Source: Dolosigranulum savutiense (GTDB lineage Bacteria; Bacillota; Bacilli; Lactobacillales; Carnobacteriaceae_A). From it: a stretch of DNA of 64,000 nt. Position 1 is the first letter of the stretch. The number at the start of each line of letters is the position of its first letter. Position numbers and translations under genes: made by a program. The stretch covers positions 1,550,001 through 1,614,000 of the forward strand of contig NZ_CP142435.1 in NCBI RefSeq assembly GCF_039830095.1, written 5' to 3'. Below the pieces are notes generated by a model. That model made no database searches and had not been told where the DNA came from. It saw only the letters and a program-made list of their open reading frames with translations. Below are positions 1 to 64,000 of the stretch, piece by piece.

Positions 1-423
1 ACCTTTGATGAATATGCACCAATGACAGATGGAAATGCAGGTCAACGTCAAAATGGTGCGCTAGTTTCTATGGAAAATGGCCAAGCGACAAGTTATAGTA
101 TTATGAACTTAGGTGAGCGTGGAACGATCTTTGTTGAGCCGGGAACGGAAGTATACGAAGGTATGATTATTGGAATGAATAGTCGTGATAATGATTTAGC
201 CGTTAATATTACGAAGGAAAAACAAAAAACCAATGTCCGCTCAGCGACAAAAGATCAAACGGTTGTTATTAATAAACCAAAAATTATGTCGTTGGAAGAG
301 TCGTTAGAATTCATTGCCGAAGATGAATATGTGGAGGTTACACCAGAAAGTATCCGTCTGCGTAAGAAAATCTTGAACAAAAATGAGCGTGAAAAAGCGA
401 AGAAAAAGAAAAACAAACAATAA
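1..423 (+). CDS. typA: TypA/BipA ribosome-associated GTPase, C-terminal part (5' end outside window)
   Basis: This is the last 140 residues of TypA (BipA), a translational GTPase that binds ribosomes and helps 50S assembly and growth under stress. The reading frame is open from base 1, so the GTPase and EF-G-like domains lie upstream of the window. What remains is the TypA-specific C-terminal domain, recognisable from the stretch with RQNGALVSMENG, the LGERGTIFVEPGTEVYEGMIIG segment near the middle, and the SLEESLEFIAEDEYVEVTPESIRLRK region. It ends in a lysine-rich tail, as is usual for Firmicutes TypA. No terminator follows before the next gene. Identification is from remembered family sequence and is firm. 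Confidence 0.95.
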   Translation, partial: TFDEYAPMTDGNAGQRQNGALVSMENGQATSYSIMNLGERGTIFVEPGTEVYEGMIIGMNSRDNDLAVNITKEKQKTNVRSATKDQTVVINKPKIMSLEESLEFIAEDEYVEVTPESIRLRKKILNKNEREKAKKKKNKQ

Positions 424-464
424 GTGAGTCAGTTCTTTTACTGTTTAGAGACATGTGACCTTAT

Positions 465-477
465 GCTTACTGTAAGC
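465..477. repeat. Short perfect inverted repeat upstream of ylaN
   Basis: GCTTAC-T-GTAAGC is a perfect 6-bp inverted repeat around one base. It lies 13 bp upstream of a TATAAT (491-496) and overlaps where a -35 element would sit. It could be an operator or chance; no regulator is identified. Confidence 0.3.
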
Positions 478-490
478 GGATGATGTATGA

Positions 491-496
491 TATAAT
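491..496 (+). promoter_or_regulatory. Candidate -10 element for ylaN
   Basis: A perfect TATAAT lies 31 bp ahead of the chosen ylaN start codon, leaving room for a short leader with the GGAGG site. The -35 is poor (TTACTG at 467-472, 18-bp spacing), so the promoter is only plausible. Confidence 0.4.
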
Positions 497-527
497 GAGA
501 GTGACCGATATTTTGGAGGAACATAGC

Positions 528-815
528 ATGAATAAGTTAAAAACAGCCTATGCTAAGGAAGTATTATTGGAAGATGCTGAAAAAATAGCCAATTTAATCG
601 AAAATCAACGTCATCTTTGTGTTGCTTGTCCGGCTTTTGAAGAAGTCATTGATACACAATTATTTGGGTTTTCGAAAAAAATTGAATTTGCTGTACGCAT
701 GGATATGATTGATGAAGAAGAGGGTCAGCTAATGATGAGCAATCTCGAGAAGCATTTGAGTGATGTGTATGATCATGCTGTCGATCAAGTCCAACCAACA
801 GATCGACTTGATTAA
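528..815 (+). CDS. ylaN: YlaN family protein (DUF1507)
   Basis: A 95-residue helical cytoplasmic protein of the YlaN (DUF1507) family. The diagnostic core is the segment EDAEKIANLIENQ followed by CPAFEEVIDTQLFGFSKKIEFAVR, which closely follows Bacillus YlaN. In Bacillus and Staphylococcus YlaN is linked to iron supply and reported to bind Fur; that role is known from the family and only inferred here, although a fur gene is present at 47421. The frame opens at 480, but the ATG at 528 is preferred because TTTTGGAGGA ends 7 bases before it and because family members begin near this point. It directly follows typA, as it does nearby in Bacillus. Confidence 0.85.
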   Translation: MNKLKTAYAKEVLLEDAEKIANLIENQRHLCVACPAFEEVIDTQLFGFSKKIEFAVRMDMIDEEEGQLMMSNLEKHLSDVYDHAVDQVQPTDRLD

Positions 816-848
816 TAATACAGGCTGAACCTTATCGTAGCCAGTAAC

Positions 849-877
849 AAAACTCTCTTCATGCAAGGGAGTTTTTT
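849..877 (+). terminator. Rho-independent terminator after ylaN
   Basis: AAAACTCTC (849-857) pairs with GGGAGTTTT (867-875) with one G-T pair, and the stem runs into six T residues. It closes the typA-ylaN unit. Confidence 0.8.
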
Positions 878-917
878 GCTACATAGAAGAAATGATAAAA
901 TAAAGGAGGGGTTGCTT

Positions 918-1247
918 GTGGATACAATGCAAACTACAACGCAACATCGTGTGGGATTAATTATCTGGCTATATACGCCGAAGTATGTTAATAAATTAAA
1001 GAACTTTGGTTTGTTACATTATATGTCACGGAAGATGAACTATGCAGTGTTATATGTGGATGAGCAAGAAGTCGAGAAGACAGTAAACCATTTGCAATCG
1101 TTACATTTTGTTCGTGAGATTGAACGAAGCTATCAAACAGAAATGCCGTACACGTATGATGGCTTGTTGGAAGAGCTCGATAAGCAAGCACAAGCTGTCA
1201 ACAAAGAAAAAGAAGCGCAAAGTATTGGCTTATTCACGCCCTTATAA
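918..1247 (+). CDS. ylbG: YlbG family protein (DUF2129)
   Basis: A 109-residue protein of the YlbG (DUF2129, UPF0298) family, whose biochemical role is not established. The family signature is visible as the N-terminal VGLIIWLYTPKYVNKLKNFG and the MSRKMNYAVLYVDEQEVEKTVNHL segment; the fold is thought to be ferredoxin-like. The frame can be read back to an ATG at 861, but that lies inside the preceding terminator. The GTG at 918 has a strong AAAGGAGG site 9 bases upstream and is chosen; an ATG at 927 is an alternative. In Bacillus ylbG sits immediately before rsmD and coaD, exactly as here. Confidence 0.85.
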   Translation: MDTMQTTTQHRVGLIIWLYTPKYVNKLKNFGLLHYMSRKMNYAVLYVDEQEVEKTVNHLQSLHFVREIERSYQTEMPYTYDGLLEELDKQAQAVNKEKEAQSIGLFTPL

Positions 1248-1281
1248 GATATGAAAGAAGAGAAGGATAGGAGTTAATGAG

Positions 1282-1839
1282 ATGAGAATTATTGCTGGTG
1301 AATATGGTGGTCGACCGTTGAATGGGTTAGTGGGAGAAGATACTCGCCCAACTTCTGATAATATTAAAGAGACCATGTTTAATTTGATTGGACCATACTT
1401 CGAGGGAGGCGTGGTGTTAGATCTTTATGCAGGAACAGGGGCTTTGGCGATCGAAGCTATTTCGCGTGGAGCAGCAGAAGCTTATTTAATTGACCAAAAT
1501 GCAGTTGCCTTCGAGACCATAAATAAAAATATTGAAATGACAAAAGCGCCGGAAAAATTTAATGTATTCAAGGGGAATGCTGCAAACCATTTAATTATGT
1601 TGATGCACAAGCAATTGCAGTTTAACTTAATTTTTCTAGATCCACCGTATAAAGAACAGACCATTGTATCTGATATCGAATGGTTGTTGGAGCACGAGAT
1701 GATTGCTGAGCGTGCGCTGATTACGTGTGAAACACATTCTAGCGTGGAACTTCCAGAAGAGATTGGCGATCTTACGGTGTACAAAAAGCGTCATTGCGGA
1801 AAAACATTACTTACTATATATAGTCGTGGTGATTTTTAA
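1282..1839 (+). CDS. rsmD: 16S rRNA (guanine966-N2)-methyltransferase RsmD
   Basis: RsmD transfers a methyl group from S-adenosylmethionine to N2 of G966 in 16S rRNA during 30S assembly. The 185-residue protein has the expected length, the SAM-binding motif LDLYAGTGALAIEA at about residues 47-60 and the catalytic DPPY motif of N-methyltransferases at 120-123. The ATG at 1282 follows TAGGAG by 8 bases and gives the usual MRIIAGEYGGR start. Its TAA stop shares one base with the coaD start, so the two are translationally coupled; the rsmD-coaD pair is conserved in Firmicutes. Confidence 0.97.
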   Translation: MRIIAGEYGGRPLNGLVGEDTRPTSDNIKETMFNLIGPYFEGGVVLDLYAGTGALAIEAISRGAAEAYLIDQNAVAFETINKNIEMTKAPEKFNVFKGNAANHLIMLMHKQLQFNLIFLDPPYKEQTIVSDIEWLLEHEMIAERALITCETHSSVELPEEIGDLTVYKKRHCGKTLLTIYSRGDF

Positions 1840-2321
1840 TGAAAGCCGTCTATGCAGGAAGTTTTGATCCGGTAACGAATGGGCATATTGATATTATTAC
1901 ACGGAGTGCTAACGTATTCGATGAAGTGATTGTAGCAATTGCAACGAATACGTCTAAAGCACCACTTTTTACAGCAGAGGAAAAACAAACGGCCCTTGAG
2001 TCATTAATGCGTGATCGTCAGTTACATAATGTCTCGGTCATGCAATTGAGTGAGGGATTGACTGTGGACTTTGCTGAGCAACATGGGGCTAAAATTTTGA
2101 TTAGAGGTATTCGTTCAGTTAAGGATATGGAGTACGAGATGGATATTGAATCAATGAATAAGGTACAAAATCCAGATGTTGAGACGGTATTTTTTATGGC
2201 GGATAAGCAATATCGTTACTTGAGTTCTAGTATGATTAAGGAAGTCGCTAAGTTTGGAGGAGACTTGGATAAATTGGTTCCCGCTGAAATCGCTAGACTT
2301 TTGAAAGAAAAATTGCAGTAA
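1839..2321 (+). CDS. coaD: Phosphopantetheine adenylyltransferase
   Basis: CoaD catalyses the fourth step of coenzyme A synthesis, joining ATP and 4'-phosphopantetheine to give dephospho-CoA. The 160-residue length is standard. Nucleotidyltransferase motifs are present: GSFDPVTNGH at residues 7-16 (the T/HxGH site) and the SSSMIKE motif at 129-135, with the RGIRSVKDMEYE substrate loop between them. The ATG overlaps the rsmD stop (TAATG), so it probably relies on coupling for translation. A hairpin without a T-run follows the gene. Confidence 0.97.
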   Translation: MKAVYAGSFDPVTNGHIDIITRSANVFDEVIVAIATNTSKAPLFTAEEKQTALESLMRDRQLHNVSVMQLSEGLTVDFAEQHGAKILIRGIRSVKDMEYEMDIESMNKVQNPDVETVFFMADKQYRYLSSSMIKEVAKFGGDLDKLVPAEIARLLKEKLQ

Positions 2322-2326
2322 AGGTC

Positions 2327-2353
2327 AGCTGAGTTCTATAAAGGAGCTCAGCT
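2327..2353 (+). other. Hairpin after coaD without a T-run
   Basis: AGCTGAGTTC (2327-2336) pairs with GAGCTCAGCT (2344-2353) with one G-T pair. No T-run follows, so it is at best a weak terminator or an RNA-stabilising structure. The rest of the coaD-permease gap (2354-2447) shows nothing I recognise. Confidence 0.4.
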
Positions 2354-2447
2354 AATAATCTATGTGAGATTAATTGTGATGGTATGAGCAATGCAATCAT
2401 CCGAAAGTAGATAGCCAGTAGTAGATGAAGGAATTGAAGGGGATTAG

Positions 2448-3545
2448 ATGTTTTTAGCTTGGAAAGAGATGAAACATAATCGCTTGAAATATAGTATTAT
2501 TACCTTAGTATTAGTCGCGGTGATGTATTTGGTGTTCTTTACAATTGGTTTATCACGTGGGATTAAAAATTTTGGAGCCTCAAAAATAATTAATTCTTCG
2601 GCCCAGACATTCGTACTCAGTGAAGGAGTGAGTGATCGACTGGAGCGCTCAAGTATGAGTTCACGCCGGGCTTTAGAAATAAAGGAGCAGATGGGAGAAG
2701 ATGCAACTATTATTGGGGTAACTTTAGCTAATATGACTAATGTTTCATCAGATAGCTCAGATAGTTTTGGAGTGGCTTATTTTGCGGTGGAGACTGACAC
2801 ATTTCTATCACCCACATTAATTGAGGGGCGGGCACCAAAAGATGACCGTGAAGTAATTGCAACACCATATATTCGCAATTATGGTGTTGACCTGGGAGAT
2901 AAAATTCATGATTCACGGATGGATGTATCTTTTACCATTGTAGGGTTTGCCGAGGATGAGACATATAATTATTCGCCAATTGTGTACCTGCAGCCAGAGC
3001 AATACAGTGAGGTGACGTTTATTGGTCAAATGACAGGTAGTTCTAATGTGCAAAGTGTTGTGACAATGAGTTCTCCATCTGAGGTTGCGAGTGATATTAC
3101 TAAATATAACATTGATCTGAGTACAAAGGAAAAAATTATTGAGACAACACCGGGTTTAGCACAGCAAAGTGCTTCATTCACGTTACTTATTGCGAGTATG
3201 TATATTATTAGTGGAATGATCTTGGCGATGTTTTTCTATATTGTGACCATTCAGAAGCGAAAGGAGTTCGGACAACTGAAAGCATTCGGAGCAGATAATC
3301 GTTTTATTATCGGAGCTGTTCTAGGCCAGGTGGGAATAGTGACCCTAGTAGGGATTATGGTATCTACAATACTTATATTGTTGACAGATGCAGTGTTACC
3401 GCCAATTATACCGTTCTTATTGCAGTGGCGCTATATCGTCTGGGGAAGTTTATTGTTTTTAGGTGTAGCTATTTTAGGGTCACTTGCTTCAGTGTATGAG
3501 ACGATTAAAATTGATCCGATTGAAGCGGTAGGGGGCAATAACTGA
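2448..3545 (+). CDS. ABC transporter permease, FtsX/HrtB type
   Basis: A 365-residue inner-membrane permease of the MacB/FtsX class with the HrtB-like layout: one membrane segment near residues 15-38, a large extracytoplasmic domain (about 40-240), then three membrane segments in the last 130 residues. The N-terminal MFLAWKEMKHNRLKY and C-terminal ASVYETIKIDPIEAVGG match this exporter class. It overlaps the ATPase gene by one base (TGATG), so the pair forms one transporter. HrtAB exports heme in several Firmicutes; heme as substrate here is only a suggestion. No HssRS-like two-component genes or dedicated regulator lie beside it. Confidence 0.85.
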   Translation: MFLAWKEMKHNRLKYSIITLVLVAVMYLVFFTIGLSRGIKNFGASKIINSSAQTFVLSEGVSDRLERSSMSSRRALEIKEQMGEDATIIGVTLANMTNVSSDSSDSFGVAYFAVETDTFLSPTLIEGRAPKDDREVIATPYIRNYGVDLGDKIHDSRMDVSFTIVGFAEDETYNYSPIVYLQPEQYSEVTFIGQMTGSSNVQSVVTMSSPSEVASDITKYNIDLSTKEKIIETTPGLAQQSASFTLLIASMYIISGMILAMFFYIVTIQKRKEFGQLKAFGADNRFIIGAVLGQVGIVTLVGIMVSTILILLTDAVLPPIIPFLLQWRYIVWGSLLFLGVAILGSLASVYETIKIDPIEAVGGNN

Positions 3546-4219
3546 TGAGTCAATTACAGCTAGAATCAATTCGCAAAGTCTATCAAGATGGGGAACAAGA
3601 ATTAATAATTTTGGATGAGGTGAACTTCCAGACGCGTCCAAAGAAGTTAATTGGGATTGTCGGTCCGAGTGGTTCAGGGAAGAGTACGTTACTTTCGATT
3701 GCGGGAGCATTATTAACGCCAAGCTCAGGGGAGGTCTATCTTAATCAGCAACCGTTGTCTGAACTGTCTGAGAAGGAACTGACACAAGTTCGACTGGAAC
3801 AGATTGGTTTTATCTTTCAAGGGGGGAATCTTATTTCCTATTTAACAGTGCTGGATCAACTACGGGTAATAGGTCGTCTGTCAGGACAAGCGACGGACCA
3901 GATTGATCGACAAGCACGCGAGTTATTAAGTCATCTGGGCTTGAGTGACCGACTGACAGCTTATCCGAAGATGCTATCGGGTGGACAGAAGCAGCGTGTG
4001 GCAATTGCTCGGGCTTTTATGAATGATCCGAGTGTGATTTTAGCCGATGAGCCAACAGGAAACTTGGATGAAGAACGGGGGCGACAAGTGGTGGAGATGA
4101 TCCGCGATGAGATTCACCATCGAGGAAAGGAAGGTATTATCGTGACACATGATGAGCGTCTGTTAGCCTTAGTCGATGAGGTTTATGAATTGAAAGATAA
4201 ACAGTTAATAAAACAATAA
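3545..4219 (+). CDS. ABC transporter ATP-binding protein, HrtA/MacB type
   Basis: A 224-residue ABC ATPase that would power the preceding permease. Walker A is GPSGSGKST at residues 40-48, the Q-loop region is [11 protein letters not shown], the signature is [14 protein letters not shown], Walker B is VILADEPT and the H-loop is IIVTHDERL. These match the MacB/LolD/HrtA group used by mechanotransmission exporters rather than importers. The gene ends 2 bases before a strong bidirectional terminator that separates it from the converging clpE gene. The exported substrate cannot be read from the sequence. Confidence 0.88.
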
Positions 4220-4220
4220 A

Positions 4221-4265
4221 AAATCCCAGCTGGCAGATCATAATCATGCTAGCTGGGATTTGTTT
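4221..4265. terminator. Bidirectional terminator between the ABC exporter and clpE
   Basis: AAATCCCAGCT (4221-4231) pairs perfectly with AGCTGGGATTT (4251-4261), with further inner pairing, an A-run before and a T-run after. It can serve both converging transcripts. Confidence 0.9.
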
Positions 4266-4291
4266 TAGTTATGGTTATTTGTTATGGTAGA

Positions 4292-6478
4292 TTATTTAGG
4301 TTCTATTTCAGCAGCTTCAATGATAATTTCACCATCATTATTGAGATCTGCTTTCAGATGTTTTTGGTCAGGGTGGTCGAGATAGAAGGCAGCAATTTGG
4401 TCTTCGATGTGCTCTTCGATAATTCGGCGTAGTGGTCGTGCACCCATTTTCGGATTGTAGCCTAATTCGACCAATTCTTCTTTAGCTTCGGTAGTGACGG
4501 TTAGCGTCAAGTTACGTTCAGCAATAGCTTGATCAATTTCATCAATCATGATATCGACAATATTGATTAAGTTTTCTTTGCTTAAGGCATTGAATTCAAT
4601 GATACCGTCTAAACGGTTCAAGAACTCAGGGCGGAAGTAGTTCGATAATTTTTCTAATAAGTCAGCTGTCGTAGTTGACGAATTAGCGCCAAAACCAACA
4701 CTGGCAGTTACATTATCGCTTGAGCCGGCGTTACTTGTCATAATGATAATAGTTTCCTTAAAGTTTACAGTTCGTCCTTGTGAATCTGTTAAATGGCCAT
4801 CATCAAGAATTTGTAGGAACATGTTCAAGACATCAGGGTGTGCTTTTTCGATCTCATCAACAAGAATTAAGCTGTACGGATTTCGGCGCACCGTTTCGGT
4901 CAATTGGCCAGCTTCATCATAGCCAACATAGCCTGGAGGAGATCCAATAAGACGAGATGTACTGTGTTTTTCCATATATTCACTCATATCTAATCTGACG
5001 AGTGAATCTTTGCTACCGAATAATTCTTGAGCTAAACTTTTGGCTAACTCAGTTTTTCCGACTCCGGTAGGTCCGAGGAATAGGAAGGAACCAATTGGAC
5101 GTTCTTTTTTACGTAAGCCAATGCGGTTACGACGAATAGCTTTTGAGACTTTTTCAATCGCTTCATCTTGACCGACAACTTGCTCTGCTAGGCTGTCTTC
5201 GAGATCTCTCAGTTGCGTTTGTTCTTTTTCTTTTAATTCACCAACAGGAATGCCGGTTTTAATTTCGATAATATTAATAATATCTTGTTCGGTAACGTTA
5301 GGCGTTTTAGATTCAGGGGACTGCTGTTCTAACATCCCTTCAAATTTACTGATTTGATCACGGAAGAAGGCGGCTTTTTCGTAATCTTCGCGTTCTAAGG
5401 CGGCCTGTTTGTTTGTTTCTGCCTCTTGAATTTTTTCTTTTAATTCAGTTGGGTTGGACGGTTGGATCGTTAGATTTTTCTTCGATCCTGCTTCGTCCAT
5501 TAAGTCAATCGCTTTATCGGGTAAGAAGCGGTCTTGAATGTAACGGTGTGAGAGCTGAATAGCGGCTTTTAGTGCTTCTTTTTGGTATTTTACGTGGTGG
5601 AAGTCCTCGTATTTTTCTTGGATCCTTTCTAAGATAGTTAAAGTTTGTTCGGGGGTTGGTTCATTGACTTTAACTGGCTGGAGACGACGCTCTAGCGCTG
5701 GATCTTTTTCAATTTTGCGATATTCACTGAGCGTAGTTGCTCCAACCATTTGCATTTCACCGCGAGCCAGGGCTGGTTTTAAGATATTGCCCGCATCCAT
5801 ACTGCTCTCTTGTGAGGTGCCTGCTCCCACTAATTCATGTACTTCATCGATGAATAAGATAATATTACTATTATCACTCAGTTCTTTGATCAGTTGTTGC
5901 ATACGCTCTTCAAATTGCCCGCGAATACCTGTGCCTGATACAAGTGAAGCAACATCTAAACGAATAACTTCTTTATCCATCAGTTTTTCAGGAACTTCGG
6001 CATTGACGATTTTATTCGCTAGTCCTTCAACCACAGCTGTTTTCCCTACACCTGCTTCTCCGATCAAGACAGGATTATTCTTCGTACGCCGGTTTAAAAT
6101 TTCAATGACACGTTCAATCTCACTATCACGGCCAATAATAGGATCAATATTACCTTCGCGGGCCATTTGGGTTAGGTTAATTCCAAACTCAGCAAGCACG
6201 CCACCATCTTGAACACCGCCGTGAGAGGGATGAGCAGAGTTACCTCCGCCAGCTTGTTGTCGAGGCGTTCCTTGTTGGATATTGCCACCAAGCATTGCTC
6301 CGAGTAAGTCATTTAAATTGTCAAAGCCACGGGGTTCTTGTGGTGTTTGTTGACCTCGTTGCATTGCTTTGATTTCAGAATAGCATTGTTTACATAGTTC
6401 AATTTCGCGTTTTTGGCCGTTTATGGCGGTTGTTAAGTGAATACTTGCATGACGTTGATTACATCGTTGACATAACAT
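4292..6478 (-). CDS. clpE: ATP-dependent Clp protease ATP-binding subunit ClpE
   Basis: ClpE is a heat-induced Hsp100 unfoldase that feeds proteins to ClpP. The 728-residue protein begins with the ClpE-specific zinc finger (Cys3, Cys6, Cys29, Cys32), followed by a glycine-rich linker, the first AAA+ module (Walker A GEAGVGKT at 140-147), a short middle region carrying a UVR-type helix pair, and the second AAA+ module with GPTGVGKT. The loop after TSNAGSS contains VGFG, the tripeptide type that docks on ClpP. The promoter carries two CtsR boxes, so stress control through CtsR is very likely, though no ctsR is in the window. It diverges from ptsH. Confidence 0.96.
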
Positions 6479-6573
6479 AAAAAATTAATCTCCTTTTATT
6501 CAATTTTAGGTATTGCCTACTGTATCATATGAAGCATAGTAGTTAAAGTAGGCCGTAAAAAGTCGGTCGGTTT

Positions 6574-6590
6574 TTTGACCTTCTTTGACT
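6574..6590 (-). promoter_or_regulatory. CtsR operator (perfect heptad pair) of clpE
   Basis: On the - strand this reads AGTCAAA-GAA-GGTCAAA, an exact match to the CtsR consensus of two RGTCAAA heptads with a 3-base spacer. It lies just downstream of the clpE -10 element, where bound CtsR would block initiation. Confidence 0.9.
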
Positions 6591-6600
6591 TTCTATCTAT

Positions 6601-6629
6601 ATTATACTCTGACCTTTTCTGACTTTCAA
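6601..6629 (-). promoter_or_regulatory. clpE promoter
   Basis: On the - strand the -35 is TTGAAA (6629-6624) and the -10 is TATAAT (6606-6601), separated by 17 bp. The second CtsR-like box lies inside the spacer. Confidence 0.85.
6608..6624 (-). promoter_or_regulatory. Second, degenerate CtsR operator of clpE
   Basis: On the - strand this reads AGTCAGA-AAA-GGTCAGA, two heptads each one base from the CtsR consensus with the correct 3-base spacer. It fills the promoter spacer; together with the perfect box it suggests tight double-site repression. Confidence 0.75.
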
Positions 6630-6717
6630 GTCTTTTTACTTAAAAATTAAATTTTTTTGCAAAAAATAAGTGAATGAGTTGTTGTTTTAAGCAATATCTG
6701 GTAATCTTATAGATGAT

Positions 6718-6762
6718 GAAAGCTAGTGAGGAGTCGTATAAGCTGCTCGCTTGTGTGCTTTC
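6718..6762 (+). other. Candidate hairpin in the ptsH leader
   Basis: GAAAGC (6718-6723) pairs with GCTTTC (6757-6762), with partial inner pairing of GTGAG with CTCGC. It lies in the leader of ptsH. I could not find a convincing ptsH promoter or a cre site in 6630-6795. Confidence 0.3.
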
Positions 6763-6795
6763 AAAATATCATTATATATAAAGGGGAAATTTTCA

Positions 6796-7062
6796 ATGGA
6801 AAAAAGAGATTACAATATTGTTGCAGAAACAGGAATTCACGCACGTCCAGCTACGTTATTAGTACAAACAGCGAGCAAGTTTAGTGCTGAAACAACACTT
6901 GAGTACAAAGGTAAAAATGTTAACTTGAAATCTATTATGGGTGTTATGTCACTTGGTGTTGGCCAAGGATCTGACGTAACAATTACCGTAGAAGGTGAAG
7001 ACGAAAAAGAAGCAATTGAAGCAATTGACGAAACAATCAAAAACGAAGGATTGGCAGAATAA
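6796..7062 (+). CDS. ptsH: Phosphocarrier protein HPr
   Basis: HPr carries phosphate from enzyme I to the sugar-specific EIIA proteins of the phosphotransferase system. The 88-residue protein has the catalytic His15 in GIHARPAT and the regulatory Ser46 in [10 protein letters not shown], the site used by HPr kinase in Firmicutes to signal carbon status through CcpA. The frame opens at 6751, but the ATG at 6796 gives the standard HPr start and length and has an AAAGGGG site upstream. The ptsI start codon begins 3 bases after its stop, as in the usual ptsHI operon. Confidence 0.98.
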
Positions 7063-7065
7063 TTT

Positions 7066-8787
7066 ATGACGAAGACATTAACTGGTATAGCTGCAAGCGA
7101 TGGGTTCGCGCACGCACCAGCGTATAAATTAGTCGAACCTGACTTGACAGTTTCTAAAGAAAAAATTGACGATACGGATGCTGAAATTGAAAGCTTAAAA
7201 GATGCCTTCAGTAAGTCAAAAGAAGAACTTCAAGCGATTCGTAAGAAAGCAGAAGAAAGCTTAGGCGAAGAAGAAGCACAAGTTTTTGATGCGCATATTA
7301 TGGTCTTAGATGATCCGGATTTATTCGATCAGACAAAGAGCGTCATTGAAGAAAACCAAATGAATGCTGAAGCTGCCTTCGAACAAGTGACTGATAATTT
7401 TATCCAGATGTTCGAAGCGATGGAAGATAATCCATATATGCAAGAGAGAGCAGCGGATATTAAAGATGTTCGTAAACGGGTTATTGCTCACTTGCTGAAT
7501 GTGACATTACCAAATCCATCTACAATTGATAAAGAAGTTATCGTTATTGCTGAAGACTTAACACCAAGTGATACAGCCCAGTTGAACAAAGATTACGTAA
7601 AAGCCTTTGTAACTGACATTGGTGGCCGTACATCTCACTCAGCAATTATGGCGCGATCATTGGAGATTCCAGCTATTGTTGGAGCCGGTGTTGTGACGGA
7701 AGAAATTGTAGACGGAACTGAACTACTTGTCGATGGAACAACGGGAGAAGTTATTGTTGATCCAACTGACGAGCAAGTAGCTACTTTTGAAAAAGCAGCC
7801 GCTGAATTTGAAGAGTTAAAAGCGCAGTGGGAAACGTTGAAAGACGAAGAAACTCGGACAAAAGACGGCAAACATGTGGAGTTAGCAGCAAACATCGGAA
7901 CACCGAAAGATGTCCCTGGTGTCATCGAAAATGGTGGTGAAGGTGTCGGTTTGTACCGAACAGAATTCTTATACATGGATTCCAACGAATTACCAACAGA
8001 AGATGAGCAATACGAAGCGTACAAGAAAGTTCTGGAAGCAATGGATGGCAAACCTGTTGTGGTCCGTACGATGGATATCGGTGGCGACAAAGAATTGCCT
8101 TACCTTGACTTGCCGGATGAAATGAACCCATTCTTAGGGTACCGAGCGATTCGAATTAGTCTAGAAGAGGACGAGATTTTCCGAACACAGCTTCGTGCTT
8201 TATTGCGTGCATCTGTTCATGGAAAATTACGCATTATGTTCCCAATGATTGCAACGATCCAGGAATTACGCGATGCGAAAGCTATTTTGGAAGAAGAACG
8301 TCAGAAGCTTGTTGACCAAGATGTTGATGTAGCGGATGATTTCCAAGTAGGTATTATGATCGAAATTCCAGCAGCAGCTATAATTGCTGATCAATTAGCG
8401 AAGGAAGTCGACTTCTTTAGTATTGGAACGAATGACCTGATGCAATACACAATGGCAGCTGACCGTATGAACGAACGCGTATCATATTTATACCAACCTT
8501 ATAACCCTTCATTGTTGCGTTTAATTGATTTTGTTATTAAAGCAGCACATAAAGAAGGTAAATGGGCTGGTATGTGTGGAGAAGTTGCTGGCGATCAACG
8601 CGCTGTACCACTATTGCTTGGTATGGGCTTAGATGAGTTCTCTATGAGTGCAACCAGTATCTTGAAGACCCGCTCACTTCTTTCTAAGTTAGATTCTAAA
8701 GAGATGGAAGCTCTAGCTGAGAAAGCATTGAATGATTGTGGTACACAAGAAGATGTAATTGCGCTCTTAGATGAGTACAACCTTTAA
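7066..8787 (+). CDS. ptsI: Phosphoenolpyruvate-protein phosphotransferase (PTS enzyme I)
   Basis: Enzyme I takes phosphate from phosphoenolpyruvate and passes it to HPr, driving sugar uptake. The 573-residue protein has the HPr-binding N-terminal domain, the swivelling phosphohistidine domain with His191 in GGRTSHSAI, and the C-terminal PEP-binding barrel with [21 protein letters not shown] and the catalytic-loop cysteine in GMCGEVAGD. Length and motifs are complete. There is little separate ribosome-binding sequence, so translation is probably coupled to ptsH. A terminator follows 18 bases after the stop. Confidence 0.98.
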
Positions 8788-8805
8788 TTAAGATAGATTA
8801 AAATA

Positions 8806-8838
8806 AGAGAGGGTCAGGTCATTACCTGGCTCTTTTTT
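8806..8838 (+). terminator. Rho-independent terminator after ptsI
   Basis: AGAGGGTCAGGT pairs with ACCTGGCTCT around the loop CATT, with a few G-T pairs, and ends in six T residues. Confidence 0.85.
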
Positions 8839-8900
8839 AGTGTAAATAGGATATCTTAAGAGGAAATTTTAGATTTAGGAATGATATTTATCCATTTATT

Positions 8901-8909
8901 TGTTACAAT
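8901..8909 (+). promoter_or_regulatory. Extended -10 promoter for ykuJ
   Basis: TGTTACAAT matches the extended -10 pattern TGnTATAAT with one change. There is no good -35 at 17 bp, which is acceptable for extended -10 promoters. Confidence 0.5.
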
Positions 8910-8954
8910 GGATAATGAAACGATGAAGGAAGTTCTTAAAAGGAGAGAATGAAT

Positions 8955-9194
8955 ATGCGAAAATCTAAATTGGTACCTATTGTTAACCGCTTAGAGGCGA
9001 TGATTCAAGATGAAACAGGAGAACGTCAAGTTAGACGGTTTGAAGTTAATGAACGTGAGCGTTGTTTAGTGACATATGACAATGCCCGGGATATGTTTGA
9101 GTTGGAAGATCGTACGAATGGCCAAGTCTATGAATTTGATGATATTGATTTTGTAGCCATTGAGATCTTGGAGCTTATTCAACCAACTGAGTAA
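8955..9194 (+). CDS. ykuJ: YkuJ family protein (DUF1797)
   Basis: A 79-residue acidic protein of the YkuJ (DUF1797) family, function unknown. The family pattern is visible as the N-terminal IVNRLEAM, the central VRRFEVN and the C-terminal YEFDDIDFVAIEILELIQ, which resembles the FDNIDMVSIEIFELLQ end of Bacillus YkuJ. Two ATGs lie at 8949 and 8955; the second is chosen because AGGAGAG (8941-8947) is 7 bases ahead of it, while the first is too close. It appears to head the yqeG operon, 22 bp upstream of that gene. Confidence 0.8.
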   Translation: MRKSKLVPIVNRLEAMIQDETGERQVRRFEVNERERCLVTYDNARDMFELEDRTNGQVYEFDDIDFVAIEILELIQPTE

Positions 9195-9216
9195 GCACTA
9201 GAAATTAGGAGAGACT

Positions 9217-9747
9217 ATGTTAAGTATTTTTAAACCGACGTGGATGTTGGAATCAGCGTATCATCTACAACCGGACAATGTGAAAGCGCGCGGGTATAAG
9301 GCCATATTGACAGATTTGGATAATACGCTAATTGCTTGGGATGATAAGCATTTAACTGAACGTGCACTTGTGTGGATTGACGATTTGCAGTCTAACGGTA
9401 TTCCGGTCATTGTCATTTCCAATAACACGAAAGGTCGGGTACATCTAGCTACACAGCAATTAGACTCGCCAGTTATTGCTTCAGCAAAGAAGCCATTTAA
9501 ATTTGGACTAAAACAAGCGTTACGGTTAGTGGATGTTCCAAAGTCTGAAGTACTCTTAGTTGGAGATCAAATGATTACTGATGTTATTGGAGCGAATCGT
9601 ATTGGAGTCGATGTGGCTTTGGTAAAACCACTTGTTGAATCTGATGCGTGGAATACCAAGTTGAACCGATATATCGAATCCAAAATTTTGAATTACTTAA
9701 TGAAGAAAAATCCAGAAATGAAATGGAGTCAATCATTACATGAGTAA
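9217..9747 (+). CDS. yqeG: YqeG family HAD IIIA-type phosphatase
   Basis: A 176-residue haloacid-dehalogenase phosphatase of the YqeG family. HAD motif I appears as LTDLDNTLIAWD (about residues 31-42), motif II as VIVISNN, the lysine motif near SAKKPFKFG and motif III as LLVGDQMITDVIGA. Relatives include phosphatidylglycerophosphate phosphatases of plants and cyanobacteria, but the bacterial substrate is not settled. It overlaps yqeH by 8 bases and heads the conserved yqeG-yqeH-yhbY-nadD-yqeK-rsfS cluster of Firmicutes. Confidence 0.9.
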   Translation: MLSIFKPTWMLESAYHLQPDNVKARGYKAILTDLDNTLIAWDDKHLTERALVWIDDLQSNGIPVIVISNNTKGRVHLATQQLDSPVIASAKKPFKFGLKQALRLVDVPKSEVLLVGDQMITDVIGANRIGVDVALVKPLVESDAWNTKLNRYIESKILNYLMKKNPEMKWSQSLHE

Positions 9748-10858
9748 ACATGATGAATTAATTTGTATTGGATGCGGTGCAACCATTCAATCCGATCATA
9801 AAGATAAGATGGGTTATGTGCCTGTGTCTGCGCTTGAAAATCGCAATGAAGAGGATTTATATTGCAAGCGATGTTTTCGGTTGCGTCATTATAATGAAGT
9901 GTCAGACGTTGAATTAACGAGTGATGATTTCTTGAATATGTTAAATAATATCAATGATCAACGGGCACTAATTGTCAATATAGTTGATATTATCGATTTT
10001 AACGGTAGTGTGATTACTGGGATTGAACGTTTTGCGGGAAATAACCCAGTGATGATTGTTGGGAATAAGGTGGATTTATTGCCAAAATCACTGAAGCATA
10101 ATCACATCCGGCAGTGGTTAACAGAGCGTATTCATGAATTAGGGTTGCGTCCAGTTGACATTTCTTTAATTAGTGCGGTGAAGCGTGATTCTGTTCGTCA
10201 ATTATTGGATAAGATTGAAAAAATACGTGGTAATCGTGATGTCTATGTTGTTGGAACTACTAATGTAGGGAAGTCTACCCTCATCAATCAAATTGTAAAA
10301 CTAGCTACAGATAAGAGAGACCTAATCACCACATCGTATATTCCTGGAACAACGCTAGGAAAGATTGAAATTCCGTTAGATGATGGACATGTATTGGTTG
10401 ATACGCCAGGTATCTTCCAATCAGGACAAATGGCGCATGTTTTATCGCACAAAGAAATGAATATCATTACACCGAAAAAAACGATCAAGCCAGCCACTTA
10501 CCAGTTAAATGAAAAGCAAACCTTATTTTTAGGTGGGGTGGCTCGTTTTGATTACAAGGGTGGAGCAGGGCGCCAATCCTTTGTGGTCTATGCATCGAAT
10601 GCCTTAGATGTGCATCGAACGAAGCTAGAGAAGGCAGATGAGTTGTATCAGGCACAGAAAGGAAAAATGTTCACGCCGCCACTTCCAGAAAACGCTGAAC
10701 ATTTACCCGATATGAAGCAGTATCACTTTAAGTTAGATGAACCGTCTGATATTGTTTTCTCAGGGTTAGGTTGGGTGAAGGTCAATGCATCAAATGTTGA
10801 TGTATCCGGGCATGCCCCTAAAGGAGTCGACGTTTTTGTGCGAAAACCAATGATCTAA
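9740..10858 (+). CDS. yqeH: Ribosome biogenesis GTPase YqeH
   Basis: YqeH is a circularly permuted GTPase needed for 30S subunit assembly. The 372-residue protein has an N-terminal zinc finger (Cys9, Cys12, Cys42, Cys45), then the permuted order of G motifs: the G4 motif NKVD comes before the P-loop GTTNVGKST, which is followed by the switch region TTSYIPGTTLG and DTPG. A C-terminal treble-clef-like region follows. The ATG lies inside the end of yqeG, indicating coupled translation. Confidence 0.96.
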   Translation: MSKHDELICIGCGATIQSDHKDKMGYVPVSALENRNEEDLYCKRCFRLRHYNEVSDVELTSDDFLNMLNNINDQRALIVNIVDIIDFNGSVITGIERFAGNNPVMIVGNKVDLLPKSLKHNHIRQWLTERIHELGLRPVDISLISAVKRDSVRQLLDKIEKIRGNRDVYVVGTTNVGKSTLINQIVKLATDKRDLITTSYIPGTTLGKIEIPLDDGHVLVDTPGIFQSGQMAHVLSHKEMNIITPKKTIKPATYQLNEKQTLFLGGVARFDYKGGAGRQSFVVYASNALDVHRTKLEKADELYQAQKGKMFTPPLPENAEHLPDMKQYHFKLDEPSDIVFSGLGWVKVNASNVDVSGHAPKGVDVFVRKPMI

Positions 10859-10912
10859 ACAGATTAGGATTGCGAATACTCAGTGATATATATTAAAGAA
10901 AGGAAGAGATAC

Positions 10913-11227
10913 ATGGCTTTAAATAAACGACAAGTAAAATTTTTGAAGAAAAGAGCTCATACAATTGATCCAATCTTTCAAATTGGAAAAAATGGGATGA
11001 CAGATACGATCCTAAGTGAACTAACTGATGCGATCGAAAAGCGGGAACTAATTAAAGTACAACTGCTCCAAAATACGTTGGAAACCAATTCGGATGTGAA
11101 AGCTTATATTGAAGAACATTCTCCAATAAAAGTGATCCAATCAATCGGGAATGTCCTTGTGCTCTACAAGTCTTCCTCGAATGAAACTAACCGCCTAATC
11201 TCAGATCAAGTACGTCATATACAATAA
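10913..11227 (+). CDS. yhbY: CRM-domain RNA-binding protein YhbY (YqeI)
   Basis: A 104-residue single-domain CRM protein that associates with pre-50S particles. The family hallmarks are the N-terminal LNKRQVKFLKKRAHTI, the KNGMTDTILSELTDAIEKRELIKV segment containing the GxxG-type loop, and the C-terminal IQSIGNVLVLYK. The frame can be read back to 10883, but the ATG at 10913 has AAAGGAAGAG upstream and gives the usual MALNKRQ start. It sits between yqeH and nadD, as in most Firmicutes. Confidence 0.93.
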   Translation: MALNKRQVKFLKKRAHTIDPIFQIGKNGMTDTILSELTDAIEKRELIKVQLLQNTLETNSDVKAYIEEHSPIKVIQSIGNVLVLYKSSSNETNRLISDQVRHIQ

Positions 11228-11242
11228 GGCTGGGAAGTCATC

Positions 11243-11881
11243 ATGGGAATCACAACAGTAGAGACACAAACTAAAACAGCAGTGACGACGATGGAAAAAC
11301 CACATAAGCGTGTGGGTATCTTTGGCGGAACGTTTAATCCGCCACATTATGCGCACTTAGTTATGGCGCAACACATTCAAGAAGAACTGGACTTGGAACG
11401 AATACATTTTTTACCCACAGCTGAGCCTAGTCATGCGAATGGAAAAACGACCATTTCCGCTGATTATCGGGTGGATATGGTGGAGCTCGCAATTGAGGAT
11501 AATCCGAATTTTTGCTTAGACTTAACAGAAGTTTCACGTGGTGGAAAAAGTTATACGATTGAGACGATGCGAGCATTGAGAGAAGCTAATCCTGAGATAG
11601 AGTATTATTTTATCATCGGACAAGATATGGTATTGGACTTGCCCACTTGGGACGGAATCGATGAATTGATGGAATTGGTACAGTTCGTGGCAGCTAAACG
11701 TCCAGGTTATGAAGGGGAAAGTCCGTATCCAATTATTTGGGTAGATGTACCAGAATTAGCACTGAGTTCAAGTCTGATTCGCCAACGAGTTAGCGAAGGA
11801 AAAACGATTCGCTACTTGACACCACCACGCGTGATTGACTATATCAAAACAGAAGGACTGTACACGGATGACAATAACTGA
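11243..11881 (+). CDS. nadD: Nicotinate-nucleotide adenylyltransferase
   Basis: NadD transfers AMP from ATP to nicotinate mononucleotide in NAD synthesis. The nucleotidyltransferase motif GGTFNPPHYAH is at residues 28-38 and the SSSLIRQRVSEG motif near the C-terminus. The 212-residue form has a roughly 20-residue N-terminal extension before VGIFGGTF; similar extensions occur in other Lactobacillales, so the ATG at 11243 is kept, although a second ATG at 11291 would give a shorter protein. It overlaps yqeK by 14 bases. Confidence 0.95.
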   Translation: MGITTVETQTKTAVTTMEKPHKRVGIFGGTFNPPHYAHLVMAQHIQEELDLERIHFLPTAEPSHANGKTTISADYRVDMVELAIEDNPNFCLDLTEVSRGGKSYTIETMRALREANPEIEYYFIIGQDMVLDLPTWDGIDELMELVQFVAAKRPGYEGESPYPIIWVDVPELALSSSLIRQRVSEGKTIRYLTPPRVIDYIKTEGLYTDDNN

Positions 11882-12473
11882 TATAACTTATTCTAATGAA
11901 TATACGACTTTTTCGCGCCAACAAATTATTGCAAAAGTGAAAAGTCAGTTAAGTCAGCAACGGTTTGATCATGTGATGCGGGTAGAAAAAACAGCGCTCG
12001 AATTGGCTGAACGTTTTCATGTCAACTTGCAGAAAGTAAGTATTGCGGCCTTGCTTCATGATTATGCTAAGGAATTAAAGCCAGAAACAATGCGTGATAA
12101 AGTAATTAGTGAGAATTTAAATTTGGAGATGCTAAATTTCGGTGGGGCTATTTGTCATGGATCGGTTGGAGCAGTATTTGCACAGAAATCATTTAATATT
12201 CAAGATCCAGATATTTTGAACGCCATTCGTCATCATACATGCGGTAGTCCCAAAATGAGTGATGTTGAGAAGGTGATTTTTATTGCAGATTATACCGAGC
12301 CTGAGCGCCAAGCCTCAACTGCTCCGATAGCACGAGCTTACGCTGAGGAGTCATTGGATAAAGCGTTAGCCTATATTATTACTCAAGAAATATTGTACTT
12401 AATTGATCGGGGAATTGCGATTTATCCAGCGACGATTGAAACCTATAATGCGTATGCAGTAAAAAATAAATAA
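11868..12473 (+). CDS. yqeK: YqeK family HD-domain hydrolase (Ap4A hydrolase)
   Basis: A 201-residue HD-domain metal-dependent phosphohydrolase. Family members hydrolyse diadenosine tetraphosphate symmetrically to ADP. The HD motif is ALLHDYAKE, with further metal-ligand histidines in HGSVGAVFA and RHHTCGS, and the aspartate in VIFIADYTEPER. The frame opens at 11835, but the ATG at 11868 has AGAAGGA about 9 bases upstream and fits the usual N-terminus. It overlaps the end of nadD, the normal arrangement. Confidence 0.92.
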   Translation: MTITDITYSNEYTTFSRQQIIAKVKSQLSQQRFDHVMRVEKTALELAERFHVNLQKVSIAALLHDYAKELKPETMRDKVISENLNLEMLNFGGAICHGSVGAVFAQKSFNIQDPDILNAIRHHTCGSPKMSDVEKVIFIADYTEPERQASTAPIARAYAEESLDKALAYIITQEILYLIDRGIAIYPATIETYNAYAVKNK

Positions 12474-12485
12474 GGAGTGAAAGAT

Positions 12486-12842
12486 ATGAGCGAAAAAATG
12501 ACTGAACTATTAGAGATTATTGTAAAAGCAAGTGATGATAAGCGATCTGTTGATATTGTAGCACTTGATATGAGTAATATTTCAATTGTGACGGACTATA
12601 ACGTCATTACTCATGGAAATAGCGAGCGACAAATTGGAGCGATTGCTCAAGGAATTGCTGATGCTGGTCAAAAAGCAGGATATGAGTTGAAACGTATTGA
12701 AGGAAAAGGAAGTAGCAACTGGGTGTTAATTGATTTTGGTGGTGTAGTAGCACATGTCTTCTCACAAGATGAACGTGAATTTTACCAGTTAGAAGATTTA
12801 TGGGCGGAAGCGGCAACCGTCGATATTAGCGATTGGATTTAA
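12486..12842 (+). CDS. rsfS: Ribosomal silencing factor RsfS
   Basis: RsfS binds ribosomal protein L14 and stops the subunits joining when nutrients are short. The 118-residue protein has the family features SIVTDYNVITHGNSERQIGAIA, KRIEGKGSSNWVLIDFGGVVAHVF and the REFYQLEDLWAEA end. A GTG at 12477 is in frame, but it overlaps the AAGGAG ribosome site; the ATG at 12486 is 8 bases downstream of that site and is chosen. It follows yqeK by 12 bases. Confidence 0.96.
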   Translation: MSEKMTELLEIIVKASDDKRSVDIVALDMSNISIVTDYNVITHGNSERQIGAIAQGIADAGQKAGYELKRIEGKGSSNWVLIDFGGVVAHVFSQDEREFYQLEDLWAEAATVDISDWI

Positions 12843-12843
12843 G

Positions 12844-13572
12844 ATGGTGTACGAACAGTTTGCTCAATTGTATGATGAGTTGATGGACACCTCTTTGTAT
12901 GCTAAATGGGCAACTTATGTTGAAGAAAATGTGCATCCCTCCGGTACGGTTTTAGAATTAGGCTGTGGTTCGGGACAACTTGGGATACAATTGGCACAAA
13001 AAGGGTATAAAGTCACAGGGTTAGATGTATCGATTGATATGTTAACATTAGCTCAACAAAGGCAACAAGAAGCTGGTTTCCATTTCCCACTTATTCATCG
13101 TGATATGACTGACTTGTCAGGCTTGACTAATTTTTCGGCGGTAATTTCTTTTAATGATTCATTTTGTTATTTACGCCAGCAAGCAGACTTGAGAGCTGCT
13201 TTTCAGCAGAGCCACTGTGCACTGAAAGATGGTGGAGTATTATTATTCGATGTACATTCAGTGCAAAAAATTACTTCTTTTGCAGGGTATTCATATCATG
13301 GAGAAGTAAATGGTCAATTACTGGTGTGGGATAGTTATGCTGGAGAAGAACCATTGTCTTGCGAACATGATATTCGTATTTTTTTGCAACGAGAAGACGG
13401 GTTGTATGAACGATATGATGAGTGTCATTATGAACGGACATATCCAATAGCAGTATACCAAGAATTACTTGAAGAGGCGGGATTTGTAGATATCGAAGTT
13501 ACGGGAGATTTTCTACCCTCTTTATTACCAGAGGCGGATCGTTGGTTTTTTAAAGCAGTGAAGAAGGGATAA
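12844..13572 (+). CDS. yqeM: Class I SAM-dependent methyltransferase (YqeM-like)
   Basis: A 242-residue methyltransferase with a class I SAM-binding fold. Motif I is VLELGCGSGQLG at residues 36-47, followed by VTGLDVSIDML (acidic residue that holds the SAM ribose) and the DGGVLLFDVHS strand. The natural substrate is unknown. Its position between rsfS and tmcAL is conserved in Firmicutes, where it is called yqeM. The start codon is only one base after the rsfS stop with no clear ribosome site, so coupled translation is likely. Confidence 0.88.
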   Translation: MVYEQFAQLYDELMDTSLYAKWATYVEENVHPSGTVLELGCGSGQLGIQLAQKGYKVTGLDVSIDMLTLAQQRQQEAGFHFPLIHRDMTDLSGLTNFSAVISFNDSFCYLRQQADLRAAFQQSHCALKDGGVLLFDVHSVQKITSFAGYSYHGEVNGQLLVWDSYAGEEPLSCEHDIRIFLQREDGLYERYDECHYERTYPIAVYQELLEEAGFVDIEVTGDFLPSLLPEADRWFFKAVKKG

Positions 13573-13573
13573 G

Positions 13574-14752
13574 ATGAAGAGTATCGGTATCATAGCGGAA
13601 TATAATCCTTTCCACAACGGACATGCTTATCAATTAGCTTCTATTCGCCAAGAGTTAGCGACAGATGTTATTGTTGTAGTAATGTCTGGTAACTTCTTAC
13701 AGCGAGGCGAACCAGCTGTGTATGATAAATGGACCAGGGCAACATGGGCGCTGCAATCTGGTGCTGATGTCGTTATTGAGCTACCGGTTGCGCATAGTGT
13801 GCAGGCAGCTGATTATTTTGCACAAGGTGGCATACAAATCTTAGATGCGCTCGGGGTCGATGCTATTAATTTTGGAGTCGAGTCTGGTGATGCGGCTGAT
13901 TTTACTGAGGCAGCTCGTTGGTTTATCACGCATGAAGAGCTACTTAAGGTGAAATTGAAAGATGAATTTAGCGGTCAGAGTTATCCCAAGCGTCTGTCCG
14001 ATATAATTACGGAGTTACATCCGTCCTTCCCTCTTGATTTGGCCAATCCGAATAATACATTAGGATTAGCTTATTGCAAGCAAATCATTAAGCAATCTAG
14101 TCACTTGACGGTGACAACGCTGGAGCGAAAAGATGCAGCATATCATCAATCTGAACTAGATCCTCAAAAACATATTGCGAGCGCAACAGCTATTCGTCAT
14201 GCGGTCGCGTCAGGAAAATCAGTGGAGCAGTTTGTACCATCAGCTGTGTCAAAATTATTAGAAAAACAGCCTATGACAAATTGGACCTCTTTTTGGCCAT
14301 TATTACAATACCAAATAATGGTCTTGACCGAACAGCAGTTAGCAAGTATTTATGAGATGCCAGATGGGTTGCCACCGAAATTGAAACGACTAGCTATAGA
14401 GCAGTCCAGCTTCGAGACATTTATTGAAGAGCTGGATCAGAAGCATACAACACGGGTGAAGATGCAGCGGCTATGTCTCTATATTTTGTTAGGATTAACC
14501 AATCGAGCTGTTGTGAAAGTATTCGAAGCGCCTACACCACTTCATATACTCGGCTTTAGCTCGGTCGGACGATCGTTTCTCAATGAACAAAAGCACCATC
14601 TGTCGCATCCGCTAGTAACCAATATTAATCAACAAACAGCTTCAAATTGGCAGCTTGATATCAGAGCAGGTAATATTTATCGACTGGGAGCTCGCCAACC
14701 TGTAGCTAAGCAAGATTTTACCCGACATCCTGTGATTATATCGGGTGAGTAG
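13574..14752 (+). CDS. tmcAL: tRNA(Met) cytidine acetate ligase TmcAL
   Basis: TmcAL (formerly YlbM, UPF0348) uses ATP and acetate to make N4-acetylcytidine at the wobble position of elongator tRNA-Met. The N-terminal GIIAEYNPFHNGHAYQL carries the nucleotidyltransferase HxGH-type motif, followed by MSGNFLQRGEPA and the ELPVAHSVQAADYFAQGG segment typical of the family. The 392-residue length is normal. It closes the yqeG operon; no clear terminator follows before the next promoter. Confidence 0.93.
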   Translation: MKSIGIIAEYNPFHNGHAYQLASIRQELATDVIVVVMSGNFLQRGEPAVYDKWTRATWALQSGADVVIELPVAHSVQAADYFAQGGIQILDALGVDAINFGVESGDAADFTEAARWFITHEELLKVKLKDEFSGQSYPKRLSDIITELHPSFPLDLANPNNTLGLAYCKQIIKQSSHLTVTTLERKDAAYHQSELDPQKHIASATAIRHAVASGKSVEQFVPSAVSKLLEKQPMTNWTSFWPLLQYQIMVLTEQQLASIYEMPDGLPPKLKRLAIEQSSFETFIEELDQKHTTRVKMQRLCLYILLGLTNRAVVKVFEAPTPLHILGFSSVGRSFLNEQKHHLSHPLVTNINQQTASNWQLDIRAGNIYRLGARQPVAKQDFTRHPVIISGE

Positions 14753-14824
14753 ACGATTGATTTAAAGCAGTTGTTCGACTTGAGATATTTCTACTGAAAA
14801 ATTAAGTGAATTATTCAGAAAGAG

Positions 14825-14853
14825 TTGACATAGTAGGGCACAAGGAGTATAAT
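14825..14853 (+). promoter_or_regulatory. Consensus sigma-A promoter for yceD-rpmF
   Basis: A perfect TTGACA (14825-14830) and a perfect TATAAT (14848-14853) are separated by 17 bp, about 70 bases before the yceD start. This is the strongest promoter I can see in the window, as expected for a ribosomal protein unit. Confidence 0.92.
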
Positions 14854-14924
14854 TGTTAGTGTTGCCTATGTCAGTAAATTTTAGTCGTTAAGTGATCAAT
14901 GATTTAGGCATAGAGGTGATAATG

Positions 14925-15488
14925 ATGAAAATCAAATGGGCACTGAATGAATTGAGAGCAAAATTGCACGAAGCCATTAAGGTGGAAGGTGATTTACCAG
15001 AGTTGATTCCTAGTATAAAAACTAGATCAGATCGCATTATAGATGTCTCTTCTATTCATATCGATGGTTGGTTAATTGTTGATAGTGAAGATGAGTTTAC
15101 AGTAGATGCGACCTTAACTGTGGAAATGACATTGCCGTCGACACGTTCGCTTGAACCAGTTGATATCACTTGCAATGTATTGCTTTCAGAAACATATCTC
15201 TCTCCAGGTGCTGAACTTGTTGGAGATAGCCAAATAGAAGATATGTCAATCGAATTAGATCGAGATATCTTAGATCTTCAGAAGCCAATTGAAGATTCAA
15301 TTCTTGTTTCTTTACCCACTAAAGTACTTACCCAAGAAGAGAGAGAATCTCATGTTTTCCCGCAAGGAGAGAATTGGGAAGTATTAGAGGAAGGAAATAA
15401 GAAAGCAACATCATCAATGAATGAAGACTCTCCATTTTCTGCTTTGAAGGATTTATTTCCACAAGAAGATGATGGAGAACGAGAATAG
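14925..15488 (+). CDS. yceD: YceD family protein (DUF177)
   Basis: A 187-residue acidic protein of the YceD (DUF177) family, which is nearly always encoded just before rpmF. In bacteria and chloroplasts the family is linked to 23S rRNA maturation or accumulation; the exact action is not settled. The core DITCNVLLSETYLSPGAEL and the aspartate/glutamate-rich segment after it fit the family, but the usual conserved cysteine pair is not obvious. Of the ATGs at 14892, 14922 and 14925, the last is best spaced from AGAGGTG (14912-14918) and gives the usual MKxxW start. Confidence 0.85.
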   Translation: MKIKWALNELRAKLHEAIKVEGDLPELIPSIKTRSDRIIDVSSIHIDGWLIVDSEDEFTVDATLTVEMTLPSTRSLEPVDITCNVLLSETYLSPGAELVGDSQIEDMSIELDRDILDLQKPIEDSILVSLPTKVLTQEERESHVFPQGENWEVLEEGNKKATSSMNEDSPFSALKDLFPQEDDGERE

Positions 15489-15512
15489 ATTAACTAAGGA
15501 GGTGTACCCACT

Positions 15513-15692
15513 ATGGCAGTACCAAAGCGACGTACGTCAACAACACGTAAGAAAAAACGCCGTACGCACCTAGGATTGAAATTACCAAACATGAATGAAT
15601 GCCGTAACTGTGGTGAAATGAAACGTAACCACCACGTATGCCCATCATGTGGACACTACGGTGGCGAACAAGTTATCGCAAAAAATGCATAA
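15513..15692 (+). CDS. rpmF: 50S ribosomal protein L32
   Basis: A 59-residue large-subunit protein of the zinc-ribbon L32 type. It begins [19 protein letters not shown] and carries two Cys-x2-Cys pairs (CRNCGE and CPSCGHY) that hold zinc; the protein is not of the zinc-free variant induced under zinc starvation. An AAGGAGGTG site lies about 10 bases before the ATG. It shares the strong promoter ahead of yceD and is followed by a terminator. Confidence 0.98.
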
Positions 15693-15705
15693 TGATACAT
15701 TTTAA

Positions 15706-15741
15706 GGCAGTCTTTGACGATGTTCAAAGGTTGCTTTTTTT
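15706..15741 (+). terminator. Rho-independent terminator after rpmF
   Basis: GCAGTCTTTGA pairs with TCAAAGGTTGC (two G-T pairs) around CGATGT and ends in seven T residues. The next promoter begins immediately after it. Confidence 0.85.
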
Positions 15742-15749
15742 GTTATAAT
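15741..15749 (+). promoter_or_regulatory. Extended -10 promoter for the DUF3397 gene
   Basis: TGTTATAAT is an exact extended -10 element (TGnTATAAT), starting at the T-run of the rpmF terminator. No good -35 is seen. Confidence 0.6.
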
Positions 15750-15780
15750 GCGTGTACCATAGTTAGAGAGGATGAAAGAG

Positions 15781-16158
15781 ATGGGACGTGTTTTCTATCT
15801 AGTGTTGTTAATAGGATTGTTTCTGACACCATTTTTTGTGCTCTATCACCATCGTTGGCTAAACGATACGCTGAAAGAGTCTGGCTTGAAGCTAAAAACC
15901 CCCGATTTAGTAACTATTTTTCTGTTTTTCACGATTTATTTATTTAGTAGTATTGTCTTTGGAACAAGTGGTTTTTTATGGTTTATAGTTGTGATTTGTT
16001 TGTGTGCTATTGGCTTGGTAACGTATTATCTCCGGAATAAACAAACTATTGAATATATCAGATTTTTACGTGTTTGGTGGCGGATGACGTTTCTAATCGG
16101 CATGCTTTTTTATGTTATTTGTGGTGTTGCAGCTATTATAACTCTAAGTGGACGTTAA
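15781..16158 (+). CDS. DUF3397 family membrane protein
   Basis: A 125-residue integral membrane protein with four predicted membrane segments (around residues 5-21, 42-60, 63-82 and 98-120). It fits the DUF3397 family, which in Lactobacillales is encoded directly upstream of mraZ; its function is unknown. ATGs occur at 15772 and 15781; the second is preferred because AGAGAGG ends 9 bases before it and only 0 bases before the first. It has its own promoter and terminator, so it is a monocistronic neighbour of the division cluster. Confidence 0.75.
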   Translation: MGRVFYLVLLIGLFLTPFFVLYHHRWLNDTLKESGLKLKTPDLVTIFLFFTIYLFSSIVFGTSGFLWFIVVICLCAIGLVTYYLRNKQTIEYIRFLRVWWRMTFLIGMLFYVICGVAAIITLSGR

Positions 16159-16248
16159 TGGGATAACTCCCCACTTATAAGTAAGTGACGCGTATGACGT
16201 TTAAACCATCGATTTGGATTAAAATCAATTCGCAATAGCGTTAAGGGA

Positions 16249-16278
16249 AGTCATTATTCTGTATAATAATGGCTTTTT
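16249..16278 (+). terminator. Rho-independent terminator before mraZ
   Basis: AGTCATTATT (16249-16258) pairs with AATAATGGCT (16265-16274) with one G-T pair and ends in five T residues. It isolates the division cluster from upstream transcription. The rest of 16159-16360 shows nothing else I recognise. Confidence 0.8.
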
Positions 16279-16362
16279 ATTTAGTTTAAAAAGAACAATA
16301 ATGATTTTTTAACCTTAAGTAATCGCTCAATAAAATTATTCTAAGAAATTAGGGGAGATAGG

Positions 16363-16395
16363 TGGTAGATTGTGGTAGGTTGTGGTAGAATGGGT
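16363..16395 (+). promoter_or_regulatory. MraZ-type operator repeats overlapping the mraZ promoter
   Basis: TGGT occurs at 16363, 16373 and 16383 with exact 10-bp periodicity, followed by TGGGT at 16391. MraZ is known to bind several TGGGN-like repeats spaced about one helix turn apart upstream of its own gene. The third repeat overlaps an extended -10, TGGTAGAAT (16383-16391), so bound MraZ would occlude the promoter. Assignment of these as MraZ sites is by pattern. Confidence 0.7.
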
Positions 16396-16421
16396 ATGTA
16401 GAGAGATAGGGGTGACAGTGG

Positions 16422-16853
16422 ATGTTGATGGGCGAGTATAAACACAATATTGACAGTAAAGGTCGATTAATTGTGCCCGCAAAGTTCAGAGATGATCTGG
16501 GCGAGTCATTCATTGTTACACGTGGCTTGGATGGGTGTTTATTTGGTTATCCTCTGCAAGCTTGGCAAGAGCTTGAGCATAAACTAAAGAATCTTCCACT
16601 GGCTAAAAAAGAAGCCCGTCAATTCACTCGTTTTTTCTATTCAGGAGCGGTAGAGTGTACTTTAGACAAGCAAGGTCGCATTAACTTACCACAGACATTA
16701 GTTGATCATGCCGCTCTCTCAAAAACTTGCTACATTATTGGGGTATCAGAGCGCATTGAAATATGGAGCCAAGAACGCTGGGATAATGTGACGGATGAAG
16801 TAGAAGCCTCTTTTGAAGATTTGGCAGAGGATATGATTGATTTTGGATTTTAA
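16422..16853 (+). CDS. mraZ: Transcriptional regulator MraZ
   Basis: MraZ is an AbrB-like DNA-binding protein that regulates its own division and cell-wall cluster. The 143-residue protein has the two tandem SpoVT/AbrB half-domains: [13 protein letters not shown] near residues 12-24 and [13 protein letters not shown] near 88-100. The start [11 protein letters not shown] matches Bacillus MraZ (MFMGEY). The promoter carries periodic TGG repeats suited to self-regulation. A 9-base gap or so separates it from rsmH. Confidence 0.97.
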
Positions 16854-16871
16854 AAGGAGTAAGTGACTAAC

Positions 16872-17828
16872 ATGGCAAATTTTGAGCACACAACGGTTTT
16901 ATTGAATGAAGCTGTTTCAGGTTTGGATATAAAACCAGAAGGCACCTATATTGATATGACGTTAGGTGGGGCAGGCCATACATCACTTATCTTGAATCAA
17001 TTAAATGAAAAGGGACGTTTGATTGCCTTTGATCAAGATCAATGGGCGATTGATAACGCTCAAGAAGTGTTACGTGAATCGATAGCATCTGGACAATTAA
17101 CATTGGTGAAGTCTAACTTTAGACACCTAAAACAAGTATTAAATGATTTAGAGATTAAAACAGTTGACGGTATTTTGTATGATTTGGGAGTTTCATCCCC
17201 ACAGTTAGATGAAGCAACGCGAGGATTTAGTTATCATCAAGAAGCAAAGTTAGATATGCGGATGAACCGTGAGCAAGATTTAAGTGCTTATGAAGTAGTC
17301 AATGAGTGGAGTTATAATCGCTTAGTAGGTATTTTCTTTAAGTATGGTGAAGAAAAATTCTCAAAACAAATTGCACGAAAGATTGAAGCAACACGCAAAA
17401 ATGGACCAATTGAAACAACTCAAGACTTAGTTGATATCATTAAAGAAGCTATTCCCGCTCCAGCAAGACGATCGGGTGGGCATCCAGCGAAGCGTATTTT
17501 TCAAGCGATTCGTATTGCCGTAAATGATGAATTACATGCTTTAGAAGATTCATTAAAGCAGGCAATTACTGCATTGAATGTAGGTGGACGATTATCAGTT
17601 ATTTCCTTTCACTCACTGGAAGATAAGATTGTCAAGCATTTATTGAGGGAATATTCGACCACACCTGATTTGCCCCGCGGATTGCCGATCATTCCAGATC
17701 ATAAGCAACCGCTATTAACTCTAATTAACACTCGACCGATTACACCAAATGATCAAGAACTTGAGATGAATAATAGAGCGAGAAGTTCTTTATTAAGAAT
17801 TGCCGAAAAACAGCGCATGGAGGATTGA
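16872..17828 (+). CDS. rsmH: 16S rRNA (cytosine1402-N4)-methyltransferase RsmH
   Basis: RsmH (MraW) methylates N4 of C1402 in the decoding centre of 16S rRNA. The 318-residue protein shows the SAM-binding [15 protein letters not shown] near residues 26-40, the [15 protein letters not shown] segment and the C-terminal [17 protein letters not shown] at 16863 is in frame and only 3 bases after AAAGGAG; the ATG at 16872 is preferred because it gives the family's usual short N-terminus ([13 protein letters not shown]), although its spacing of 12 bases is long. The stop overlaps the ftsL start region. Confidence 0.95.
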
Positions 17829-18226
17829 TGACAGTGGCAACAAACTATAATGTAGACCGACAATATAATCATAATTATCGGGCGGAAACAACTGCAACGT
17901 CACGTCCTTATTCAAAAGAGAACGTTACTGCCAAACCACGACGTACCCTTGTACATAAAGGAATAACTAAAGCTGAAAAAGTGGTTGTTGGTATGTTTGT
18001 AATTATATTGATTGCCATGACAGTTTGGTACTTATCAAGCTCGGTAGCAGTCGCTCAGGTCAACCGACAAGTGCAAGATTTAAAAGGACGGATTGAAAAG
18101 ATGACGACTGAAAATAATAATTTAGAGCAAAATATCCAAGAATTATCGCGCTATGATCGCGTATATAGTATTGGTGAACAATCAGGATTAAACTATTCAG
18201 AAGAAAATATAAGGAATGTCGAATAA
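17828..18226 (+). CDS. ftsL: Cell division protein FtsL
   Basis: FtsL is a bitopic membrane protein that joins DivIB and DivIC at the septum and helps activate septal synthesis. The 132-residue protein has a basic cytoplasmic tail of about 55 residues, one membrane segment (about 55-75, VVVGMFVIILIAMTVWYL) and an extracellular coiled coil (QVNRQVQDLKGRIEKMTTENNNLEQNI). Sequence similarity within the family is low; the place between rsmH and the penicillin-binding protein supports the name. The ATG at 17828 overlaps the rsmH stop (TGATG); a GTG at 17834 is better spaced from GGAGGA (17819-17824). Confidence 0.88.
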   Translation: MTVATNYNVDRQYNHNYRAETTATSRPYSKENVTAKPRRTLVHKGITKAEKVVVGMFVIILIAMTVWYLSSSVAVAQVNRQVQDLKGRIEKMTTENNNLEQNIQELSRYDRVYSIGEQSGLNYSEENIRNVE

Positions 18227-20472
18227 TGGTAAAATTTAAGAAGCATCATTCAAAAAACTATGCGAAGCGAAACAGAAAAATTTTTGGATGGCTTCTTTTT
18301 TCGTTGTCTGGGTTAGTGATGGTTTCATTTATTATACGCTTTTCATTCATTATGCTGACGGGAACGGTAGATGGGGTTGATTTGAACCAATTAGGCACAT
18401 CTCTTCACAGTATAGGACAAGTGATTGAAGCGCGACGAGGAACAATTTTTGATCGGAATGAACAGACAATTGCGACAGATGCACTGTCATATAAGATGAT
18501 TGCTGTGTTGACAGATGCTTGGTCACCGATAGAGAAGCCTATCCATATTCAAGATCCTGAAGCAGTTGCAGATGTATTAGATGAGTATTTGACGATGAAG
18601 AAGTCAGAAATACTAGATAAACTAACTTCTTCTGCTGCACAAGTTGAATTTGGAGCTGATGGGAGTAACTTATCTTACGATCAAAAAAATAAAATAGAAG
18701 AAGCACTTAAGGCTGAAGGATTAACAGGAATTGAATTTCAGGAAAGTCAATCTCGTTTGTATCCAAATGGTGTCTTCGCTTCACATATTGTTGGACTTGC
18801 ACAATCAGATAGTGACGAAGAAGCTGATAATCACCATTTAGAAGGAGTAATGGGGTTGGAGCACCACTTTGATGATTTATTAAGTGGTGAAGATGGTGTA
18901 CAACACTATCAAAAGGATGGTGACGGTTATGCACTTCCGAATGAAAAAGAACAGCGAGAAGAAGCTGTCGATGGCATGAATTTACATCTAACGTTGGATC
19001 GTCGCTTGCAAGTATTCTTAGAAAATGTATTGGATGATCAAGATAAACTGTATCATCCGGCTAATATGTCAGCGACTGTGATGGACGCGAAGACAGGTGA
19101 AATATTAGCTACTTCACAGCGGCCAACATTTAACCCTATGACTAAAGAGGGACTGGACGATACGTGGCAAACTTTTTTAACGGAGCACGAGTTTGAACCA
19201 GGATCGACGTTGAAGATATTTACATTAGCTGCAGCAATTGAAGAAGGTATCTTCAATCCCAATGAATTCTACCAATCAGGGCAATACCGTGTGGATGATG
19301 GTGTGGTGAATGATTGGAACAGAGACTGGGGGACGATCACATATTTAGAAGGACTACATCGTTCTAGTAACGCCGCTTTTGTTAAACTAGTAGAAAAAAT
19401 GGGTTATGAGACATGGAAAAGTTATCTTGATCGATTTGGTTTTGGTCAACTGACAGGTATTTCATTGCCCAATGAACAGATGGGGAGCAACCCGTTTAAT
19501 TGGGAATTACAAAAAGCTAATACTGCTTTTGGTCAAGGAATTACTGTAACGGCAATGCAAATGCTGCAAGCGATGACTGCTATTACCAATGATGGTGAGA
19601 TGATTCAGCCAACAATTGTATCAGGGATATCTGATCAGACAGGCGCACATAGAGAAGTAGCGATTACTTCGAAAGGTCAACCTATTTCGCCAGAAACTGC
19701 TCATCAAGTGTTGGAATACTTAGCACAAGGGGTTGAGAGTGAGCAAGGGACAGCTATTGGGTATCATACAGAAGGGATACGAATTGCGACCAAAACAGGA
19801 ACAGCACAATTTATTAATCCAGAGACAGGGGCATATTATATGACAGCTCCGAACTTTATTTATTCCTCTCTATCAGCATTCCCAAGCGATGATCCGAAAT
19901 ATGTTGTCTATATCACAGTACAACAGCCACAATTAATTGATAAAACAGGTGGGATGATTGTACAAGATATTTTCCACCGACTAAAAGATCGTCTTTTAAT
20001 GAAGGAACAGTCGTTAGTTGCAGAAGGTGATGGACCGCAACCTGCTGAAGTAGTTGAGATGCCAGATGTTGTTGGGTTAAGTGTGCAAGAAGCGCAGGAA
20101 CAATTAAATAATCAACGGTTGACAGTCATTGGTAATGGGGAAGTGATTAATGCACAATTACCAAAACCGGGGACTACAATATACTATGGCGAACGTCTAT
20201 TTTTGCAGACAGATGGACCACTCACATTACCAGATCTTACTGGTTGGTCGAGAAATGATCTATTAAGATTGCAAGAATTCATAGATATAACATTCAATTT
20301 TGAAGGGGAAGGTTATGTGAATGAGCAAAGTGTTGAACCGGGACTAGTAATTGAACCAGGAACAACGGTAAGTGTCACTTTAAGTCAACCAAATCGATTC
20401 GAAACAGAGACCCCTCCGGATGAATTATGGAATGAGTCGACATTTATTCAAGGGGAAGTTTCGAATCAATAA
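18226..20472 (+). CDS. pbp2x: Septal penicillin-binding protein PBP2X/PBP2B type with PASTA domains
   Basis: The class B transpeptidase that cross-links septal peptidoglycan. The 748-residue protein has an N-terminal membrane anchor (about 21-45), a dimerisation domain opening with EARRGTIFDRN, and the transpeptidase domain with the active-site serine in STLK (327-330), SSN (380-382) and KTGT (523-526). Two PASTA repeats follow at about 615-740 (PDVVGLSVQEAQEQL and LPDLTGWSRNDLL), typical of Gram-positive septal PBPs. It is beta-lactam sensitive in this family. Its ATG overlaps the ftsL stop. Confidence 0.95.
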   Translation: MVKFKKHHSKNYAKRNRKIFGWLLFSLSGLVMVSFIIRFSFIMLTGTVDGVDLNQLGTSLHSIGQVIEARRGTIFDRNEQTIATDALSYKMIAVLTDAWSPIEKPIHIQDPEAVADVLDEYLTMKKSEILDKLTSSAAQVEFGADGSNLSYDQKNKIEEALKAEGLTGIEFQESQSRLYPNGVFASHIVGLAQSDSDEEADNHHLEGVMGLEHHFDDLLSGEDGVQHYQKDGDGYALPNEKEQREEAVDGMNLHLTLDRRLQVFLENVLDDQDKLYHPANMSATVMDAKTGEILATSQRPTFNPMTKEGLDDTWQTFLTEHEFEPGSTLKIFTLAAAIEEGIFNPNEFYQSGQYRVDDGVVNDWNRDWGTITYLEGLHRSSNAAFVKLVEKMGYETWKSYLDRFGFGQLTGISLPNEQMGSNPFNWELQKANTAFGQGITVTAMQMLQAMTAITNDGEMIQPTIVSGISDQTGAHREVAITSKGQPISPETAHQVLEYLAQGVESEQGTAIGYHTEGIRIATKTGTAQFINPETGAYYMTAPNFIYSSLSAFPSDDPKYVVYITVQQPQLIDKTGGMIVQDIFHRLKDRLLMKEQSLVAEGDGPQPAEVVEMPDVVGLSVQEAQEQLNNQRLTVIGNGEVINAQLPKPGTTIYYGERLFLQTDGPLTLPDLTGWSRNDLLRLQEFIDITFNFEGEGYVNEQSVEPGLVIEPGTTVSVTLSQPNRFETETPPDELWNESTFIQGEVSNQ

Positions 20473-20519
20473 AATGTATTATAAAGATAAGTGAAGATTA
20501 TGAACTGTGGAGGGTTGTT

Positions 20520-21488
20520 ATGAAACAAATTGCCTATGTGTGGCCATTATTGTTCAGTTTATTAAGTACTATTTTAATAATGCGCCCATTAATTAAGTAT
20601 TTCCGAAAAAAACAATTAGGACAGACAACATTAGATGAAGGTCCCAGCTGGCACCGCCAAAAGTCTGGGACTCCCACAATGGGCGGCGTGGCTATTATTT
20701 TAGCAGCTACGTTGACGATTGTTTTGACAGCAATTATTGATGGAACATTTGACCAACAATTATTTATTTTGTTATTTGTACTGTTGTTGTTTGGTGGGAT
20801 TGGATTTGTTGATGATTATATTAAAGTTATTATGAAACGAAATCTGGGTATCACAAGTAAACAAAAATTTATTGCCCAAATGTTTGGTGGGATTATTTTT
20901 TATATCATGTTACGCCAAACAACGGTAATTTCAACGTTATATATACCGTTTGTTGGCAGTGTTGATATTGGCCTGTTTTATGCGTTGTTTATTGTGTTTT
21001 GGATGACGGGATTTTCCAACGCAACCAATTTAACAGATGGGATTGATGGCTTGCTGTCAGCAACCAGCTTAATTGCTCTGGGGACATATGCTTACGTGGC
21101 TATTATTCAAGATCAAATCGGTGTTTTATATTTTATTTTGGCCTTGATGGGAGCAATTTTTGGCTTCTTTCTTTTCAACAAAAAACCTGCTCATATTTTT
21201 ATGGGAGACGTTGGTTCACTCGCTATTGGTGCATCATTTGCGGCGATTGCCATTTTATTAAATCGAGAATGGTCACTACTATTTATCGGAATAATTTATG
21301 TCATAGAAACGGCTAGTGTAATGATTCAAGTTGCTTACTTTAAGCGGACAGGCAAACGTATATTTAAAATGACGCCAATTCACCATCATTTTGAGATGGA
21401 TGGCTTGAGTGAATGGCAAATCGTTGGACTGTTTTCACTCATTACGTTGGTAGTTTCTATCGCGACTGTCTGGTTAACTGTGATATAA
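20520..21488 (+). CDS. mraY: Phospho-N-acetylmuramoyl-pentapeptide-transferase
   Basis: MraY transfers phospho-MurNAc-pentapeptide to undecaprenyl phosphate, making lipid I at the membrane. The 322-residue protein is strongly hydrophobic with about ten membrane segments. Conserved loops are present: GTPTMGGV near residue 50, FVDDYIKV near 100, NLTDGIDGLLS near 172, IFMGDVGSLAIG near 228 and the histidine-rich MTPIHHHFE near 285. AGGGTTG-type ribosome sequence precedes the ATG. A strong terminator follows only 12 bases after its stop, which is unusual inside this cluster. Confidence 0.97.
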   Translation: MKQIAYVWPLLFSLLSTILIMRPLIKYFRKKQLGQTTLDEGPSWHRQKSGTPTMGGVAIILAATLTIVLTAIIDGTFDQQLFILLFVLLLFGGIGFVDDYIKVIMKRNLGITSKQKFIAQMFGGIIFYIMLRQTTVISTLYIPFVGSVDIGLFYALFIVFWMTGFSNATNLTDGIDGLLSATSLIALGTYAYVAIIQDQIGVLYFILALMGAIFGFFLFNKKPAHIFMGDVGSLAIGASFAAIAILLNREWSLLFIGIIYVIETASVMIQVAYFKRTGKRIFKMTPIHHHFEMDGLSEWQIVGLFSLITLVVSIATVWLTVI

Positions 21489-21500
21489 TGTGAAGAGAGT

Positions 21501-21528
21501 AAAACTGGAGTGAATGCTCCAGTTTTTT
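21501..21528 (+). terminator. Strong terminator between mraY and murD
   Basis: AAAACTGGAG (21501-21510) pairs perfectly with CTCCAGTTTT (21517-21526) around TGAATG, followed by a T-run. It is a textbook intrinsic terminator or attenuator inside the dcw cluster. Confidence 0.9.
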
Positions 21529-21582
21529 AATACAAATTTGTCAAGGGATGTAAAGAATCTACTAGACTGAGAGGGAAATATT

Positions 21583-22965
21583 GTGAAAAAAACAAATCAA
21601 TTTAAAGATAAGAAAATATTAGTGTTAGGTTTAGCCAAGAGTGGGTTGAATGTAGCTAAATTGTTACATCAGTTAGGTGCTCTGCTTACAGTGAATGATT
21701 ATAAGCCATTTGATGAGAATCCGGAAGCACGGGAATTATTGAATCTAGGAATTAAGGTCATTACTGGGGAACATCCGGCTGATTTGTTAGAAGAGCAGTT
21801 CGAGTGGGTTGTTAAGAATCCAGGTATTCCGTATTCAAATCCAGTCGTTCAGGCGGCCATACAACGCAATATTCCAGTGATAACAGAAGTTGAGGTAGCG
21901 AATCGAGTCGCTGATGCTCGCCTAATTGCTATTACTGGGACGAATGGTAAGACAACAACAACGGCTTTAACAACTGCTATATTGAATCAAGACCGAACAG
22001 AGGGGCAAGCTTATGCGGTGGGAAATATTGGCGTGCCTATCAGTCAAGTTGTACGTGAAGCAGGACCAGCAGACGATTTAGTGACAGAGATGTCGAGTTT
22101 TCAACTGTTAGCAACCCCTTCGCTTCGTCCCGCTATTGCAGCCATTACGAATCTATATTCAGCGCACTTGGATTACCATGGTTCTCGTGAGGAGTATGTT
22201 GCAGCGAAGCTAAATATTACAGCCAATCAGACACCGGATGATTATTTGATTTATAATAGTGACCAGGAAGAATTAGCACAATGGGTAAAAGAAAAGTCAC
22301 AAGCCACGTTGATTCCCTTCTCTATTGAACGTGCTGAAGTGACTGGTTGTTATAGTGATGAACAATATATCTATTTTAAAGAAGAGGTAGTAGCCGCTGT
22401 CTCTGATGTAGCCCTATCTGGACGTCATAATTTGCAAAATGTGTTAGTTGCCGTTGCGATTGCGAAGTTAAGTCATGTGAGTAATGAGGTTATTCAAGTT
22501 GTTTTGCAACAATTTTCTGGAGTAGCGCATCGTAGCCAATATGTTGATACGGTGAATGATCGTTTATTTATTAATGATTCAAAAGCAACTAATGCGCTAG
22601 CAACGAGTAAAGCACTGGCCGGCTTTGAGCAACCCATTATTCTATTAGCGGGTGGATTGGATCGCGGTGAATCATTTGATCAACTTATCCCTCATCTGGA
22701 GCGCGTGAAAGCTATTATATCTTTCGGTGAGACGGGTGAACAACTGGAAACATTTGCTAAATCACAAGGGGTCCCTTTTGCGGAAAAAGTTGATACATTA
22801 ACACAGGCTGTCGAAGTGGCGTATGCTAAGAGTATGCCGGGAGATGTCATTCTTTTATCGCCAGCTTGTGCTAGTTGGGATCAATATCCAAACTTCGAAA
22901 AACGGGGCGAGGAATTTATTGAGTTAGTCGCAAAAGAACGTCGAAAGGATGGTAATAATGAGTAA
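21583..22965 (+). CDS. murD: UDP-N-acetylmuramoyl-L-alanine--D-glutamate ligase
   Basis: MurD adds D-glutamate to UDP-MurNAc-L-alanine in the cytoplasm. The 460-residue protein has the N-terminal Rossmann segment (KILVLGLAKSGLNVAKLL), the ATP-binding loop GTNGKTTTT at 119-127, and the C-terminal NDSKATNALAT and LLAGGLDRG motifs. The start is a GTG at 21583, with GAGAGGGA upstream. It lies behind the mraY terminator, so it needs read-through or its own promoter; I see only a weak candidate (TTGTCA at 21538, TACTAG at 21560). It overlaps murG by 8 bases. Confidence 0.97.
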   Translation: MKKTNQFKDKKILVLGLAKSGLNVAKLLHQLGALLTVNDYKPFDENPEARELLNLGIKVITGEHPADLLEEQFEWVVKNPGIPYSNPVVQAAIQRNIPVITEVEVANRVADARLIAITGTNGKTTTTALTTAILNQDRTEGQAYAVGNIGVPISQVVREAGPADDLVTEMSSFQLLATPSLRPAIAAITNLYSAHLDYHGSREEYVAAKLNITANQTPDDYLIYNSDQEELAQWVKEKSQATLIPFSIERAEVTGCYSDEQYIYFKEEVVAAVSDVALSGRHNLQNVLVAVAIAKLSHVSNEVIQVVLQQFSGVAHRSQYVDTVNDRLFINDSKATNALATSKALAGFEQPIILLAGGLDRGESFDQLIPHLERVKAIISFGETGEQLETFAKSQGVPFAEKVDTLTQAVEVAYAKSMPGDVILLSPACASWDQYPNFEKRGEEFIELVAKERRKDGNNE

Positions 22966-24109
22966 GCGTAAATTACGTGTGTTACTAACGGGTGGAGGAA
23001 CAGGGGGGCATATTTACCCAGCATTAGCAGTTGCTGATCGGTTAAAAATGCTTCAGCCAGAAGTAGAGTTTCTTTATGTTGGAACAGAACGAGGTTTAGA
23101 GAGTGATGTGGTTCCAGCAAAGGGGTATTCATTTGAATCTATTCACATTGAAGGATTTAGTCGCAAATTAAATTTCGAAGGATTAAAATACAACTTAAAA
23201 ACGATGAAATTGTTCTTCACAAGCTTAAAGCGCGCGCAAAAGATTTTACAAGATTTTCAGCCGGATGTCGTTGTAGGAACAGGTGGTTATGTGAGTGCAC
23301 CGGTCATCTATAAGGCAAGTCGCCTGAATATCCCAACTGTTATTCATGAACAAAATAGTGTTGTCGGAATTACCAATAAATTTTTGGCTCGATTTGTTGA
23401 TAAGATTGCTATTTGCTTTGAAGAAGCCTATGAACCATTTGAAAAATATGCGGATAAAGTAGTTTTGACTGGAAATCCTCGTGCACAGGAGGTAGTGAAA
23501 GATATCCAACCGGGTGAGTTAAACCGGTTAGGCTTAGCAACTGACCGACCAACTGTACTTATTTTTGGCGGATCACGCGGAGCTAGTGCGATTAATCAAG
23601 CATTTATCGATGCGTATGAGCAATTTGTTGAAAAAGATTATCAAGTACTATTCGTCTCTGGGGCTATTCATTATGAAGCAATTCAAAAACAAGTTAATGC
23701 TATGTCAGCGCCCCATCATAATGTGCACGTTTTTCCGTATATTGAGAACATGCCGGAAGTGTTTACTGAAATTGATCTAGTTGTTGGAAGAAGTGGGGCA
23801 ACATCTCTAGCGGAAATTACAGCGCTGGGCTTACCAAGTATTTTAATTCCTAGTCCGAATGTCACCGCTGATCATCAGACGAAAAATGCGATGAGTTTAG
23901 TGCAAAATAAAGCGGCTAAACTAATTCCTGAATCACAATTAACGCATTCGGTTCTTGTTGATGCCATCGATCGATTGATGTCCAATAAGACATTGCGAAT
24001 TGAAATGGCACAGCATTCAAAATCATTAGGCCGTCCTGAAGCAGCAGATCATTTAATTGAAGTGATGCTATCCTTAATTAAGCAACAGTTAAGTGAAGGT
24101 GACGTTTAA
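22958..24109 (+). CDS. murG: UDP-N-acetylglucosamine--lipid I transferase MurG
   Basis: MurG adds GlcNAc to lipid I, making lipid II on the inner face of the membrane. The 383-residue protein has the N-terminal glycine-rich LLTGGGTGGHIYPALAVA, the second glycine loop VVGTGGYVSAP, the HEQNSVVGITNK segment and the UDP-GlcNAc site with GGSRGASAIN and GRSGATSLAEI. The frame opens at 22949, but the ATG at 22958 is 8 bases after GAAAGGA and is the standard start. It overlaps the end of murD and is followed by divIB at a shared TAATG. Confidence 0.97.
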   Translation: MSKRKLRVLLTGGGTGGHIYPALAVADRLKMLQPEVEFLYVGTERGLESDVVPAKGYSFESIHIEGFSRKLNFEGLKYNLKTMKLFFTSLKRAQKILQDFQPDVVVGTGGYVSAPVIYKASRLNIPTVIHEQNSVVGITNKFLARFVDKIAICFEEAYEPFEKYADKVVLTGNPRAQEVVKDIQPGELNRLGLATDRPTVLIFGGSRGASAINQAFIDAYEQFVEKDYQVLFVSGAIHYEAIQKQVNAMSAPHHNVHVFPYIENMPEVFTEIDLVVGRSGATSLAEITALGLPSILIPSPNVTADHQTKNAMSLVQNKAAKLIPESQLTHSVLVDAIDRLMSNKTLRIEMAQHSKSLGRPEAADHLIEVMLSLIKQQLSEGDV

Positions 24110-24933
24110 TGAAAACTAACAATCAAAAAACATATCGTGCGATTATTTTATATAGTCTATTTAGTCTGATCTTGATTGGGGCAATTTACTTGCTATCACC
24201 ACTGAATCGTATTGCTAGCATTCATGTTTCTGGTCATCATTATGCCCAAGAGGAAACAATTATAGAACAGTCGACTTTAAATATCGGAGATGAATTATGG
24301 AATAATTTATTGAAGAAGGATACGATTGCTAATCGTATCGTGAACGGTAGTCCGGAAATAAAATCAGCTGATATTTCTTTGCGCTATCCTAACCATGTTG
24401 AAGTAGCGATTGAAGAATACGAAATTGTTGCTAACTTGAAGACGGCTGGAGAAGATCAGTATATTGCCGCGCTTAGCAATGGTGAGTTGTTTCATAGTGA
24501 GAAAGCACCGTATGCGGACAAGCCAGTGTTAGTTAATTTTGATACAGATAAGGTGTTAGCTCAGTTAATTGCCGAACTAGCTGATGTTGATGCCAAAGTA
24601 TTACAATTAATGTCAGACATTGAGCTGCTTCATTCAGAGCGGAATTCTCAATTAATTAGTATTTCTATGAATGATGGGAATCAAGTGCTAGCCAGTATTT
24701 CTAGCGTCTCAGAGAGAATTAATTTATATCCAAGCTTGGTGGCTGAAGTGGATGGGCAAACCGGTGTCTTTGATTTAGAGGCCGGAGCATACTTTATTCC
24801 TGGCGCAACCATTGAGAGTCTCAACTACGAACAAGAACGGTCAGTGGATGAGTCACTTGAAGTAGGAGAAGAACAAGATGCATCAGAAATACCCGCAGAA
24901 TCTAACGACCCCGAAAATGTTACCGAATCGTAA
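24109..24933 (+). CDS. divIB: Cell division protein DivIB/FtsQ
   Basis: DivIB is a bitopic protein of the FtsL-DivIB-DivIC complex that regulates septal wall synthesis. The 274-residue protein has a short cytoplasmic tail, one membrane segment (about 12-30), then a POTRA domain starting near IASIHVSGHHYAQEETIIEQS and a beta domain with RYPNHVEVAIEEYEIVA. The last 40 residues are acidic and probably disordered. The ATG shares a base with the murG stop. No clear terminator precedes the ftsA leader. Confidence 0.92.
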   Translation: MKTNNQKTYRAIILYSLFSLILIGAIYLLSPLNRIASIHVSGHHYAQEETIIEQSTLNIGDELWNNLLKKDTIANRIVNGSPEIKSADISLRYPNHVEVAIEEYEIVANLKTAGEDQYIAALSNGELFHSEKAPYADKPVLVNFDTDKVLAQLIAELADVDAKVLQLMSDIELLHSERNSQLISISMNDGNQVLASISSVSERINLYPSLVAEVDGQTGVFDLEAGAYFIPGATIESLNYEQERSVDESLEVGEEQDASEIPAESNDPENVTES

Positions 24934-25094
24934 TAGTTAGCCCTTTTTATATTGAAACTTTTAAGATATAATGAAAGTAGTGTCTTTTATGCAAAAAAAT
25001 AGAAGAACATTAAACAAAATTAAATGTTTATGGTAAAATATAGGGGATAGATAGAAAAATAAACATCTATAAGATATAGGAGGTTTCAATTACG
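24934..25094 (+). promoter_or_regulatory. ftsA leader with candidate -10 elements
   Basis: The 161-bp gap holds a perfect TATAAT (24967-24972) and a later GGTAAAAT sequence near 25030, both without good -35 elements, then AGGAGGT before ftsA. Separate transcription of ftsAZ from here is likely but unproven. Confidence 0.4.
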
Positions 25095-26417
25095 ATGAAA
25101 AATGGGGTTTATACAAGCCTAGACATTGGAACCACTTCAATTAAAGTGATTGTCAGTGAAATAAATAATGGGCAGTTAAATGTTATTGGAGTCGGCAGTG
25201 CAGAATCAAACGGACTCAAGCGGGGAATGATCGTTGATATTGACCAAACTGTTCGCGCGATTAAGAGTGCGGTTAAGCAAGCATCCGATAAGTCGGGAAT
25301 TGCCATCGAACACTTAATTGTCGGTGTACCTGCTTCAAATGTCGTTATCGAACCGTGTCATGGTGTTATCTCGGTTAAGGAAAATTCAAAAGAAATCAGC
25401 TCGAATGATGTGATTCAAGTATTAGAACAATCGATAGCTAATATTATCCCAGCCGAGCGAGATTTGTTATCAGTTATGTTAGAAGAATTTATTGTTGATG
25501 GATTTGATGAAATTAATGATCCAAGAGGAATGGTGGGCCAACGCCTAGAACTATACGGTACAGCAATATCTGTACCGAAGACAATTCTTCATAATATAAA
25601 AAAATGTGTGGAACAAGCAGGCTATGTCGTACAAAACTTGATCTTGCAACCACAAGCGATGGCACAAGTAGCCTTAAGTGATGATGAACGTAACTTTGGT
25701 GCTGTACAAATTGATTTGGGAGGTGGACAGACCACTGTATCAGCAGTGCATGACCACCAACTGAAGTATTCAACCGTAATTCAAGAAGGTGGCGAATATG
25801 TCTCGAAGGATATTTCAATCGTCTTGAATACATCACAGCGCAATGCCGAGAACTTGAAACGTGAGGTTGGCTTTATTGGGCAACAATCTGATAATACGGT
25901 TCACGTTGATGTTGTCGGTAAGAATGAACCTGAGCTTGTGGAAGAATCATACATTGGAGAAATTATAGAAGCACGATTAGTTCAGATTTTTGAGAAAGTC
26001 AAAACTGAACTTGATAAGATAAGTGCCTTAGACTTGCCAGGTGGTGTCATCATATCAGGTGGCGCAGCCTCAACACCAGGTATCAAGCAATTGGCAAAAG
26101 ATATTTTCGGTGTGCGCACATCAGTCTACGTACCGGATTACATGGGAATTCGTTCTGCACAATATACAGTAGCAGTTGGATTAACACGGTATGAGGCGGG
26201 GTTAACGGACGTACAACGCGTCGTTGACATAGCTTTATTGAAGAAAATGGGTGTTTATGTTCCAACGACTTCACAGATAGTAGAACCAAAAGCTTCTATC
26301 CAAACAACAAGGTCACCAGAACGCTCAGCACCTACACAGGAAGTTGAGTCATTCAATCGTGAAGAGAGCACTTTTGGAGATAAAGTGAAAAATCTCTTCT
26401 CATCATTCTTTGAATAG
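25095..26417 (+). CDS. ftsA: Cell division protein FtsA
   Basis: FtsA is an actin-like ATPase that anchors FtsZ to the membrane. The 440-residue protein shows the actin-type phosphate-1 motif SLDIGTTSIKV near residues 8-18, the SHS2/1C subdomain after it, the phosphate-2 motif QIDLGGGQTTVS near 207-218 and the GGVIISGGAASTPGI adenosine motif. The last residues DKVKNLFSSFFE form the amphipathic membrane-targeting helix. A strong AGGAGGT site precedes the ATG. It is 37 bp upstream of ftsZ, the usual pair. Confidence 0.97.
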   Translation: MKNGVYTSLDIGTTSIKVIVSEINNGQLNVIGVGSAESNGLKRGMIVDIDQTVRAIKSAVKQASDKSGIAIEHLIVGVPASNVVIEPCHGVISVKENSKEISSNDVIQVLEQSIANIIPAERDLLSVMLEEFIVDGFDEINDPRGMVGQRLELYGTAISVPKTILHNIKKCVEQAGYVVQNLILQPQAMAQVALSDDERNFGAVQIDLGGGQTTVSAVHDHQLKYSTVIQEGGEYVSKDISIVLNTSQRNAENLKREVGFIGQQSDNTVHVDVVGKNEPELVEESYIGEIIEARLVQIFEKVKTELDKISALDLPGGVIISGGAASTPGIKQLAKDIFGVRTSVYVPDYMGIRSAQYTVAVGLTRYEAGLTDVQRVVDIALLKKMGVYVPTTSQIVEPKASIQTTRSPERSAPTQEVESFNREESTFGDKVKNLFSSFFE

Positions 26418-26454
26418 TCATTAATGAGCATAATTTTTCAGGAGGAATCAGATA

Positions 26455-27684
26455 ATGGACTTAGGTTTAGACAATAACGTATCAAATGGAGCAAAAATTA
26501 AAGTAATTGGTGTTGGTGGAGCCGGTGGTAATGCCGTTAACCGTATGATTGAAGATGGTGTCGAAGGTGTTGAATTCATCGTTGCTAATACGGATATTCA
26601 AGCATTAGACTTGAACCGTGCCGAGACTAAAATTCAACTTGGATCAAAATTAACTCGTGGATTAGGAGCAGGGGCTAATCCAGAAGTAGGCCGTAAATCA
26701 GCTGAAGAAAGTGAAGAGCAAATTGCTAATGCGCTTGAAGGAGCAGATATGGTCTTCGTTACAGCTGGTATGGGTGGTGGAACCGGAACGGGAGCAGCAG
26801 GTATTATTGCTGGAATCGCCCAAGAACAAGGCGCACTAACAGTTGGTGTGATTACCCGTCCGTTTACTTTTGAAGGACCGAAGCGTGGACGTTTTGCGGC
26901 AGAAGGTATTGCCCAAATGAAAGAGAATGTTGATACATTAGTGACAATTTCGAACAACCGCTTGCTTGAAATTGTTGATAAGAAGACACCAATGATGGAA
27001 GCTTTCCGTGAAGCAGATAACGTGCTGCGTCAAGGGGTACAAGGAATTTCAGATTTAATTACGAACCCAGGTTATGTTAACTTGGACTTCGCTGATGTGA
27101 AAACTGTTATGGAAAACCAAGGTTCTGCCTTAATGGGAATTGGTTCAGCATCTGGGGAAAACCGTACCTCTGAAGCAACGAAAAAAGCAATTAGCTCACC
27201 ATTATTGGAAGTGTCGTTGAATGGAGCAGAGAATGTTTTATTAAACATTACCGGAAGTGAAGACTTGACTTTATTCGAGGCACAGGATGCATCAGACATT
27301 GTATCTGCAGCTGCAAGTGGTGATGTGAACATTATCTTCGGTACATCTATTAATGAAAGTTTAGGCGATGAGGTTGTCGTTACTGTTATTGCAACAGGTA
27401 TTAACGGCAAAGACATGGGTGATAAATCGGCTAGCCAATCGAACTCTAGTACAACAAATCGTCCAAGCCCAACGCAGCGTCGTCAATCGACTGCAAGTTG
27501 GCGCTCATCAAGTTCAGATGAGCAAGCTCAATCGCAACCGGAACAACCAAGACGTGAAGTTGACCGTTCAGAAAATTTATTTAGCTCTTCACAAGATAAT
27601 CGTCAAGAGAACAACCATCAGGCGAACTCGAATGATGATGAATTAGATACACCACCATTTTTCAGACGTCGCCGTAAGAAGTAA
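26455..27684 (+). CDS. ftsZ: Cell division protein FtsZ
   Basis: FtsZ is the tubulin-like GTPase that forms the division ring. The 409-residue protein has [12 protein letters not shown] near residues 19-31, the tubulin signature GGGTGTG at 107-113, the T7 loop NLDFADVK near 203-210, a long variable linker rich in serine, glutamine and asparagine (about 325-390), and the conserved C-terminal peptide [15 protein letters not shown] that binds FtsA and SepF. AGGAGGAAT precedes the ATG. In many relatives a ylmE gene follows; here sepF follows directly. Confidence 0.98.
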
Positions 27685-27707
27685 TGAAATAGAAGGAGTT
27701 AGAGGCG

Positions 27708-28187
27708 ATGAGTTTAGCAGATAAACTAAGAAGCTTTCTGGCTGTGGCTGACGCTGATGAAGAGGAGTATTACGAGGGGGAGTCACGAGAAGACGTGGCT
27801 CCTTCCTTCTTCTCAAGGAAGCAGGCAACAACAGAAAGTCCAGAGGTAGATAGTCGAGAGTCAAAGAATGGAGAATTTAATTTGGCAGGAGAAGATAAGT
27901 ACTCAGGGCGATTTAAGACACGTATTCGAATTATGGAACCCCGTCTGTACTCAGAAGTAAGAGATATTGCGGATGTTATTTTAGCGGATGAGTCAGTTGT
28001 TCTGAATTTTCGCCGGATGGATAAAGACCAAGCAAAGAAAGTCATTGACTTCTTGATGGGAATTACGTATGCGGTACGTGGAGATATTCAGCGAATTGGT
28101 GATGATATCTTCTTATGTACACCAGATGGCATCGAGATCGAAGGTAGCGAATTACAAGCACTCAAAAATAGTGACTTAACTGACTAA
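27708..28187 (+). CDS. sepF: Cell division protein SepF
   Basis: SepF is a membrane-binding partner of FtsZ that bundles filaments and helps anchor the ring. The 159-residue protein begins with the amphipathic membrane helix MSLADKLRSFLAVADADEEEYYE, has a variable middle and then the conserved dimerising core from about residue 75 (MEPRLYSEVRDIADVILADESVVLNFRRMD to FLMGITYAVRGDIQRIGDDIFLCTPDGIEI). GAAGGAG precedes the ATG by the usual distance. Confidence 0.96.
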   Translation: MSLADKLRSFLAVADADEEEYYEGESREDVAPSFFSRKQATTESPEVDSRESKNGEFNLAGEDKYSGRFKTRIRIMEPRLYSEVRDIADVILADESVVLNFRRMDKDQAKKVIDFLMGITYAVRGDIQRIGDDIFLCTPDGIEIEGSELQALKNSDLTD

Positions 28188-28203
28188 AAAGGGGAGATAT
28201 TAG

Positions 28204-28491
28204 ATGATTGCATTACTTCATAATATGCGTATTTTTCTGATTTATGGGGTTCAGATTTATCGCTATGTTTTATTGGCGTATTTTTTATTATCTTGGCTTC
28301 CCGGAGGATATCAATCATCACTCGGTCAGTTCTTAATCCGAGTATGTGAGCCATTTGTCGGACTTTTCCGACCTTATATTCCTAATATTGGAATGATTAG
28401 TTTGGCAGGGATGGTTGCTTTCTTATCATTAAGGTTTGTTGAGATCGGTATTGATGGGATTTTTAGAACGTTAATCCAACTGGTTCGGTGA
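28204..28491 (+). CDS. ylmG: YggT family membrane protein (YlmG)
   Basis: A 95-residue protein of the YggT/YlmG family with two hydrophobic segments (about 8-35 and 60-88) and the conserved LPGGYQSSLGQFLIRVCEPFVGLFRPYIP region between them. The family is involved in division or envelope organisation, but the mechanism is unclear. It sits between sepF and ylmH, as in Bacillus and Streptococcus. Confidence 0.93.
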   Translation: MIALLHNMRIFLIYGVQIYRYVLLAYFLLSWLPGGYQSSLGQFLIRVCEPFVGLFRPYIPNIGMISLAGMVAFLSLRFVEIGIDGIFRTLIQLVR

Positions 28492-28495
28492 TCGA

Positions 28496-29278
28496 ATGGA
28501 TCATCTGTATCAACATTTTAGAGTAGAAGAGCAGTCATTTGTTGATCGAGTATCGGATTGGGTGCATCAAGTAGATTATCAATACGTTCCCTACTTGACT
28601 TCTTTTTTGAATCCACGTGAGCAATTTATTGTTGAGTCAATTGTCGGGCAATCCGATGCGATATCTGTTGCTTTCTTCGGAGGAACTGCTGGTACTGAGC
28701 GGCAACGCGCCCTAATTAAACCGGCCTATATTGATGAGACAGAAGCTCATTATGATATATCTTTGTGTGAGCTTTCATATCCAGAGAAGTTTAGTCAGCT
28801 AAGTCATCGTGATATTTTAGGGGCAATTTTAGGGACAGGTATTGATCGAAAAAAATTAGGTGATATTATACACGAGAATGGTTGTTGGCAACTTTTTGTG
28901 GATGCATCTTTAGTTTCTTTTTTGACATTGCAAGTTACATCGGTGGGACGGACCCCCGTAACATTAACCGAAAAATCATTACGAGAAGCTGTTCCCATTA
29001 CTAAGCAATGGCAGAAAAAGAATATAGTCATTAGTTCACGACGTTTAGATGTTTTCATTGCTGGGGGATTGCGAATTTCTCGTGATCAAGCGAAACAGTT
29101 AATTGTTAGCGGGAAAGTTCAATTAAATTGGACGCCAACTGAACATATCAGTGAACATGTGAATGAGAAAGATATTATTTCAGTGAGAGGATTCGGTCGA
29201 TTGACGTTACTGCACATTGAACACCGTACTCGGAAAGATAAGTTGGCTGTTGAGATAGGAACGTTACTCCAAAAATAG
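28496..29278 (+). CDS. ylmH: S4-domain RNA-binding protein YlmH
   Basis: A 260-residue protein of the YlmH family with a C-terminal S4 RNA-binding domain (about residues 180-240, SSRRLDVFIAGGLRISRDQAKQLI). The N-terminal part is conserved in the family (FLNPREQFIVESIV, DILGAILGTGIDRKKLGDI). Bacillus YlmH is reported to act in ribosome-associated quality control. The ATG lies 4 bases after the ylmG stop with no clear ribosome site, so coupling is likely. Confidence 0.92.
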   Translation: MDHLYQHFRVEEQSFVDRVSDWVHQVDYQYVPYLTSFLNPREQFIVESIVGQSDAISVAFFGGTAGTERQRALIKPAYIDETEAHYDISLCELSYPEKFSQLSHRDILGAILGTGIDRKKLGDIIHENGCWQLFVDASLVSFLTLQVTSVGRTPVTLTEKSLREAVPITKQWQKKNIVISSRRLDVFIAGGLRISRDQAKQLIVSGKVQLNWTPTEHISEHVNEKDIISVRGFGRLTLLHIEHRTRKDKLAVEIGTLLQK

Positions 29279-29299
29279 TTAATGAATCATAAGAATTTC

Positions 29300-29328
29300 T
29301 TGCGCTTTTATCATTTTTTGGATATACT
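29300..29328 (+). promoter_or_regulatory. Candidate promoter for divIVA
   Basis: TTGCGC (29300-29305) and TATACT (29323-29328) are separated by 17 bp, 32 bases before the divIVA start. Confidence 0.65.
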
Positions 29329-29360
29329 TAAAGGCAATTAGTGTAGGAGGTATCATACAC

Positions 29361-30017
29361 ATGAAATCCAACGATATCTTAAACCGCTCATTTAATGTAA
29401 AATTGAGAGGGTTTGACAAAGAAGAAGTAAGGGCCTTCTTAAGTAAGGTAGCTGATGAAGTTTATGAGCTTCAGCAGGAGAAGAAAGAATTGGAACGTAA
29501 GCTGGAATTAGCGAGTGATGAAATTTCTGACTACGAGGGCAAACAAGATGCACTAAATCGCTCCATTGTTGTGGCCCAAGATGCGGCAGACCGCTTAAAG
29601 GAAGAAGCGCACAATGAAGCCAATCATTTGATTGCTCAAGCAGAAGCGGATGCTAAAGCATTGGAACAAGCTGCCGAAAAAAAGGTACAGGCAATGATGA
29701 AAGAAGCCATTGCGAAAGTACATCGGATTCAAGATGAAACGGAAGCACTTCGGCAACAAAGTGTTCAGTTTAACATTGAGCTGAATAAGATGTTAGAAGC
29801 TTACCAAACTGTTCTAGGCGATGATAAATGGAAGAATTTATTGTCAATAGAGACAATTAATCAGATTGAATTGGAAGACACGATAGAAGCAGTTCGACAA
29901 ATGGCTAATGAGGATCAAGTTGTTGAGACGAGTGAAAGCCACAGTGAGATAGAAGATGAAGATGGATTAGGTAATCGTGAAGCGGTTGAATTACCTGATT
30001 TTGATGATGCGGAATAA
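29361..30017 (+). CDS. divIVA: Cell division initiation protein DivIVA
   Basis: DivIVA is a coiled-coil protein that senses curved membrane at poles and septa and recruits division and wall enzymes. The 218-residue protein starts with the membrane-binding domain (DILNRSFNVKLRGFDKEEVRAFLSKVADE), followed by long coiled coils to about residue 150 and an acidic, probably disordered tail. AGGAGGT precedes the ATG. It is the last gene of the division cluster and is followed directly by the ileS T-box leader. Confidence 0.96.
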   Translation: MKSNDILNRSFNVKLRGFDKEEVRAFLSKVADEVYELQQEKKELERKLELASDEISDYEGKQDALNRSIVVAQDAADRLKEEAHNEANHLIAQAEADAKALEQAAEKKVQAMMKEAIAKVHRIQDETEALRQQSVQFNIELNKMLEAYQTVLGDDKWKNLLSIETINQIELEDTIEAVRQMANEDQVVETSESHSEIEDEDGLGNREAVELPDFDDAE

Positions 30018-30034
30018 ATAAAAATAAAGCCGGA

Positions 30035-30277
30035 ACAAGTCGTTTTAATGTAGCTTACCGAACAGAGAGTTGACAGTTGCTGAGAAGTCAATCCTAAGCA
30101 AGTTAGAATCGATATCATCCGACAGATTTGATGGTGAATGAAGTAGTCGTCAACGTTTCTCAGCGTTAATGAGTCGAGGGGATAATTGCTCAATATCTCA
30201 GCTTGAGACATGAACAAATTATGCTAAAAAAAGGTGGTACCACGATGCTTCGTCCTTTATGGATGAGGCTTTTTTTA
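30035..30277 (+). promoter_or_regulatory. T-box riboswitch of ileS
   Basis: The leader has the T-box sequence AGGTGGTACCACG (30232-30244), which pairs with the CCA end of uncharged tRNA, and Stem I features (CAGAGAG, GTTGCTGAGA with flanking TTGAC/GTCAA pairing). The probable specifier is ATC at 30114-30116, followed by A, which would read tRNA-Ile. Uncharged tRNA-Ile is expected to favour antitermination and ileS expression. The 5' limit is approximate. Confidence 0.92.
30247..30277 (+). terminator. Regulated terminator of the ileS T-box
   Basis: GCTTCGTCC (30247-30255) pairs with GGATGAGGC (30261-30269) with two G-T pairs and ends in eight T residues. The T-box sequence just upstream supplies the competing antiterminator. 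Confidence 0.88.
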
Positions 30278-30301
30278 TTATAAAATTACAGGAGTGATTG
30301 T

Positions 30302-33082
30302 ATGAAGATCAAGGATACGTTAAATTTATTAAAAACAGATTTTTCGATGCGAGCGAATTTATCTGAAAAAGAACCCAAAATGCAAAAAGATTGGGATGAC
30401 AAACAGTTATATGAAAAAATGTTGGAGCGAAATCAAGATAATACGCCATTTATTTTACATGACGGTCCTCCATATGCGAATGGAAATATTCACATTGGAC
30501 ATGCATTAAACAAAATTTCGAAAGATATTATTGTGCGTTACAAAAATATGGCGGGATTCTATACACCATACATCCCAGGGTGGGATACACATGGGCTACC
30601 GATTGAAACAGCACTGACCAAATCTGGTGTTGACCGTAAGTCAATGTCTGTTGCTGAATTCCGTAAACTCTGTGAAGAATATGCTTGGAAACAAATTGAA
30701 CAGCAACGTAAAGACTTCAAGCGACTCGGTGTACAAGGAGAATGGGATAATCCTTATGTTACCCTTACACCGGATTATGAAGCAGCTCAAATTCGTGTCT
30801 TCGGTGAAATGGCGAAAAAAGGATATATTTACCGTGGATTGAAGCCAATTTATTGGTCGCCGTCTAGTGAATCGGCTTTAGCTGAAGCAGAGATTGAATA
30901 CCAAGATGTCCGTGGTCCCAGCATTTACGTTGCTTTCGATGTGAAAGATGGTGGCGATGTACTGGAAGATGACACACAATTTGTGATTTGGACGACGACA
31001 CCTTGGACAATTCCATCTAATGTGGCGATTACTGTTCGTGGCGATGGCGATTACTCAGTTTATGAAGCAGATGGTCAACGATATGTCTTAGCTGATCGCT
31101 TGGCTGAAGAAGTAGCGGAAAAAATTGGTTGGCAAGATATTAAGTTAATTAAATCATTCAAAGGAGCTGAGTTGGAGGGCTTAGTCGCGCATCACCCCTA
31201 CTTGGACCGTGATTCTCACTTGATTTTAGGTGATCACGTTACATTCGACGCCGGAACAGGACTTGTTCACACCGCACCAGGTCACGGGGATGATGACTTC
31301 ATAGTCGGCCAGAAATATAATTTACCCGTTATTTCACCGATTGATTCACAAGGTTACTTTACTGATGAAATTCCTGAATTTGAAGGAATGTTCTATGATG
31401 ATGCCAATATTAAATCAACGGATCTATTAAAAGAACAGAATAAATTGCTTCACTTAGAGTTCTTTACCCACAGTTATCCACATGACTGGCGGACGAAAAA
31501 ACCGGTTATTTTCCGAGCGACACCACAATGGTTTGCTTCTATTGACAAATTCCGTGATGATATCCTAAAAGCTGTCGAAGAAACAGACTGGGTTCAGCCA
31601 TGGGGTCAGAAGCGTATCCACAATATGGTGGCTAACCGAGGTGACTGGGTTATTTCACGTCAGCGTGCTTGGGGTGTGCCGTTGCCAATTTTCTATGGTG
31701 AAAATGATGAACCAATTTTAGATGGAGAAATTTTTGATCATATTGAACAACTTTTTGCTGAGCACGGATCAAATGTCTGGTTCGAACGCGAGGCAAAAGA
31801 TCTCTTACCGGATGGATATACCCACCCAAGTAGTCCAAATGGTGAGTTCCGAAAAGAAACAGATATTATGGATGTTTGGTTCGATTCAGGTTCCTCACAT
31901 GAAGCAGTCTTAAAAGGACGCGACAACTTAAGCTACCCATCTGACTTATACTTAGAAGGTTCTGACCAATACCGTGGTTGGTTCAACTCCAGTATTACCA
32001 CTGGAGTAGCGGTAAATGGACAATCCCCTTATAAAGCTTGTCTCTCACAAGGATTTGTGCTCGATGGGGATGGTCGTAAGATGAGTAAATCAGTTGGTAA
32101 TGTCATTGATCCAAATGATGTAGCCGATGATCTGGGAGCTGACTTGATTCGTCTTTGGGCTGCGAGTGTTGATACAAGTGCCGATGTCCGAGTTAGTGAG
32201 GAAATTTTAGGACAAGTAGCAGAAGTTTACCGTAAGATTCGAAACACAATTCGCTTCTTAATCCAAAATACGGAAGATTTCAATTATGCAACGGATGCCA
32301 TTGCGTATGATAACTTACGTGGTTTTGACCAATATATCTTGAGTCAATTAAATACGATGGTGAAAGATGCCTTAGCTGCATATGATCATTACAACTTCTC
32401 AGAGATTTACAAGGAAATTAATCAGTTCTGTACAGTTGTTATGTCGAACTTCTACATGAATGTATCTAAAGATGTGCTCTACATCGATGCTCCGGATGCT
32501 TATGAACGTCGCGCGATGCAAACTGTTTTCTATGAAGTTGTCTTGAAGTTAGCTAAGTTACTGACACCAATCATTCCTCACACTGCGGAAGAAATTTGGT
32601 CCTACTTGGATGAGGAAGAAGAATTTGCCCAACTATCTAACTTGCCGGATGTGGAAGAATTAGCTGGTTCTGCTGAACTTGTGGCAAAATGGGATAAATT
32701 CATGACGATTCGTGATTATGTCTTGAAAGCTAATGAAGTTGCTCGAGAAAAGAAAGTCATTGGAAAAGACTTCGAAGCTAAAACGACACTTTATGTTGAT
32801 GCAGAGAATAAAGCATTACTGGAATCACTAGATGCTGACTTACGCTTAATTCTGATTACATCAGAATTAACGATTAAATCGCTTGTAGATAAGCCAACTG
32901 ATGATGATCAGGTGATCGATTTTGATGGTGTTTCTGTAAAAGTAGAGCGCATGTCAGGTGAAGTCTGTACGCGTTGCCGAATTACTTCTGGAGATGTTGT
33001 TGCATTACCAAATGGCGAAGATGTATTGTGCCCGCGTTGCCATGCGATTTGTGAAGAACATTATCCTGAAGTATTAAGTTAA
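30302..33082 (+). CDS. ileS: Isoleucyl-tRNA synthetase
   Basis: IleRS charges tRNA-Ile with isoleucine. The 926-residue class I synthetase has the HIGH motif at 64-67, the CP1 editing domain, the KMSKS motif in [11 protein letters not shown] near residue 595, an anticodon-binding region and the C-terminal zinc finger with CTRCR and CPRCH pairs. Its length and this zinc finger fit the typical bacterial form. Expression is controlled by the T-box leader upstream. A terminator follows 25 bases after the stop. Confidence 0.98.
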
Positions 33083-33107
33083 CAAAAGAACTCAAATAAT
33101 AAACTGA

Positions 33108-33149
33108 CAAACAAGCTCCCTGCCTCAATAGGAAGCTTGTTTGCTTTTT
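33108..33149 (+). terminator. Rho-independent terminator after ileS
   Basis: CAAACAAGCTCCC (33108-33120) pairs with GGAAGCTTGTTTG (33131-33143) with one mismatch, then CTTTTTC. Confidence 0.85.
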
Positions 33150-33181
33150 CGAAAGTTGTTAGCAAATGTGAGCGTTAGGAC

Positions 33182-33210
33182 TTGCGTTTTAATTCAATCT
33201 ATCATATAAT
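33182..33210 (+). promoter_or_regulatory. rpsB promoter
   Basis: TTGCGT (33182-33187) and a perfect TATAAT (33205-33210) are separated by 17 bp. The transcript would begin near 33217, giving a leader of about 120 bases. Confidence 0.85.
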
Positions 33211-33216
33211 AGTGGA

Positions 33217-33335
33217 TGGCGATAAGTCGCTGTATTTCACACTTTAGTGGATAGATGAGATGGTGCTTTCTTTTAGGAAGTATCTGGTCTAGCCGAAGCT
33301 AGAGGACGAATAAAACCAAACAGGAGGAATATTTT
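33217..33335 (+). promoter_or_regulatory. Structured rpsB leader, candidate S2 autoregulatory RNA
   Basis: The leader contains a hairpin TCTAGC-CGAA-GCTAGA (33288-33303) and an upstream stem pairing AGAT..GCTTTC with GGAAGTATCT around TTTTA (about 33258-33285). Ribosomal-protein leaders of this kind often bind the encoded protein. That function is inferred; I do not recognise a specific RNA family. Confidence 0.5.
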
Positions 33336-34091
33336 ATGTCAGTCGTATCAATGAAACAATTATTAGAATCAGGTGTTCACTTTGGACACCAAACAAGACG
33401 TTGGAATCCGAAAATGGAACAATACATTTTCACAGAAAGAAATGGTATTTACATTATCGATTTACAACAAACGGTCCGTTTAATCGATGAAGCATATAAC
33501 TTCATTCGTGACATTGCAGCTAACGGTGGAAATGTCCTATTCGTTGGAACTAAAAAACAAGCACAGGACTCTATTAAAGAAGAGAGTGAACGTGCTGGAA
33601 TCTACTATGTAAACCATCGTTGGTTAGGTGGAACCTTAACAAACTGGCAAACAATTTCTAAACGAATTGATCGCTTGAAAGAATTAGAAGCAATGGAAGA
33701 AGACGGAACTTTTGAAGTTCTTCCGAAAAAAGAAGTTGGTCTTTTAATTAAAGAACGTCAAAAGCTTGAACAAAACTTAGGTGGTATTAAAGATATGCCA
33801 GGTGTACCTGATGTTCTCTTTGTTGTGGACCCGCGTAAAGAAGAAATCGCTGTTAAAGAAGCACGTAAATTAAATATCCCAGTAGTAGCAATGGTTGACA
33901 CTAACTGTGATCCAGAAGAAGTTGACGTCATCATTCCATCTAACGATGATGCGATTCGTGCCGTTAAATTAATTACAAAAACATTAGCTGATGCCTATGT
34001 TGAAGGAAACCAAGGCGAAGAGTCATTCGAAGAACAAACAAATGATTCAATTGAAGAAATGGTTGATGCTGTTGAAGGAGATAACGAATAA
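33336..34091 (+). CDS. rpsB: 30S ribosomal protein S2
   Basis: S2 is a late-assembling 30S protein that bridges head and body. The 251-residue protein shows the N-terminal [22 protein letters not shown], the [11 protein letters not shown] segment, [11 protein letters not shown] and the [27 protein letters not shown] motif, with an acidic C-terminal tail. An AGGAGGAAT site precedes the ATG. It is followed by tsf after 55 bp, the standard pair. Confidence 0.98.
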
Positions 34092-34146
34092 TCCATAAAT
34101 AGCAACGATTGGTTGATGAAAGAATAATTAATTAGGAGGAACTAAA

Positions 34147-35022
34147 TTGAGTATTAAAGCTTCACAAGTAAAAGAATTGCGAGACAAAATTGGTGTCGGT
34201 ATGATGGATGCAAAAAAAGCCTTAGTTGAAACAGACGGTGATATGGATGCAGCTATCGATTACCTACGTGAAAAAGGTATGGCAAAAGCTGCGAAAAAAT
34301 CTGATCGTATTGCTGCTGAAGGACTAACAACCGTTAAAGTTGACGGTAATACAGCGGTTATTTTAGAAGTTAATGCTGAAACAGATTTTGTTGCTAAAAA
34401 TGATAAATTCTTGGCATTAGTAGACAAGCTTGCAAATGCTATCTTGAAAGCTAAACCATCAACACAAGAAGAAGCAATGAAAGTTGATGTTGACGGTAAG
34501 ACAATTGAAGAAACTATCCTAGAAGCGACAACAACAATTGGTGAAAAAATTACGTTCCGTCGTTTTGAAGTTATCGAAAAAGAAGACGATCAAGTCTTTG
34601 GTGACTACGAGCACATGGGTGGAAATATTACGGTATTAACTGTAGTAGATGGTGGTAATGTTGATGCGGCACGTAACGTTGCAATGCACGTTGCAGCCTT
34701 AAATCCACAATTTACAACTCGTGACGATGTTCCACAAGACAAGCGCGACAGTGAGCTTGAAATCTTAAAAGAACAAGCTAAAAACGAAGGTAAACCTGAG
34801 CATATTGTTGAAAAAATGGTTGAAGGTCGTTTGAACAAATGGTTATCTGAAATTTCCTTGACAGACCAACCATACGTAAAAGATCAAGACCAAACTGTAG
34901 AAGAGTACCTTGCAACACAAGATGGTAAAATCAAAACATTCTACCGTTACGAAGTGGGCGAAGGTATCGAGAAAAAAGAAGAAGACTTCGCAGCAGAAGT
35001 TCAAAGCCAAATTAAAAAATAA
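34147..35022 (+). CDS. tsf: Elongation factor Ts
   Basis: EF-Ts releases GDP from EF-Tu so that it can reload with GTP and aminoacyl-tRNA. The 291-residue protein begins with the UBA-like domain (VKELRDKIGVGMMDAKKALVETDGD), has the EF-Tu contact motif TDFVAKND near residue 80 and the later dimerisation-type domain. The start is a TTG at 34147 behind AGGAGGA; no nearby ATG fits. A terminator follows, and pyrH and frr, often next in Firmicutes, are not here. Confidence 0.97.
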   Translation: MSIKASQVKELRDKIGVGMMDAKKALVETDGDMDAAIDYLREKGMAKAAKKSDRIAAEGLTTVKVDGNTAVILEVNAETDFVAKNDKFLALVDKLANAILKAKPSTQEEAMKVDVDGKTIEETILEATTTIGEKITFRRFEVIEKEDDQVFGDYEHMGGNITVLTVVDGGNVDAARNVAMHVAALNPQFTTRDDVPQDKRDSELEILKEQAKNEGKPEHIVEKMVEGRLNKWLSEISLTDQPYVKDQDQTVEEYLATQDGKIKTFYRYEVGEGIEKKEEDFAAEVQSQIKK

Positions 35023-35041
35023 AATCATAACGATGACAGAA

Positions 35042-35073
35042 AACAACTCTGCACAAATAGCAGGGTTGTTTTT
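35042..35073 (+). terminator. Rho-independent terminator after tsf
   Basis: AACAACTCTGC (35042-35052) pairs with GCAGGGTTGTT (35060-35070) with one G-T pair, followed by a T-run. Confidence 0.85.
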
Positions 35074-35157
35074 GAATTTTCAACATTTCGTGTTGGTCAT
35101 TACTAATATTTTTAGTGATTTAAACGATAAAGTAACTATTCCTATTTTTATTGTTCA

Positions 35158-35186
35158 TTGACAAACAAATGATCATTTGTTAATAT
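35158..35186 (+). promoter_or_regulatory. Promoter of the flavoprotein gene with an operator-like palindrome in its spacer
   Basis: A perfect TTGACA (35158-35163) and TAATAT (35181-35186) have a 17-bp spacer. The 18-bp perfect palindrome AACAAATGATCATTTGTT (35164-35181) fills the whole spacer and touches the -10. Its form suits a dimeric repressor such as a TetR-family protein; no candidate regulator gene is adjacent. The sequence does not match Rex, Fur or CtsR sites. Confidence 0.75.
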
Positions 35187-35223
35187 TATATGTGTAAAAA
35201 ATCACATAAAAAGTAGGAGTTTT

Positions 35224-36759
35224 ATGAACATGAAAAAATCAATTATAACAACATTAGCTAGTGTGACTCTTTTATTAGGTGCTTGCAGCGGGGAAGTGGA
35301 TCAGACTAAGGAGGAAACTGAATTAATTCCGGAAGAATCACAGGATGAAACAGCGTCAGAAATACCTGAAACAGATTCCAATTCTGGTGCATCTGAGGAA
35401 ATATATGCGACTGACCCTGATGAAGTACAGGATTCATACGATGTAGTAGTGGTTGGGTCTGGTGGAGCTGGATTAGCGGCAGCTATTTCAGCTCATGATG
35501 CTGGTGCTAGTGTAGCGGTATTCGAGAAAATGCCGGTTGCTGGTGGGAATACAAATGGAGCCAGTGCGGGGATGAATGCGTCCGAGACCATCTTCCAAGA
35601 AGCTGAAGGGATTGAAGATTCAAAAGAAAAATTCTTTGAGGAATCACTTGAAGGTGGAAAAGGAACCAATGATCAAGCATTACTGCGCTATTTAACAGAC
35701 AATGCAGCAGATGCCATTGAATGGTTAGACAGTTTAGGGATTCCATTAAATAATTTAACAACGACAGGTGGCATGAGTGTTCCACGTGCTCACCGACCGG
35801 AAGATGGATCACCTGTTGGAGAATACTTGGTAGATGGCTTAATTGAAAACTTGAGTGAGCGTGATATTCCATTATTCCTCAATTCAGAAGTAAATGGTTT
35901 AATGCAAGAAGATGGAGGAGTGACAGGGATTGAGGTTACAGTTGGTCAAACGAATCAAACAACTATCCAGGCGAACTCAACCATTATAACAACGGGTGGA
36001 TTCGGCGCAAGTTCAGACATGTTACAAGAGTTCGAGCCTGATGCAGCTGATTCGGTCACAACGAATCATGAAGGAGCAACCGGGGATGGGATTAAGATGG
36101 CTCAAGAAGTTGGTGCTGATGTAGTTGATATGGAACACGTTCAAGTACATCCCACTGTGGATCAAACAGAGGGCTTTTTAATTACCGAAGCTGTTCGTGG
36201 AGAAGGTGCTATTTTAGTTAATCAGAAAGGCGAGCGCTTCTTTAATGAATTAGATACAAGAGATGCCGTATCTGAAGCTATTCAGTCGTTAGATGAAGGT
36301 TATTCGTATTTGATTGTTGATCAAGCATTGCGTGAACGCGTGCCAGCTATTGATTTTTATGAATCACAAGGATTAGTTCAGAAGGGAGCAACCTTAGCTG
36401 AATTAGCTGAAGAAATTGATGTAGAGGCTGAAACGTTGGAAGCAACCGTTGCAACTTGGAATGAACAGGTTCAAGCCGGAGAAGATCCTGATTTTGGACG
36501 TGAGACAGGGATGGAGCACCAACTGTCTGAAGCCCCGTATTATGCGATTAAAATAGCACCAGGCGTACACCACACGATGGGTGGATTGCGTATTAATACT
36601 GAAACAGCTGTATTAGATAAAGCGGGAGAAGCTATTCCAGGCTTATACGCAGCGGGAGAAGTAACAGGAGGAATTCACGGTCAGAATCGTATCGGAGGAA
36701 ATGCAGTAGCTGACATTATTGTCTTCGGCCGTCATGCTGGTGAAGAAGCAGCGAAATAG
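35224..36759 (+). CDS. Surface lipoprotein flavoprotein, fumarate-reductase-like
   Basis: A 511-residue FAD protein of the flavocytochrome c / fumarate reductase family, probably anchored outside the cell by lipid. A signal peptide ends in the lipobox LGAC with Cys21. An acidic linker (22-70) leads to the FAD fold (VVVVGSGGAGLAAA, 74-87). Residues aligned by spacing with Shewanella Fcc3 catalytic residues are all present: His309, Thr321, Glu322, Arg325, Arg346, His449 and Arg489, so fumarate or a similar enoate is the likely substrate. There is no heme or FMN-binding domain, so the electron source is unknown. The start may be ATG 35224 or 35230. The gene stands alone between terminators. Confidence 0.85.
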   Translation: MNMKKSIITTLASVTLLLGACSGEVDQTKEETELIPEESQDETASEIPETDSNSGASEEIYATDPDEVQDSYDVVVVGSGGAGLAAAISAHDAGASVAVFEKMPVAGGNTNGASAGMNASETIFQEAEGIEDSKEKFFEESLEGGKGTNDQALLRYLTDNAADAIEWLDSLGIPLNNLTTTGGMSVPRAHRPEDGSPVGEYLVDGLIENLSERDIPLFLNSEVNGLMQEDGGVTGIEVTVGQTNQTTIQANSTIITTGGFGASSDMLQEFEPDAADSVTTNHEGATGDGIKMAQEVGADVVDMEHVQVHPTVDQTEGFLITEAVRGEGAILVNQKGERFFNELDTRDAVSEAIQSLDEGYSYLIVDQALRERVPAIDFYESQGLVQKGATLAELAEEIDVEAETLEATVATWNEQVQAGEDPDFGRETGMEHQLSEAPYYAIKIAPGVHHTMGGLRINTETAVLDKAGEAIPGLYAAGEVTGGIHGQNRIGGNAVADIIVFGRHAGEEAAK

Positions 36760-36777
36760 GATAAAGTAAATATATTT

Positions 36778-36822
36778 AAACCCCGTAAAATTATTGATTT
36801 TCAATAATTTTACGGGGTTTTA
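36778..36822. terminator. Strong bidirectional terminator between the flavoprotein and Cof phosphatase genes
   Basis: A 20-bp perfect stem (36778-36797 with 36801-36820) has a 3-base loop, with an A-run on the left and a T-run on the right. It serves both converging genes. Confidence 0.95.
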
Positions 36823-36849
36823 TATGGTTTATTTAATAGAGCGCACTAT

Positions 36850-37668
36850 CTATGTTAGTTCAATCCCAAAGTACTTCGCCAAGTATCGGGCAAGGCCTTG
36901 TTCGTCGTTGGTATAATCAGTGATATCATTAGCAATTTTTTTAATAGATGGGATGGCATTCTTCATGGCAACGCCGTGTCCAGCAAATTGGATCATTTCG
37001 TAGTCATTATCTTCATCACCAAGTGCGATGATATCCTTTTGAGGAATATTGTAGTAGTCGGCAATTTTTTCAACTCCCATTGCCTTTTGTACACCGGCTG
37101 CAACAATTTCTAAGCAAGGTGCCTTGCCTCCCCAAGTTCTAATTTCTACTTTATCGCCGTAGTCCTTAATAATTTGTTTTTCAATTTTATGTTGAAGGTG
37201 CTGACTTGGTGTAAAAACATTCACAGCAGTGGGTTGTGCTACTAGGTCATTCGTATATGGCTCAGCCGCTTCTGGTCCATCGGGGAAAAAGTCCTCATAA
37301 GGAATGTAGGGGCTACTTGTATAGACATGATGACCCACTTCAGCAGAAATTAATTGAATTTCTTTTTTGTCTTTTAATTGGAATAAGTCATGCATTAAAT
37401 CCGCAGATAAATATTTATGGTATGCGTATGCCCAATCAGCATGATTTGGGAAATGGCACCAAGCCCCGTTAAAGTTTACAATGGGGGTATCTAAGCCTAG
37501 TGTATCATAATGTTGATAACTTGTTCGATACGGGCGCCCAGTGACAATTGAGACAATATGTCCTTGTTTACGCAGTTGTTGAATAACGTGAATAGTTAGC
37601 GGATCAATCGTTGTTTGTTCATTTAAAGTTGTTCCATCTAGATCAATAGCAATTAACTTTTTATTCAT
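36850..37668 (-). CDS. Cof-type HAD-IIB family phosphatase
   Basis: A 272-residue haloacid-dehalogenase hydrolase of the Cof/YidA group. Motif I is AIDLDGTTLNE near residues 7-17, motif II is VSIVTGRP near 40, the cap domain lies in the middle, and motif III is IIALGDEDNDYEMIQFAG near 208-225. Such enzymes dephosphorylate sugar phosphates and cofactors such as flavin mononucleotide or pyridoxal phosphate, with broad overlap, so the substrate cannot be assigned. GGAGGCC precedes the ATG on the - strand. It converges on the flavoprotein gene. Confidence 0.9.
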   Translation of the reverse strand: MNKKLIAIDLDGTTLNEQTTIDPLTIHVIQQLRKQGHIVSIVTGRPYRTSYQHYDTLGLDTPIVNFNGAWCHFPNHADWAYAYHKYLSADLMHDLFQLKDKKEIQLISAEVGHHVYTSSPYIPYEDFFPDGPEAAEPYTNDLVAQPTAVNVFTPSQHLQHKIEKQIIKDYGDKVEIRTWGGKAPCLEIVAAGVQKAMGVEKIADYYNIPQKDIIALGDEDNDYEMIQFAGHGVAMKNAIPSIKKIANDITDYTNDEQGLARYLAKYFGIELT

Positions 37669-37799
37669 TCAGGTGGCCTCCATCTTCTTTTGTCTATATA
37701 AGTGTACCATGATTATTTTAGAACTTAAAGGATGAACTCTAGTTGTTATGAGGAGGAAATCCCCAAGTAATTATTAAAAGAAGTGATAAAATGATTAAT

Positions 37800-37827
37800 T
37801 AGACATTTAAGGTGAATATGGTAAACT
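37800..37827 (+). promoter_or_regulatory. Candidate promoter for the DUF59-Clp-dnaE unit
   Basis: TAGACA (37800-37805) and TAAACT (37822-37827) are separated by 16 bp, about 30 bases before the DUF59 start. I see no CtsR box or CIRCE element here, although an Hsp100 gene follows. Confidence 0.5.
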
Positions 37828-37857
37828 AGTAGGCGAGGAAGAATAAGGAGGAGCATT

Positions 37858-38199
37858 ATGTCTGAAGAGAATGCAACATGGACAGACGCAGATATTGAAC
37901 AGGTTAAGAAAAAAGTGATGCAAGTGATGGAGACAGTGATTGATCCGGAGTTAGGAATTGATATTGTTAACTTGGGATTGGTCTATGAAGTGAATGTTTT
38001 CAATGGTGGGTATTGTGAGATTAAAATTACGTTGACGACGATGGGATGTCCGCTTGCAGATGTGATTACGGGAGATATTATTGAAGCAGTGGATAAAGTA
38101 GATGAGGTTACGGAAACTGATGTGAAGCTCGTCTGGTACCCGGCTTGGGATACCTCACGAATGACGCGTTATGCACGAATCGCATTGGGTATACGATAA
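37858..38199 (+). CDS. DUF59 / MIP18-family iron-sulfur assembly factor (SufT/PaaD-like)
   Basis: A 113-residue single-domain DUF59 protein. The family helps mature iron-sulfur proteins; Staphylococcus SufT is one example. Conserved features are VIDPELGIDIVNLGLVYEV near residues 26-44, the single cysteine in TTMGCPLADVI (about residue 66) and the C-terminal VWYPAWDTSRMT. No suf genes are near. It is followed after 69 bp by the Hsp100 gene and appears to head that operon. Confidence 0.9.
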   Translation: MSEENATWTDADIEQVKKKVMQVMETVIDPELGIDIVNLGLVYEVNVFNGGYCEIKITLTTMGCPLADVITGDIIEAVDKVDEVTETDVKLVWYPAWDTSRMTRYARIALGIR

Positions 38200-38268
38200 T
38201 TTTTGCGACAACATGAAGCTACTGAGCACGAATGAAGAAGGATAAGTAGAAGGAATGAAGGTGAGTGG

Positions 38269-40491
38269 ATGAACTATACAGCGGGGGTTGAGTTGGCGGT
38301 TGAGAAAGCAAGACAAAAGGCATATGACCAGTCTCATCGTCGATTAGAGATACCGCATATGTGGAGTGTGTTGATTGAAGAGGAACGAACGCAAGCGGTT
38401 TATCGGGAACTTCAAGTGGATCTAGAGAAATTACAAGAAGTGGTTGAAGCAGAGATGGCGAAATTATCCACTACATCTAAAGAACAATCACCCCAAGATA
38501 AACAGATGAGTCATCAACTCTACCATGTGTTCAAAGATGCACGGGACTTAGCGACGAAATATGAGTATGAAGCGATTAATATTGATTTATTATTAGTAAG
38601 TGTGATGAATCGTTATTATCATCCGATTGTACAAGAGATTGCACAGTATGGGATTGGTCGGGCTGAGATTTTTCGGGCTATTCGAATTTTAAATGGCGAG
38701 AGTAATATGTCTGAAGAGTCGGAAGAACGTTACCTAGACCAGTATGCAGTTAATTTGTCAGCATTGAATCGACAAGGAGAGATCGGTCATGTTGTTGGAC
38801 GGGATGAGGAGACGGACCACATTATTCAAATTCTTTCACGGAAGACAAAAAATAATCCGATTCTAATCGGTGAGCCAGGAGTGGGGAAGACAGCAATTGT
38901 TGAAGGATTGACAGAGCGGCTTGCTTCAACTGAAGCACCAGTTAATTTACAAGGAGCAACAATTTATTCGCTTAGTTTAGGCGCATTAGTGGCAGGAGCT
39001 TCTTTTCGCGGGGAATTCGAAGCCCGGATGAAGGCTGTACTGGAAGAATTGCAAGCGGAGGAAAAAGCGATATTATTTATCGATGAGATACATACGATTG
39101 TTGGCGCTGGGAATGCTGAAGGTTCTTTAGATGCAGGGAACTTGATGAAGCCTTTACTCGCACGGGGAACGATTAAAGTGATTGGCTCAACAACGCGTTC
39201 AGAGTACCGCAAGCACTTCCAAAAAGATCGGGCACTAGTTCGTCGTTTCCAGCCTATCCAAATTAAAGAACCATCCGTGGAAGAGACAATAACAATTTTA
39301 CACGGGATTCGTCCTGAGTTTGAGGCATTCCACCAGATTAATATTTCGGATGAGGCCTTGGAACTGTCAGCAACACTATCGAAGCGGTATATTCCAGAAC
39401 GCCACTTACCTGATAAAGCGATCGATGTGATGGATGAAGCGGCGGCTAAGTTGCGCATTACGACCGGAATAGACGCTGCTGATCGTACTGTTGACAATCA
39501 GGCTATTTATAGTTTGATTGCGAAGAAGACGGGGATTCCAGTTCATAAGTTACAGTCTGATGAACGCAAGCAGTTAATGCACTTAGAAGAGACATTATCT
39601 TCGCAGGTTATTGGTCAAACGGAAGCGGTCAGTGCCGTTTCAGATGCGATTATTCGTTCGCGTGTCGGTATTCAGGATCCCAATCGACCATTAGGATCAT
39701 TTTTATTTTTAGGACCTACTGGAGTGGGAAAGACCGAATTGGCGAAAGTACTAGCCAGGGAATTGTTTGAGTCAGAGGATAATATGATTCGCTTAGATAT
39801 GAGTGAATATATGGAAAAACATTCAGTTTCACAGTTAATTGGTTCTCCACCAGGCTATGTTGGTCATGATGATGGTGGTCAGTTGACAGAGGCTGTTCGA
39901 TTTAATCCGTATGCGATTATTTTATTTGATGAAGTAGAAAAAGCACATAAAGATGTCTTTAACTTATTATTACAAGTGTTGGATGATGGTGTATTAACAG
40001 ATGCAAAAGGGCGCCGTGTTGACTTTAAAAATACCATTCTTATTTTAACGAGTAATATTGGAGCGCATTTATTGCTCGATCAAGTGAAGGCAGGAGACGA
40101 TACGCCTGAAATTTCTTCAGAGGTAAGAGAGACGTTGCATGAAATGTTGCGTCAGCATTTTAGACCAGAATTTTTAAATCGAATTGATGAAGTGGTGACC
40201 TTTAAGCCACTTTCGATAGCAGTCATGGCAGGGATCGTTGAATTACAATTAGCAACGTTACAAGAGCGACTTCAGGCCCAGGATATTCGATTATCCATCA
40301 CTGATCAAGCAAAACAATGGATTGCACAAGAAGCTTATGATCCAGCTTATGGTGCGCGCCCGATTAGACGTTTTTTGACAACGCATTTGGAAACACCGAT
40401 TGCTAAAATGATCATTGCGGAAGGAGTTGAAGTGGGTCAAAAATTGACAATAGATATTGTGAATAAATCCTTGAAGATTAATGTAGAGTAA
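38269..40491 (+). CDS. Hsp100/Clp ATPase with ClpA-like first and ClpB-like second module, no middle domain
   Basis: A 740-residue double AAA+ unfoldase. Residues 1-145 form a diverged Clp N-domain. The first module has GEPGVGKT (201-208) and FIDE (270-273) and reads like ClpA ([36 protein letters not shown]). Only about 20 residues (397-416) stand where ClpB has its roughly 120-residue coiled-coil M-domain. The second module (GPTGVGKT 482-489, PPGYVG pore loop) ends like ClpB. The segment after TSNIGA lacks the [I/V/L]GF-type ClpP-docking loop seen in ClpE here. The first pore loop has Phe (GASFRGEF) in place of the usual Tyr. It is 12 bp upstream of dnaE. Its partner and role are unknown. 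Confidence 0.85.
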
Positions 40492-40503
40492 GGAGTAAGT
40501 AAG

Positions 40504-43500
40504 ATGACGGTTGTGAATCTACAGGTAAAAAGCTCATATACATTGTTGGAGAGTCCGATTAAGGTAAAAGACTTAGTGCAACAAGCAGCTGAGATGAATT
40601 ATAGTGCCATTGCACTGACAGATCATAATGTTTTATATGGTGCGGTTGAATTTTATCAAGTAGCAAAAAAGTATGGGATCAAGCCGATAATTGGTCTAAC
40701 ATTAGATGCAGAAGCTTTCTCTAATGCGAGTGCAACCTATCCGCTTATTTTATTAGCACGCGACTTTAGAGGATACCAAGCGTTAATAAAATTGTCGAGT
40801 TACCAACGTAAAATGCAACAGGCGGTACCACTTGACCGTATAAAGGAACTATCGTCATCTTTAATTGTCATCGTTCCAACACTTCAAAGTGAGCTATATC
40901 AGCTATATCTTGGCCAAAAAGAGGAAACTATTAGGGAATTAGTCGCAGATATAGCGACGATGTTTCCAGAGAGTTTTTTAGGGATCAGTCCGGAGCAGGA
41001 GAGTACGTTTGTTCAATTACTAGAAGCAGCAGGTGGAGAACTAGTGGCTTTGGGCGATGTGCGATATCTTAAGGCTGAGGATGCGTTTGCGACCGAAGTG
41101 CTGAAGGCAATTGATCGTGGAGAAGCAGTTGATCGGCAAACTGTTTTGACGGATAAGTATGCATTGAAGACCCCAGAAGAATTTAGGGCTATTTTTCAGA
41201 ACAAGGGATGGCAAGCAGCCGTGGAACGTACAGCGTTAATTGCCGATCGTATTGATATTGAACTTCCCCTTGACCAACAGTTATTACCGAAGTATCAGAC
41301 ACCTGAACAGCTGGATGCGGATAGTTACTTAAGGCAATTAGCTGAAAAAGGTTTGCAACGCCAGGTAGAAGAAGTCACTGAAGTTTATCGCGAACGTCTC
41401 GATAAAGAGTTATCGGTTATTTTAACGATGGGATTTTCTGATTATTTTTTAATTGTATGGGATATTATGGCTTATGCCAGGCGTGAGCAGATTGAAACAG
41501 GTTTTGGGCGAGGATCAGCAGCGGCTTCGCTCGTTGCTTATGCTCTTGAAATTACACATATTGATCCACTGAAGTATGATTTGTTGTTCGAGCGCTTTTT
41601 GAATGAGCAGCGGTATACGATGCCGGATATTGATTTGGACTTCCCCGATAATAAACGCGATAAAATATTGCAGTACGTGCGCGATACATATGGAGATGAG
41701 CATGCTGCTCAAATCTCAACATTTAGTACATTAGCTGCTAAAAGTTCTGTTCGTGATACGTTGCGCGTATTTGGGGCAGATAATGAGGAGATGAAGCGGT
41801 GGTCCCAGGCTATTCCGACTTCCCAACAGCGTCATATTAGTTTGGAAATTGCATACGAGGAATCGGAGAGTTTGCGTGAACTCGTCGCTCGGAGCAATCG
41901 AAATAAACAAATTTTTCAGATTGCTAAAACAATTGAAGGTTTACCGAGAAATGTATCGACCCATGCGGCGGGGGTAGTGATTTCTGATATTCCTCTCGAA
42001 GAAAATGTCCCTTTGCAACTAGGGAGCGGTGAACTGTTGACCACACAATACACGATGGAAGATACCGAAGCGATTGGCTTGTTGAAGATGGACTTCTTGG
42101 CTTTGAAAAACCTGACAATTTTAGCCAATTGTTTTCATTATTCAGCATATGAGCAGTCAGGTGGAGCACTGACCAAAAACGATATCCCACTCAATGATCC
42201 ACCAACGTTAAAGTTGTTTGCAAGAGGCGATACGAATGGCATTTTTCAGTTTGAATCAGAGGGAATAAAGCAAGTACTTAAAAATATGCATCCATCCTCG
42301 TTTGAAGATATTGTGGCGACTAATGCGCTCTATCGTCCCGGACCGATGAAACAAATTCAGCACTTTATTGCACGAAAACATGGGAAAGAAGCCATCCAAT
42401 ACCCACATGAAGATTTGAAGTCAATTCTTGAAGTGACTTATGGTGTCATGGTGTATCAAGAACAGGTGATGCAAGTAGCAACCACCTTGGCAGGCTATTC
42501 ACTTTCTGAAGCGGATCAGCTGAGACGGACCATGTCTAAAAAAATTCAGTCAGAAATGGATGAAGGGCGAGATGATTTTATTCAAGGGGCATTAGAACAA
42601 GGCTATAGTCAAGAGACAGCTACTCAAGTGTATGATTATATCGAACACTTTGCTAATTATGGATTTAATCGAGCGCATGCGGTGGCCTATTCGATGGTGG
42701 CTTATCAACTAGCTTATATGAAGGTGCACTATCCAAAGTCATTTTTTGCAGCAATTTTAACCGCTGAATTTGGTCATGATAAAAAACAAGCGCTTTATAA
42801 TTTAGAAATGAACGATCGTGGGATTGCAACAATTGGTCCCGACATAAATCGGAGTATTGGCTTGTTTTCTGTGGTTGATGAAGGAATTTTATTCGGGTTA
42901 AGTACCGTTAAGGGGATTACGAGTGAATTTTCGCGTCATATTATTGCTAAACGGCAAGCTGTTGGACAATTTAAAGACCTAATTCATTTTATTGAGCAAT
43001 TAGATGAGCGGTGGTTGAAGGTGGATTACATTCGTCCGTTAATTGAAGTGGGCGCCTTCGATAAGTTGCCGCATAACCGCCAAACCTTGCTGAGTTCATT
43101 AGCGGATATTATTCAGTCGGTTAAGATTAGTGGACAAAACATGGAATTATTTCATGTCATGAAGCCACGAATGCAACAAGCGCCTGATTTTTCGCTCAAA
43201 GAGAAATTGGATATGGAGATGAACTTAACTGGATTTTATTTTTCCGGACATCCAACAAAGCAATATCAATCTTTACGCGAAGTATGGCCACTGAGTTATA
43301 TTGCCAAAGCAGAAGAAGGCTCGCCGAAGTACATCTTAGCTAGTGTGACCGATATTCATATTATCCAAACGAAAAAAGGATTACCGATGTCATTTGTGAC
43401 ATTGGCGGACGAAACTGGTGTAATGAAAATGATTTTGTTTCCTGACCAGCATCGTCAATTTATTAAGACATTTAAACAAGATGATATTCTCATTGTAAAA

Positions 43501-43818
43501 GGAAAAATTGCTCCAGATATTAAACAAAAAGAAGACTTAAATATCATCGCTACCGATATAAAACAGGCGGCTCCACTGCTTGAACAAGCCGCCCATAAAT
43601 TGTTTTTGCGATTTAACTCATTGCAAGAACAAATGCAAGCGTTCCGAAAAATCCAGCAACTGCTCAAAAAAGAGCCGGGTATGTGTCCGGTTGTCATATT
43701 TGATGCGGCTACTGGACAAAAAAAGCGGTTAAAAAAAGAATATTATTATAATTTAGATGAAAAAACGCTTACGGCAATGGATGACATTTTAGGTGCGGAC
43801 AACGTTGTGTTACAATAG
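40504..43818 (+). CDS. dnaE: DNA polymerase III subunit alpha, DnaE type
   Basis: DnaE is a C-family replicative polymerase; in Firmicutes it extends primers alongside PolC. The 1104-residue protein has an N-terminal PHP domain, the polymerase core with the catalytic aspartates in PDIDLDF (Asp375, Asp377), the GFGRGSAAASLVAYAL segment, a helix-hairpin-helix region and a C-terminal OB domain. The PHP domain lacks the usual HxH metal motif: the expected RVHSDY reads QVKSSY at residues 7-12, so no proofreading activity is expected. AAGGAG precedes the ATG. It starts 12 bp after the Hsp100 gene. Confidence 0.97.
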   Translation: MTVVNLQVKSSYTLLESPIKVKDLVQQAAEMNYSAIALTDHNVLYGAVEFYQVAKKYGIKPIIGLTLDAEAFSNASATYPLILLARDFRGYQALIKLSSYQRKMQQAVPLDRIKELSSSLIVIVPTLQSELYQLYLGQKEETIRELVADIATMFPESFLGISPEQESTFVQLLEAAGGELVALGDVRYLKAEDAFATEVLKAIDRGEAVDRQTVLTDKYALKTPEEFRAIFQNKGWQAAVERTALIADRIDIELPLDQQLLPKYQTPEQLDADSYLRQLAEKGLQRQVEEVTEVYRERLDKELSVILTMGFSDYFLIVWDIMAYARREQIETGFGRGSAAASLVAYALEITHIDPLKYDLLFERFLNEQRYTMPDIDLDFPDNKRDKILQYVRDTYGDEHAAQISTFSTLAAKSSVRDTLRVFGADNEEMKRWSQAIPTSQQRHISLEIAYEESESLRELVARSNRNKQIFQIAKTIEGLPRNVSTHAAGVVISDIPLEENVPLQLGSGELLTTQYTMEDTEAIGLLKMDFLALKNLTILANCFHYSAYEQSGGALTKNDIPLNDPPTLKLFARGDTNGIFQFESEGIKQVLKNMHPSSFEDIVATNALYRPGPMKQIQHFIARKHGKEAIQYPHEDLKSILEVTYGVMVYQEQVMQVATTLAGYSLSEADQLRRTMSKKIQSEMDEGRDDFIQGALEQGYSQETATQVYDYIEHFANYGFNRAHAVAYSMVAYQLAYMKVHYPKSFFAAILTAEFGHDKKQALYNLEMNDRGIATIGPDINRSIGLFSVVDEGILFGLSTVKGITSEFSRHIIAKRQAVGQFKDLIHFIEQLDERWLKVDYIRPLIEVGAFDKLPHNRQTLLSSLADIIQSVKISGQNMELFHVMKPRMQQAPDFSLKEKLDMEMNLTGFYFSGHPTKQYQSLREVWPLSYIAKAEEGSPKYILASVTDIHIIQTKKGLPMSFVTLADETGVMKMILFPDQHRQFIKTFKQDDILIVKGKIAPDIKQKEDLNIIATDIKQAAPLLEQAAHKLFLRFNSLQEQMQAFRKIQQLLKKEPGMCPVVIFDAATGQKKRLKKEYYYNLDEKTLTAMDDILGADNVVLQ

Positions 43819-43847
43819 AGTAAGTAGGTTGGCGGTAAAGATTTTAG

Positions 43848-44849
<1,002 letters not shown>

Positions 44850-44890
44850 TTAAGAATTATAATAATTTAATAGAAGGTGAGTTATTTAAA

Positions 44891-46318
44891 ATGAAAAACA
44901 CAAAAATTGTTTGTACAATCGGACCAGCTAGTGAATCACCAGAAATCTTAGAACAGTTAATTGAATCGGGCATGAATGTCGCTCGATTAAACTTTTCACA
45001 TGGGGATCATGAAGAGCACTTAGGACGTATTAAAAATATCCGCGAAATTTCTAATAAGCTAAACAAACATATCGGAATTATGTTGGATACGAAAGGGCCA
45101 GAAATCAGAACCCACACAATGAAAGACGGCGCCATTACTATTATTAAGGGAAACACACTTCGTATCGCGATGGAAGAAGTTGTTGGAACAGAAGAGAAAT
45201 TCTCCATCACATACGACAACTTGATTCATGATGTAAATGTAGGTTCAAGCATCCTATTAGATGATGGTCTAATTGATCTTCAAGTAAAAGAAATCGACAA
45301 TGAGAATAACGAAATTGTTGTAAAAGCCTTGAATACAGGGGTCTTAAAGAACAAAAAAGGGGTTAATGTACCGGGTGTTTCTGTTAAATTACCTGGTTTA
45401 ACTGAAAAAGACCGTGCTGACATCAAATTTGGTCTTGAAAATGACATCGACTACATCGCAGCATCATTCGTTCGTCGTCAATCTGACGTTCAAGAAATTA
45501 TCGATTTATTGGAAGAATATGATATGGAACACGTTCAAATCATTCCTAAAATCGAAAATCAAGAAGGTGTTGATAACTTACGAGAAATCGTTGAAGTTTC
45601 TGATGGATTGATGGTGGCACGTGGTGACTTAGGGGTGGAAATTCCTGCTGAAGAAGTCCCTGTTGTTCAAAAAATGATGATTCATTACATGAACAAAGTT
45701 GGTAAACCGGTTATTACTGCTACTCAAATGCTTGATTCTATGCAGGTCAACCCACGACCAACTCGAGCAGAAGCTTCAGACGTTGCGAATGCAATCTATG
45801 ATGGAACCGATGCAATTATGCTTTCAGGTGAAACAGCCGCTGGAGATTACCCAGTACAAGCTGTACAAACAATGGCAAATATTGCGACACGTACAGAATT
45901 AGCCTTGAACCAAATGAACGGCATTTCACACTTAGATGATGTAGATAATTGTGACGCGACAGAAGCAATTGGTCAAGCTGTCGGCCATACTGCGAAGAAT
46001 ATGAACATTGAAACAGTGGTTGCAGCCACAAATTCAGGTCACACAGCACGTATGATTTCAAAAGTGCGTCCAGCTTCCACCATTCTCGCTGTAACTTTCT
46101 CAGAGCGTACTGCGCGTGGATTAGCACTTTCATGGGGTGTAAAACCAATTATTACTGAACGCACTGACTCAACGGATGCCTTGTTCGACCTAGCAACTGA
46201 AAAAGCTGTTGAAGGTGGCTTCGCAAAACCGGGTGATCACATTATTATTACAGCAGGTGTTCCTGTTGGCGAAACAGGTACTACAAACGTCATGAAAATT
46301 CAAACTATTGAAGAATAA
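44891..46318 (+). CDS. pyk: Pyruvate kinase
   Basis: Pyruvate kinase makes ATP and pyruvate from phosphoenolpyruvate. The 475-residue protein has the N-terminal [10 protein letters not shown], the metal and substrate site [11 protein letters not shown] near residues 237-247, the signature [14 protein letters not shown] and the [12 protein letters not shown] motif, then the C-terminal regulatory domain. It lacks the extra PEP-utiliser-like domain that lengthens the Bacillus enzyme to about 585 residues, so it is the short form. GAAGGTGAG precedes the ATG. It shares a transcript with pfkA and is followed by a terminator. Confidence 0.97.
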
Positions 46319-46376
46319 ACAAAACAAATAAGTTGGGTCTAGCTAATTATCATTAGTATGGCGCAATATCAGATAA

Positions 46377-46418
46377 GAGATGATTCTACTGACTAAAATA
46401 GAATCATCTCTTGTTTTT
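46377..46418 (+). terminator. Rho-independent terminator after pyk
   Basis: GAGATGATTCTA (46377-46388) pairs perfectly with TAGAATCATCTC (46399-46410), followed by TTGTTTTT. Confidence 0.92.
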
Positions 46419-46440
46419 ATCAAAAAAGGAAGAGGCAGAT

Positions 46441-47295
46441 ATGAATAAGGAATTAGGACAAATTATGACGGCGGTTATTTCTGAAGTAACCGAAAAAGCA
46501 GTTTATGCACAAAAAAATGGGCAGACCTATCACGTAACATCTGAAGTCGCAAAACAGGTTGGAGAGGAAGTGACCGGATTAGCTTACTTCGATCAAAATG
46601 ATCATCTATCTTTAGCTATCGATATTCCAATTGCAGAAGATCGATATGATTGGGCGGAGGTAGTGAATGTCCAACGTGATCTTGGCGTTTTTGTTGACAT
46701 CGGATTACCGAATAAAGATATCGTTGTATCGCGTGATCACTTGCCAGATATTAAACAATTGTGGCCCAAAGTAGGCGATCGCTTGTATGTGACGTTGGAA
46801 GTGGATGAAGCGGGACGATTATGGGGACGTATGGCGACGCAAGATATTTTCCAACAAAAGGCACACAAAGGATCCAAAACACAACACAATAATGATATTA
46901 AGGGATATGTTTTTGAACTACGACAATCAGGCTCGTATATTTTAACCAGTGATTTTTATCTAGCGTATATCCCAACTGAAGAGCGTGAACAAGAACCGCG
47001 ATTGGGACAGTTAGTGACTGGTCGCGTAATTGGGTTACGTGAAGATGGCGTGCTATATGCTTCGCTCAAGCCACGTGCTCATGAGGTGCTCGATGATGAT
47101 GCACAAATGATTTATGAAGTGATTAAGCGTAGTGATAATCATAAAATTCCATACCATGATAAGAGCGATCCTGAAGCTATTCGTGCATTTTTTGGGATTA
47201 GTAAAGGTGCTTTCAAACGTGCAGTGGGTCGATTAATGAAACAGGACTTAGTTGAACAAGATGAGACGGGAACAAGGGCGACACAACTGGACTAA
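46441..47295 (+). CDS. cvfB: CvfB family S1-type RNA-binding protein (YitL)
   Basis: A 284-residue protein of the CvfB family, built from S1-like RNA-binding folds and a C-terminal winged helix. CvfB affects virulence gene expression in Staphylococcus. The S1-like segment VVNVQRDLGVFVDIGLPNKDIVVSRDHLP is near residues 75-105, a second fold is at about 150-215, and the winged helix IRAFFGISKGAFKRAVGRLMKQDLVE lies near 245-272. The frame opens at 46411 inside the pyk terminator; the ATG at 46441 follows AAAGGAAGAG and is chosen. Confidence 0.92.
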   Translation: MNKELGQIMTAVISEVTEKAVYAQKNGQTYHVTSEVAKQVGEEVTGLAYFDQNDHLSLAIDIPIAEDRYDWAEVVNVQRDLGVFVDIGLPNKDIVVSRDHLPDIKQLWPKVGDRLYVTLEVDEAGRLWGRMATQDIFQQKAHKGSKTQHNNDIKGYVFELRQSGSYILTSDFYLAYIPTEEREQEPRLGQLVTGRVIGLREDGVLYASLKPRAHEVLDDDAQMIYEVIKRSDNHKIPYHDKSDPEAIRAFFGISKGAFKRAVGRLMKQDLVEQDETGTRATQLD

Positions 47296-47318
47296 ATAAT
47301 CAATTAATGCGAAAAAAG

Positions 47319-47347
47319 TTGAGAGTAGTCGCTAAATACTTTATAAT
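47319..47347 (+). promoter_or_regulatory. fur promoter
   Basis: TTGAGA (47319-47324) and a perfect TATAAT (47342-47347) are separated by 17 bp, 73 bases before the fur start. Confidence 0.8.
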
Positions 47348-47355
47348 AATTATTA
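47344..47355. promoter_or_regulatory. Palindromic candidate Fur site overlapping the fur -10
   Basis: TAATAATTATTA is a perfect 12-bp palindrome resembling the core of a Fur box and overlapping the -10 element. AT-richness makes chance matches easy. Confidence 0.4.
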
Positions 47356-47373
47356 ATAGGAATTCAAATATAA

Positions 47374-47388
47374 GGATAATAATTATTT
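47374..47388 (+). promoter_or_regulatory. Candidate Fur box upstream of fur
   Basis: GGATAATAATTATTT matches 11 of the 14 fixed positions of TGATAATNATTATCA. It lies 32 bases before the fur start, between promoter and gene, consistent with self-regulation. Confidence 0.5.
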
Positions 47389-47420
47389 CATTAGAATGAT
47401 TATAAATAAAGGAGTATACT

Positions 47421-47876
47421 ATGGCAGACAACGCCTCATCTCAACTAACATCGATTAAGAAGAAAATAGCTAATGCGGGCTATAAGCTCACTCCTCAGCG
47501 CGAAATGACACTACAAATTATGGCTGAGCATGAGCATTTAAGTGCAGAAGAAATTTATATGGAAGTTAAGAGCCGTAATGCGGGTATCGGACTGGCGACA
47601 GTTTACCGAACTTTAGAAATCTTAACGGATCTGAAAGTGATCAATAAAGCAACCTTCCAGGATGGCCTTGCTCGTTACGACTTAAATCGCGATGATAAAC
47701 AACATCAGCCACATCATCTTTTGTGCCTTAAATGTGGAAAAATTGAAGAAGTAAAAGAAGATTTACTTATTGATATCGAACAAACCATTGCGAAGCGATA
47801 CCAGTTCGACGTGCAAGACCATCGTTTAACGTTTCATGGGGTTTGTCGCGAATGTCAATCTTATGCGGAATCTTGA
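47421..47876 (+). CDS. fur: Fur family metal-dependent transcriptional regulator
   Basis: A 151-residue Fur-family repressor. The winged helix is at about residues 10-85 (GYKLTPQREMTLQIM, LSAEEIYMEV, GLATVYRTLEIL), followed by the metal-binding dimerisation domain with histidines in QHQPHHLLC and two structural zinc pairs, CLKC and CREC. The LLCLKCGKIEEVKEDL segment is closer to iron-sensing Fur than to PerR or Zur as I remember them, but metal specificity cannot be read with certainty. AAAGGAG precedes the ATG. The upstream region has Fur-box-like palindromes. It is followed closely by xerD. Confidence 0.9.
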   Translation: MADNASSQLTSIKKKIANAGYKLTPQREMTLQIMAEHEHLSAEEIYMEVKSRNAGIGLATVYRTLEILTDLKVINKATFQDGLARYDLNRDDKQHQPHHLLCLKCGKIEEVKEDLLIDIEQTIAKRYQFDVQDHRLTFHGVCRECQSYAES

Positions 47877-47908
47877 GAATAATTGGAAGAATGACGAAAG
47901 GAATTGAA

Positions 47909-48808
47909 ATGATCGGTCAAGAAGCACTAGCGGAATATATCATATATTTAAAGATTGAACGAGGCTTATCAGCTAATACCGTTATCAGTTATAAGCGTGA
48001 TATCGAAAAGTACTTGACTTTTTTAACGGAGAAAAAAATTACTCAGTTAGATGAGATTTCACGCTTTGAGATTTTAGATTTTTTACAAACACTTCGTCAA
48101 GCTGGGGCAGCTGATAATTCGATTATTCGGATGGTGAGTAGTTTGCGCAAGTTTCATCAATATACGAAACGGGAGTCGATTATGTCTGATAATCCGATGC
48201 AATTAATTGACACACCGAAGAAAGCGTCAACTTTACCCAAAGCAATCTCTCCTCAATCAATAGAAAAGTTGCTCAAAGCCCCCGATACAACAACGCCATT
48301 AGGGGTACGTGATCGAACGATTTTAGAATTGATGTATGCGACAGGGCTACGGATTAGTGAATTAGTTAACTTAAAATTATCTGACTTGCACTTGACGATG
48401 GGTTTCATCCAAACAATGGGAAAAGGGGAGAAAGAACGCATTGTTCCTCTAGGAGAGATGGCGAGTCAGTGGTTAGATAATTACTTGAATGGGGCACGAA
48501 TATACTTAAGCGACAAATCAGGAGAAGAATCCGATTACGTTTTCTTAAATTCACGTGGCCATGGGTTGTCACGACAAGGTGTTTGGAAAAAAGTAAAACA
48601 GTTAGCATTAGAAGCGGGGATCGATCAGAATGTGACCCCACATACGTTGCGCCATTCATTTGCAACGCACTTATTGGAGAATGGAGCGGATTTGCGGATG
48701 GTACAGGAACTGCTCGGACATGCGGATATTTCAACCACACAGATTTATACGCATATTACAAAAAATCGCTTAAAACAGGTCTACAGTGATTATCATCCGC
48801 GAGCATAA
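47909..48808 (+). CDS. xerD: Site-specific tyrosine recombinase XerD
   Basis: XerD works with a partner Xer protein at the chromosomal dif site to resolve chromosome dimers. The 299-residue protein has the SAM-like N-terminal DNA-binding domain (1-105) and the catalytic domain with the full active-site set: Arg148, Lys172, His245, Arg248, His271 and nucleophile Tyr280. The frame can be read back to 47843, overlapping fur, but the ATG at 47909 has AAAGGA 6 bases upstream and gives the standard length. No dif site or integrated element is seen nearby, so this is the housekeeping enzyme. Confidence 0.93.
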   Translation: MIGQEALAEYIIYLKIERGLSANTVISYKRDIEKYLTFLTEKKITQLDEISRFEILDFLQTLRQAGAADNSIIRMVSSLRKFHQYTKRESIMSDNPMQLIDTPKKASTLPKAISPQSIEKLLKAPDTTTPLGVRDRTILELMYATGLRISELVNLKLSDLHLTMGFIQTMGKGEKERIVPLGEMASQWLDNYLNGARIYLSDKSGEESDYVFLNSRGHGLSRQGVWKKVKQLALEAGIDQNVTPHTLRHSFATHLLENGADLRMVQELLGHADISTTQIYTHITKNRLKQVYSDYHPRA

Positions 48809-48879
48809 AGTAAAACAGTTGCAATTATTAGGCAAGTCACTTATGCTAAAGATAACAGACTATCGAAGGAGAGAACATC

Positions 48880-50049
48880 ATGAAATTTAACCGTATTCAT
48901 TTACTTATCTTAGATTCAGTTGGAATTGGAGAAGCGCCCGACGCAGCTGATTTTGGTGACGAAGGAGCGCACACACTCGGTAACATTGCTCAGACAGTTG
49001 GACTTCATTTACCGAATTTCCAACAATTGGGATTAGGGAATATTGAATCTATCGAAGGTGTGCCCCCAACCGATCATCCAGCAGCCTATTATACAAAATT
49101 GGAAGAACAATCAGTAGGTAAAGATACGATGACTGGACACTGGGAAATTATGGGACTCCAAATTGATACACCATTTCGAACGTACCCAGACGGTTTTCCG
49201 GATGACTTGTTGAACAAAATTAAAGAATATACTGGACGCGATATAGTAGCTAATCGCCCCGCTTCCGGGACCCAAATTATTGACGAGCTAGGTGAGCACC
49301 AAATGAAAACGGGTGATTTGATTGTCTATACATCAGCTGATCCAGTTCTTCAAATTGCGGCGCATGAAGAAGTCATTCCAGTAAAAGAATTGTATGACAT
49401 TTGTGAATATGTTCGGTCAATTACGAATGAAGATCCCTATATGATTGGACGCATTATTGCTCGTCCATATGTTGGTGAGCCTGGTCATTTTACACGTACA
49501 AGTAACCGTAAAGATTATGCACTCAATCCATTTGGTCAGACAACGCTAGATTTCTTATCAGAGGCGGGTAAAGATGTTATCGCAGTCGGTAAAATCAATG
49601 ATATTTTCAATGGTCAAGGAATTACCGAAGCGATTAAGACCAAAAATAATGATGATGGTATTACGAAATTACTCGAAGTTATGAAAAAAGACTTTACCGG
49701 ATTAAGCTTTACAAATTTAGTGGACTTTGACTCAGAATATGGTCACCGTCGTAATCCAGAAGGGTATCGCGATGCTTTAGAGCACTTGGACCGTCGCTTG
49801 CCTGAATTGATGGATAGCTTGCGTGAAGATGACTTACTTATTATTACGGCAGATCATGGGACTGATCCAACACATCAAGGAACAGATCATACGCGTGAAT
49901 ACGTGCCATTATTGGCGATAAGTCCATCATTTGAAGGTGCGGGTGAAATGAGACAAGGTTATTTCGCGGATACAAGCCAAACTATTTCGGAGAACTTTAA
50001 TGCCGAGAGTACTGAAAATGGGACAAGTTATCTCGGACAATTGGTCTAA
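48880..50049 (+). CDS. deoB: Phosphopentomutase
   Basis: DeoB interconverts (deoxy)ribose 1-phosphate and 5-phosphate in nucleoside breakdown. The 389-residue protein of the alkaline-phosphatase superfamily has the metal motif [15 protein letters not shown] near residues 9-22, the phosphothreonine site in [15 protein letters not shown] near 86-100, and the second metal cluster [26 protein letters not shown]. Usual partners such as deoC or pupG are not adjacent. AGGAGAG precedes the ATG. Confidence 0.96.
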
Positions 50050-50117
50050 GAGATACGGTGTTATTTACCAAGGCACAGAGAAATCTACTATTTATTATAG
50101 CTAAATCCATTATTACG

Positions 50118-50152
50118 GTTATTATTCTGGGGGGATCTCTCAGAGTAATAAC
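50118..50152 (+). other. Long hairpin in the deoB-ribT gap, no T-run
   Basis: GTTATTATTCTGGG (50118-50131) pairs with CTCAGAGTAATAAC (50139-50152), 14 bp with two G-T pairs. No T-run follows, so it is not a standard terminator. The rest of 50050-50291 holds only a weak candidate promoter (TTGCGA 50213, TAATCT 50236). Confidence 0.5.
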
Positions 50153-50291
50153 AGATTTGGATAGTAGCGTCGCGAGTGAATGAAGAAAGAATTTGCGAAG
50201 TATAATAGCTTATTGCGATTATTACTGGAATATGGTAATCTGTTTAAGAATTGGAGATACGATAGAATCTCTGCAAAAGGAGGTTAGATGA

Positions 50292-50696
50292 ATGCTTATT
50301 GAATTTAAATCTGACTACGATAAAATCGCTATGGGGTTGCTGTCGTACACAGCAGATTTGAAAGAAACATCACGTTTAACAGAAGAATTAGATACGTACA
50401 AAAATGATGATTCCAGAAAATTGTTCCTCTGGCGTAGTGAAGAAACCGATGACTTATGTGCTGTACTAGGAATTGAAGAGGAAGAAGAAGTTGTCTTATT
50501 ACGCCATTTATCAGTCAATCCATCTTATCGTGGTGAAGGGTTGACGTATCGCATGCTTGATGAGTTAAGTGATCGATATGAAGGGAAAACATTAATGGGG
50601 ACACTTGAATCTGGCTCATTCGTCAAAAAGTGGCAAAAGCGCCGCAATCAACAAGAAGAGTTAGAGCAAGAAGTTGAAAGGACATTGACAGAGTAA
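50292..50696 (+). CDS. ribT: RibT-like GNAT acetyltransferase
   Basis: A 134-residue GNAT-fold protein similar to Bacillus RibT, the last gene of the Bacillus riboflavin operon. Shared features are the N-terminal MLIxxKSDYDKIAMGLLSYTADLKE, the RKLFLWRSEE strand, and the acetyl-CoA loop region VVLLRHLSVNPSYRGEGLTYRML. The substrate is not known. No riboflavin biosynthesis genes accompany it here; instead it is followed by scpA-scpB-rluB, which is also its neighbourhood in Bacillus. AAAGGAGG precedes the ATG. Confidence 0.88.
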   Translation: MLIEFKSDYDKIAMGLLSYTADLKETSRLTEELDTYKNDDSRKLFLWRSEETDDLCAVLGIEEEEEVVLLRHLSVNPSYRGEGLTYRMLDELSDRYEGKTLMGTLESGSFVKKWQKRRNQQEELEQEVERTLTE

Positions 50697-50707
50697 GTAG
50701 GGATAGG

Positions 50708-51496
50708 ATGGCAACAACATACAATCAGGAAATAAATAACAGTTGGAAGGTAAATCTAGATGTCTTTTCAGGACCGCTAGATTTACTTTTGCATTTAATT
50801 AATGAACTTGAGATTGATATTTATGATATTCCTATTACTGAAATAACGACGCAATATTTGGCTTATCTGGAGCAATCTAATATGTTGGCATTAGATATCG
50901 GAGGAGAATATCTAGTGATGGCGGCAACGTTAATGGCGATTAAGAGTCAATTATTAGTGCCCCGTAATGAGTCATTGGATGATGAAGGAGATATCTGGTA
51001 CGAAGAAGATCCACGCGAGCATTTAATGGAATTACTCCTTGAATACCGTAAGTTTAAGCTGGTGGCGCAAGACTTACAAGCGCGTGAGGAAGCTCGCTCA
51101 GCTTTTATTACGAAGGAAGAATCTGATGTTACGAGATATCAAGCGCACATTCCCCTAAAAGAAGGTGAACTATCACTAGAAGATTTAAGAGCTTCTTTCA
51201 CCCGCTTACTTAATGAACGTGCTCTCGAAGATCCTCCGCCTACTACAATTGAACGGAAGCAAGTGAGTGTCTCAGATAAGATGGTGGAAATTTCAACTAA
51301 ATTACGGGAAGCTCGCTCACCGATGACTTTTTCATACTTGATGGAAGGTGTCTTGCGTACAGAATTAGTAGCCTCCTTTTTAGCTATCTTAGAATTGATA
51401 AAGACTCAAACCATAAAAGCTAACCAAAGTGATGTGTATGGGGAAATTACCTTGCAGTATATTCGAAAAAATGTGGAGGAAGAGGAAGTTAAATGA
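50708..51496 (+). CDS. scpA: Segregation and condensation protein A
   Basis: ScpA is the kleisin of the SMC condensin complex that organises and separates chromosomes. The 262-residue protein has the N-terminal SMC-neck binding segment (VFSGPLDLLLHLINELEIDIYDIPI), the EYLVMAATLMAIKSQLLVP helix, an acidic middle and the C-terminal winged helix that contacts the SMC head. It begins 11 bp after ribT and overlaps scpB by the sequence ATGA. Confidence 0.96.
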   Translation: MATTYNQEINNSWKVNLDVFSGPLDLLLHLINELEIDIYDIPITEITTQYLAYLEQSNMLALDIGGEYLVMAATLMAIKSQLLVPRNESLDDEGDIWYEEDPREHLMELLLEYRKFKLVAQDLQAREEARSAFITKEESDVTRYQAHIPLKEGELSLEDLRASFTRLLNERALEDPPPTTIERKQVSVSDKMVEISTKLREARSPMTFSYLMEGVLRTELVASFLAILELIKTQTIKANQSDVYGEITLQYIRKNVEEEEVK

Positions 51497-52044
51497 ATGA
51501 TCTAGCTGAAATTGAAGCCATTTTATTTGTGGCTGGGGATGAAGGATTGAGTTTAGCTGATATTGCTCAGTTAACAGACAGCACGACAGATTATATTGCC
51601 AATTGTTTGGCGCAACTTAAACAACGATATACAGATCATCCAGAGCACGGCATCACATTAATTCAAACAGCATCTACTTATAAAATGGTGACTAAACAAG
51701 CTTATCAAACAAGTGTTAAGCGATACGCACAATCACCGCTTATGCAAAAGTTGTCTAAAGCCCTAATTGAAACACTATCAATTATTGCTTATAAACAGCC
51801 CATTACCCGAATGGAAATTGAAGAAATCCGAGGTGTATCCGCAACTTCGGCTTTACAAAAGTTGAAATTACGACAACTTATTCGTGAAGTAGATCGGTTA
51901 GAAGCACCTGGGAATCCAGTTGTTTATGGGACGACGGATTATTTTCTCGATTATTTTGGCTTGAATCATCTGGATGAATTACCTGAATTATCTGACCAAC
52001 AAGTTATTGAAGAAACAACTTTATTTACACCTGAAGAAACTTAA
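51493..52044 (+). CDS. scpB: Segregation and condensation protein B
   Basis: ScpB dimers bind the middle of ScpA in the SMC complex. The 183-residue protein consists of two winged-helix domains: the first from IEAILFVAGDEGLSLADIAQL, the second with ALIETLSIIAYKQPITRMEIEEIRGVSATSALQKL. It ends YGTTDYFLDYFGLNHLDELPEL, a conserved end of the family, followed by a short acidic tail. The ATG overlaps the scpA stop, so the subunits are made together. Confidence 0.96.
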   Translation: MNDLAEIEAILFVAGDEGLSLADIAQLTDSTTDYIANCLAQLKQRYTDHPEHGITLIQTASTYKMVTKQAYQTSVKRYAQSPLMQKLSKALIETLSIIAYKQPITRMEIEEIRGVSATSALQKLKLRQLIREVDRLEAPGNPVVYGTTDYFLDYFGLNHLDELPELSDQQVIEETTLFTPEET

Positions 52045-52062
52045 GATGAAAGGATTGATACA

Positions 52063-52782
52063 GTGGAGAGATTACAAAAAGTAATGGCACATGCTGGAAT
52101 TGCATCTCGGCGAGAATCAGAAAAAATTATTAGTAAAGGCCGTGTGAAAGTCAATGGAATCGTTATAACCGAGATGGGGTACAAAGTAGGCCCTGATGAT
52201 CATATAACGGTCGATGGTGAACCCATTGAACGAGAAGAAAAAGTATATATATTACTCAACAAAGACCGTCAAGTGATTTCAACAGTGGATGATCCCCAAA
52301 ATAGAGATACGGTGATTGATAGCGTGGATGGGATAAAAGAGAGAATCTATCCAGTGGGTCGCTTAGATTATGATACAACAGGAGCGTTGCTATTAACTAA
52401 TGATGGTGAACTAGCCAACAAATTAATGCATCCAAGTTATGAATTCGAAAAAACTTATGTAACCAAAGTAAAAGGCCGTGTTACCGAAGAGGCAATCCAG
52501 CAATTAAAAACAGGTGTTATAATTGAAGGAAAAAAAACAGCACCTGCTCGAGTGAAATTGCTTTCTTATGATAAAAAAACAGATTATTCAATTGTTAAGC
52601 TGATTATTCATGAAGGACGTAATCATCAAGTTAAACTGATGATGAAAGCAGTTGGTCATCCGGTAAAAGAATTGACACGTGAGAAGTATGGCTTTCTGGA
52701 AACAACAGGTTTAGAATTAGGACAGTGGCGCCATTTGAAGCGCAATGAAGTTATTAAACTCCGCAAAGCTGTTTCATCATAA
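52063..52782 (+). CDS. rluB: 23S rRNA pseudouridine synthase RluB
   Basis: RluB converts U2605 (E. coli numbering) of 23S rRNA to pseudouridine. The 239-residue protein has an N-terminal S4 domain (RLQKVMAHAGIASRRESEKII) and the RsuA-type catalytic domain with the catalytic aspartate in PVGRLDYDTTGALLLTNDG near residues 97-114, and the HEGRNHQVKLMMKAVGHPV motif. The start is a GTG at 52063 behind AAAGGA. It ends the ribT-scpA-scpB unit; this linkage is common in Firmicutes. Confidence 0.96.
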   Translation: MERLQKVMAHAGIASRRESEKIISKGRVKVNGIVITEMGYKVGPDDHITVDGEPIEREEKVYILLNKDRQVISTVDDPQNRDTVIDSVDGIKERIYPVGRLDYDTTGALLLTNDGELANKLMHPSYEFEKTYVTKVKGRVTEEAIQQLKTGVIIEGKKTAPARVKLLSYDKKTDYSIVKLIIHEGRNHQVKLMMKAVGHPVKELTREKYGFLETTGLELGQWRHLKRNEVIKLRKAVSS

Positions 52783-52846
52783 GGATAATAAATGAACATA
52801 GCTATGAGTGATATCAGAAGATTTTTACTTTTTTGATGTGTGCACC

Positions 52847-52874
52847 TTGACAAATTGTGAGTAAATGATATAAT
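52847..52874 (+). promoter_or_regulatory. ribU promoter
   Basis: A perfect TTGACA (52847-52852) and perfect TATAAT (52869-52874) are separated by 16 bp, just ahead of the FMN riboswitch. Confidence 0.88.
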
Positions 52875-52900
52875 ATAATTAGAAATGAAAATAAATGATT

Positions 52901-53008
52901 CATCTTCAGGGGCAGGGTGTAATTCCCGACCGGTGGTAACAGTCCACGAGCGCAAGCTGAACTGGTGTAATTCCAGTACCGACAGTAAAGTCTGGCATAA
53001 AGAAGATG
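52901..53008 (+). promoter_or_regulatory. FMN riboswitch (RFN element)
   Basis: The aptamer core is plain: CAGGGGCAGGGTGTAATTCCC, then GACCGGTGGTAACAGTCCACGAGC and the CTGGTGTAATTCCAGTACCGACAGT region. The outer P1 helix pairs CATCTTC (52901-52907) with GAAGATG (53002-53008). FMN binding stabilises P1 and should turn off the riboflavin transporter gene downstream. Confidence 0.96.
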
Positions 53009-53032
53009 GGGCTATTCGTATAAGTCTACCAT

Positions 53033-53067
53033 CTGTTTATATCCTCCCTGGATGTAAGCAGTTTTTT
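53033..53067 (+). terminator. Regulated terminator of the FMN riboswitch
   Basis: CTGTTTATATCC (53033-53044) pairs with GGATGTAAGCAG (53050-53061) with two G-T pairs, followed by six T residues. An alternative pairing of AGATGG (53004-53009, part of P1) with CCATCT (53029-53034) could compete when FMN is absent. Confidence 0.88.
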
Positions 53068-53144
53068 ATTTATACCAATACCCAACAGACCCTATGGTGA
53101 ATCCGACTAATGCCTAAGTGGGCAAAATTATAGGAGGATTTAGA

Positions 53145-53771
53145 ATGGAAAACGGAAAAACAAAACGATTAGTGACGATAGCGATGTTATCAGCGATAGC
53201 ATTTTTGATTGCCTTTTTGGAGATTCCAATTTTGGGACATGCACCTTTTTTGAAGATTGACTTCAGTGATGTGCCGGTCTTTATTGGAATGTACTTGCTT
53301 GGACCGATAAGTGGAGTGATTATTGCTTTCTTCCGCTCGGCTCTGCAGTATGCAGCAACTGGAGGAAATATGGGATATCCAATCGGGTCAACAGCTGCTT
53401 TTGTAGCATCACTTGCGTATACCCTTCCGATTTACTATATTATTCGACACAAACCACTTCAAATGAGTCGAAATATTCTAGCAGGTGTAACGGGAACAAT
53501 TTCTTTAACGATTATTTTATCTCTATTAAATTATACCTTTGTCCTTCCAGCCTATTTATCAGTAATGGGATTTGATGTGGGAGACATGTTTGGCACGATG
53601 TATAATTACTTTATTACAGCGCTTATTCCATTCAACTTTATTAAAGGCGCGGTGATTAGTATCATAACCTTTACTGTATTATATAAAATGAAAGCGTGGC
53701 TTGATCGAACGAAAAAACGATTGAATACTGATGAAGAAGCAACGATAACACATCACGAACAGTTTCAATAA
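53145..53771 (+). CDS. ribU: Riboflavin ECF transporter substrate-binding protein RibU
   Basis: RibU is the membrane S-component that binds riboflavin and works with the shared ECF energy module (not in this window). The 208-residue protein has about six membrane segments, the ECF-contact start TKRLVTIAMLSAIAFLIAFLEIP, the LKIDFSDVPVFIGMYLLGP region typical of RibU, and the conserved GGNMGYPIGSTAAFVASLAY. The frame opens at 53118, but the ATG at 53145 follows AGGAGG. Control by the FMN riboswitch confirms the assignment. It probably supplies flavin for enzymes such as the lipoprotein at 35 kb. Confidence 0.96.
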   Translation: MENGKTKRLVTIAMLSAIAFLIAFLEIPILGHAPFLKIDFSDVPVFIGMYLLGPISGVIIAFFRSALQYAATGGNMGYPIGSTAAFVASLAYTLPIYYIIRHKPLQMSRNILAGVTGTISLTIILSLLNYTFVLPAYLSVMGFDVGDMFGTMYNYFITALIPFNFIKGAVISIITFTVLYKMKAWLDRTKKRLNTDEEATITHHEQFQ

Positions 53772-53778
53772 AATCTAC

Positions 53779-53817
53779 AACTCTCAACGATTAGGGGACT
53801 AATTGTTGGGAGTTTTT
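53779..53817 (+). terminator. Rho-independent terminator after ribU
   Basis: AACTCTCAACGATTAG (53779-53794) pairs with CTAATTGTTGGGAGTT (53799-53814) with two G-T pairs and ends in a T-run. Confidence 0.92.
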
Positions 53818-53862
53818 CATTTTTAGGTCGTATTTAATTTGAAAAATTTACCAAAAGAGCCC

Positions 53863-53891
53863 TTTCATAATTATGCTAACAACGGTATAAT
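53863..53891 (+). promoter_or_regulatory. Candidate promoter for ypbB-recQ
   Basis: A perfect TATAAT (53886-53891) lies 22 bases before the ypbB start; the -35 at 17 bp is weak (TTTCAT, 53863-53868). Confidence 0.5.
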
Positions 53892-53912
53892 GAATACAAG
53901 GGGGGGATATAG

Positions 53913-54932
53913 GTGGATCAAGAATTTATGCTATATATACTGGCGATGTATGATCAGCCAACTAATACGGGGCAAATCTATAATGCCTTAATTGGCCGAA
54001 CTACCCCGACCATGTTATATTTAGTTGAGAAGAAGCAGTGGCATGGTCATTTTGGCTTATTTAATGACTTGAATCGGAAACAGCTTGACCAATTACAAGA
54101 GCTGTTTTTAGCAAAAGAGACCATTCGCCCCGTGGATAAAAAATTTGAGCTAACCGCTTTTGGTCAGCAGCAACTTGAGCGATTGTTTGATCCTGCTTGG
54201 CTTATTCCTTCAATGGGATTTTTCACAGCACGTTATCGGCAATATGTATGGGATTTTTTTCAATTAATGACTCAAATTGTTTCAGAAAAAATATTTTCCA
54301 ATCGTCAATTTTCACCGATAACAACTAGTCCAACTTTACAAAGTGAAGCAAAATTATTGTTGAAACATCCTGCATTTAATTCTGAACAGTGGGTGAATGA
54401 GGTTGTTCGAATGGTTGAAACATTGCCAGAACAATTAGGTGAGTTGCTAAGTAATGAACTAGCAGGTAATGGGGTAATTGGGAGTACAGATAAGCAACTT
54501 CAGGCTCATTTTGAACTATCAGAATTCACCTTTTTTCTAAAAAAGCAAGGCGCTATCCAACTATTACTGAATCGAATAGATGATGATTTTCCGCAATTAT
54601 CATTATTACTTGCTACTTGTGAAGCACGGTCGATGTATCGTCTATCTCCAAGCACCTTTGAGACAGCGCAGTATTTATCTAATGGGGTATCTCCTGCCGC
54701 TATTGCTAGAGAGAGGCGCCTGAAGCTCAATACAATTCATGAGCATATTATTGAAATGGCTTTTGTGTTACCTGACTTTGCGTACCGTTCATTTATTCCC
54801 GATTCGGTCTATGCTAGATTGGATGAAATCTATCGGACAGGCGACTTTTCTTATAATACCGTTAAGGAGCAGTTAGATCCGTTAGTGTTTATGCATTACC
54901 GATTGTTTGAACTAGAAAGGATGAGAGAGTGA
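53913..54932 (+). CDS. ypbB: YpbB family helix-turn-helix protein
   Basis: A 339-residue protein matching the YpbB family, encoded beside recQ in Firmicutes. A C-terminal helix-turn-helix is visible in TAQYLSNGVSPAAIARERRLKLNTIHEHIIEMA (about residues 250-282), resembling the HTH also found at the C-terminus of some RecQ proteins. The function is unknown; a role with RecQ is inferred only from linkage. The start is a GTG at 53913 behind a G-rich ribosome site. It overlaps recQ by 4 bases (GTGA). Confidence 0.82.
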   Translation: MDQEFMLYILAMYDQPTNTGQIYNALIGRTTPTMLYLVEKKQWHGHFGLFNDLNRKQLDQLQELFLAKETIRPVDKKFELTAFGQQQLERLFDPAWLIPSMGFFTARYRQYVWDFFQLMTQIVSEKIFSNRQFSPITTSPTLQSEAKLLLKHPAFNSEQWVNEVVRMVETLPEQLGELLSNELAGNGVIGSTDKQLQAHFELSEFTFFLKKQGAIQLLLNRIDDDFPQLSLLLATCEARSMYRLSPSTFETAQYLSNGVSPAAIARERRLKLNTIHEHIIEMAFVLPDFAYRSFIPDSVYARLDEIYRTGDFSYNTVKEQLDPLVFMHYRLFELERMRE

Positions 54933-56383
54933 CAGATTTAGTGCGTGTATTGAATGATTCATTTGGGTTCTCATCTTTTCGTTCTGGACAGGAGGAGGCT
55001 ATTCAATCAGCTTTAGCGGGACATGATACCTTAGTGATGCTGCCGACAGGATCAGGAAAATCGCTTTGTTATCAATTATTTCCCTTTATTAAAGAGGGCA
55101 TTACTTTAATTGTGTCTCCTTTATTGTCATTAATGCAAGATCAAGTTGAGAAGTTAAAGCAAAGTGGCCATCAAGAAGTTACCGCTTTAAATAGTTTTAT
55201 GACAAAAGTGGAAAAGCAATATATTTTAAATCACTTAAAACAATATAAATGGGTCTATTTATCTCCAGAGATGTTGCAGCAAGATTATGTGCTCAAATAT
55301 TTAAAGCAAGTTAAAATTAATTTGTTTGTTGTAGATGAGGCGCACTGTATTTCGCATTGGGGGATGGATTTTCGGCCAGATTATTTACAGTTAGGTGATT
55401 ACTGTCAAGAGCTAGGGCGGCCACCTATTATGGCGCTAACGGCTACAGCAACAGAAGAAGTACGACAAGAGATCAAAGAGTTGTTGACATTTGATCCCGA
55501 CTCGTCGCGTGAAATTTTAACCACAATTGATCGACCGGAAATTAAATTAATGACGGAATATACAGAAGGGAATAAAGTCGAGCGAACATTAGAGTTAGCT
55601 GACTACTTACAAAAACCAGGAATCATTTATTTTTCAAGTCGTAAGTTAGCAGATCAGATGAGTCAACTGATTAATGAGCGGTTAGACGTGGCAGCAGAGA
55701 GTTATCATTCGCACCGAACTTCAGCAGATAAAGTTAAAATTCAGCAACAGTTTATTCAAAATAAACTACAAATTATATGTGCGACAAGTGCGTTCGGAAT
55801 GGGTATTAATAAGGCAGATGTACGCTTCGTTATTCATTATCATATGCCAGCAAGTCCAGCTATGTATATGCAAGAAATTGGACGAGCCAGCCGGGATGGT
55901 CAACCGAGTGTTGCCATTTTACTTTATGAGCCAGGAGATGCTCAGCTGCAATCTTTTTTGAAAGAGCAGAATATTCCTGATGAAAATACAATTCGTTATT
56001 TTTACCGAAATAGTCAGTCGCTCGAAGTAACTGACGATCCACAAGTTTATTTGTTAGAGTACTTCAAGCAACATGGTTATAGTGTTGCCGAGACCATTCA
56101 GCATTTTAAATTGCGTCAACAGCAAGTGGCTCACCAAATAGATTATATGAAACAATATATATCAGCTGAAACCTGTAAACGAGAGATACTGCTTAATTAT
56201 TTTGGTGCGACAAGCGAAAGCCCTGAGAAATGTTGTCATTCGTGTAATGAAGACTTATTAGGCCAATTTAAGCAAACAACTAATATCGCTGTCTTGCATC
56301 AGCACCAAGTTTGGCCGAAGAAAAAAATATTAAAGAGATTATTCAATCTTGATGAAATTGCGTATGGAAATATGTTACAATAG
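54929..56383 (+). CDS. recQ: ATP-dependent DNA helicase, RecQ family (short form)
   Basis: A 484-residue 3'-5' DNA helicase for repair and recombination. Helicase motifs are complete: LPTGSGKSLCYQ near residues 38-49, VVDEAHCISHWGMDFRPDY near 133-151, ALTATAT, and the C-terminal GMGINKADVRFVIHY and QEIGRASRDG. A zinc-binding end (CKREILLNYFG, then CCHSCNED) follows. There is no HRDC domain, so this is the short form found beside ypbB in Firmicutes. The GTG start overlaps the ypbB stop. Confidence 0.94.
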   Translation: MTDLVRVLNDSFGFSSFRSGQEEAIQSALAGHDTLVMLPTGSGKSLCYQLFPFIKEGITLIVSPLLSLMQDQVEKLKQSGHQEVTALNSFMTKVEKQYILNHLKQYKWVYLSPEMLQQDYVLKYLKQVKINLFVVDEAHCISHWGMDFRPDYLQLGDYCQELGRPPIMALTATATEEVRQEIKELLTFDPDSSREILTTIDRPEIKLMTEYTEGNKVERTLELADYLQKPGIIYFSSRKLADQMSQLINERLDVAAESYHSHRTSADKVKIQQQFIQNKLQIICATSAFGMGINKADVRFVIHYHMPASPAMYMQEIGRASRDGQPSVAILLYEPGDAQLQSFLKEQNIPDENTIRYFYRNSQSLEVTDDPQVYLLEYFKQHGYSVAETIQHFKLRQQQVAHQIDYMKQYISAETCKREILLNYFGATSESPEKCCHSCNEDLLGQFKQTTNIAVLHQHQVWPKKKILKRLFNLDEIAYGNMLQ

Positions 56384-56410
56384 TATTACAAGTTATGAGG
56401 GGGATATGTT

Positions 56411-57076
56411 ATGTCAAAAAAAGATATGAACAATGAAGAGTTATGGTCAAAGAAATTTGATGAAGAAATGGAAGAAGCGGATCAAGATACGTCTGATCAC
56501 AAGAAAAAGAAATCAAAAATTTCACCTATTTTAACAGGATCAGTAGCCTTGTTAGGACTGTTGATTGTTGTGATGATTTTCTTCTATGTGTATTATCGCG
56601 GAAGAGACGGAGCACAAGTAGCTCAAACATCTGATCAAGTGACGTTGCAAGAAAATTCAAATGATATTAAAGACTTGAATTTGAAAGCACGCGATAGCCA
56701 AAAAGAAAAAGAAGAAAAAGAGAAAAAAGCTGAAGAAGAAAAACAAAAAGAGCAAGAGAAAAAAGAAAAAGAACAAGAGCGCAAAAAACAACAACGCGAC
56801 GAAGAACAACGTCAACAAGAACGTGAAGCTGAACAGGCACGTCAACAAGAACAACAACAACAGCAGCAACAAGCGCAACAACAAGAACAGTCTAATCAGC
56901 AGCAACAAACACAGCAACAGCAACAATCCGGTGGGTCATCATACACGGTCCAAGCAGGGGATAACTTATACCGAATTGCAGTTAACCATGGTATGACGTT
57001 GGATGAGTTATTGCAAAAGAATGGCTTATCAGCTAACTCAACCATTCAACCGGGCGATACCTTGCAAGTAAATTAA
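56411..57076 (+). CDS. Membrane-anchored LysM-domain protein (YpbE-like)
   Basis: A 221-residue bitopic membrane protein. Residues 1-38 are cytoplasmic and charged, one membrane segment lies at about 39-60 (PILTGSVALLGLLIVVMIFFYVYY), then a long spacer of lysine, glutamate and glutamine (about 95-175), and a C-terminal LysM domain (about 176-221, SYTVQAGDNLYRIAVNHG to TIQPGDTLQVN) that binds peptidoglycan. Bacillus has a similar LysM gene, ypbE, next to recQ. It probably links membrane and wall; an enzymatic domain is absent. Confidence 0.85.
   Translation: MSKKDMNNEELWSKKFDEEMEEADQDTSDHKKKKSKISPILTGSVALLGLLIVVMIFFYVYYRGRDGAQVAQTSDQVTLQENSNDIKDLNLKARDSQKEKEEKEKKAEEEKQKEQEKKEKEQERKKQQRDEEQRQQEREAEQARQQEQQQQQQQAQQQEQSNQQQQTQQQQQSGGSSYTVQAGDNLYRIAVNHGMTLDELLQKNGLSANSTIQPGDTLQVN
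56690..56935 (+). repeat. Low-complexity K/E/Q-rich coding tract
   Basis: This A-rich tract encodes runs of KEKEEKEKK and then CAA/CAG-coded glutamines within the LysM protein. Near-repeats of CAACAA make it prone to slippage and length change between strains. The long antisense frame here is an artefact of this composition. Confidence 0.8.
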
Positions 57077-57086
57077 GGAGTGTCGT

Positions 57087-57755
57087 ATGAGTAAGCACCT
57101 TACAATTGCAGTTGATGGACCTGCTTCGTCAGGTAAAAGCACTGTGGCAAAGGCCGTTGCGAATCGTTTAGGATTAACGTATATCGATACAGGGGCGATG
57201 TATCGTAGCATTACGTTATATGCCTTACAAAAAAATATCGATATGGAAGATGAGAAAGCAGTTGCTCATTTGTTAAATGACGTAACAATAAGATTTGAAG
57301 AGGGATCAGATAATCAACATGTTTGGCTAAATCATACAGAAGTAACAGAAGCAATTCGCCAAGAAGATGTTACGCGACAGGTTTCATTAATTTCATCTTA
57401 TCGCTCGGTTCGCGAAAAATTAGTTGAACAACAACGACAAATGGCTGAATCTAAAGATGTGATTATGGATGGGCGTGATATTGGAACAGTAGTCTTGCCT
57501 AATGCAACGAAAAAATTCTTTTTGAAAGCAAGTGCAGAAGAACGAGCGCGACGACGAACGGCTGAATATAAACAAAAAGGTATTCAAGTTGAATACCAAC
57601 AAGTGCTAGCTGATATTCGAGCTCGCGATCAATATGATTCCAATCGCGCAATATCACCGCTCAAGAAGCCTCATGACGCGATTGTTATTGATTCTACAAC
57701 AATGACAATCGATGAGGTGGTAGAAGCAATTATTCAAAATATCCAAAAAAATTAA
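57087..57755 (+). CDS. cmk: Cytidylate kinase
   Basis: Cmk phosphorylates CMP and dCMP to the diphosphates. The 222-residue protein has the P-loop VDGPASSGKSTVAK near residues 9-22, YIDTGAMYRSITLYAL near 32-47, the DGRDIGTVVLPNA motif and the lid arginines in SAEERARRR. GGAGTGTC precedes the ATG by the right distance. The cmk-rpsA-der order that follows is widely conserved in Firmicutes. Confidence 0.97.
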   Translation: MSKHLTIAVDGPASSGKSTVAKAVANRLGLTYIDTGAMYRSITLYALQKNIDMEDEKAVAHLLNDVTIRFEEGSDNQHVWLNHTEVTEAIRQEDVTRQVSLISSYRSVREKLVEQQRQMAESKDVIMDGRDIGTVVLPNATKKFFLKASAEERARRRTAEYKQKGIQVEYQQVLADIRARDQYDSNRAISPLKKPHDAIVIDSTTMTIDEVVEAIIQNIQKN

Positions 57756-57772
57756 AAAGATCTTAATAAATG

Positions 57773-57802
57773 TTGGCAATTGAGCCGATAATAATGTATA
57801 AT
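57773..57802 (+). promoter_or_regulatory. rpsA promoter
   Basis: TTGGCA (57773-57778) and a perfect TATAAT (57797-57802) are separated by 18 bp, 42 bases before the rpsA start. Confidence 0.8.
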
Positions 57803-57843
57803 AGTAGATGTATGCAATAAGTACAATTGGGAGGACGTCGTAA

Positions 57844-59091
57844 ATGTCAGAAGAGAATAAAAATCTAGAACAAAACGCATCAATGGATCAGGTTATGGCT
57901 GATGTCGTTGATGTTAAGCCCGGTGATTTAGTTACTGCCGAGGTTTTAACAATCGATAGCGAAAAGAATGTTGTTGTTGGTTTAGGTAGCGGACAAGAAG
58001 GAATTGTCCCTCTACGTGAACTTTCAACTGATTATGTTGAAGATCCAGCTGATGAAGTAGAAGTTGGCGATTCAATCGAATTAGTTGTCTTAAAAGACGT
58101 TAAAGACAAAGAACAAGGTGGCTTCATCTTATCTAAAAAACGTGTTGACCAACGTAAAGTTTGGGAAGAACTACAAGAAAAAGCAGATAATGGTGAACCA
58201 ATTAAAGCTGAAGTATCTCGAGTCGTTAAAGGTGGAGTAACCGTTGACCTAGGTGTCCGTGGATTTGTTCCAGCATCTCACTTAGATACAAACTTTGTTA
58301 GTGATTTAAGCGAATTTGAAGGAAACACTTACGAATTCAAAATTTTAGAAATTGACCCAAGTGACCGTCAATTAATTCTTTCACGTAAAGCACTCCTTCA
58401 AAAAGAAGAAGAAGCTGAACGTCAAGAAGCACTTGAAGCACTTGAAGAAGGATCAACTGTTAAAGGAACTGTTGTTCGTTTAACTAACTTCGGTGCCTTC
58501 GTTAACTTAGGTGGTGTTGATGGATTAGTCCACGTTTCAGAAATTGCACATGAACGTATTAACCATCCAAAAGATCGCTTGAAAAAAGGCGATGAAATTG
58601 AAGTGAAAGTTCTTAGCGTTGATGTTGAACGTGAACGTGTATCACTATCATTGAAAGATCTTATTCCTGGACCATGGGATAATGTGGAAGAAGAATTCAA
58701 AGCAGGATCAACCGTTACTGGTCTCGTAAAACGTATTACAGACTTCGGTGCTTTTGTTGAGTTGAAACCTGGTGTTGAAGGACTTGTTCACATTTCTGAA
58801 TTAGCTCATAAACACGTGGAAACACCACATGAAGTTCTTGAAGCTGGTGAAGAAGTTGAAGTGAAAATTCTTGATGTAGATGGAGACCGTCAGCGCGTTT
58901 CACTTAGTGTGAAAGCTCTGAAAGAGGCACCAGCTCGTTCAGAAAGCAACCCACAACCAAAACAACGTAAAAAAGATTCATCAGTAAATGTTAAACAACC
59001 ATCATTACGCGACAACGATGGTGAAGGAGCATTCTCTGTTGGAGATCAAATCGGAGATCAATTAGCTGGATTATTCGAAGATAACGACTAA
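57844..59091 (+). CDS. rpsA: 30S ribosomal protein S1 homologue
   Basis: A 415-residue protein with four S1 RNA-binding repeats, beginning at about residues 27, 111, 197 and 282 (for example KPGDLVTAEVLTID, VRLTNFGAFVNLGGVDGLVHVSEIA and RITDFGAFVELKPGVEGLVHISELA). Gram-negative S1 has six repeats; the four-repeat form is usual in Lactobacillales, where it may assist translation initiation on weak ribosome sites. The tail after about 365 is charged and flexible. Its codon use is strongly biased, in keeping with high expression. A terminator follows. Confidence 0.94.
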   Translation: MSEENKNLEQNASMDQVMADVVDVKPGDLVTAEVLTIDSEKNVVVGLGSGQEGIVPLRELSTDYVEDPADEVEVGDSIELVVLKDVKDKEQGGFILSKKRVDQRKVWEELQEKADNGEPIKAEVSRVVKGGVTVDLGVRGFVPASHLDTNFVSDLSEFEGNTYEFKILEIDPSDRQLILSRKALLQKEEEAERQEALEALEEGSTVKGTVVRLTNFGAFVNLGGVDGLVHVSEIAHERINHPKDRLKKGDEIEVKVLSVDVERERVSLSLKDLIPGPWDNVEEEFKAGSTVTGLVKRITDFGAFVELKPGVEGLVHISELAHKHVETPHEVLEAGEEVEVKILDVDGDRQRVSLSVKALKEAPARSESNPQPKQRKKDSSVNVKQPSLRDNDGEGAFSVGDQIGDQLAGLFEDND

Positions 59092-59114
59092 TTCAATATA
59101 CGATTATAAAACAT

Positions 59115-59160
59115 CTACCCAGCTCCCTGCCTTGCAGTTCGAGTTGGGTAGTTATTTATT
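59115..59160 (+). terminator. Terminator between rpsA and der
   Basis: CTACCCAGCTC (59115-59125) pairs with GAGTTGGGTAG (59141-59151) with one G-T pair, followed by the interrupted T-run TTATTTATT. Confidence 0.75.
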
Positions 59161-59191
59161 ACGAGATAATTAATGAAAGAAGGTGAAGCAA

Positions 59192-60505
59192 ATGGTTAAA
59201 CCATTAGTAGCAATTGTAGGTCGTCCGAATGTAGGAAAGTCAACCATTTTTAACCGTATTGTCGGTGAACGTATATCGATTGTTCGCGATGAGCCAGGTG
59301 TGACGCGCGATCGAATTTATGCCGATGCGGAATGGTTAGGGAAAGAATTTTCTCTGATTGATACAGGTGGAATCACAATAGATGAGGAACCTTTACACAA
59401 GGAAATTAAATTACAAGCCGAAATTGCGATTGAAGAAGCAGATGTTATTATTATGATGACAAGTGTTCAGGATGGGATCACTGATATGGATGATCAAGTA
59501 GCGCCTATTCTGTATAAATCAGGAAAACCGGTTGTTCTAGCTGTCAATAAAGCTGATAATCCTGAATTAAGAACGGATATTTATCAATTTTATGCGCTCG
59601 GATTGGGAGATCCTTATCCAATATCCGGTTCACATGGAACAGGACTAGGAGATTTATTAGATGAAGTGATCGCCCAATTCCCAGATGAGGAACCGGAAAT
59701 TTATGGCGAGGATACGATTAAATTCTCCTTGATTGGCCGTCCGAATGTAGGAAAGTCAAGTCTGGTCAATAAAATATTAGGTGAGAATCGAGTGATTGTA
59801 TCTGATATAGAAGGAACAACGCGTGATGCGATTGATACACCATTTATTACACAAGACGATCGTGAATTTGTTATGATTGACACAGCAGGTATTCGCCGAC
59901 GTGGAAAAGTTTATGAAAAAACAGAAAAATATAGTGTTATGCGAGCTATGCGTGCGATTGAGCGATCGGATGTTGTGTTGTGCGTAATTGATGCTGAAGT
60001 GGGGATTCGTGAGCAAGATAAAAAAGTATTTGGGTATGCTCATGAAGCAGGTAAAGGTATTATTATTGTTGTGAATAAATGGGATACCGTTGAAAAAGAT
60101 AACCATACCATGCGTGATTTTGAGTTGAAAATTCGCGATCAGTTCAGATATTTAAGTTATGCCCCAATTTTATTCGTATCTGCCAAAACGGGTCAACGCT
60201 TGGTTCGTATTCCTGAATATGTTGAAGCGGTCTACCATAATCGTACCCAACGTGTTCAATCAAGTGTCCTAAATGATGTAATGATGGATGCTGTTGCGAC
60301 CAATCCAGCGCCTGCAAGTGGTGGTAAGCGACTGAAAGTTTATTATGGAACTCAAGTTGCTGTGAGTCCACCCACATTTGTTGTGTTTGTCAATGATCCA
60401 GAATTAATGCATTTCTCGTATGAGCGTTTCTTAGAGAACCGATTCCGTGAAAACTTTGAATTTATCGGGACGCCGATTAGAATTATTGCGCGAGCTCGAA
60501 AATAA
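59192..60505 (+). CDS. der: Ribosome biogenesis GTPase Der (EngA)
   Basis: Der is a tandem-GTPase protein needed for 50S assembly. The 437-residue protein has two P-loops (GRPNVGKST at 8-16 and GRPNVGKSS near 182-190), each followed by its DTxG and NKxD motifs, and a C-terminal KH-like domain ([30 protein letters not shown]). The frame opens at a GTG at 59183, but the ATG at 59192 gives the standard [13 protein letters not shown] start and lies about 9 bases after AGAAGG. Confidence 0.97.
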
Positions 60506-60529
60506 TTTTTTAAAAATTGTGTGAAATCA

Positions 60530-60558
60530 TTGCAGTATCAAGGTTTATGTGGTATCTT
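60530..60558 (+). promoter_or_regulatory. Candidate promoter for hup
   Basis: TTGCAG (60530-60535) and TATCTT (60553-60558) are separated by 17 bp, giving a leader of about 100 bases before hup. The match is moderate. Confidence 0.45.
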
Positions 60559-60662
60559 AGTATATGGAAAGTCACATATGACTCTTTCAACTATTTTCTC
60601 GAATAGAGGAAATAGAATGAGTAGCTTACAATAAGCTACAACTGTGGAGGTGAAAATAGATT

Positions 60663-60941
60663 ATGGCTAATAAAGCAGATTTAGTAGATAAAGTTGCAGA
60701 TAAGACTAGCTTGACTAAAAAAGACTCAAACGCTGCAGTTGAAGCAGTATTTGACTCAATTCAAGAATTCTTAGCTGAAGAAGAAAAAGTCCAGTTAATT
60801 GGATTCGGTACTTTCGAAGTGCGTGAACGTGCAGCTCGTAAAGGACGTAACCCACAAACTGGCGAAGAAATTCAAATTCCAGCAACTAAAGTTCCTGCCT
60901 TCAAAGCAGGTAAGAACCTTAAAGAAGCTGTTAAAGAATAA
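60663..60941 (+). CDS. hup: DNA-binding protein HU
   Basis: HU is a small histone-like dimer that bends and compacts DNA. The 92-residue protein has the family pattern [21 protein letters not shown], then [39 protein letters not shown], which includes the DNA-binding beta arm and its proline tip. GGAGGTG lies about 10 bases before the ATG. The der-hup order is conserved in Firmicutes. A perfect terminator follows 19 bases after the stop. Confidence 0.98.
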
Positions 60942-60960
60942 AAATGCAAACGCATATTTT

Positions 60961-60990
60961 CCAAACCTGCACGTCAGGTTTGGTTTTTTT
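60961..60990 (+). terminator. Strong terminator between hup and glnA
   Basis: CCAAACCTG (60961-60969) pairs perfectly with CAGGTTTGG (60975-60983) around CACGT, followed by seven T residues. It lies only 25 bases before the glnA start codon. Confidence 0.93.
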
Positions 60991-61015
60991 CATTAAAAGT
61001 AGAATAGGTGATAAG

Positions 61016-62356
61016 ATGAGACAAGTTAGCCCAGAGATGATAAAAAATGATATTAAAGAACAAAATATTCAATTTTTACGCTTAATGTTCACCGATATTT
61101 TAGGCACAATCAAAAACGTGGAAGTACCCGTTTCACAGATTGACAAAGTTCTGGATGGTCAAATGATGTTTGATGGTTGTTCAATCGAAGGCTTTGTCCG
61201 TATCAGTGAGTCGGATATGTACTTAAAACCAGATTTGAATACATGGCTTATTTTTCCATGGGAGACAGAAACGTCTACGCCAGCTAAAGTAGCACGCCTG
61301 ATTTGTGATGTTTATCATGCGAATGGTAAAGTCTTTAAAGGGGACCCACGTGGAAACTTAAAGCGTGTTTTAAAAGAAGCTGAAGAACTTGGGTTTACTG
61401 AGTTTAACTTAGGACCAGAGCCAGAATTTTTCTTGTTAAAATTTGATGAAGACGGAAAAGTAACCGATACATTGAATGATAATGGGGGTTATTTTGACTT
61501 AGCGCCGAATGATTTAGCTGAAAACTGTCGTCGTGATATTGTATTAGAACTGCAAGCACTTGGGTTCGAGATTGAAGCGAGTCACCATGAAGCTGCACCT
61601 GGTCAACATGAGATTGATTGGCAATATGCAGGAGCAATTGAAGCGTGTGATAATATTCAAACCTTTAAATTAATTGTTAAAACAGTGGCACGTAAACATA
61701 ACTTACATGCGACTTTTATGCCGAAACCGATTGAAGGTATTAATGGTTCTGGGATGCATATGAATGTATCGCTATTTAAAGGAGAAGAAAATGCATTTGT
61801 TGATGAAGATGGTGAGACTCTCTCAATAGATGCAGGTCACTTTATCGCTGGTTTAATTGACCATGCGATGGGACTGACTGCTATTACGAATCCAATCGTC
61901 AATTCATACAAACGACTCATTCCTGGCTTTGAAGCACCAACTAGCATTGCGTGGAGTGGCCAAAATCGTACGCCGATGATTCGCATTCCAAGTTCGCGTG
62001 GTAAATCCACTCGTATTGAAGTGCGTTCAGTTGATCCAAGTGCCAATCCGTATCTAGCAATGGCATGTATTTTAAAGGCAGGGCTACAAGGAATTAAAGA
62101 TAAAATGGAAGCCCCACAACCTAAAAATAAAAATATGTATGACTTGAATGAGAAGGAATTGGAAGAAGAAGGTATTAAGCAATTACCATCAACTTTGAAA
62201 GAAGCAATTAATGAACTAAAAGCGAGTCCGCTAATGCAAGATGCATTGGGCGATCATATTTATACCCATTTTGTCAAGATGAAAGAACTTGAATGGAAAG
62301 AGTATAGTGCTAGCGTTTCGGAATGGGAGAAAGCGCGTTACTTGGAATTGTATTAA
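61016..62356 (+). CDS. glnA: Glutamine synthetase type I (alpha form)
   Basis: GlnA makes glutamine from glutamate and ammonia. The 446-residue length fits the GSI-alpha form of Firmicutes, which is not adenylylated. Active-site segments are present: FDGCSIEGF near residues 46-54, GPEPEFFL near 131, [12 protein letters not shown] near 242, and the [26 protein letters not shown] stretch. The frame can be read back to 60944 through the hup terminator; the ATG at 61016 follows AGGTGAT and is correct. GlnR, the usual upstream partner, is not here, and no GlnR-type operator is seen between hup and glnA. Confidence 0.96.
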
Positions 62357-62414
62357 TGTGCCGAAAATTTAACGTTCAATTCAATTAATATGAATGGTTC
62401 TTATCTAAATAGTA

Positions 62415-62456
62415 CCCCGAGAATTGGAGGGATCTACTTTAATTCTCGGGTATTAT
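62415..62456 (+). terminator. Terminator-like hairpin after glnA
   Basis: CCCGAGAATT (62416-62425) pairs perfectly with AATTCTCGGG (62441-62450) around a 15-base loop. The tail TATTATAT is a poor T-run, so efficiency is uncertain. Confidence 0.6.
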
Positions 62457-62484
62457 ATAAAATGAAGGATTTCTGAACAATATC

Positions 62485-62513
62485 TTGACTTTTTAAAATT
62501 AAGATGGTAAAAT
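62485..62513 (+). promoter_or_regulatory. tRNA-Arg promoter
   Basis: TTGACT (62485-62490) and TAAAAT (62508-62513) are separated by 17 bp, about 20 bases before the tRNA. Confidence 0.85.
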
Positions 62514-62533
62514 ATTACTTGTGATTGAGTGAT

Positions 62534-62607
62534 GTATCCGTAGCTCAGCTGGATAGAGCATTCGCCTTCTAAGCGAACGGTCGGAGGTTCGAATCCTCTC
62601 GGATACG
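62534..62607 (+). tRNA. tRNA-Arg (anticodon UCU)
   Basis: A 74-base tRNA with all arms. The acceptor GTATCCG pairs with CGGATAC (62600-62606) with discriminator G. The anticodon stem TTCGC/GCGAA encloses loop CTTCTAA, giving anticodon TCT, which reads AGA (arginine). The T-arm GGAGGTTCGAATCCTC is standard. CCA is not encoded. It has its own promoter and terminator. Confidence 0.97.
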
Positions 62608-62609
62608 CT

Positions 62610-62643
62610 AAAACCTTACAATCCTTGTGGTTGTAAGGTTTTT
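62610..62643 (+). terminator. Rho-independent terminator after tRNA-Arg
   Basis: AAACCTTACAA (62611-62621) pairs perfectly with TTGTAAGGTTT (62631-62641), ending in a T-run. The remaining stretch to 62788 holds an extended -10 candidate, TGATAAAAT (62739-62747), for the next gene. Confidence 0.9.
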
Positions 62644-62788
62644 CTGTGTTTAATTTAGAGAAACATTAGTTCATATGAATTTCTCCACATAGAATGAGGC
62701 AGGTAGAATTGCTATCAGTGGCTTTGTTAAGAGATTTATGATAAAATAGTGTAGGTACACGACTTGACTTAAAGAAGAGGGGATGTTT

Positions 62789-63148
62789 ATGGCTAAACCA
62801 AAAATAACGAATGACATTCAAAATTTAGTAGAAACAGAACTGCGAAAAGGTGCCAGTAATTCGCGAATTGCTAATTTGTTGGAGTTAGATTACAAAGAAG
62901 CAGTCGAAATTATCGATACAATTAAAGAAAACTTGCGTCCAGATATCGGGGACGTTATTATGTTCTCCTTTAGAGAAGAGCCTATGGAGGGAGAAATTGA
63001 GAAGTTATTGACAAACAGTGCTATTGTTCGTATCGACTGGGATAACTCTTCAAAAGAAATGCATGATTTAATGGAGGAAAAAACAGTCGTAAACTTTAAA
63101 GATATCGAAGGCTTTAAGTATCAAGCAAATGAAGAAGAGTCAGAATAA
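62789..63148 (+). CDS. DUF2187 (YkvS-like) small protein
   Basis: A 119-residue protein whose second half (about 50-110, PDIGDVIMFSFREEPMEGEIEKL to KTVVNFKDIEGF) resembles the DUF2187/YkvS family, a small beta-barrel of unknown function. The first half (LRKGASNSRIANLLELDYKEAVEII) looks like a helix-turn-helix, which is not part of the minimal family, so a nucleic-acid role is possible but unproven. ATGs lie at 62783 and 62789; the second is better spaced from AGAGGGG (62776-62782). Confidence 0.6.
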   Translation: MAKPKITNDIQNLVETELRKGASNSRIANLLELDYKEAVEIIDTIKENLRPDIGDVIMFSFREEPMEGEIEKLLTNSAIVRIDWDNSSKEMHDLMEEKTVVNFKDIEGFKYQANEEESE

Positions 63149-63209
63149 TTAGTATTAGAAGCGTTAGTCCTAGTACTGACGCTTTTCGCGATAAAAGGAG
63201 ACCACAGTT

Positions 63210-64000
63210 TTGGGAGAGGTGTATCAATTTCCGTATGATTCGTCGCAACTCAAACGACAAATCAAGCAAGCAGATCAGAATGGAGATTTACAAGCAGCTT
63301 ATTACTATGCGAAATTATGCTATCAAGAAACAGATGCTTTGGAAGATTTAAACACACTCGTTTATTATGCTAATAAAATAGGAGCATACACCGAGGCGCT
63401 TACTTTCATGGATGATCATATTGAAGCGGTATTATCCCATGTAACATTAAGTAAATTATATTGCCGATTGCTTATGGCATCGGGTCAAGCAGAGGTAGCT
63501 TTGGAATTAGCGACCGTTTTTCAAGAGAGCCATAGTAGTGACCCAGAATGGATAACTTTGATTGATGATATTCAGTCCGTATTCTTGCTAGGGTCAGATG
63601 ATCAGGTGGATAAGGACCATCTAAAACAGCAATTAAAGGCACTTAATTTACTTGAAGAATCCCATCAATTAAATACTGTATCACAGGCTCATGTATTAAG
63701 CAATGATACATTACTTAGTATAGCTCCCGCTATTTTAACAGCAAGAGACTTGTCACAATTGATAAAGACCAGTTTTATTCAAGTGTTACTCCAAAAAGGA
63801 TGTAAGCAAGCACTTGATTTATATTGGCATGAACAGGAGCGTACGGTTGTATTAGCAACTCTTCATTTATTTGAGGAAGATCCTTTATTGCAAGGCATAA
63901 TGGATCAGCTTGATCATCGGTTAATGGATTATCCTAATCAGCGGCCAGCTATTGTACAAGAAGCGGTGTTTCATCTTATGCAGCTATACCCTTTTGCGGG
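63210..64000 (+). CDS. Helical-repeat (TPR-like) protein, 3' end outside window
   Basis: An open frame of at least 263 codons runs off the end of the window. It starts with a TTG at 63210, placed 9 bases after AAAGGAG; a GTG at 63219 is an alternative. The sequence is alpha-helical with repeat-like segments (LQAAYYYAKLCYQET, DLNTLVYYANKIGAYTEALTFMDDH, LSKLYCRLLMASGQAEVALELA) that suggest tetratricopeptide repeats, similar to TPR proteins (possibly DUF3196) seen in Lactobacillales. No catalytic motif is visible, and its role is unknown. Confidence 0.7.
   Translation, partial: MGEVYQFPYDSSQLKRQIKQADQNGDLQAAYYYAKLCYQETDALEDLNTLVYYANKIGAYTEALTFMDDHIEAVLSHVTLSKLYCRLLMASGQAEVALELATVFQESHSSDPEWITLIDDIQSVFLLGSDDQVDKDHLKQQLKALNLLEESHQLNTVSQAHVLSNDTLLSIAPAILTARDLSQLIKTSFIQVLLQKGCKQALDLYWHEQERTVVLATLHLFEEDPLLQGIMDQLDHRLMDYPNQRPAIVQEAVFHLMQLYPFA

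Follow-up and report, generated by a model that had tools for sequence, protein, structure and literature searches.

A ClpB derivative without an M-domain at the clpB locus of Dolosigranulum savutiense, possibly acting as a stand-alone threading chaperone

ClpB is the bacterial Hsp100 disaggregase (TIGR03346), which pulls proteins out of clumps together with its partner DnaK. In a 64,000-nucleotide stretch of DNA from Dolosigranulum savutiense (the window, positions 1,550,001 to 1,614,000 of NZ_CP142435.1), one gene encodes a 740-aa Hsp100 protein that raises the question of which Hsp100 family it comes from and which partner, if any, it serves. The initial annotation had described a ClpA-like first AAA+ module joined to a ClpB-like second one, with neither M-domain nor ClpP loop, and had considered a hybrid or an uncharacterized Lactobacillales subfamily. 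Here, we report that the simplest reading, absent from that annotation, is the loss of the M-domain from a ClpB that lies at the clpB locus; we speak of a ClpB derivative, not of a canonical ClpB, because the defining M-domain is missing. That this in-place derivative works as a DnaK-uncoupled threading chaperone is our best explanation overall, to which we give roughly a 50% probability. The source genome (1.98 Mb, one contig) carries three double-ring Hsp100s, i.e., ClpC, ClpE, and the 740-aa Hsp100, and no other ClpB was found in it; it has one ClpP and one DnaK, whose gene lies within an hrcA-grpE-dnaK-dnaJ cluster. The locus and the segments of the protein are given in Table 1.

Table 1. 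Genes at the locus in the window and segments of the 740-aa Hsp100
Feature	Position	Strand	Remarks
Cof-type HAD hydrolase	36850..37668	-	Divergent neighbour, conserved in the family
DUF59 / FeS_assembly_P gene	37858..38199	+	PF01883; precedes clpB in family members
69-bp gap upstream of the 740-aa Hsp100 gene	38200..38268	+	
M-domain-less ClpB derivative, 740 aa (P0001)	38269..40491	+	ORF, synteny, trees, segment models
N-terminal domain, residues 1-145	38269..38703	+	ClpB type, strongly diverged
NBD1, residues 156-397	38734..39459	+	156-295 nearest ClpB; 296-397 stripped of ClpB hallmarks
Joint, residues 396-408	39454..39492	+	Replaces the 130-135-residue M-domain of relatives' ClpBs
NBD2, residues 418-735	39520..40473	+	ClpB type; best conserved part of the protein
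TSNIGA-to-RPEF stretch, residues 594-635	40048..40173	+	Without [ILV]GF ClpP loop
dnaE	40504..43818	+	Starts 12 bp after the gene; follows clpB in family members
pfkA and pyk	43869..46318	+	Next two genes; order shared by relatives

The reading frame starts with ATG and contains no internal stop. Two intact AAA+ modules are present as first described: the domains AAA (198-328) and AAA_2 (473-642) were found together with AAA_lid_9 and ClpB_D2-small, and the Walker A/B, sensor-1, arginine-finger, and pore stretches align in both modules. Pfam Clp_N has no match in the protein at E<=0.001; it is present in two relatives' ClpBs. The Phe of the first pore loop, which had been pointed out as a peculiarity, is real (ASFRG) but not unusual, and we do not take it as a sign of strangeness because some relatives' ClpBs have it too (KFRG in two of the six compared). 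The best NCBIfam match is TIGR03346 at 901.8 bits, below the equivalog cut-off of 1232.1; this top rank is given no weight because the genome's own ClpC scores higher with the same model (990 bits). The best PDB sequence match is ClpB 1qvr with 715 bits, the best ClpC reaching 658. An AlphaFold model (mean pLDDT 87.5, pTM 0.55; input alignment mostly ClpC) shows two helices, 382-399 and 410-421, that are linked by a short joint without an intervening coiled coil, and a fold search with this model cannot decide the family, since solved ClpC, ClpB, and ClpA all match well and rank high.

The short intermodule joint in the initial annotation agrees with the alignment, in which 13 residues (396-408) stand opposite 130-135 residues in all 20 ClpBs of relatives. 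The spacing from AIDxxDEA to GIP is 30 residues, versus 147 in E. coli ClpB and 147-151 in 18 of the 20 relatives' ClpBs (the pattern is unmatched in the other two). Neither the long coiled-coil M-domain of ClpB nor a short one of the ClpL or the ClpC/ClpE kind is found in the protein. A search model built from six M-domains gave no match in the source genome at E<=10; it recovers that of ClpB at E<=3e-59 in five of five clpB-bearing control genomes, and of two clpB-less controls, one gave no match and one a match at 0.049. The ClpP loop was sought as an IGF-loop motif. No [ILV]GF follows TSNIGA, as had been noted, and none was found elsewhere in the whole protein, in which the sole [ILVMP]G[FLY] is the PGY of the second pore loop; the protein has thus neither the [ILV]GF/L loop of ClpA nor the [ILV]GF of ClpC and ClpE. 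The VGF of the ClpE encoded in the window was confirmed, and the source genome's ClpC and ClpE both have the ClpP loop. A ClpP loop elsewhere in the protein, which would have overturned the first description, is not found in the sequence, and the AlphaFold model has no hidden coiled coil at the joint. The usual docking parts of both textbook partners, M-domain for DnaK and loop for ClpP, are missing, and of the anatomy as a whole we are highly confident.

The gene order gives the second line of evidence. HAD(-), DUF59, clpB, dnaE, pfkA, and pyk follow each other in all seven clpB-bearing relatives of the family exactly as in the window, and the 740-aa Hsp100 therefore occupies the family's clpB locus. 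Outside the family, one of 13 clpB loci (L144) has the same genes, with a DUF59-clpB distance of ~3.5 kb. Where a relative has a ClpB, that ClpB is the protein closest to the 740-aa Hsp100 among the matches listed. Please note that most of the family seemingly lacks the gene: among 27 family genomes, a ClpB was found in 7 others (863-890 aa) and none in 19, three of which are only 71-85% complete. In 18 of these 19, DUF59 is directly followed by dnaE; the remaining one (G001) has three DUF59 matches with dnaE beside none of them. A ClpC tree of 25 of the 27 family genomes (leaving out G016, which is fragmented, and G017, in which ClpC was not found) places G007 as sister of the source genome (100/99, both branches long), and G007 is among the genomes without detected clpB. 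In the NBD1 tree, the family's ClpC rows group with a Limosilactobacillus ClpC (L026), in line with its placement in Lactobacillales by the initial annotation.

These absences, that of the sister genome included, speak for the main rival explanation, i.e., that the loss of the M-domain ended DnaK-dependent disaggregation and that the gene is being lost, with a minor holding or remodelling role left. We rank it as the main rival because many relatives show no clpB and because the M-domain is reported to be essential for ClpB disaggregation in the available part of PMC4436881, so that a ClpB without it may be inactive on aggregates; the latter report also counts against our best explanation. Nevertheless, we consider a dwindling role rather unlikely, as the frame of 740 residues is open and the catalytic motifs are present. 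Residues invariant across Hsp100s (ClpB, ClpC, ClpE, and ClpA rows) are kept at 63 of 69 positions in NBD1 and 68 of 68 in NBD2, far above the background of identity to the ClpB majority elsewhere (79/173 and 133/247; binomial p about 1e-15 and 5e-19), which free decay would not give. The catalytic motor residues are intact, and the core is under constraint; this is not a dead gene.

The two modules differ in how much of ClpB they have kept. Residues invariant only in relatives' ClpBs are retained at 45/81 positions in NBD1 and 44/54 in NBD2, compared with 61/81 and 46/54 in E. coli ClpB, 53/81 and 44/54 in row L038, 50/81 and 38/54 in row L025, and 46/81 and 37/54 in the source genome's ClpC. 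The NBD1 count is below that of E. coli ClpB (Fisher p 0.013) and not significantly below L038 (p 0.26) or L025 (p 0.52). NBD1 has sunk to the retention level of another family, ClpC, and NBD2 has not; that NBD1 does no better than ClpC here weighs against our best explanation. Divergence follows the same pattern. NBD1 is 57.9, 55.8, and 55.8% identical to the ClpBs of the relatives G011, G008, and G005, to whose own ClpC and ClpE those of the source genome are 76.4-76.9% and 78.8-81.3% identical in NBD1; the first half of the 740-aa Hsp100's NBD1 (156-295) shows divergence as well (58.6-61.4%). For NBD2, the figures are 57.8-61.3% for the 740-aa Hsp100, 73.0-74.5% for ClpC, and 71.2-71.8% for ClpE. 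The ClpBs of G011 and G005 are themselves 81.4% (NBD1) and 66.0% (NBD2) identical, and the rate of NBD2 is close to the usual ClpB NBD2 rate. From the comparison with ClpC and ClpE, it follows that the rate excess belongs to this gene itself and falls for the most part in NBD1. The end branches in the NBD1/NBD2 trees are 1.24/0.80 for the 740-aa Hsp100, 0.22/0.19 for the source genome's ClpC, and 0.14/0.14 for its ClpE, but they are not time-matched, as ClpC and ClpE have the closer relative G007, and the pairwise identities are preferred. The fast NBD1 favors a dwindling ClpB, and the fast evolution of N-domain and NBD1 would also suit weakened constraint, which counts against our best explanation; the second ring, being barely faster than usual, argues against that rival.

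The protein was compared with the four families module by module. Mean identities to ClpB, ClpC, ClpE, and ClpA are 20.6, 17.5, 11.1, and 15.2% for the N-domain (ClpBs among themselves, 44.8%), 57.5, 51.9, 50.5, and 51.7% for NBD1, and 60.5, 52.6, 50.4, and 40.6% for NBD2. Segment models of the same four families score 81, 34, 0, and 19 bits on the N-domain, 199, 194, 177, and 177 on residues 156-295, 132, 145, 125, and 133 on residues 296-397, and 471, 425, 369, and 302 on NBD2 from residue 441. The N-domain and NBD2 are thus of ClpB type by the segment models, NBD2 also by tree, and for both the ClpA model falls below the ClpB and ClpC models; the best family for these two parts is ClpB. For NBD1 the signals are mixed, as its first half prefers ClpB by 5 bits and its second half scores best with ClpC. 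The NBD2 result bears out the ClpB-like second module of the first description. Of the ClpB-diagnostic residues, 2/13 are left in NBD1 and 2/6 in linker plus NBD2. Trees made separately for the modules, which had been proposed as a way to reveal a hybrid, did not give differing positions: the 740-aa Hsp100 groups with Lactobacillales ClpB in both, with 98/100 for NBD1 (bootstrap not settled) and 99/100 for NBD2. If the ClpA, ClpL-like, and L017 rows are removed, NBD1 is still nearest ClpB, in no starred set. Because the branch of the 740-aa Hsp100 is very long, AU tests reject no placement, i.e., NBD1 outside ClpB (p 0.55, that tree being even slightly better), NBD1 with ClpA (p 0.49), NBD2 outside the ClpB clade (p 0.30), or two alternative placements of N-domain plus NBD1 (p 0.19 and 0.18); the results for NBD1 and NBD2 outside the clade count against our best explanation. 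A ClpA/ClpB hybrid of two modules was discarded, as module trees, segment scores, and synteny favor a single ClpB origin; what survives of the hybrid idea, given the AU results and the loss of diagnostic residues, is a small patch in NBD1 that leans to ClpC.

This patch corresponds to residues 296-397, NBD1's second half. Here, 40 of 102 positions are unlike every ClpB, and 11 of those 40 equal E. coli ClpA; in residues 156-295, none of 30 non-ClpB states does. The ClpA-type wording of the first module thus exists in the second half, yet it does not extend over the module and is not exclusive to this protein: ClpA states in the same stretch number 8/23, 9/30, and 8/29 in the Hsp100 rows L025, L050, and L058, next to 1/29 in the source genome's ClpC and 4/32 in its ClpE. 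The wording is real and local, and it adjoins the missing M-domain. By mean identity, residues 296-397 lie equally far from the four families (ClpB 53.2, ClpC 52.9, ClpA 52.9, ClpE 51.2%), residues 156-295 being closer to ClpB (60.5% versus 51-52% for the others). Searched alone against the PDB, the second half matches ClpC chains best (116 bits; ClpB 108, ClpA 107), which is a point against our best explanation. No family claims the stretch, and a recombinant patch there is possible: a single event would have put a ClpA- or ClpC-like piece plus a short linker in place of NBD1's second half and the M-domain. The equidistance of the stretch beside a first half nearest to ClpB, its ClpA states, its preference for the ClpC model and the PDB ClpC chains, and the AU result for NBD1 with ClpA all favor such an event. 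However, the scores of the stretch with the ClpA and ClpC models stay below those of genuine members (175 and 189 for two ClpAs with the ClpA model, 166 for one ClpC with the ClpC model), ClpA states are equally many in other Hsp100 rows, residues 156-295 have themselves diverged, and the listed NBD1 matches in 398 phylum genomes lie at 54-61%, never above, with ClpB- and ClpC-sized frames mixed. Drift, together with partial convergence of two M-less proteins at the vacated docking face of the M-domain, which is how we read the stretch, would explain it equally, and we regard recombination as improbable.

No CtsR-like site was found in the 69-bp gap or in the 353 bp upstream of the gene with either spacer, the best having five mismatches. 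In 300 random stretches of the window, the best site was no better in 77 and had <=2 mismatches in 11. CtsR itself was identified in the genome by Pfam, and the best sites there have 1 mismatch at ctsR-clpC, 0 at clpE, 1 at hrcA, and 3 at clpP; within the 64 kb, no site other than that of clpE has <=1 mismatch. The missing site speaks for a dwindling ClpB; it is not peculiar to this gene, since only one of seven clpB genes within the family has a CtsR-like site with <=2 mismatches (6/12 overall). No CIRCE site was found within the window, and the promoter and terminator scan did no better than shuffles. DUF59 ends 69 bp ahead of the gene and dnaE starts 12 bp behind it, so that co-transcription, and with it expression together with these neighbours, is likely.

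Other M-less ClpBs were sought in the phylum (1,136 genomes); among the matches listed, that of the source genome alone ran over the full length, and part of these searches scored two first-look candidates per genome, so rare cases may escape. The same holds for the 395 genomes sampled in the order, and the proposed Lactobacillales subfamily is not supported. Three candidates were set aside: G408:C64 (L171), despite its short linker, is nearest ClpC and carries a TGF loop, and G197:C17 (725 aa) and G374:C43 (752 aa) are short yet keep an M-domain-sized gap. A protein scan of genome contigs gave mostly ClpCs among the matches listed, the best at 49%. No near match to the gene was found in plasmid DNA; in plasmid proteins, the best was 49.7%, with two pieces in each of the best 15 of 2304 rows. 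A literature search over titles and abstract openings, mostly outside subscription journals, found no natural M-less bacterial ClpB among the entries listed, and the available part of PMC6929125, a candidate report, concerns ClpA. No second M-less ClpB thus emerged from these capped genome searches; that a single genome carries the one described here, and that its function is read from sequence, tempers our best explanation.

How might such a protein work? We propose that the ClpB of the source genome, in its ancestral place, lost its coiled-coil M-domain of about 120 residues entirely. According to the available part of PMC4436881, M-domains bind the Hsp70 ATPase domain and restrain the ClpB motor and its ATPase. 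As the M-domain both docks DnaK and represses the motor, a product without it would be uncoupled and unbraked: probably a hexameric two-ring threading ATPase, neither responsive to DnaK nor held back by an M-domain. It might capture substrates directly via its own diverged N-domain and thread them by the well-kept second ring, and would then be a stand-alone unfolding chaperone instead of half of a DnaK-ClpB pair, without feeding ClpP. This mechanism, drawn by analogy, we put forward tentatively, at close to even odds; the fuller version, in which ClpB shed the M-domain in place and N-domain and NBD1 were remodelled into a stand-alone threading chaperone that became ClpA-like at the vacated NBD1 face, is more tentative still. 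The analogy has a warning side, as single-ring M-domain mutants of ClpL are toxic in cells (PMC11006417, available part). Cooperation with DnaK might also persist through other surfaces such as the N-domain and NBD1, in line with the full hrcA-grpE-dnaK-dnaJ cluster kept in the genome and with the Hsp70 contact of Hsp104 NTD and NBD1 cited in the available part of PMC7343390; we think this very unlikely, as the structurally defined DnaK site in PMC4436881 is motif 2 of the M-domain, absent here. Still harder to credit is an unfoldase feeding ClpP through a non-canonical contact: the ClpA-like architecture and the one ClpP of the genome would suit it, but the [ILV]GF loop is nowhere in the protein, the ancestry is that of ClpB, and ClpC and ClpE already carry the loop.

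Known systems resemble the 740-aa Hsp100 in parts. It shares with ClpB the locus, the N-domain, NBD2, and the missing ClpP loop, but not the M-domain or most hallmarks of NBD1, and it stays under the TIGR03346 cut-off. With ClpA, it shares two AAA+ modules joined without M-domain and the 11 states in 296-397; E. coli ClpA, however, has an IGL ClpP loop, and the ClpA-model scores of N-domain and NBD2 are far lower. In the available parts of PMC11006417, ClpL and ClpG act as stand-alone disaggregases, and the ClpL N-domain makes a derepressed ClpB stand-alone; they lack the ClpP motif too, and DnaK independence would be expected by analogy, although they keep a shortened M-domain and N-domains of their own. 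Skd3 (human CLPB) lacks NTD, NBD1, and MD and works independently of Hsp70 (PMC7343390), i.e., a ClpB-like AAA+ module functions without M-domain, but it has ankyrin repeats, whereas the 740-aa Hsp100 keeps NTD and NBD1. ClpIb of Actinomycetota is, by the available part of PMC10149685, a double-ring unfoldase without LGF loop and without an M-domain of ClpB length, but it keeps one of about ClpC length.

The locus offers a natural experiment on whether a ClpB-type machine can work alone without its DnaK-docking arm. The dispensability of the M-domain and the DnaK dependence of ClpB have been studied by engineered deletions and point mutants; here, evolution apparently removed the M-domain at the native locus and spared the motor, and the partner ring was left to drift. 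An active protein would allow us to test directly how a disaggregase that depends on DnaK becomes independent; an inactive one would be a snapshot of the dismantling of clpB in a family most of whose genomes, as far as searched, show no such gene.

The flavocytochrome c family protein encoded near the Hsp100 locus has an apparently lipoprotein-type N-terminus (LLLGAC), the lipobox being judged by eye. Another DUF59 gene is present in the same genome (G000), and it is 49-50% identical to the DUF59 gene adjoining the Hsp100 under study.

Locations of the additional genes and Hsp100 frames (G, genome; C, contig; L, locus)
Feature	Location	Length or spacing
Flavocytochrome c family protein	window 35224-36759	90 bp from HAD gene
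Second DUF59 gene (L199)	G000:C1:376912-377193	
ClpC-like frame (L171)	G408:C64:15966-17684	678 codons
Short clpB frame (L163)	G197:C17	725 aa
Short Hsp100 (L161)	G003:C56	705 aa

Three other short Hsp100 frames were seen. L171 has a short linker, and both an N-domain and ClpC's short M-domain are apparently absent from it; among the Hsp100 types it is closest to ClpC, its TSNVGA is followed by a TGF loop, and it appears to be an M-less ClpC-like protein from another family of the same class. The clpB frame at L163 starts close to where the N-domain ends and retains an M-domain-sized insert; a frameshift or an alternative start may account for its shortness. L161 is placed with ClpE in the NBD2 tree on a long branch, and the usual TSN.G loop wording is missing from it.

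CtsR-like sites with 0-2 mismatches lie upstream of clpB in genus g4 and at five loci from other families, and none with fewer than four mismatches was found in the clpB upstream regions examined in genera g9 and g6 (L129, L130, and L132-L135). Judging from these upstream sequences, a loss of CtsR control over clpB seems to have occurred separately from M-domain loss.

Nineteen of the 27 genomes of the family (loci L173-L198) yielded no clpB, and DUF59 directly adjoins dnaE in 18 of these 19. When the clpB-less label is placed on the ClpC tree, which covers 25 of the 27 genomes, four changes are required, three of them forced by starred branches; clpB has therefore probably been lost more than once within the family.
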